From positions 1 through 23,916 of IMG/VR virus record IMGVR_UViG_3300037502_001575: DNA of 23,916 nt; one strand, written 5' to 3'. Every line of letters starts with the position of its first letter. Within the stretch, counting starts at the first letter, position 1. Both the position numbers and the translations under genes were made by a program. This DNA comes from a virus. Below are positions 1 to 23,916 of the stretch, in pieces. A model generated the notes under the pieces. It worked only from the letters and a program-made list of their open reading frames with translations, was not told the origin of the DNA and searched no databases.

Positions 1-1
1 G

Positions 2-451
2 TCGCTGGCCGTGGCAGCGCAAATCCTACGCCATCGCTCGTTCACGTTCCAGCAGCTATCCCGACGTTATAACGGGGATTTGCCGTTATTCGAGCTGGTA
101 CACCTGCGCAAGCAGGCCGAAAAGAACCGCCAAAGCAGCACAGAACCGATTGTTGACGAAAATCTTGCAGAAATGATTGACGCACACTTGGATCGTAGTC
201 TGTTGATATATGCGCTACTTCAGGCGCACGGCGTGGCGCGTGAGTGCGCGCGCATGGTGTTGCCACAGGCCACGTCTACCACGCTGTACATGACGGGCAA
301 TTGCCGCAGTTGGATTCATTACCTCCAACAGCGTACGCAACCGGATACGCAGCTAGAGCACCGCATGGTGGCGATAGCGGCACGTGAGATATTCGACGTT
401 CAATTTCCCACCGTGGCAGCGGCATTGGAGGCAACACATGCGAAGAGCTAA
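2..451 (+). CDS. thyX: Flavin-dependent thymidylate synthase ThyX, 5' end cut off by window
   Basis: The reading frame is open to the left edge, so this is the C-terminal part (149 residues) of a gene that starts outside the window. Directly visible is the ThyX signature RHRxxxxxxxS (RHRSFTFQQLS) followed by RRY, the FAD/dUMP-binding motif that defines the family. Further on, the TGNCRSWIHYLQQRT stretch and the EHRMVAIAARE helix match the conserved C-terminal core, where an Arg contacts dUMP. ThyX methylates dUMP to dTMP using methylenetetrahydrofolate and reduced flavin, supplying thymidylate for phage DNA synthesis. Phages often carry it. A GTG at 11 could be mistaken for a start, but it would remove the helix before the RHR motif. 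The stop overlaps the following nuclease gene by 14 nt, so the two are co-transcribed. Confidence 0.93.
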   Translation, partial: SLAVAAQILRHRSFTFQQLSRRYNGDLPLFELVHLRKQAEKNRQSSTEPIVDENLAEMIDAHLDRSLLIYALLQAHGVARECARMVLPQATSTTLYMTGNCRSWIHYLQQRTQPDTQLEHRMVAIAAREIFDVQFPTVAAALEATHAKS

Positions 452-740
452 GGCAGACGCGAACCAGGCGCGCATCGTGGGCGCGCTGCGGCAGGCGGGC
501 TGTCGTGTGCAGCACCTACACACCATCGGGCGCGGCTGTCCAGACTTGCTGGTGTTGCACCGTGGCCTACTGATTTTGGTAGAGGTGAAAGACGGGGACA
601 AATCGCCAAGCGCGCAGCGTCTCACGCCAGACGAAATGCAATGGCATACCGAGTGGCAGGAGGCTCCGCTGTACATCCTGCGACGTGTTGAGGATATACC
701 GGCCATGTTGGAACAGGTGCAAAAGGACTGGCAACTATGA
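438..740 (+). CDS. VRR-NUC-type (PD-(D/E)XK) nuclease
   Basis: A 100-residue protein. The ATG at 438 is chosen over an upstream in-frame ATG at 384 because GGAGG lies at 427-431, six bases before it, and the upstream start would overlap ThyX much further. A compact nuclease core is visible: GRGCPDLLVL (catalytic Asp about 36), a beta strand ending in EVK (Glu49, Lys51), then Gln60 and a W-containing helix. This is the arrangement of VRR-NUC domains, small stand-alone nucleases frequent in phages and related to Holliday-junction resolvases. It probably processes branched or concatemeric phage DNA; the exact substrate is inference. Its stop codon overlaps the next ATG (ATGA at 737-740). Its last codons (DIPAMLE) are duplicated at the end of the next gene. 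Confidence 0.85.
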   Translation: MRRAKADANQARIVGALRQAGCRVQHLHTIGRGCPDLLVLHRGLLILVEVKDGDKSPSAQRLTPDEMQWHTEWQEAPLYILRRVEDIPAMLEQVQKDWQL

Positions 741-899
741 GCAATCAAGCGTCAACATATGACGGGCTAAAAACCGCTGCTGAGCTTCAACGTATGCAGC
801 GGGAATGGGAACGCAGTCTGAGCGACATAGCGACAGCCGCGCCATATACCGCGCTTGTCGTTGACGTGACGTATGTGGATATACCGGCCATGTTGGAAC
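692..899 (+). repeat. 23-bp direct repeat bracketing a small gene
   Basis: The 23 bases at 692-714 recur exactly at 877-899 (both start GGATATACCGGCC). The similarity resumes after a diverged middle: the next gene starts at 737 and 921 share 17 of 18 bases. Each copy therefore spans the 3' end of one gene and the start of the next, about 60 bp in all. The offset is 185 nt. It reads as a duplicated gene junction flanking the 67-residue gene. Confidence 0.9.
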
Positions 900-940
900 G
901 TTGTCACAAGGAGAACAACCATGAGCAAACAAGCGTCTGA
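737..940 (+). CDS. Small hypothetical protein (67 aa), tail duplicated from upstream gene
   Basis: Start overlaps the upstream stop as ATGA; AAGGA about 10 bases upstream may serve as ribosome binding site. I do not recognise a family. The protein is hydrophilic and probably helical in its first half (ELQRMQREWERSL), followed by a short hydrophobic strand, then DIPAMLE, which is identical to the end of the upstream nuclease. It begins MSNQAS, close to MSKQAS of the following gene, whose start it overlaps by 20 nt. The pattern suggests the gene was created or bounded by duplication of its neighbour's junction sequence. It could be a real peptide or a by-product of that duplication. Confidence 0.5.
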   Translation: MSNQASTYDGLKTAAELQRMQREWERSLSDIATAAPYTALVVDVTYVDIPAMLERCHKENNHEQTSV

Positions 941-1121
941 ATGGTTCGTGTACGATAATCGCCTGTACGAAGGCGCAATGAGCTACGACGATAGCGCGCT
1001 GTCAGACGTGGCGCGCATTGTGGACATTTTGAGCCGCGGCAAATCGGCGCGCGTGGTGGAAGAGCGCGCTGTTCGTGAGGCTGTGCGCGCTGAGCTACGA
1101 AAGCACGGGGTGTTGGCATGA
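921..1121 (+). CDS. Small hypothetical protein (66 aa)
   Basis: The ATG at 921 is preceded by AAGGAG at 908-913 with 7-base spacing, which decides this start over an in-frame ATG at 873. No family is recognised. It opens with an aromatic segment (EWFVYDNRLYEGAMSYDD) and ends in a highly charged helix rich in Arg, Glu and Val that looks amphipathic. It contains no Cys or membrane segment. The stop overlaps the methyltransferase start as ATGA (1118-1121), so translation is probably coupled to that gene. An accessory role next to the methyltransferase is only positional guesswork. Confidence 0.6.
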   Translation: MSKQASEWFVYDNRLYEGAMSYDDSALSDVARIVDILSRGKSARVVEERAVREAVRAELRKHGVLA

Positions 1122-2101
1122 AAGCACCATTCCCGTGGTTCGGCGGCAAACGCAAAGTTGCGCCGATTGTCTGGCAGGCACTAGGCGACGTGGCAAACTA
1201 TGCAGAGCCATTTGCGGGCAGTCTAGCGGTACTGTTGGAGCGGCCATCTGAGCATACAGGATACCTGGAAACGGTGAACGACGCCGACCAGTACATAGCC
1301 AACTTTTGGCGGGCGTTGGCCGCAGACTCTGAGAAAGTCGCGCATTATGCCGACTGGCCTGTTAACGAGGCGGATTTGTTCAGCCGCCATCTGTGGCTAG
1401 TGAATCACGGGAAAGCGGCTATGCAAAAGGGCATGGCCGCAGACCCTGACTGGTACGACGCCAAGATCGCGGGCTGGTGGGTGTGGGGCATTAGTATTTG
1501 GATTGGTAATGGCTGGTGTAGTGGTAGAGGCGCGCACACCTACGAAAGCATCGGGGCTGATACTGACGAACTAGATGCGGGCGTTTGGAGTCAACTACCG
1601 CATCTGGGCAGCAACAGGGGTGTTCACCGTGCGACGTTGGCGGGTGGGCTGTATGACTACATGCACGAACTAGCGGCGCGCCTGCGACGGGTACGGGTTG
1701 TCTGTGGGGACTGGTCGCGCGTGGTGACAAATGGCGCGTTGTTTTATGGTTCCACTGTTGGTGTTTTTCTTGACCCACCATACAGTGACGCGGCAGAACG
1801 TGATTCTACGCTATACAGCGTGGACAGTCTGAGCGTGGCGCATGACGTGCGCGAGTGGTGCATCGCCAACGGCGACAATCCAAGATACCGCATCGTGCTG
1901 GCAGGCTATGAAGATGAACACGCCGCACACATGCCAGACGGCTGGCGCATGGTAGCTTGGAAAGCACAAGGTGGCTATAGCAACCCCAATAAAACACGCG
2001 AAAACGTCAACCGACACAAGGAGCGGCTGTGGTTCTCTCCGCATTGTCTGGGCAATGAGAGCGCAGTTAGCGGCGGGCTATTCGATGGAGGTGGCGCATG
2101 A
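1118..2101 (+). CDS. dam: DNA N6-adenine methyltransferase, D12 class (Dam-like)
   Basis: A 327-residue protein with the D12-class motif order: PFPWFGGKRKVA at the N-terminus (AdoMet/target contact), YAEPFAGSLAVLL at 28-40 (motif I, AdoMet binding) and FLDPPYSDA with catalytic DPPY at 219-222 (motif IV). It transfers a methyl group from AdoMet to N6 of adenine in DNA. The target may be GATC as for Dam, but the recognition domain cannot be read from sequence alone. Length is somewhat above the roughly 270-280 residues of Dam, with extra residues in the Trp-rich region 110-135. No restriction partner lies next to it, so it is best read as an orphan phage methylase protecting phage DNA or altering regulation. 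It is coupled to both neighbours by ATGA overlaps. Confidence 0.93.
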   Translation: MKAPFPWFGGKRKVAPIVWQALGDVANYAEPFAGSLAVLLERPSEHTGYLETVNDADQYIANFWRALAADSEKVAHYADWPVNEADLFSRHLWLVNHGKAAMQKGMAADPDWYDAKIAGWWVWGISIWIGNGWCSGRGAHTYESIGADTDELDAGVWSQLPHLGSNRGVHRATLAGGLYDYMHELAARLRRVRVVCGDWSRVVTNGALFYGSTVGVFLDPPYSDAAERDSTLYSVDSLSVAHDVREWCIANGDNPRYRIVLAGYEDEHAAHMPDGWRMVAWKAQGGYSNPNKTRENVNRHKERLWFSPHCLGNESAVSGGLFDGGGA

Positions 2102-2271
2102 TGTTTGAGATTCTGCTAATCCTGGCAGCCGTCATCATCTTCATGCTGGCCTGGGCGTCCTATCGTCTAGGCCAGCTGTACTACGACGAAGCGCGCCGCG
2201 CCGACTACTGGGAGCGCGAATGTCGCTGGGAACGTGAGTGCCGAAAGTTAATGGAGAATCGCCATGAGTGA
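2098..2271 (+). CDS. Small membrane peptide (57 aa), one TM plus charged tail
   Basis: Starts ATG ATG at 2098, overlapping the methyltransferase stop, and its stop lies inside the next gene. Residues 4-20 are strongly hydrophobic (ILLILAAVIIFMLAWA) and form one membrane segment near the N-terminus. They are followed by a Tyr/Arg/Glu-rich helix containing a near-repeat WEREC-RWEREC. The topology (N-terminal anchor, charged helical tail) resembles small phage membrane proteins such as spanin-like or antiholin-like peptides. It sits just upstream of the lysis region, but no motif fixes the function. The two Cys spaced by seven residues could allow disulfide-linked dimers. Confidence 0.65.
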   Translation: MMFEILLILAAVIIFMLAWASYRLGQLYYDEARRADYWERECRWERECRKLMENRHE

Positions 2272-2515
2272 GGAACGCGCACCGTACCTCGACGACGCGC
2301 CGGACACCGTTACGTTGCGCGTGGCGCGTATCGTCTGGCTAATGGCCCAGGGCCGTTGGCTGACTACCATCGAAATCGCACACCTGACGAATCTGCCATA
2401 TGGAGCCGCACACGCCATGATGGAACGCCTGACAGCGTCTGAGCATGTGCCGGTGACATCCAGGCCCACCGGCATCGGGCGATTGTTGGAGTGGGGCATC
2501 TACCTGGATATCTAA
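2264..2515 (+). CDS. Small helix-turn-helix DNA-binding protein
   Basis: An 83-residue protein starting at ATG 2264 after GGAG at 2253-2256 and overlapping the preceding gene by 8 nt. After an acidic N-terminus, residues about 17-58 form a winged-helix-like pattern: a helix (TLRVARIVWLMAQGRW), then LTTIEIAHLTNLPYGAAHAMMERL with the Ala/Leu/Asn spacing of a helix-turn-helix, then a Thr/Arg/Pro segment that could be a wing. It is probably a transcriptional regulator. It is the last gene before the gap that carries a candidate promoter for the lysis/structural genes, so control of that promoter is a reasonable but unproven guess. It could also act as an accessory to DNA packaging. Confidence 0.65.
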   Translation: MSEERAPYLDDAPDTVTLRVARIVWLMAQGRWLTTIEIAHLTNLPYGAAHAMMERLTASEHVPVTSRPTGIGRLLEWGIYLDI

Positions 2516-2580
2516 ATCCATACCCTACAGATTTGATAGTGCTATGCTTTTTATAGCGACAACGATTTCATGGAGGCAGA
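2516..2580 (+). promoter_or_regulatory. AT-richer gap with possible extended -10 promoter and strong RBS
   Basis: This 65-bp gap is clearly richer in A/T than the rest of the window. It contains TGCTATGCT at 2540-2548, which fits an extended -10 (TGN plus TATGCT), without a convincing -35 at 17 bp. GCTAT (2541-2545) and ATAGC (2553-2557) can pair around a T-rich loop. GGAGG at 2572-2576 sits four bases before the endolysin ATG. It may be the late-gene promoter, but host sigma preferences are unknown, so this is tentative. Confidence 0.3.
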
Positions 2581-3966
2581 ATGAATCAGCACGTACTAGG
2601 CGTCTATTGGGCTCCAGGCCACATGCGACAATCAGATATGGATTACATGGCGCATCTCCAACCGCCTGCTATCCGCATTCTAGAACCGGATTCGTCGCTC
2701 ATGACACGGGCGCACCTTCTTGCGGGCCGTGCGCTGCTGTTGCCGCGCGACTGGGCATTGTCTGAGCAACATGACGATGTGCGACGCGATCCAGTCGGTA
2801 CGGGCATCCGCCATGCGCAGGACTGGCGCGGCAAAATCAACGCGTGGCGCGCAGCTGGTATGAACGTGCCGGACAGTCAAATCGTGGTTGTCGGCATCAA
2901 TGAGCCGAAGGTGTGGGAGATGCGCGACGAGGCCATCGCCTACAATGTCGCGTTTTTGGACGAATGCACCAAACAGCGGCTGCGGGCGTGTGCGCTGAAT
3001 CTGAGCGTGGGTTGGCCTGCGAACACAGGACACGACACGCCGCCGGACTGGACACCGTATGAGCCGGTGCGCGACGCCATCAAGCGCGGGCAGCATTTTC
3101 TGTGCGTACATGAATACTGGTATCGCAGCGGGCCACAGGACGGCGCGCTGTGGTGGGCGTGGCGCATCAATCGCTGTCCGTGGGACGTGCCGATTATCAT
3201 CGGTGAGACTGGCGTAGACAACTACGTTGACGATACCCGTTGGAACAACGAAGGCAAGCCGCCGCGGGGCTGGCATGGCAACATGACGCCGCGCGCCTAC
3301 GCCGAGATGGTACTGCGCTATGCGCGTGGCCTCGATAAACGCGTGGTTGCCATTCTGCCATTCCTCACCGACTATCGGGCGCGTGAGTGGCAGTCATTTG
3401 ATACAGCCGACGCGCACGCCGATTTGCTGGCGTTGGCAAGCACAATGGTTCCACAGTCGCAGCCTCCCCAGCAGCACACGGTTCATATTCCGGTGATTAC
3501 CGCACCGACTGAGCCACAGCCGAATAACGACTGGACACGGGCGCGTGCATTTGTGGCGCGTTGGGAGGGCGGATTTGTCAACAATCCCGCCGACCCAGGC
3601 GGGGCCACCAACATGGGCATCACGATTAGCACGCTCAAGGCGTGGCGCGCATCGAAGGGTATGCCCGCGCCAACTGTGGAGGATGTGCGTAACCTCACCA
3701 CAGCCGAGGCCGACGCTATCTACCACGCGTGGTACTGGCAGGCCAGTGGCGCCGACAAATTACCGTGGCCGTTGTCGCTGATTGTGTTTGATACGGCGGT
3801 ATTGCATGGCACGGCCATCGCTCGCCAGTGGCATAGCGAGACAGGCGGCAACGCAACGGATTACCTCGCCAAGCGGCTGGCTTCCTACACGCGCATGGGA
3901 CATTGGAAACATTTCGGGGCGGGCTGGGTGCGACGCGTGGCGGATTTGCTCGATATGTTAGCATAA
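2581..3966 (+). CDS. Two-domain endolysin: clan-A-like glycoside hydrolase barrel plus GH108 muramidase
   Basis: A 461-residue protein with two separate catalytic domains. Residues 1-290 read as a TIM barrel of glycoside hydrolase clan A type: GINEPKVW places the acid/base Glu108 in an NEP motif after one strand, and PIIIGETG places the nucleophile Glu209 at a later strand. A Pro/Gln-rich linker (about 291-315) follows. Residues 318-461 match the GH108 lysozyme family: ARWEGGFVNNPADPGGATNMGIT with catalytic Glu329, then IVFDTAVLHG. GH108 enzymes cut the MurNAc-GlcNAc bond of peptidoglycan. The substrate of the first domain is unknown: cell-wall polysaccharide, capsule or peptidoglycan. There is no signal peptide, so export would need the holin. 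It starts a new block after the 2516-2580 gap with a strong ribosome binding site. Confidence 0.88.
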   Translation: MNQHVLGVYWAPGHMRQSDMDYMAHLQPPAIRILEPDSSLMTRAHLLAGRALLLPRDWALSEQHDDVRRDPVGTGIRHAQDWRGKINAWRAAGMNVPDSQIVVVGINEPKVWEMRDEAIAYNVAFLDECTKQRLRACALNLSVGWPANTGHDTPPDWTPYEPVRDAIKRGQHFLCVHEYWYRSGPQDGALWWAWRINRCPWDVPIIIGETGVDNYVDDTRWNNEGKPPRGWHGNMTPRAYAEMVLRYARGLDKRVVAILPFLTDYRAREWQSFDTADAHADLLALASTMVPQSQPPQQHTVHIPVITAPTEPQPNNDWTRARAFVARWEGGFVNNPADPGGATNMGITISTLKAWRASKGMPAPTVEDVRNLTTAEADAIYHAWYWQASGADKLPWPLSLIVFDTAVLHGTAIARQWHSETGGNATDYLAKRLASYTRMGHWKHFGAGWVRRVADLLDMLA

Positions 3967-3976
3967 CGGAGGCATC

Positions 3977-4822
3977 ATGCCGTACACGGTGGAACGGACT
4001 TCCGACAACGCCATCGCGTTACGACATTCGACGGTATCAGTAGACTGGCAGCAGCCGTACCTGCTGATTTCCGACGTTCACTGGGACAATCCGCATTGTG
4101 ATCGTGCGCTGCTGAAGGAACACTTGGACGAAGCCGTCAAGCGTGAGGCGGGCATCCTGGTGTTTGGCGATTTTTTTTGTGCCATGCAAGGCAAGTACGA
4201 CAAGCGCGCCGACAAAAGCGCGCTTAGGCCAGAACATCAGGCCACCAACTACCTGGACGCGCTGGTTGACACGGCGGCGACGTGGTTGGAGCCGTACCGC
4301 GAAAACATCGTCATGTTGGCCGACGGCAATCATGAGACGGCCATCCGCAAGCACCTGGAGACGGATTTACTAGAACGTCTGTGCCAAAAGCTGAACGTGT
4401 TGCACATGGGATACAGCGGCTATGTACGGTTCCTGTTCGAGCAATCTGGCGGCAGTAGGCGCATCTCCAAGACGCTGTACTGGCATCATGGCAGCGGAGG
4501 CGGTGGGCCAGTGACAAAAGGCGTTATTCAACACGCGCGACGAGCGGCGTCTGTGGAGGCTGACATTTACGTCACAGGCCACATCCACGAGGCGTGGCAG
4601 TTGGAAAATCCGGTTATGCGGCTGTCGGCTAACGGCATTGAGCGCATTGATCAGCAGCATCACGTTCAGTGTGCGACGTACAAACAGGAATACACACCCG
4701 GCGGCGGCTTCCATGTGGAGCGGGGCAGGCCGCCCAAGCCGTTGGGCGGTTGGTGGTTGACGTGGCAGTTGCGAGCTGCGCGTGTTCGTGACATCCGGGC
4801 GCGCTTTCATCGTGCAGATTAG
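3977..4822 (+). CDS. Calcineurin-like metallophosphoesterase
   Basis: A 281-residue protein with the metallophosphoesterase motifs in order: SDVH (Asp33, His35), GD (Gly64-Asp65), GNHE (118-120), a Tyr-Trp-His-His strand (170-171) and GHIH (201-204). These residues bind two metal ions and cleave phosphoesters. The second motif reads GDFFC where many members have GDxxD, and it is encoded over a run of eight T. The C-terminus is basic (RAARVRDIRARFHRA). Phage members are usually of unknown substrate and may act on nucleic acid ends or nucleotides. It lies between endolysin and the membrane proteins, with GGAGG at 3968-3972 before the ATG. The reading frame is intact across the T run, because metal motifs on both sides are in frame. 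Confidence 0.88.
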   Translation: MPYTVERTSDNAIALRHSTVSVDWQQPYLLISDVHWDNPHCDRALLKEHLDEAVKREAGILVFGDFFCAMQGKYDKRADKSALRPEHQATNYLDALVDTAATWLEPYRENIVMLADGNHETAIRKHLETDLLERLCQKLNVLHMGYSGYVRFLFEQSGGSRRISKTLYWHHGSGGGGPVTKGVIQHARRAASVEADIYVTGHIHEAWQLENPVMRLSANGIERIDQQHHVQCATYKQEYTPGGGFHVERGRPPKPLGGWWLTWQLRAARVRDIRARFHRAD

Positions 4823-4833
4823 AAACGACGCGT

Positions 4834-5112
4834 ATGGATACTCACCACGATTCGCTGGCAGAAATCGAAAAGCGATTGTCCTCTGTCGAGACTATTGTGT
4901 TCGGTAGTGAAAAGCTGCGACTGCCTGGTTTGTCCAGTCAAATTGAGGAATTGTCTACAGAGATTGCGCGCCTCAATGAGACTATGCAGACGTTGGAGCG
5001 GTGGCAATCAACCGTGGTGATATATCTGCGAATTGGGCTGGGGTTAATGGGTGTGTTGGGTGTAAACGGATTGCGGGAAATCGGCACGGCGTTACTCGCT
5101 GCGCTATCATAG
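4834..5112 (+). CDS. Coiled-coil membrane protein, XhlA-like topology (putative lysis accessory)
   Basis: A 92-residue protein. Residues 5-56 form a heptad-rich coiled coil (SLAEIEKRL, IEELSTEIARLNETMQTLE), followed by a C-terminal hydrophobic segment about 58-80 (VVIYLRIGLGLMGVLGV) and a short amphipathic end. This order is that of XhlA-type phage proteins, which are membrane-associated lysis partners encoded next to a holin. The gene is immediately followed by a holin candidate, supporting that reading. Sequence identity to XhlA itself is not obvious, so the assignment rests on topology and position. No good Shine-Dalgarno is seen before ATG 4834; it probably depends on coupling from the upstream gene, 11 bp away. 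Confidence 0.6.
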   Translation: MDTHHDSLAEIEKRLSSVETIVFGSEKLRLPGLSSQIEELSTEIARLNETMQTLERWQSTVVIYLRIGLGLMGVLGVNGLREIGTALLAALS

Positions 5113-5122
5113 GAGACAAGAC

Positions 5123-5353
5123 GTGGAAAAAATTCATTGGGTGCTTCAATCGCGCAAATTCTGGGCAGCGGTGATTAGTCTGTTGACTGCGCTGGGTGTG
5201 TTGAATTGGAGCGACGCGCAGCAGGCCGAAACCGTCGCGATGCTTGCGGCGGGCATCGGGGCGGCGTACTCGCTGGCCGTGGCAATCGAGGATGGCTTGA
5301 CTGCGAACTCGGTGGCGCGTTGGTTCCGCGTCGATATGGATGAGGAAGAATAA
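5123..5353 (+). CDS. Putative holin (two membrane segments)
   Basis: A 76-residue protein starting at GTG 5123, supported by AGGAG at 5111-5115 with 7-base spacing. Hydrophobic segments lie at about 13-28 (FWAAVISLLTALGVL) and 37-56 (TVAMLAAGIGAAYSLAVAI), joined by a short polar turn. The C-terminus is acidic (DMDEEE). Two membrane segments and a charged tail fit small class II or III holins, which open the inner membrane so that the endolysin can reach the wall. Size and position after the coiled-coil membrane protein agree, and the pair lies downstream of an endolysin without a signal peptide. Holins diverge widely, so the call rests on topology and neighbourhood. Confidence 0.7.
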   Translation: MEKIHWVLQSRKFWAAVISLLTALGVLNWSDAQQAETVAMLAAGIGAAYSLAVAIEDGLTANSVARWFRVDMDEEE

Positions 5354-5362
5354 CAGGGCGTT

Positions 5363-5767
5363 ATGAGATCGCAGACACGCGCCGTTAAATCGCATGACCG
5401 CAAGCTCAAGGCTTTGGAGCTACGCAAGGCGGGCTACGATTACCGGCGCATCGGGGAAACGCTGGGGTGCAGCGTGACACAGGCGCACCGTGACGTAGCG
5501 GCTGCGCTCAAATTGACGTTGCAAGAACCGGCAGACGACGTGCGCGCGTTGGAAGTGGAACGGCTAGACAACATGCTGCGCGCCTTGTGGCGTGACGTGA
5601 GCGCGGGCAATCACGGCGCAATTGATCGCGCCCTGCGCGTCATGGAACGGCGCGCCAAGCTGCTCGGCCTGGACGCGCCGACGCGCACCGAGACAACCGG
5701 AGCCAACGGCGCACCCGTACGCACGGACATTGTTATTCGCTATGCAGACGACGCTGACGCTACCTAA
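5363..5767 (+). CDS. terS: Terminase small subunit
   Basis: A 134-residue protein just upstream of, and overlapping by 26 nt, the large terminase gene. The N-terminal half carries a helix-turn-helix: KALELRKAGYDYRRIGETLG followed by SVTQAHRDVAAAL, typical of small terminases that recognise the packaging site. The middle is helical and Arg-rich (VERLDNMLRALWRDV, AIDRALRVMERRAKLLGL), as expected for the oligomerisation region, and the end is a flexible Thr/Ala segment. It would form a ring that binds concatemeric phage DNA and hands it to the large subunit. The ribosome binding site is weak. The assignment rests on the helix-turn-helix, size and position. Confidence 0.8.
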   Translation: MRSQTRAVKSHDRKLKALELRKAGYDYRRIGETLGCSVTQAHRDVAAALKLTLQEPADDVRALEVERLDNMLRALWRDVSAGNHGAIDRALRVMERRAKLLGLDAPTRTETTGANGAPVRTDIVIRYADDADAT

Positions 5768-6938
5768 GCCGCTGGCGTGGCAGCAGCAGGTAGTGCGCGA
5801 GGCTGCGCGCTTCAATGTTGTCAACGTCGGCCGGCGGGCGGGCAAAACAATTCTCGGCCAGAACAGGTGTGCCACACCGGAAACGCTATCCAAACCTGTA
5901 GCGTGGTTCAGCCCGACGTATAAAATGTTACTTGAAGTGTGGCGCGATATGATGCGGCTGTTGGCTCCGATAACAACACGGCGCAGCGGACAAGATCACA
6001 GGCTTGAGCTAATCACCGGCGGCCTGGTGGAATTTTGGAGCCTGGACAATCCCGACGTAGCACGCGGGCGCAAGTACCGGCGGGTGATTGTAGACGAAGC
6101 GGCTATGGTATCCAACCTAATTGACGTGTGGCAGTACACACTTCGCCCGACGTTGGCCGACTTTGGCGGCGATGCTTGGTTCCTGTCTACGCCGCGTGGC
6201 CGCAACGGATTCTGGCAAATGTACCAGTGGGGCCAAGACGCAGCGCAGCCGGACTGGCGTAGCTGGCAAATGCCTTCCACCGTCGGTGTACTGGCGCAGT
6301 CTGAGATTGACGAAATGCGGCGCGCCATGCCAGAACGTGTGTTCCGGCAGGAAATACTAGCCGAGTTCCTAGATGACGGCGGCGGGGTGTTCCGGCGTGT
6401 CAGTGAGGCTGCGACGGCTACAGCATTAGAGCGTGGCGAGGCGGGCGGGCAGTACGTTATCGGTGTGGATTGGGGCAAACTGAATGACTGGACAGTCGTC
6501 ACCGTGCTAGACGCTGATTCCAGGCGCATGGTGTACTTGGACAGGTTCAACCAAATTGATTACGCCGTGCAGCTTGGCCGATTGCAGGCAGTGTGCCAAA
6601 GGTTTGCTCCCTATGCGTTGGTAGTGGAGCGCAACAGCATCGGGGAGCCGCTGATTGAACAGTTGCAGCGGCTTGGTTTGCCGGTAGTGCCGTTCCAGAC
6701 AACCAACGCAACGAAGGCGCAGATTATTGACGCGTTGGCATTGGCGTTTGAGCAAGGCGCGCTATCTATCCTGCCTGAGCCGGTGTTACTTGGAGAGCTA
6801 ATGGCGTACGAAATGGAGCGCACCGGCACGGGGCTACTGCGCTATGGTGCGCCGGACGGCGGGCATGACGACTGTGTAATGTCACTGGCGTTGGCATGGT
6901 ATCAAATCGCTGGCAACCAAACGTGGCTGCTGGCATAG
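5742..6938 (+). CDS. terL: Terminase large subunit (packaging ATPase and nuclease)
   Basis: Start is set at ATG 5742 (398 residues), because upstream codons in this frame lie inside the small subunit gene and read as low-complexity Arg/Pro. ATPase domain: Walker A GRRAGKT at 30-36, Walker B VIVDEA at 115-120, coupling motif LSTPRG at 148-153. RNase H-like nuclease: GVDWGKLNDWT (Asp243), VVERN (Glu296) and GGHDD (Asp376/377), which bind metal. The protein drives DNA into the prohead and cuts concatemers. It is shorter than many large terminases (commonly 420-550 residues) but has all the catalytic motifs. The start lacks a clear ribosome binding site and probably depends on translational coupling with the small subunit. 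Confidence 0.96.
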   Translation: MQTTLTLPKPLAWQQQVVREAARFNVVNVGRRAGKTILGQNRCATPETLSKPVAWFSPTYKMLLEVWRDMMRLLAPITTRRSGQDHRLELITGGLVEFWSLDNPDVARGRKYRRVIVDEAAMVSNLIDVWQYTLRPTLADFGGDAWFLSTPRGRNGFWQMYQWGQDAAQPDWRSWQMPSTVGVLAQSEIDEMRRAMPERVFRQEILAEFLDDGGGVFRRVSEAATATALERGEAGGQYVIGVDWGKLNDWTVVTVLDADSRRMVYLDRFNQIDYAVQLGRLQAVCQRFAPYALVVERNSIGEPLIEQLQRLGLPVVPFQTTNATKAQIIDALALAFEQGALSILPEPVLLGELMAYEMERTGTGLLRYGAPDGGHDDCVMSLALAWYQIAGNQTWLLA

Positions 6939-6951
6939 GAGAAAGAACGAA

Positions 6952-7269
6952 ATGTCGTGGACGGTAGCGGGCAATTCATTTAACAGCAGCGGGGATAACA
7001 CCATTGTGGCCGCGCCAGGTGCGGGCTTCCGGTTGCGCATTAAGTATCTGAGCATCCAAAACGAAACCAGCACGTCTACCACACTGCTGGTTAAATGGGG
7101 CGAAACAACCATCGGGCGCAAGGTGCTAGGTAGCGCGTCGGTGGGATACAACTATCATGGCGAGCGTGGCAACGAGTGGTTATTGCCTGCGAACACTGCG
7201 CTAATTGCCAACTTGAGCGGGGCCAACGCACACAATTACGATATTCAATATCGTGTGGAGAGTGTCTAA
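6952..7269 (+). CDS. Probable beta-rich virion protein (105 aa), unknown
   Basis: Preceded by GGAGAAAG; starts ATG 6952 and ends overlapping the next ATG (TAATG at 7267-7271). The composition is Ser/Thr/Asn/Gly-rich, with alternating hydrophobic strands (LRIKYLSIQNE, TTLLVKWGETTIG, YDIQYRV), suggesting a small beta-sandwich. Proteins of this look are common as decoration, head-fibre or tail accessory domains in phages. I recognise no named family. It is the first of three genes lying between terminase and portal, where many phages have none. Confidence 0.65.
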   Translation: MSWTVAGNSFNSSGDNTIVAAPGAGFRLRIKYLSIQNETSTSTTLLVKWGETTIGRKVLGSASVGYNYHGERGNEWLLPANTALIANLSGANAHNYDIQYRVESV

Positions 7270-7745
7270 TGAGCAATCGCGCATCCGTTCTGCGGCGGGC
7301 AATCAACCGGCAGAAACTCACCGGCACATATGAGGAAATCGCAGCGGCATTGAACGCGCGGCCGCTGATTGACAATCCCGTGCCGCGAGGCATGGTAACG
7401 AGGTGGCCGACGCTGATTGACGTGTTGAGGCTGCTCACCGACGCAGAGCGCGCCAAGCTGCGCGACGTGCCGACGTGGTTTATGACGATGGTTATCAACG
7501 CACTAGGCGCGCAGGATGCGGCTGCGTTTGATGCGCACGTTGGTTTGTTGGCAGACTGGCAAATTATCGGCAATCCGACGGCGCGCAAATTGCGCAACCT
7601 GTTGGCCGAAACGCAACCGGACGCCACTTGGAGCGCGCAAATCACCGGCAAATCGTGGGCCGATGAGAACTGGCGCGGGCGCGTGACAGAACAGGACGTG
7701 CAGGCGGCGATGAATCGGCGGCAGGAGAGTGACGATGCTGAGTAA
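7269..7745 (+). CDS. Conserved-looking phage protein of unknown function (158 aa)
   Basis: Start at ATG 7269 (TAATG coupling with the upstream stop); an earlier start at 7176 would overlap the previous gene and read as an unrelated Cys-rich peptide. The protein is mostly helical and hydrophilic: an N-terminal Arg-rich helix (ASVLRRAINRQKL), a Pro-containing loop (LIDNPVPRG), then helices such as LIDVLRLLTDAERAKL and AAAFDAHVGLLADW. No catalytic or metal motif is visible. The N-terminus MSNRAS resembles MSNQAS and MSKQAS of the genes at 737 and 921, probably by chance. Its place between two beta-rich proteins suggests a virion or assembly role, but this is inference only. Confidence 0.65.
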   Translation: MSNRASVLRRAINRQKLTGTYEEIAAALNARPLIDNPVPRGMVTRWPTLIDVLRLLTDAERAKLRDVPTWFMTMVINALGAQDAAAFDAHVGLLADWQIIGNPTARKLRNLLAETQPDATWSAQITGKSWADENWRGRVTEQDVQAAMNRRQESDDAE

Positions 7746-8415
7746 CGGCATTCACATCGGGCGGCGCGGCGGCGTGCGGTTGACGGGCGGCGGGGGCAGT
7801 GCCTGGTGGCTGGCTGGCGGCATTGACCCGGCGGTCGTCGTCGCGGCGTACCAGCCAAAAGGCGCGGCGTCACTTGCTGCGTCTTACGTCAACCTTGCCA
7901 ACCCCGGCACGAATGACGCCGCGCCGGGGGTTGCGCCGACATTTGACGCGGCGACGGGGTGGACGTTCAACGGGACGCAAAATTTAGTAACGGGGATACT
8001 GGCAACAGGCACGACAACAATTGTTGCGCGATTTTCGGACGCCAGTAACAACGGTTATTTGCTAGGCGTGTCCGAAACTGTGGCGCGCCTGGGCGTGTCT
8101 CCGCGCCGCGGCACGGGGACTGTGGTGCGCTATCTGTACAGTTCAGTATCGTCCTTTGTTGACATTTCTCCGGGGATGAGCGCAGGCGTCTTGGGGTTGG
8201 CTGGCCCCAACCGCTACCGAGACGGTGCGAGCGATGGCGCGTTTTCGGCTGAGACATTTACCTCGATTTCTCAAATGCGCATCGGGGCGGCAACAGACGC
8301 CTCTGCGGCGGCATTTGCTTTTTTTAGCGGCAACATCATCGCCGTCGCTATCGCATCATCCACGCTCACCGCGGGCCAGGTGGCGGCGTTGTCGGCGGCG
8401 ATGGCGGCGCTGTAG
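7735..8415 (+). CDS. LamG/concanavalin-like virion protein
   Basis: The ATG at 7735 is preferred over a GTG at 7729, because AGGAG at 7723-7727 is seven bases from the ATG but only one from the GTG. The 226-residue protein starts with a Gly-rich leader (GGVRLTGGGGSAWW). It then shows the pattern of phage LamG-like jelly-roll domains: AYQPKGAASLAASYVNLANP, APTFDAATGWTFNGTQ, an extended beta-rich middle, and a closing strand before a short Ala-rich helix that begins LTAGQVAAL. Such domains bind carbohydrate and often sit on capsids or fibres, giving weak attachment to cell surfaces or mucus. No membrane or signal segment is seen. The location upstream of the portal gene suggests a head-associated role. 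Confidence 0.68.
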   Translation: MLSNGIHIGRRGGVRLTGGGGSAWWLAGGIDPAVVVAAYQPKGAASLAASYVNLANPGTNDAAPGVAPTFDAATGWTFNGTQNLVTGILATGTTTIVARFSDASNNGYLLGVSETVARLGVSPRRGTGTVVRYLYSSVSSFVDISPGMSAGVLGLAGPNRYRDGASDGAFSAETFTSISQMRIGAATDASAAAFAFFSGNIIAVAIASSTLTAGQVAALSAAMAAL

Positions 8416-8435
8416 CCGTGGCGATATTGGGCAAT

Positions 8436-8453
8436 TGTCCCCACACGGGGGCA
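8436..8453 (+). promoter_or_regulatory. Hairpin just upstream of portal start
   Basis: TGTCCCC at 8436-8442 pairs with GGGGGCA at 8447-8453 around an ACAC loop, a 7-bp stem with one G-U pair. It lies in the 52-bp gap between the LamG-like gene and the portal-MuF gene, 15 bases before the ATG at 8468, and borders the ribosome binding site (GAGGGG, 8460-8465). There is no T run after it, so it is not a typical intrinsic terminator. It might protect the message or tune portal translation. Confidence 0.4.
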
Positions 8454-8467
8454 GGGCATGAGGGGCC

Positions 8468-10609
8468 ATGACGAAACTCTTTGACGGCATTAAATCGGTA
8501 CGGCTAGACGACCTGCCGCCGGAGGCGTGGCGCGTCATCGCGGGCGACAGCGACACATCCGCCGAGGCGCAGCGGCTATATGAAACTGTCGCTTTCCTCT
8601 ACCGCTGCGTTGAAGTGCGGGCTAACGCGTTGGTGGCGTTGCCGTGGGCTGTGCAGCGCAATGACGTTGACGTGTGGGTTCATAACGACGGAGCCGCACC
8701 CGCAGAGTTGGTTCCTTTGTCGGACATTCCCGATCTGCTGTGGCAGACTGAGGCGGCCATGTGTCTGGCGGGCGAGGCGTTTTGGCATAAAATCGAGACA
8801 CGCGCGCGCCGCCTGTTGGAAGTGCGGTGGCTATCCCCGTCAACAATTACGCCGGTTTGGGATGCGGACGCCGGACTAATCGGGTACAAGCGCGCGCTGC
8901 CCAACCGCGCGCCGCAACCGATGAGCGTGGAAGAGGTTGTGCATTTCTGGCTTCGAGGAATGCACGAAACCAAACCACGCCGCTCACCGGCAGAGGCCGC
9001 GTCAATCGCAGCGCGCGTTATCTATAACACTGATTTGTTCACTGCCGGATTTTTTGAGCGGGGCGCAATCAAGGCGACGCTGCTAACGGTGGACGGCAAT
9101 CCACTACCGGCAGAGCGCGAGCGCATTAAGAGTTGGTGGCGGCGTTTTATGGCGGGCGTCAAGAACGCGTTTACGGCTGAGGTAGTCGCGGCGTCTGTCA
9201 AGCCCGTGGTAGTCGGTGACGGCATCGGCGAGCTTGCCAACACTGCGCTCACCGCCGAGAAACGCGAGGATATCGCCACGGCTATGGGTGTACCGCACAG
9301 CCTGGTGTTATCCAACGCGGCCAACTACGCCACGTCACAGCAGGATGAAATCAATTTTTACAACTTGACAATCGTGCCAGAGGCGCGACTAATCGAGCGG
9401 CAAATCAACCGTCAATTGTTTGAGCCGCTGGGGTTGCAGTTTCAATTCCGGCCTGAGGAGTTGTCCGTTTACCAGGAGGACGAAACGCAGCGCGCGCAGG
9501 CGTTCTCGCTGTATGTCGGGGCGGGCATTCCGTTGGGTACGGCTGCACAAATTCTTGGCGTATCACTGCCCGACGGCATGGAATACGACGATCTAAACGT
9601 TGCGCCACAACCAGCGCAGCCCGCGCCAAGTGTTGACAATAACAACGACGACGATAGCGACGACGACGACGACAATGAGGCCGTGCGGCGTGTGGAGCTT
9701 CGCAGGTTGCGGCGGTGGGCCAAAGGCAAGCGACAGCCGGACGTGGATAAATTCAACAGCGACGTGTTGAGCCGTGTTGACAAAATGGCCGCGCTTGGCC
9801 TGTCTGACACGAAGGAGGCAGCCACGGCGCACGATTTTTTTACCCGTGAGCTATGGACGCCGCAACGCTGGCAGGCGTACAAAGCAATGACGTTGCAGCT
9901 TGACCCAGATGACGATGAGGCCGAGCAGCAAGCGCGCATGGAGTTGGAACGTGAATTGGCAAATAATCTGGAACGTGAGTTAACCCGGCAATTAAACACG
10001 CTGTTACCGCCGGGGACACCGGACGATGAAATTGACAACTTGGTGCGTGCGGCGGCGGGGCGGGTAGACGAAACGAGTAGCGGCGTGCGTGAGGTATTAC
10101 GTCGCGCGTTGATTGATGATGCCAGTTTGGGCGTAGCGGTGGCATTTGACACGTTGGAGCAGGTGGGCATGGCGTTTGACTGGACATTGGCGAATACCGA
10201 GGCGGCAGAATGGGCGCAACGGTACAGCTACGACCTGGTGACGCGCATCAACGACCACACGCGCACGCGCTTGGGGACGGCGGTTAACGACTGGTTCAAC
10301 GAACGCACCACGCTGCGCGACTTGCGGCGGGAACTTGCGCCGCTGTTCGGTAATCGTCGCGCGCAGCTAATCGCCCAAACCGAGACGACGCGGGCGGCGG
10401 CGGAAGGGGCGCGCATCGGCTTTGCGCAGACCGAGGGCATCAATGAATGGGAATGGGCGGCAGTTGCCGACGAACGCGTGTGCCCGATCTGCGGCGGGTT
10501 GCACGGCAAGCGCGCTGTGCTGGGGCAGCCGTTTGTGTGGAACGGGGCGCAGTACACGCCCCCGGCTCACCCAGGATGTCGGTGCTTTGTGCGGGCCGTA
10601 ATTGCATAG
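8468..10609 (+). CDS. Portal protein fused to MuF/SPP1-gp7-like head morphogenesis protein
   Basis: A single 713-residue reading frame. Residues 1-380 read as an HK97-type portal: LYETVAFLYRCVEVRANALV near the start, EVRWLSPSTITPVWD, GELANTALTAEKREDIATAMGVP and the helix around residues 300-340. The portal is the dodecameric DNA channel at the capsid vertex. Residues 385-405 are an Asn/Asp linker. Residues 425-713 form a MuF domain: long charged helices, then AQTETTRAAAEGARIGFAQ and the closing Cys/His pattern CPIC (672-675) with HPGCRC (701-706). MuF proteins are minor head proteins bound to the portal and normally have their own gene (SPP1 gp6 and gp7). Here they are joined with no stop between. 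GAGGGG precedes the ATG. Confidence 0.92.
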   Translation: MTKLFDGIKSVRLDDLPPEAWRVIAGDSDTSAEAQRLYETVAFLYRCVEVRANALVALPWAVQRNDVDVWVHNDGAAPAELVPLSDIPDLLWQTEAAMCLAGEAFWHKIETRARRLLEVRWLSPSTITPVWDADAGLIGYKRALPNRAPQPMSVEEVVHFWLRGMHETKPRRSPAEAASIAARVIYNTDLFTAGFFERGAIKATLLTVDGNPLPAERERIKSWWRRFMAGVKNAFTAEVVAASVKPVVVGDGIGELANTALTAEKREDIATAMGVPHSLVLSNAANYATSQQDEINFYNLTIVPEARLIERQINRQLFEPLGLQFQFRPEELSVYQEDETQRAQAFSLYVGAGIPLGTAAQILGVSLPDGMEYDDLNVAPQPAQPAPSVDNNNDDDSDDDDDNEAVRRVELRRLRRWAKGKRQPDVDKFNSDVLSRVDKMAALGLSDTKEAATAHDFFTRELWTPQRWQAYKAMTLQLDPDDDEAEQQARMELERELANNLERELTRQLNTLLPPGTPDDEIDNLVRAAAGRVDETSSGVREVLRRALIDDASLGVAVAFDTLEQVGMAFDWTLANTEAAEWAQRYSYDLVTRINDHTRTRLGTAVNDWFNERTTLRDLRRELAPLFGNRRAQLIAQTETTRAAAEGARIGFAQTEGINEWEWAAVADERVCPICGGLHGKRAVLGQPFVWNGAQYTPPAHPGCRCFVRAVIA

Positions 10610-10618
10610 AGGGCGAAT

Positions 10619-11098
10619 ATGGCAAGAGGGCAAATCGATGGGCTAGACGCCCTGCTTAAGCGGCTAGACGCCGTGACCGCCGCGCAGGTCGTTGTGCCGC
10701 CCATGCGGCGCGCTGTGGAACGCATCAAGCGGCGAATGCAGGTTTACCCGCCGCCCCCGGCGGCTATTCAGGGGCCAAGCAGCCGCCCTGTGCGATTTCG
10801 TACCGGGGCCGGAGCCGATGTATCGTTTGTGGCTCGCAGCCGAGGCCAGTATAAACGCACAGGCACATATGGCAGGCGATGGACAACGCGTGTATGGGGT
10901 GAGGCACGCAGCAATGTTATTTATGGCCGCGTAGGCAATAACACCAAATACGCCCCGTGGGTGGGGTCGCAGCGATTTCAGGCAGGCATTCACCGCAACC
11001 GATGGGGCACAGACGAACAGGCGTTGCGCCAAGAATTGCCTATTATTCAGGCTGATTTTACAGCAACAATTGATCGAGCGTTAGGAGGCAAACGATGA
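10619..11098 (+). CDS. Putative HK97-gp10-like structural/connector protein
   Basis: A 159-residue basic protein (many Arg) starting 9 bp after the portal-MuF gene and overlapping the protease-capsid start by 4 nt. The N-terminus is helical (GLDALLKRLDAV, VVPPMRRAVERIKRRM). A Gly/Arg-rich middle follows, then NVIYGRVGNNTKYAPWVGSQ and a C-terminal helix. The V-x-N-x-x-x-YA-x-x-V element near the C-terminal third resembles HK97 gp10-type tail completion proteins, which sit at the head-tail interface. The gene position, before the capsid gene instead of after it, is unusual for that family. A minor head protein partnering the MuF domain is an alternative. Confidence 0.5.
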   Translation: MARGQIDGLDALLKRLDAVTAAQVVVPPMRRAVERIKRRMQVYPPPPAAIQGPSSRPVRFRTGAGADVSFVARSRGQYKRTGTYGRRWTTRVWGEARSNVIYGRVGNNTKYAPWVGSQRFQAGIHRNRWGTDEQALRQELPIIQADFTATIDRALGGKR

Positions 11099-12846
11099 AT
11101 GCAACAGTTGAAATCAAGGCGGTGACTGAGGATACCGTCACCGTCGCCGGGTATGGTGTGCTGTTTGGCGGCACTGATTTGGACGGTGAAACGTTCCACC
11201 AAGATACCGAGTTCATGCTTGATCTGGTTCCTGCGAAGCTGGTGCTGTACGATCACGCGCGCGGCCCGGTGCGCCACGTTATCGGCAAAACCACAACCGT
11301 CACGCCGGATGAGCGCGGGCTGTGGGTGGAGGCGGAATTGAACCGCCATACTGATTATGTTGAACAGGTTATGACGCTGGTAAAGGCGGGCGCGCTGGGT
11401 TGGTCGTCGGGCAGCGTCGGCCATTTGACGCAGCGCAACGGCAAGAGTATCACGCGCTGGCCTATTATCGAGTTTTCCCTGACACCGACTCCCGCGGAAC
11501 CGCGGACTGTTGGTGTTGAGATTATCAAATCGTTGGCAGATGTAGACGAGTCGTATAGACTGTTATTGCCGGAGGACGCCATCGCTCTCACCGAGGATGC
11601 GTCGGTGCAAACAGACGTTGTAAAGGCAAACGCATTGATTCATGTGGAGGATACAGTGAGCGAAGAGCGCGCGACTACTGAAGTCGCTGAGGCCGAGCAG
11701 GTTAAGTCCCTGAACAACCGGCTCGACGCGTTGTCGGAAACGATGGCGCAGGTTTTGCAATTCATGCAGGATAGCCCGAAGGTGAAGTCCGCGGGCTATT
11801 TCACCGAGGATGGCGGCGCGGCGGACGCTAACGTCAAGAGCTTTGGCGACTGGCTTATGGCCGTGCGCCGCAATGACGTTACCCGTCTGGCAAAGGTTTA
11901 CAAGAGCGTCGGCACGAAGGATATGACGCTTGGCACTGGCACTCAGGGCGGCTACCTGGTTCCGCCTGAATACGGCACGCGCCTCATGCAGTTGGCCGCT
12001 ACGCAGTCGCAGATTACCGGGCGCGTCACGCTGATTAACGTCAACAGTGACAGCGGCGCGTATCCTGTGCTGGATCAGTACATTGTTCCTACTGCCGGTT
12101 CCGGCAACAGCGCAATGGCCGCTGGCGTTACCGCCAACGTCACCGCCGAGGGCGCGCTGCTGACTGAGACGCAGGCCGGGTTTGAGGATTTGCAATACCG
12201 CGTCTACAAGGTTGGTGGGTTCACCGAGGTTACCAACGAACTGATTAGCGACAGCCCGCAGGCTATTGAGACGCTGCTGTCGCAACTGTTTGGCATCGCC
12301 ATCGCCGCCAAGAATGAGCGCAACATTTTGCGCGGGACTGGCGCGGGCGAACCGCTCGGCATCCTGAACGCCGCGTGTGCGGTTGGCATTTCCCCGAATA
12401 CCAACAACGAGTTTAAGTGGCAGGACGCGCTGAGCATGGTTGCGCGTTTCAAGAGCGCGGGCGGTTCGCCGGTGTGGTTGATTCACCCGTCGATTTGGCC
12501 GGACATTGGCGCAATGGAAAGCAGCGCGGGCGGCTCTGTGTGGCAGGCCAACATGACGGCGGGCAGCCCGTCTACGCTGTTGAGCTACCCGATTCTGGTT
12601 AGCGAACACCTGCCGCAGGCCAACAATGCCGGTGCGGTTATGCTGGCAGATTTGTCGGCGTATCTGTGGTTCCAGCGTGAGGGTTTGCAGATTGCCTACA
12701 GCGAACACGCTGCTTTCACCACCGACAAGGGGACGTGGCGTTTCACCCAGCGTGTGGACGGCAAGCCGTGGCTGCGCTCGGCCATTACCATGTCCGATCC
12801 GCAGGGAAGCTACACCGTTAGCCCGTTCGTGTACCACAACGACTAA
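11095..12846 (+). CDS. Prohead protease fused to HK97-like major capsid protein
   Basis: A 583-residue protein starting at ATG 11095 with AGGAGG six bases upstream. Residues 1-145 match the HK97-type prohead protease: AGYGVLFG, the catalytic His54 in LYDHARGPVRHVIG, a Ser in GWSSGSVG (104-106), and EFSLTPTPAEP, which closes the fold. Residues about 190-226 form a coiled coil, like the delta/scaffold region that the protease removes. Residues about 240-583 are an HK97-fold capsid: SVGTKDMTLGTGTQGGYLVPPEYG, an extended loop, TNELISDSP, and GTGAGEPLGIL toward the end. These are normally two or three genes. With every capsid subunit carrying a protease the shell would be crowded, so the internal start described separately is probably important. 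Confidence 0.92.
   Translation: MNATVEIKAVTEDTVTVAGYGVLFGGTDLDGETFHQDTEFMLDLVPAKLVLYDHARGPVRHVIGKTTTVTPDERGLWVEAELNRHTDYVEQVMTLVKAGALGWSSGSVGHLTQRNGKSITRWPIIEFSLTPTPAEPRTVGVEIIKSLADVDESYRLLLPEDAIALTEDASVQTDVVKANALIHVEDTVSEERATTEVAEAEQVKSLNNRLDALSETMAQVLQFMQDSPKVKSAGYFTEDGGAADANVKSFGDWLMAVRRNDVTRLAKVYKSVGTKDMTLGTGTQGGYLVPPEYGTRLMQLAATQSQITGRVTLINVNSDSGAYPVLDQYIVPTAGSGNSAMAAGVTANVTAEGALLTETQAGFEDLQYRVYKVGGFTEVTNELISDSPQAIETLLSQLFGIAIAAKNERNILRGTGAGEPLGILNAACAVGISPNTNNEFKWQDALSMVARFKSAGGSPVWLIHPSIWPDIGAMESSAGGSVWQANMTAGSPSTLLSYPILVSEHLPQANNAGAVMLADLSAYLWFQREGLQIAYSEHAAFTTDKGTWRFTQRVDGKPWLRSAITMSDPQGSYTVSPFVYHND
11646..11658 (+). promoter_or_regulatory. Internal Shine-Dalgarno and in-frame GTG inside the protease-capsid gene
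   Basis: GGAGG at 11646-11650 is followed five bases later by GTG at 11656-11658. This GTG is in frame with the fusion gene (codon 188) and begins the coiled-coil segment VSEERATTEV, exactly between the protease domain and the scaffold/capsid part. A site of this strength at a domain boundary is unlikely to be chance. An ATG at 11642 is out of frame. Confidence 0.72.
11656..12846 (+). CDS. Major capsid protein precursor from internal start (nested product)
   Basis: Initiation at GTG 11656 would give a 396-residue protein without the protease domain, close to the 385 residues of the HK97 capsid precursor. It begins with a charged coiled coil (LNNRLDALSETMAQVLQFMQ), expected of a delta/scaffold domain, and continues through the whole HK97-fold capsid. 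It would supply the several hundred subunits of the shell, while the less abundant full-length fusion supplies the maturation protease inside the prohead. The logic resembles lambda C/Nu3, where an in-frame nested gene gives a scaffold from within a protease gene. Whether both products are made is inference from the ribosome binding site. A proteolytic split of the fusion is the alternative. Confidence 0.68.
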   Translation: MSEERATTEVAEAEQVKSLNNRLDALSETMAQVLQFMQDSPKVKSAGYFTEDGGAADANVKSFGDWLMAVRRNDVTRLAKVYKSVGTKDMTLGTGTQGGYLVPPEYGTRLMQLAATQSQITGRVTLINVNSDSGAYPVLDQYIVPTAGSGNSAMAAGVTANVTAEGALLTETQAGFEDLQYRVYKVGGFTEVTNELISDSPQAIETLLSQLFGIAIAAKNERNILRGTGAGEPLGILNAACAVGISPNTNNEFKWQDALSMVARFKSAGGSPVWLIHPSIWPDIGAMESSAGGSVWQANMTAGSPSTLLSYPILVSEHLPQANNAGAVMLADLSAYLWFQREGLQIAYSEHAAFTTDKGTWRFTQRVDGKPWLRSAITMSDPQGSYTVSPFVYHND

Positions 12847-12857
12847 GGAGACTGACA

Positions 12858-13310
12858 ATGGCTATTAAGCCTTCTGAACAAATGGCGATTGTCGCCACGA
12901 TTGATCCAGACGCGTACGGGGCTGACACCTACGTTAGCGACTGGATTGACATTGGCAAATTCAAGGGCGGCCTCATGGCTGTCGTTATGGCGGGCGACTT
13001 GGGGACTAGCGCGACGCTGGACGCCAAGTGGCGGCAGGCCACGTCCAACGCCGGGGCCAACGCCAAAGATTTTAGCCCCGCGCTGTCTATCACTCAGTTG
13101 ACGCAAGCCGGGACTGACAGCGACAAGCAAATTATTCTCCAGGTGACTGCGGACAAATGCGACTTGGCTAACGGGTTCCGCTTTGTGGCTCTGAGCATGA
13201 CTGTAGCCGTTGCCACCAGCGACGCGGGCGCGATTGTAATCGGTTTGGGCGCGGACTATGGCCCTGCTGAACAGTACGACTTGGCGTCTGTTGACGAGAT
13301 TGTCGGCTAA
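12858..13310 (+). CDS. Probable capsid decoration/head accessory protein
   Basis: A 150-residue protein directly after the capsid gene, with AGGAG before the ATG. It is Ala/Gly/Asp-rich, with short alternating hydrophobic strands: SDWIDIGKFKGGLMAVVMAG, LDAKWRQATS, QIILQVTADKCDLANGFRFV and AIVIGLGADYGPAE. It looks like a single beta-sandwich domain. Many phages encode small decoration or head-associated proteins at this place. The pattern of a noise-like strand followed by QATSNAGANAKD is shared with uncharacterised phage proteins next to capsid genes, as far as I recall. No enzymatic motif is seen. Decoration is inferred from position and composition. Confidence 0.6.
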   Translation: MAIKPSEQMAIVATIDPDAYGADTYVSDWIDIGKFKGGLMAVVMAGDLGTSATLDAKWRQATSNAGANAKDFSPALSITQLTQAGTDSDKQIILQVTADKCDLANGFRFVALSMTVAVATSDAGAIVIGLGADYGPAEQYDLASVDEIVG

Positions 13311-13312
13311 TC

Positions 13313-13489
13313 ATGCAAGGAATCGCACAGGCGTTTATTGATGAGTTTCGGCCTGGGGACAATATCCCTGATGGCCGTTACGAACCAGAACACTGGGCGG
13401 TTATGGTGGAGCGGGGGGTTGTCATGCCCCCCGCGGCCACCACGCCAGAACCAGACGCGCAACCTAAGCGGCAGCGCAAGGCGGAATAA
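13313..13489 (+). CDS. Small protein (58 aa) between head and connector genes
   Basis: ATG at 13313, two bases after the previous stop. It ends as TAATG overlapping the connector gene at 13489. The sequence runs FIDEFRPGDNIPDGRY, then HWAVMVERGVVMPP, then a Pro/Glu linker and a basic tail (PKRQRKAE). Small proteins with an F-x-PG-x-x-IP and an M/L-x-x-RG-V pattern often occur at this position in siphophages, between capsid and connector genes. Their role is unknown; a basic tail could contact DNA at the vertex. The tight coupling on both sides supports it being real. Confidence 0.7.
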   Translation: MQGIAQAFIDEFRPGDNIPDGRYEPEHWAVMVERGVVMPPAATTPEPDAQPKRQRKAE

Positions 13490-14070
13490 TGGCATACACC
13501 ACAGTTAGCGCACTCAAGACGTATCTCGGCGTTGTCGGCAACACAGATGACGCGCTGCTGACTGCGCTGATTGCGCGTGCGCAGGCCATTGTGGATGCGT
13601 ACTGTGGCCGGACGTTTGAGGCAGCACAGGATAGCACGCGCAAGCTAGACGCCAAACTGAGCGTAAGTCCCGACAAGCGGACGCTGTATGTCGAGCGCGA
13701 TCTATGCGCTATCACCAGTATCACCAACGGCGACGGCGTGAGCGTGGCGGCGTCTGAATATGTCACAGAGCCACGCTGGGAGACACCGTTTTACGGCGTG
13801 ACATTGAAGCGGGAATCTGACATCCGTTGGACGTGGGACAATACGCCAGAGGATGCAATCACCGTAGTAGGGCGGTGGGCATACAGCGCGACGGCTCCGG
13901 CTGATATAGTGCAAGCAACAGAACGTCTAGCGGCCTATTTGTACCGGCAAAAGGACAACATGAGCGACTTAGATCGTGCTGTGGCGGTTAGCAGCAACAT
14001 GACTGTGCTACCGCAAAGCTTACCGCGCGACGTTCAACTAATCCTTGCGCCATACCGGCGGGCGGTGTAG
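13489..14070 (+). CDS. Head-tail connector (HK97 gp6 / SPP1 gp15-like adaptor)
   Basis: A 193-residue protein starting MAYTTVSALKTYLGV, the typical first helix of gp6-like adaptors, continuing DDALLTALIARAQAIVDAYCGRTFE, a highly characteristic helix pair. The middle holds beta strands with LYVERDLCAITSITNGDGV, and the C-terminal half includes an AAYLYRQKDN helix. Adaptors of this family form a 12- or 13-mer ring below the portal after packaging and provide the site for the tail or stopper. It is coupled to the preceding small gene by TAATG. It is longer than the HK97 protein (about 110 residues) but typical of the longer gp15-like versions. Confidence 0.85.
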   Translation: MAYTTVSALKTYLGVVGNTDDALLTALIARAQAIVDAYCGRTFEAAQDSTRKLDAKLSVSPDKRTLYVERDLCAITSITNGDGVSVAASEYVTEPRWETPFYGVTLKRESDIRWTWDNTPEDAITVVGRWAYSATAPADIVQATERLAAYLYRQKDNMSDLDRAVAVSSNMTVLPQSLPRDVQLILAPYRRAV

Positions 14071-14072
14071 CG

Positions 14073-14483
14073 ATGGCATTCACCACGATGGCGGGACTGG
14101 TGGCGGGGTTGGCTGCGTTGTCTGTGCCGGGTGTGACGCGTGTCTACAGCGCGCCGCCATCGCAGCCCCCACAGACAGCGGATTTGCCTGCCATGTATCC
14201 CAGACTGCCAGTGAACACAACCAGCGTAGACACGTTGAACGGTGACACTGGCCTGCGCTCGGCAACGATTGATTTGGTGATTGCCGTGCGGCCATTGTTC
14301 CAGTCCACACCGGCGGCCAACTTCACGGCGGCAGTCACACTGTTAGATAACCTGCACACCGTTCTGGCAAACAACGCGTTGTCGCTAGGGCTGGATAGCT
14401 GGGAGATTCGCCAGGGCGAAGAACTATACGACGATGAAACCGGCATGTGGGCATTAGTGGCAACCGTGCGGGCAAGCGGCTAG
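14073..14483 (+). CDS. Putative tail terminator / tail completion protein
   Basis: A 136-residue protein starting two bases after the connector gene. It begins with a helix (TTMAGLVAGLAAL), then a Pro-rich loop and a Thr/Asp-rich mixed region. After that come a strand (ATIDLVIAVRPLF), a helix (NFTAAVTLLDNLHTVLANNAL) and two terminal strands (LDSWEIRQG, GMWALVATVRASG). This strand-helix-strand order is like tail terminators (lambda gpU, SPP1 gp17 class), and the gene sits exactly where they are found, between connector and tail tube. Sequence motifs in this family are poor, so the call is from fold pattern and position. Confidence 0.6.
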   Translation: MAFTTMAGLVAGLAALSVPGVTRVYSAPPSQPPQTADLPAMYPRLPVNTTSVDTLNGDTGLRSATIDLVIAVRPLFQSTPAANFTAAVTLLDNLHTVLANNALSLGLDSWEIRQGEELYDDETGMWALVATVRASG

Positions 14484-14492
14484 GAGAGGAAT

Positions 14493-15221
14493 ATGGCGAC
14501 AAAAGGCGCGCAAAGCAGCATCCTGGTAGACAAATTCGATTTTTCCGGCGTGACTAGCAGCTGGGATCTGGAGATTACCGTCGGTGAGGGTGACGCCACT
14601 GTTATCAACAGTACCGGCATGGATTACGATCCGCTGTTGACTCAGATGACGTTACGCCAAAACGGCTATGTGACAACCGTCGGCGCGGCTGCCACGTTGG
14701 AAAAAGAGCTGTACGACAGGCTTGGCACGGGTACGGCTATCGTAGCAGCGGAGCTAGATCGAGACGTAACCGGCTCGCCGGTGTACGTTCTCCCCAACGC
14801 CGCAAGCAGCAACATGACGTTTAGCGCACCGGCGGCCAACCTTATGACGATGACTGGCACGTGGGGATTTACCGACGCGGGGAATCGTGGGCTGCGCGTG
14901 GCGCGTGCGACTATCACCGCAACCGGCAACCAGACAGCGGTGGATTTTGGCGCGGGTGGAAGTGCGGGCGGTGTCGGCTATCTGTTCGTGCAGTCTATCA
15001 CCGGCTCCGCTAGTAACGCGTCATTTAAGCTGCAAAGCGCGACAACCAGCGGCGGCACATACGGCGACCTCGGCACGTTCACAGTGAGCGCAGTCGGCGC
15101 GTACCGTATCACGTTCTCCGGCACAGTCAACCGGTGGATTCGACTGAACACCACGGCCCTGGGCGGCGCGACGGGGTTCACTGTGGTTGCAGTGGCATGT
15201 GTCAACGGTATCACTCAGTAA
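14493..15221 (+). CDS. Major tail (tube) protein with C-terminal add-on domain
   Basis: A 242-residue protein with GAGAGG before the ATG. Residues 1-140 look like a tail-tube fold: alternating strands and loops, and the segment STGMDYDPLLTQMTLRQNG, which has a close counterpart (STGMDYDPGLGDFTLRLTND) in the next gene. Residues about 145-242 are a separate Gly/Ser/Thr-rich beta domain (YLFVQSITGSASNASFKLQS, YRITFSGTVNRWIRL). Ig-like or similar add-on domains on tube proteins are well known and decorate the outside of the tail. No sheath gene follows, so the tail is of the non-contractile type. The tube polymerises around the tape measure protein encoded downstream. Confidence 0.7.
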   Translation: MATKGAQSSILVDKFDFSGVTSSWDLEITVGEGDATVINSTGMDYDPLLTQMTLRQNGYVTTVGAAATLEKELYDRLGTGTAIVAAELDRDVTGSPVYVLPNAASSNMTFSAPAANLMTMTGTWGFTDAGNRGLRVARATITATGNQTAVDFGAGGSAGGVGYLFVQSITGSASNASFKLQSATTSGGTYGDLGTFTVSAVGAYRITFSGTVNRWIRLNTTALGGATGFTVVAVACVNGITQ

Positions 15222-15237
15222 CATAGGAGATTAGAAC

Positions 15238-15630
15238 ATGGCTCGCAAAGGCGCAGGGAATTTCACGGTAACGTACAATAGCCAGAATATCACGGCGTAC
15301 ATTAACCAAGCCGACTTGGAGATGACAATCACCGAGTTGGAGGCGACGACGCTTACCAGCACGGGCATGGATTACGATCCTGGCCTCGGTGATTTCACGC
15401 TGCGATTGACTAACGACTGGAACAAGGCTCTGGACGACATCCTGGCCCCGGACGTGATTACCCCAACCAAACGCACCGTGGTTATTACTGTCACGGGTGA
15501 CACGGGGACAGTTACGTACACCTGGACTAGCAAGGCGTTTATTACTGGTTATCCGATTAGCGCACCGGCAAGCGGCAAAATTACTGGCACGCCACAATTG
15601 CGGCTGGGTGGCGCGCCGGCTCGCACCTAA
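15238..15630 (+). CDS. Second tail-tube-like protein (paralogue of preceding gene)
   Basis: A 130-residue protein with AGGAGA before the ATG. It carries the same core as the preceding protein around STGMDYDP, and the first 60-70 residues can be aligned in order (EITVGEGDATVINSTG versus EMTITELEATTLTSTG). It lacks the C-terminal add-on domain. Two related tube-type proteins in tandem may be a major tube protein plus a minor tail-end or initiator protein, or a tube built of two subunits. Which is the abundant one cannot be told from sequence. It is followed three bases later by the chaperone gene, the usual gene order after the tube protein. Confidence 0.72.
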   Translation: MARKGAGNFTVTYNSQNITAYINQADLEMTITELEATTLTSTGMDYDPGLGDFTLRLTNDWNKALDDILAPDVITPTKRTVVITVTGDTGTVTYTWTSKAFITGYPISAPASGKITGTPQLRLGGAPART

Positions 15631-15632
15631 CC

Positions 15633-15980
15633 ATGAGCGACACTGTACGGTTCACATATGAAGAGTTGCCATTCGCCGACAATTTTGTCGAGTTCAGCGC
15701 AAGCTGGACGCGGCGCGAGACGCGAGAGTTTGTGGAGCTAAACGGCGACGCGTGGCTGGCGTTGATTGCGCGCAAAATGACAGCGTGCAAGTTGAACGGC
15801 ATTACCGCTCCTGCGCAGTTAACGTCAGACGCGTTTGACGATATGGACGTGCGGTTGTTTCGGTGGTTGACGATGGCGGCCAGTGCAGCGTATGTGCAGG
15901 TGAGTCGCCTGGGGGAAGCGGCGGCGTCGCGGTTGTCGGTTACATTCGCAGCCGCGACGCAGACGGAGACAGCCGACTAA
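15633..15980 (+). CDS. Tail assembly chaperone, short form (gpG-like)
   Basis: A 115-residue protein placed between tail tube and tape measure, the fixed position of tail chaperones in siphophages. It has a beta start (DTVRFTYEELPFADNFVEFS), then helices with LNGDAWLALIARKMTA and FRWLTMAASAAYVQVSRLGE. The last 20 codons overlap a second reading frame in the -1 register, and a frameshift signal sits at 15911-15960. Most ribosomes would end at 15980 giving this short form; some would shift into the longer gpGT-like product. The chaperones coat the tape measure during assembly and are not in the virion. Confidence 0.82.
   Translation: MSDTVRFTYEELPFADNFVEFSASWTRRETREFVELNGDAWLALIARKMTACKLNGITAPAQLTSDAFDDMDVRLFRWLTMAASAAYVQVSRLGEAAASRLSVTFAAATQTETAD
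15911..15960 (+). promoter_or_regulatory. Programmed -1 ribosomal frameshift signal
   Basis: G GGG GAA at 15911-15917 is read as GGG GAA in the chaperone frame, so the P-site tRNA can re-pair perfectly one base back and the A-site tRNA at two of three positions. Six bases later, GCGTCGCGG (15924-15932) pairs exactly with CCGCGACGC (15952-15960). Extending inward adds four pairs (two of them G-U), giving up to 13 pairs and an 11-base loop. The shift from frame of 15633 to the downstream frame is exactly -1. Heptamer, spacer and stem are at the distances known to stimulate -1 frameshifting. Confidence 0.85.
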
Positions 15981-16210
15981 GCCCGCCCGACGCGTTGTTG
16001 GACGCGTGGCTACTGCGCGCATTCCCAGGCAGAACGTTGGAGGAGTTGGACGCTATGGACTGGACACGCTACCAGCGGGCAATGGACGCAGCCGAGATAG
16101 AGCATATCGAGCGCACCCGTCAGCGGTTCCTAGCGGGCCAATGTGAGGATAGCGCAGTAAACTGGCCTGCGGTGTTGCGCCACGATGAATGGATAAATCG
16201 CCATGAATGA
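15917..16210 (+). CDS. Tail assembly chaperone, frameshifted C-terminal part (gpT-like)
   Basis: This reading frame has no good start: a GTG at 15863 lies deep in the upstream gene and has no ribosome binding site. Entered by -1 slippage at 15911-15917, it adds 97 residues to the first 95 of the chaperone, giving a product of about 192. The added part reads DALLDAWLLRAFPGRTLEELDAMDW then a Glu/Arg-rich helix (AAEIEHIERTRQRFLAG), typical of the second half of chaperone pairs, where a charged helical region binds the tape measure. Its end overlaps the tape measure gene by 8 nt. A second independent start at ATG 16055 is possible but would remove the conserved leader. Confidence 0.8.
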   Translation, partial: SGGVAVVGYIRSRDADGDSRLSPPDALLDAWLLRAFPGRTLEELDAMDWTRYQRAMDAAEIEHIERTRQRFLAGQCEDSAVNWPAVLRHDEWINRHE

Positions 16211-18503
16211 CGCTAAACTCGCCATCGTTCTGGAAGCCAAGAACAACGCGTCGCCTGCTATTCGGCAAACAACCAAAGATTTACGCGAGCTAGACAGCGC
16301 AGCGGGCAACGTTGCGAACGGTCTGAGCGGCATCGCCAAAACCGCGGGCGTCGCGGGCATTCTCGCGCTTGGCACGGCGGCGGCAGGCGTGACAATGGAG
16401 TTGGCGCGCACCGGCGCAATGGTAGATCAGACGCGCACGGCGTTTATGGATCTGGCAACCTCCGCTGGCATGTCAGGCCAGTCCATTCTCGAATCACTGC
16501 GCGCCGCGGCGCGTGGCAGTATCAGCGATATGGCGTTGATGGAAACTGCCAACCGCGCCATGATGCTGGGGGTAGCCGACAATGCCGAAGAGTTTGGGCA
16601 ACTCATGCAGATTGCCGAAGCGCGTGGCAAGGCGTTGGCAGTCAGCACAGAACAAGCGTTTTCTGATATTGTCATAGGCATCGGGCGGCAGTCTGCGCTA
16701 ATCCTGGACAACCTCGGCATTATCGTGGACACCGAGACGGCCTACGCGCGTTATGCGGAGAGCGTTGGCAAGACGGCGGCGGAATTATCGGACGCTGAAC
16801 GCAAGCAGGCCATGCTAAATGACGTGATTGCCAACAGCGCGTCAATCGTCGCGGCCAACAATGCCGCAGGCGAGAACATGGTAGACCAGTTCGAGCGCAT
16901 GGACACGGCGGCAAAAAATGCAACGGCGGCGTTGGGTGAGTACCTTGCGCCGCATTTTGCGCAAATGGCAGGGAATCTAGCCGGATTGCTAGAGCGCATA
17001 GCGTTTGCTATGCCGCAAGGCCAAAGCAACCCCTCCCCGATTGGCGACCCGCAAAGCGGGTTTGAGGCGGAAGTAGCCAACTATTATCAGGCGGCAATTC
17101 GGGGATATGCCGAGTTAGCGGCGGCGCATCGCGAGCGTTTGGCGGAAATCGAGCGCGAAATCGTGCTGGTCAGGGAGTCCGGCGCAAGCGCAGAGTTGCA
17201 GGCGTCTTACATGCGGCGGCTAAAAGTTGAACAGGACGCGATAGCAGCAGCTACTCAAAAACGCGCCGAATTTGTCAGGCAGGTCAACGCCATAGAACGG
17301 GTGCAAATCCAGACAACCAACGAGTCAATTACCGCGTTTCTCGACTTGGAGGCCGCGTCACGGCGCACGGCGTTGGGGCTTGCCGCGGCGGGGGACGCGG
17401 CGAGTGCAACGGGCGGCAAGTTCCTAAACATGGGCGCGGACGCGTTGGCCGCGCGCGAGGCGTTGGACTTGATCGTGCAAGGACAGCGACAGGCCGAGAG
17501 TGCCATTATGCGCAACGCGTCCAAGCTAGTGGGCAACATGGGCGGGGCGGGGGCGGTGGGCTGGATTAAAGAACAGAACGCCGCGCTGCAAGATCAATGG
17601 GAACTATGGAACGCGCAGGGATTTACACAGCGGGAAATTAATGAGGTATTACTGCCCGCGTATTTAAGTGGCCTTGATGAAACGGTGAACAAACTCACTG
17701 ACACGCGCGCGGCCACGCGTGCAATTGAAGATGCAGCGCGTGAAGCGCAACAAGAGTTTGACGCGCTTAAGGGTAAGGTGGCGGGCGTCCTGTCGGGCGC
17801 GTTGGATGTGGGCGTAGGCGTTGACGTTGCAAACTTCCTGCCGCGCGAGGATGCAGTCAACGAACAGGCGCGCCGGTTGGCCGACATTATGGTAAACGGA
17901 TTGACGGGGCAAGACTGGATGGGCGCGTTTGCCGAAGGTGCGCCGGACATCTACGCCGCGCTCACCGAGAGCGGTGATCCCAAAGCCGCGGCGGCGCGAC
18001 TGTTGGCCGACTTCCAGGACGGGCTAGTGCCTGAACTGATTGACAAGGACAAGGCCAAGGACTTGGTGCGGCGCATGTTGACGGGCGAGCAAAACATGGC
18101 GGAACTGGCGCAGGAAATCGCTGGCGAGTTAAGCGGTGAGCTTGGCGTGTCCACTGCGCAGGCGTTGGCCGCGGCGCAGGGCGCGCTGGGCGTGGGTGAG
18201 GCAACGCAATTGGGGCCGACAGGCGCGGACGCGGCGACTGCGTTCAGTGACGGGTTCGACGTAGCGTTGCAGGAGCTTGGGCCACGGGCAGCGGCCACGA
18301 TTGAAAAGAGCGCGGCGAGTGACGCGGTAGTGCGACAACTGACTGGCGCGGGGCGCAATGCCGGAACGATTTGGGGCGACGGGTTCCTGGCAGCGGTAGG
18401 CCAGAACATACCGCAGGCGTTAATTGACATCCTGACAATGCGCGTCCTACCTGCAATCCAGGGCGGCATGACTGCGCAAGCTGGCGCAACCGCAGCGCAA
18501 TAG
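16203..18503 (+). CDS. Tail tape measure protein
   Basis: A 766-residue protein, the second longest gene here. It shows the features of tape measures: long Ala-rich, coiled-coil-prone helices, a hydrophobic segment near the N-terminus (TAGVAGILALGTAAAGVTMEL), and the family-typical stretch AFMDLATSAGMSGQSILESLRAA with FSDIVIGIGRQSALILDNLGI. A Gly/Ala-rich hydrophilic C-terminal half follows. It sets tail length and later helps DNA enter the cell. At about 0.15 nm per residue, the rule for siphophages, the tail would be near 115 nm; this is an estimate from a known relation. It follows the chaperone directly. The last 16 bases including the stop recur at the end of the next gene. Confidence 0.93.
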   Translation: MNDAKLAIVLEAKNNASPAIRQTTKDLRELDSAAGNVANGLSGIAKTAGVAGILALGTAAAGVTMELARTGAMVDQTRTAFMDLATSAGMSGQSILESLRAAARGSISDMALMETANRAMMLGVADNAEEFGQLMQIAEARGKALAVSTEQAFSDIVIGIGRQSALILDNLGIIVDTETAYARYAESVGKTAAELSDAERKQAMLNDVIANSASIVAANNAAGENMVDQFERMDTAAKNATAALGEYLAPHFAQMAGNLAGLLERIAFAMPQGQSNPSPIGDPQSGFEAEVANYYQAAIRGYAELAAAHRERLAEIEREIVLVRESGASAELQASYMRRLKVEQDAIAAATQKRAEFVRQVNAIERVQIQTTNESITAFLDLEAASRRTALGLAAAGDAASATGGKFLNMGADALAAREALDLIVQGQRQAESAIMRNASKLVGNMGGAGAVGWIKEQNAALQDQWELWNAQGFTQREINEVLLPAYLSGLDETVNKLTDTRAATRAIEDAAREAQQEFDALKGKVAGVLSGALDVGVGVDVANFLPREDAVNEQARRLADIMVNGLTGQDWMGAFAEGAPDIYAALTESGDPKAAAARLLADFQDGLVPELIDKDKAKDLVRRMLTGEQNMAELAQEIAGELSGELGVSTAQALAAAQGALGVGEATQLGPTGADAATAFSDGFDVALQELGPRAAATIEKSAASDAVVRQLTGAGRNAGTIWGDGFLAAVGQNIPQALIDILTMRVLPAIQGGMTAQAGATAAQ

Positions 18504-18745
18504 GCACTATTTAACGACAGGATACGGCCATGAGCGATATGTCCAAATATGTGTGCGAGATGTGCGGTAAACAAGCGACGGTGCTGTGCCTTGATGGTGT
18601 AAGCTGGGCAGAAAATGGCGCAATGTGCAGTCAGCCTGTGCCGCCGTGTCACGTTTTCTGTGAGGAGCATGAACGTGAACCACATGAATACTGGTTGCCC
18701 GCGCCGCCGCCGCCGGGATGGACGCCTGAAACCGCAGCGCAATAG
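18488..18745 (+). repeat. 16-bp direct repeats bracketing a small cysteine-rich gene
   Basis: AACCGCAGCGCAATAG occurs at 18488-18503, as the last codons and stop of the tape measure, and again at 18730-18745, as the last codons and stop of the next gene. Both proteins end in TAAQ. The 242-bp interval is thus a repeat-bounded cassette; recombination between the copies would remove the small gene and leave the tape measure unchanged. Confidence 0.85.
18530..18745 (+). CDS. Small Cys-rich, probably zinc-binding protein (71 aa)
   Basis: Starts at ATG 18530 after AGGATA. It has seven Cys and two nearby His in the first 50 residues: VCEMCGK, VLC, MCSQPVPPC, HVFCEEHERE. Pairs of CxxC and CxxH spacing (CEMC; CEEH) suggest a small zinc ribbon or zinc knuckle. 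The C-terminus is Pro-rich (PAPPPPGWTPE) and ends in TAAQ, identical to the tape measure end. Small zinc proteins placed among tail genes are not a standard part of siphophage tails, so it may be an accessory gene acquired through the flanking direct repeats. No DNA-binding or enzymatic function can be assigned. Confidence 0.7.
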   Translation: MSDMSKYVCEMCGKQATVLCLDGVSWAENGAMCSQPVPPCHVFCEEHEREPHEYWLPAPPPPGWTPETAAQ

Positions 18746-18757
18746 CCGGAGGCGACG

Positions 18758-19135
18758 ATGGCATACACACAGCCGACATTAAATACTTCACCAGTTATCA
18801 CACTAGCGAACCCGTCGGAATACACTGAACGTGTTATCTATCTCGGCGCGCGGGCGCAACTGGCAAACGGCACATATCGGACGCAGCTTGTCAATAACAC
18901 GTTGAAACGTGCGTTCTATATCCGGTGGAACAAACTCACCGGGGCCGAATACAGCACACTGCGCACAGCGTTTGACACGGTGCTAAAAAACTCCACGTCA
19001 TTCACCAGCCCAGACGGTAGCACGTTTACTGTAGTGCTTGATCCATCGCAGACTGAGCTAGAAGCCGAAGCGTACCGCATCGGTAACGGTAACACGTTCC
19101 ACTGGCGCGCCGTGCTGCGTCTGCGCGAGGTATAG
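18758..19135 (+). CDS. Putative distal/minor tail protein (125 aa)
   Basis: GGAGG precedes the ATG at 18758. The protein is beta-rich and soluble: ANPSEYTERVIYLGARAQLANG, FYIRWNKLTGAEYSTLRTAFD, then FTSPDGSTFTVVLDPSQTELEAEAYR and a final strand. The order, a strand with an aromatic wrap followed by a helix of the form L(S/T)xxEYxTLxxAF, is seen in small phage tail-tip proteins that occur between tape measure and hub. It is two bases from the next tail gene and clearly part of the tip operon. I do not recognise a named family. Confidence 0.6.
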   Translation: MAYTQPTLNTSPVITLANPSEYTERVIYLGARAQLANGTYRTQLVNNTLKRAFYIRWNKLTGAEYSTLRTAFDTVLKNSTSFTSPDGSTFTVVLDPSQTELEAEAYRIGNGNTFHWRAVLRLREV

Positions 19136-19137
19136 GC

Positions 19138-20655
19138 ATGGCAAGCGTGAACACGGTATTCGCATGGCGGCTCAAGGTAGACTGGAATCGAGACGGCGTC
19201 TACACCGACGAGAGCGCGTACCTGGTGAATGCCACAGGCCGCCAGAGCATTGTCGCCGCCGGCGACGGGCTGACAACGGGGCGCGGCACGGTTGATCAAG
19301 CCACGTTTGTACTGGACAACGCCACTAACCGTTTCGGTTTTTTTGGCTCAACACTGGTGGCTGATATTGGCAACGGGAACGCGCTGCGCGTGCCGGTGAC
19401 ATTCGAGGTAGCCAAAGGCAACGTTTACTATCCAGTGTTTGCCGGGTTCGTGAAGGGTATCTCCCAAAGCGCCTGGCAGGCTTCGCAAATCAACACCGTC
19501 ACGCTAGACTGTCGCAGTGTAGACGACGCGCTGTTGCAGGACAAGCGCAGCACGCCGGATAGCGACTTTATTGGCTGGGCCAACACGCCGCAACTGGAAG
19601 GCGAAATCATTGCGGATTTGCTCACGTTTGCGGGCTATACAGACGGGGATGATTTTTATAGTGCAGCGTCGTATCCTGCAACCGCGACGATTGACAAAGG
19701 GCTATTCCGGTTGCCGTGGGTGTGGCTAGACGATGAATCAGTGTTGGAGGAAATCTGGGCCATAGCTGGGGCGTGTGGTGGCATCTTCTACACCGACGCC
19801 AGCGGGGTGTTCCATTACAAGGCGTTGGACAACTGGCTATTTACAGGCGCATCGGTTCCACTCACACAGTACACCGCCATAGCTCCGATTTACGACGACC
19901 GCGAACTGTTCAGCGGCGCAATCGTGGAAATGAACGAGCGGAGAGCGGGCGCGTTTGAAGTAGTGTGGGAGCCTGACGCGCCACCGGTTGTGCCGCCAAG
20001 CGCGTCAAATTATGTTGTGTCCGCGCGTCTTGATTCGCCGCTGTTGGTGTACTCCAACACAACGTTTAACGCAGTCACACACGGCGGCGCGGATATTACC
20101 GCCGATATAACCACAGTTATTGAAGTGTTCGCTCAGCGCGTGCTAATCAGACTGACAAACAACAATACGTCATACGCTGCCATTATCCGTAATCTGCAAA
20201 TCGTTGGGCAACCTGCGGTGGGCGCGCGTGGTGAGGAAACGGGACTGAGCAGCAGCGACGCTTTTTGGACAGGGCGCGCTAGTCGTATCAAATCGGTGCG
20301 CGGTAATCCGTATATCCAGACGGACAGCCAAGCGCGCAGCCTGGTGCGGTTTCTGCGTGACAGATTCGAGAGGCCGCGCTTGCGGTGGCAGGTGTCGGGA
20401 ACGGAAGTGCCAGAACTCGGCATGGGCCAACGCGTCACTATCAATGAGACGGGGCTGGGCATGTCGGCGGCGCGCGACGGCCACATTATCGGGCGGCAGT
20501 GGAGCGCAGGCGCGGGCGGCTATGTGGAAATCCTAGACGTGATTGATCGTGCTACGCTGTTCCCGTTCATAGACGCCAGTCCCGCAGGCTATTTCATAAT
20601 TGGCACAAACAAACTGGGCACGTCTGACGCGCTGCGCGGGCGTGTCTTTTATTAG
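19138..20655 (+). CDS. Putative tail-tip hub protein
   Basis: A 505-residue protein two bases after the previous gene. The N-terminus reads FAWRLKVDWNRDGVYTDESAYL, a DWNxDGxYxDE motif recurrent in phage tail proteins. It is followed by a beta-rich first domain ending in FAGFVKGIS and TVTLDCRSVDDALLQDK, like the first hub domain of gp27-type tail proteins. The middle has a helical insert (DDESVLEEIWAIAGACGGIFYTDASGVFHYK), and the C-terminal third contains LRWQVSGTEVPELGMGQRVTINETG, again hub-like. Hub proteins close the tube end and anchor the fibres. No hydrolase motif is visible. The next genes are fibre-like, in line with a tip-to-fibre order. Confidence 0.6.
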   Translation: MASVNTVFAWRLKVDWNRDGVYTDESAYLVNATGRQSIVAAGDGLTTGRGTVDQATFVLDNATNRFGFFGSTLVADIGNGNALRVPVTFEVAKGNVYYPVFAGFVKGISQSAWQASQINTVTLDCRSVDDALLQDKRSTPDSDFIGWANTPQLEGEIIADLLTFAGYTDGDDFYSAASYPATATIDKGLFRLPWVWLDDESVLEEIWAIAGACGGIFYTDASGVFHYKALDNWLFTGASVPLTQYTAIAPIYDDRELFSGAIVEMNERRAGAFEVVWEPDAPPVVPPSASNYVVSARLDSPLLVYSNTTFNAVTHGGADITADITTVIEVFAQRVLIRLTNNNTSYAAIIRNLQIVGQPAVGARGEETGLSSSDAFWTGRASRIKSVRGNPYIQTDSQARSLVRFLRDRFERPRLRWQVSGTEVPELGMGQRVTINETGLGMSAARDGHIIGRQWSAGAGGYVEILDVIDRATLFPFIDASPAGYFIIGTNKLGTSDALRGRVFY

Positions 20656-20663
20656 GAGGAACT

Positions 20664-21125
20664 ATGGCGACATTTCCCACACCGACAGTAGCAAACGGGG
20701 ACATCCTCACCGCGTCGCACCTGAATACACTGAGCGGGAACCTGGATTATCTGAATGGCCGCGGCAATTCGCCGCTTGTGCCGTTTCTCACGTATTATTG
20801 GACTGCCACGGGCGACGCCTTTTTTATTGTGCGCTATCGTACCGGGTTCCCGCATTTGCACTACAGCTATACTAATTGGGACGGCGTCGCTGGTGGCATG
20901 ACGTTTTATATGGACAAGCTGACGTCAATTGCCATTCCCGTGACGCAGGTTTACAATAATGGTTCGCCAGCCGTAGCGACAATTGCGGGCAGTGTTAATT
21001 TGTCAACGCCTGGTTTGATTACGTTAACCAACCTGGATTATTACATCATCAAGGTAAAGTACACAAAGTCCGGCTCCAGTCATGCTCGCATGAACTATCT
21101 CGAACTGCGCGACGTGGCGGCATAA
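20664..21125 (+). CDS. Small tail-tip/fibre-associated protein (153 aa)
   Basis: AGGAGG immediately precedes the ATG at 20664, one of the strongest ribosome binding sites in the window, suggesting high expression. The N-terminus TPTVANGDILTASHLNTLSG is a motif seen in phage tail and fibre proteins, and the next gene has a variant (HGDIPTAADINQYG). The rest is beta-rich and aromatic (FLTYYWTATGDAFFIVRYRTGFPHL, GGMTFYMDKLTSIAIPV). It may be a small virion surface domain or fibre-attachment protein. It is a partial paralogue of the following gene in the first 20 residues only. Confidence 0.62.
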   Translation: MATFPTPTVANGDILTASHLNTLSGNLDYLNGRGNSPLVPFLTYYWTATGDAFFIVRYRTGFPHLHYSYTNWDGVAGGMTFYMDKLTSIAIPVTQVYNNGSPAVATIAGSVNLSTPGLITLTNLDYYIIKVKYTKSGSSHARMNYLELRDVAA

Positions 21126-21135
21126 CGGGGGACAC

Positions 21136-21552
21136 ATGGCAAAAACCTGGGTGCATGGCGATATACCGACGGCGGCAGATATTAACCAGTATGGCACGGA
21201 GCTAAACACGCTCAACACCAACACGCCAGGATACAACGCTATTCCGTGCATCCTGCTTCGCACAAATGAGGATTGGACAACTAACCTGGCGTGGCCGGAT
21301 TATCCAAGCGTGCAAATCGGTGGCATTGTTCAGGAATTCGAGTACCGCATTAGGCACACAAAACGATACCTTCATTTCAAAGGTGTCGGTGGCAAAATCG
21401 CAGACGTGTCTGGTTTCGAGCCGGACGTGACACTATCGCCGGGGGCCGGTGGCACGGGTGTCATCGATTTGGAGGGCGTGACGTGGTTGGTGTACGGGCA
21501 GTGGTATAAGGTGCAGCGCATTGAAGCGGCGTGGGAGCTAGACGATGCCTAA
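21136..21552 (+). CDS. Small tail-tip/fibre-associated protein (138 aa), N-terminal paralogue
   Basis: Starts at ATG 21136 after GGGGG. Residues 1-25 (WVHGDIPTAADINQYGTELN) repeat the design of the preceding protein's N-terminus, a G-D-I/L-x-T-A-x-x-x/N-x pattern, which presumably docks to the same partner. The rest is beta-rich (LAWPDYPSVQIGGIVQEFEYRIRH, YLHFKGVGGKIADVSGFEP). The stop lies inside the start of the large fibre gene (8-nt overlap), so expression is coupled. The pair may form alternative tip decorations on the same site. Confidence 0.62.
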   Translation: MAKTWVHGDIPTAADINQYGTELNTLNTNTPGYNAIPCILLRTNEDWTTNLAWPDYPSVQIGGIVQEFEYRIRHTKRYLHFKGVGGKIADVSGFEPDVTLSPGAGGTGVIDLEGVTWLVYGQWYKVQRIEAAWELDDA

Positions 21553-23916
21553 ACGGACGCCAGTAATTGTCACAGACTACCGGCCAAAAATTCTTGCGGG
21601 TTCCACCACGGCGAGCGGTGGCGCGCAGCCGCTGATTGTTCACGACATCAACACCAGTCACAGCGGCAATCTGCTGTGGAGCCGGTTGGACAAGGCGGGC
21701 AGTAGTCTAGCCGACATTGTCACGCGTCCACATGGCGCATTGACAGACATTGGCACGAACACACACGCGCAGATTGATTCGCATATTGCCACGGGTGATA
21801 TTCACGTCTCGCACAGCGGCGTCACGTTGACGGCGGGCAACGGACTGACAGGCGGCGGGACGATTGCAGCAAGCCGGACGTTTGCGGTAGGAGCCGGGGA
21901 CGGTATTACCGTTAACGCTGACGATGTGGCCGTAGACACTACGGTAGTGCGAACAACGCGCACGATAACGTCTGGCGGCGGGTTGACAGGCGGGGGTGAT
22001 TTAAGCGCAAACCGCACACTGGCAGTTGGGGCCGGGGACGGTATCACCGTTAACGCTGACGATGTGGCACTCACAACGCCGGGGACGTTAAGCGCGACAA
22101 CTTCCAACACGGCGAGCGGCAATCATACGCACGCGGTATCAACCGGCGCGGCGTCTACACTGAGCGCGACAACTGCCAACGCCACGGGAACAAGTAGCAG
22201 CCTCGCACGCGCAGATCACCTCCATGCTATATCCACCGGCGCAGCGTCTACGCTCACCGTTAGCACGTCAAACGCCACGGGAACGAGCAGCAACCTCGCA
22301 CGCGCAGATCACCTTCACACGATTACAACGTCAAGCAATCCCGGCGCGGCAGCGTCTATCTTGGCGTCATCGGCGTCGGGCAGTCTGCAACTGGTGACGC
22401 TGGCGTCGAATGTGGGATTCACCAGCGGGTTTGCGGGGGCGGGCTATCGGGTAGATTATGGGGTGACGGAGGCGGGAAAAGCCAGCGCAGAGTTTGACAA
22501 CCTCACCGTGCGCGGGCGGATGCGAATCTATGAGCTGCTAATCCAACAGATTCGAGCTACAAACGGTTCGGTGTTCGTATCCAGCAGCAGCCGCGCCGAG
22601 GTTGTCACTGAGGATAATGACTGGCACGTCAACGGTGAACAGCTTGATCTAAACGGCGTGGGAGCTTCATTTGACGCGCGGATATTCACCATTCGCACGC
22701 GCACAACCACGGGCAGCGGAGATCGTAACCTTTACCACGGGTTCCTGGTGAATGACATCCTGCGCGCTCAGCGTGTGGACATCGGCACGGGTGGCAGCCT
22801 GATTACGCGCCAGGTCAACCTGCAAATGACACGGTTCGTCAATTTGTGGGAATATGTCGGGGCGTTGGTGTCGGGTGACGTGCCAGTGGTTGGCGACGAA
22901 ATGGTGCGCCTGGGCAGTATCACCGACACAACGCGACAGGGTTCAATCTACCTCACGTCGGACGATAGCAACGCGCCATTTATTGACATTGTGAACGAAG
23001 TGGCGAGCCATGCGGAGTGGAACCAGGCCGGTAAAATCAAAGCGCGCCTGGGACGGTTGAGTGGGATTGTTGACGATGATTTCGACGAACCAGTAAGCGG
23101 CTATGGGCTGTACTCGGACAACGTGTACCTAAAGGGGAAGATCGTTGTCACGGGTGGAAACGTTGCAACGACTGACGCGATAAACACCGGGCTGGCAACT
23201 AAAATCAACACGGGCGGCGCGGCGGCAGACGTTAACAACAACACCACCACAATCAGCGGTGGGCGGATTACAACAAACACGATTACCGCCTTGCAGATTG
23301 CAGCGCAGACAATTACGGCTGCGCAAATTGCAGCAAACACAATTACGGCTGCGCAGATTGCGGCAGGGACAATTACAGCAACGCAAATAAACGTCAGTCA
23401 ACTATCTGCAATTTCGGTCGATTTGGGGAACGTGACGGCAGGCCAGATTATTGTCGGGGACTTGTATAACAAATTGTGGCTGAATGACGCGAACGACGGC
23501 GGACTGGCGATTGGTGGCACGACGAAGGGCAGCGCGCCATTCCGGGTGACAGCGGCAGGTGCGTTGACTGCGACGAATGCAACGATTACCGGCAGTGTTA
23601 CGTCAACCAGTGGAGCTATCGGCGGCTGGACACTGAGCGTAGGCGCGCTTACGTCTGGCAATGTTGGGCTGCGTTCAGGGCAGGTTACCACGGGCGTAGC
23701 GATTTATGCGGGCAACGCCATACCCACATCTGCGCCATTCCGGGTGACAGCGGCGGGTGCGTTGACTGCAACGAATGCAACGATTACCGGCAACATTACG
23801 TCAACCATTGGAACCATCGGCGGCTGGACACTAAGCACGTCTGCAATATCGTCTACGAATATTTCACTCACATCCGGCGCGGCCAACGTTGCCAGTATTC
23901 AGGCGGGGACAGGAAC
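21545..23916 (+). CDS. Large repetitive tail fibre / host-specificity protein, 3' end beyond window
   Basis: Open from ATG 21545 to the right edge: at least 790 residues, no stop. Residues 1-85 form an N-terminal attachment region with several His (IDSHIATGDIHVSHSG). Then come two GLTGGG...RT-AVGAGDGITVNADDVA repeats (a common tail-fibre repeat), three H-x-H units (HTH, HLH, HLH, 31 residues apart) like the iron-coordinating motifs of T4 gp37, and a unique central domain of about 250 residues (from about 265). Next is an ITAAQIAA decapeptide run, then two copies of a 66-residue-spaced SAPFRVTAAGALTATNATITG module, each ending IGGWTLS. Such proteins trimerise and bind the host surface. The receptor-binding tip is likely past the window end. 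Confidence 0.86.
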   Translation, partial: MPKRTPVIVTDYRPKILAGSTTASGGAQPLIVHDINTSHSGNLLWSRLDKAGSSLADIVTRPHGALTDIGTNTHAQIDSHIATGDIHVSHSGVTLTAGNGLTGGGTIAASRTFAVGAGDGITVNADDVAVDTTVVRTTRTITSGGGLTGGGDLSANRTLAVGAGDGITVNADDVALTTPGTLSATTSNTASGNHTHAVSTGAASTLSATTANATGTSSSLARADHLHAISTGAASTLTVSTSNATGTSSNLARADHLHTITTSSNPGAAASILASSASGSLQLVTLASNVGFTSGFAGAGYRVDYGVTEAGKASAEFDNLTVRGRMRIYELLIQQIRATNGSVFVSSSSRAEVVTEDNDWHVNGEQLDLNGVGASFDARIFTIRTRTTTGSGDRNLYHGFLVNDILRAQRVDIGTGGSLITRQVNLQMTRFVNLWEYVGALVSGDVPVVGDEMVRLGSITDTTRQGSIYLTSDDSNAPFIDIVNEVASHAEWNQAGKIKARLGRLSGIVDDDFDEPVSGYGLYSDNVYLKGKIVVTGGNVATTDAINTGLATKINTGGAAADVNNNTTTISGGRITTNTITALQIAAQTITAAQIAANTITAAQIAAGTITATQINVSQLSAISVDLGNVTAGQIIVGDLYNKLWLNDANDGGLAIGGTTKGSAPFRVTAAGALTATNATITGSVTSTSGAIGGWTLSVGALTSGNVGLRSGQVTTGVAIYAGNAIPTSAPFRVTAAGALTATNATITGNITSTIGTIGGWTLSTSAISSTNISLTSGAANVASIQAGTG
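21842..22068 (+). repeat. Two 46-residue (138 bp) tail-fibre repeats
   Basis: The stretch 21842-21930 recurs at 21980-22068 with the same spacing. Both encode GLTGGG, an Arg-Thr-x-Ala-Val-Gly-Ala-Gly element and DGITVNADDVA. Differences are mostly silent in the last 35 bases and larger in the first part. The unit is a known style of fibre shaft repeat. Confidence 0.85.
22124..22318 (+). repeat. 93-bp repeats carrying His-x-His motifs
   Basis: Three His-x-His codon pairs lie exactly 93 bases apart (22124, 22217 and 22310). Between them, STGAASTL and NATGTSS-LARAD recur. In long tail fibres such as T4 gp37, His-x-His pairs from three chains bind iron along the axis, so a metal-stabilised shaft is suggested. 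Confidence 0.8.
23276..23392 (+). repeat. 30-bp repeats coding TITAAQIAA-type decapeptides
   Basis: About four tandem units of 30 bases encode NTITALQIAA, QTITAAQIAA, NTITAAQIAA and GTITATQINV. Second and third copies differ by few bases. The regular Ile spacing suits a trimeric beta-helix or coiled shaft segment. Confidence 0.85.
23534..23836 (+). repeat. Two 105-bp near-identical modules (period 198 bp)
   Basis: 23534-23638 and 23732-23836 differ at about 9 of 105 bases by eye. Both encode APFRVTAAGALTATNATITG, then a Thr/Ser turn and IGGWTLS. More copies may follow beyond the window. The module is typical of phage tip proteins and may allow length or specificity change by recombination. 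Confidence 0.85.

Follow-up and report, generated by a model that had tools for sequence, protein, structure and literature searches.

The virus gene analyzed here encodes a prohead protease and an HK97-type capsid protein in one frame, and it very probably contains a second, functional start, which would allow the capsid precursor to be translated without the protease. The gene is part of a 23.9-kb IMG/VR virus record of 23,916 nucleotides (in the following called the window) that has tailed-phage head and tail genes on board. Across 26 clusters of fused homologues, the signal for the nested start is far beyond chance. All coordinates refer to the plus strand of the window.

The fusion gene and its predicted products

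The full-length gene (11095–12846) is a single uninterrupted frame of 583 codons, which encodes 583 amino acids comprising an S78 prohead protease, a linker, a coiled-coil (delta) region and an HK97-type capsid domain. Its ATG at 11095 overlaps the stop codon of the preceding gene as ATGA, and it is preceded by the ribosome-binding site AGGAGG (11083–11088), which has a Shine-Dalgarno (SD) score of -10.2. The Pfam profile Peptidase_S78 (PF04586) matched residues 5–138 (11107–11508) with 27.4 bits at a curated cut-off of 21 (E 4e-6). The protease comprises residues 1 to about 140, and the AlphaFold2 model is ordered through this domain up to about residue 163. It is followed by a disordered linker (11584–11655; pLDDT below 50 at residues 164–200), the length and sequence of which vary strongly between homologues, and by a long helix of the scaffold/delta region (residues 190–226; 11662–11772) in the predicted secondary structure. 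The Phage_capsid profile (PF05065, HK97-type major capsid) matched residues 285–564 (11947–12786) with 162 bits at a cut-off of 24.2 (E 2e-47), and structures have been solved for relatives of the capsid part such as the RcGTA capsid and HK97 gp5. The Pfam matches and the helix agree with the initial annotation, which had read protease, coiled coil and HK97-type capsid in one frame. The AlphaFold2 model was poor overall (pLDDT 57, pTM 0.33) and poor in the capsid half, and therefore only the protease, the linker and the helix were taken from it. A fold search with the model gave weak matches to capsids of gene transfer agents, to herpesvirus proteases and to T4 gp21 (E 0.0025–0.07). By analogy with the delta/capsid junction of HK97, a maturation cleavage would be expected near Lys231 (11785–11787; ..SPKVK/SAGY..).

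The residues expected of an active S78 protease are conserved in the fused homologues. The putative catalytic His54 (11254–11256) is a histidine in all 38 alignable sequences, and of the putative catalytic serine pair at residues 104–105 (11404–11409) the first is present in 39 of 39 and the second in 38 of 39. In the linker of the near relatives of the window, synonymous codon changes outnumber nonsynonymous changes. Because the His and the Ser pair are kept and the linker changes are mostly synonymous, selection seems to act on both products. A second protease gene was not recognized among the scanned proteins of the window.

Three neighboring genes were noted. At the C-terminus of the portal protein (8468–10609), a Mu-F-like head morphogenesis domain is encoded in frame (PF04860 and PF04233), which makes this gene a second head-gene fusion in this virus. 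The capsid gene is followed by a gene for a protein of 150 amino acids (12858–13310; phrog_28483), which may be a decoration protein, and similar open reading frames are located downstream in the homologous loci examined. A long gene that is open at the end of the window (21545–23914) contains 30-base repeats (23267–23388; repeated AAQTITA-like motifs), and it probably encodes a tail or fiber protein.

A probable nested start at the protease/scaffold joint

The predicted nested ribosome-binding site GGAGG (11646–11650; SD score -9.3) is separated by the five bases ATACA from a GTG at 11656–11658. The distance to the upstream start, (11656 - 11095)/3 = 187, places this GTG in frame as codon 188. 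The predicted nested capsid precursor (11656–12846) has 396 amino acids, and its start lies in the flexible joint directly ahead of the helix. Coordinates, spacing, frame and product length, all of which the initial annotation had given, were verified. However, a TTG at 11338 in the same gene has the same SD score of -9.3, and a codon-permutation test of the window linker alone gave p = 0.20, so that the function of the nested start is not proven from the window sequence by itself.

Therefore, the evidence has to come from homologues. Viral contigs and genomes were scanned with the protein and with alignments, and 39 distinct fused homologues were obtained, which form 26 clusters at 70% identity; one of them (L057) is from a Chloroflexi genome. 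The loci L033–L056, which have a different capsid family and proteases in separate genes, were excluded. An in-frame linker start that is preceded by an SD-like sequence was found in 26 of 26 clusters. The nested start thus withstood the comparison with homologues, as even divergent clusters keep both the ribosome-binding site and the start at the joint. The start codon is GTG in the close relatives of the window only and ATG in all others. The predicted nested products have a narrow size distribution (404 +/- 18 amino acids), and their N-termini, commonly MSD, MSE or MTD, resemble real ones. Examples of the site are AGAGGTGACAGAC-ATG in L005, GAGGAGGGTAAC-ATG in L062, CAGGAGGACATAACC-ATG in L068 and GTGGAGGAACGA-ATG in L086. 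Two more distant fusions from Chloroflexota genomes (L124 and L128) likewise carry a nested site. The sequence GTGGAGGA is common to the window, L086 and L072, although their linkers otherwise align poorly. A comparison of the window with L002, L003 and L004 gave zero changes in the nine codons that surround the nested site, and 7 to 11 differences in the preceding 40 linker codons.

The signal is not uniformly strong. In the clade of the window, the start is a GTG at a spacing of only five bases. Weak nested SD motifs were found in L065 (-5.8), L066 (-5.6) and L008 (-6.4), and in a few homologues another linker start scores better (L014 ATG219, L086 GTG184, L081 GTG201 and L091 ATG267). For L091, ATG224 was used for product size and RNA structure although ATG267 scores best; the rank test is unaffected by this choice. 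Five homologues (L009, L019, L057, L082 and L096) have about 100–180 extra residues ahead of the protease domain, and this additional region of L096 has a weak match to phrog_760.

Statistical tests were applied over the clusters. In 21 of 25 clusters, the linker contains the ATG with the best SD motif of the whole gene, compared to 4.6 clusters expected (P = 9e-13). An SD score of -6 or lower was found at 26 of 66 in-frame linker ATGs, versus 17 of 283 ATGs in the parts of the gene for the protease and the capsid (P = 6e-11) and versus 5 of 79 in the +1 frame. The codon permutation test over all clusters gave a Fisher P of 3e-7. At the nested starts, the RNA is only weakly structured (mean z +1.30; 25 of 26), also when the comparison is made within the linkers (mean z +0.99; 22 of 26). 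A randomization of synonymous codons over the clusters did not reach significance (Fisher P 0.05–0.14), because it is mostly the Glu, Gly and Arg codons that dictate the letters of the SD motifs. Codon choice therefore gives no independent proof, and the support comes from where the Met and the purine-rich codons are placed: side by side, in frame and at the joint.

Unfused relatives

All eight unfused relatives have an SD motif at the start of their separate capsid gene, which encodes a product of 400–440 amino acids. As the kind of signal and the product size correspond, the nested start is comparable to the start of a separate capsid gene. A homologous protease is encoded by a separate gene in L024, L029, L098, L099 and L100, whereas in L010, L023 and L030 no nearby match to the window-type protease profile accompanies the capsid gene. 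The fused state is the more common one in this sample (26 clusters versus the 5 loci in which a homologous protease is split off). The capsid tree requires at least four changes between the fused and the unfused state, counted irrespective of their direction, and two of them are forced by well-supported branches.

The Salinibacter phages also have a homologous protease, but in a separate gene; the S78 domain lies near the end of a 935-amino-acid protein that is annotated as hypothetical (L058, 521–3325). Caulobacter W2 and Streptomyces Dagobah, whose capsids are the nearest annotated relatives, have separate proteases as well.

Alternative explanations

The full-length fusion might be the sole product, as would follow if the fusions of Gifsy-2 and MD8 are read as single genes. 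Every subunit would then carry a protease, any short form would arise by proteolysis, and the apparent SD motif would simply be codons of an acidic and Gly-rich linker. The strong upstream start of the window, with its ATGA overlap, and the non-significant synonymous test would fit this explanation, and the fusion of phage MD8 has been published as one protein with three domains (PMC8508860). It is nevertheless unlikely, because it does not account for the enrichment of in-frame SD motifs over the gene bodies and the +1 frame, for the narrow size of the products and their N-terminal sequences, or for the fact that the capsid gene of unfused relatives begins with the same kind of site. The opposite extreme, in which the nested capsid would be the only structural product and the fusion a minor protein with a dispensable capsid part and a protease acting like HK97 gp4, is in our opinion quite improbable. 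The separate homologous proteases of the five split loci show that the protease does occur on its own, but the fused state is far more common in this sample, and the frame has stayed open although the linkers vary, as if the fusion were selected for.

The nested site could also be a relic, left over when the stop codon of the protease gene was lost at the fusion and the ribosome-binding site of the former capsid gene had not yet decayed. The alternation of fused and unfused states on the capsid tree, with at least two of the four changes on well-supported branches, would be compatible with such an origin. However, the site persists where the linkers can no longer be aligned, as with GTGGAGGA in the window, L086 and L072. 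A relic would decay, and as the site has been kept in 26 clusters over such distances, we regard this explanation as very improbable. A functional nested capsid start is the reading that we prefer.

Proposed mechanism and subunit ratio

We propose that two capsid subunits are encoded by the same open frame. The protease-delta-capsid fusion would be translated from ATG 11095, and internal initiation at GTG 11656, mediated by GGAGG, would yield the plain delta-capsid precursor. The delta helix and the capsid fold are common to both products, and therefore the fusion and plain subunits could co-assemble in one procapsid, the lattice of which would carry the protease inside. After assembly, the protease would be expected to cut the delta/capsid junction, and this cut would release the delta domain and, from the fusion subunits, the attached protease. 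The anatomy of the gene points to a procapsid of mixed subunits, with a shell protein that would bring in the protease itself; this mechanism is inferred, as are the use of both starts, their ratio, the co-assembly and the cleavage site. Ribosomes that translate the full frame could interfere with initiation at the nested start.

The initial annotation had further proposed that few subunits bear a protease and many are plain. The strengths of the SD motifs did not bear this out. In the window, the upstream ATG looks at least as strong as the nested GTG (-10.2 versus -9.3). The mean scores over the 26 clusters are -7.3 for the upstream and -8.7 for the nested starts, but the nested motif is the stronger one in only 17 of 26 clusters, and SD scores are no measure of translation. 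A fixed ratio and a co-assembly through the capsid part remain plausible.

Comparison with known systems

Fusions of protease and capsid have been described before, as have nested protease/scaffold genes. In herpesviruses, the scaffold gene UL26.5 is nested in the protease-scaffold gene UL26, in the same frame and 3′-coterminal; the nested product is scaffold only and is made from a separate transcript, and the capsid protein is encoded separately. The window gene shares the nested same-frame, 3′-coterminal products, and the proteases are alike by weak fold matches, but in the window the predicted nested product includes the capsid protein itself. HK97 has, like the window, an S78 protease and the HK97 capsid fold, and its N-terminal delta scaffold domain corresponds to the helix predicted here, but protease (gp4) and capsid (gp5) are encoded by two genes.

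The genes C and Nu3 of phage lambda overlap (PMC8508860, citing Shaw and Murialdo 1980). As proposed for the window gene, they are read in a single frame: the protease fusion begins at the upstream start, and a shorter C-terminal product, which co-assembles with it, begins internally. In lambda, however, only the scaffold is nested, and the capsid protein E has a separate gene, whereas the predicted nested product of the window comprises delta and the capsid domain; in addition, the lambda protease is S49-like, whereas that of the window belongs to S78. The likeness to C/Nu3 drawn in the initial annotation is apt in principle. An in-frame internal start with its own ribosome-binding site is present in the window and in all clusters; the window gene would work like C/Nu3, yet it is no C/Nu3 homologue. 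As a positive control, lambda was ambiguous: the annotated nu3 start (5132; L157 133) turned out to have no SD motif. The ATG at codon 309 of C (5342; L157 343) is preceded by a strong one, CAGGAGGGCGA, and the annotated nu3 start may be wrong.

The Gifsy-2/MD8 type likewise joins protease, scaffold and capsid within a single frame, but its protease is ClpP-like (PF00574 in Gifsy-2) and unrelated to the S78 protease of the window, and its scaffold is longer. For MD8, the three parts were described as one gene, and an internal start was not mentioned (PMC8508860). Eleven fusions of the ClpP type were compiled (Gifsy-2, mEp460, mEp043, MD8, Pmp14, S1, RcBaka, Psul1, Shewanella 1/44, Vibrio 1.050 and PBb002). 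All 11 have a Met at the ClpP/scaffold joint, the predicted products have 454–484 amino acids, and the SD scores range from -5.6 to -9.1. In fusions of cultured phages, the Met at the joint mostly has an SD motif (L144 at 23131, L149, L150, L152 and L156). The rank test of the SD motifs was positive in 4 of 11 cases and not significant (P = 0.12), in part because the start lay two residues outside the aligned linker in two vibrio/shewanella phages. A wider rule is therefore suggested only: nested capsid starts might be general in protease-capsid fusions of the S78 and the ClpP type, with heads as mosaics of protease-bearing and plain subunits, but we are slightly more inclined to doubt than to accept this. 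The open papers searched did not report any conserved nested start that belongs to the capsid protein itself.

Studies of phage assembly still have to explain how the right amount of maturation protease comes to lie inside a closed shell, and a nested start could be the way in which the head-maturation enzyme is built into the shell. This would also affect annotation, because the capsid proteins are read as proteins of 580–770 amino acids, whereas the main structural product may have about 400. A possible answer from one gene is that the shell protein carries the protease and that a second start sets how many of the subunits do so.
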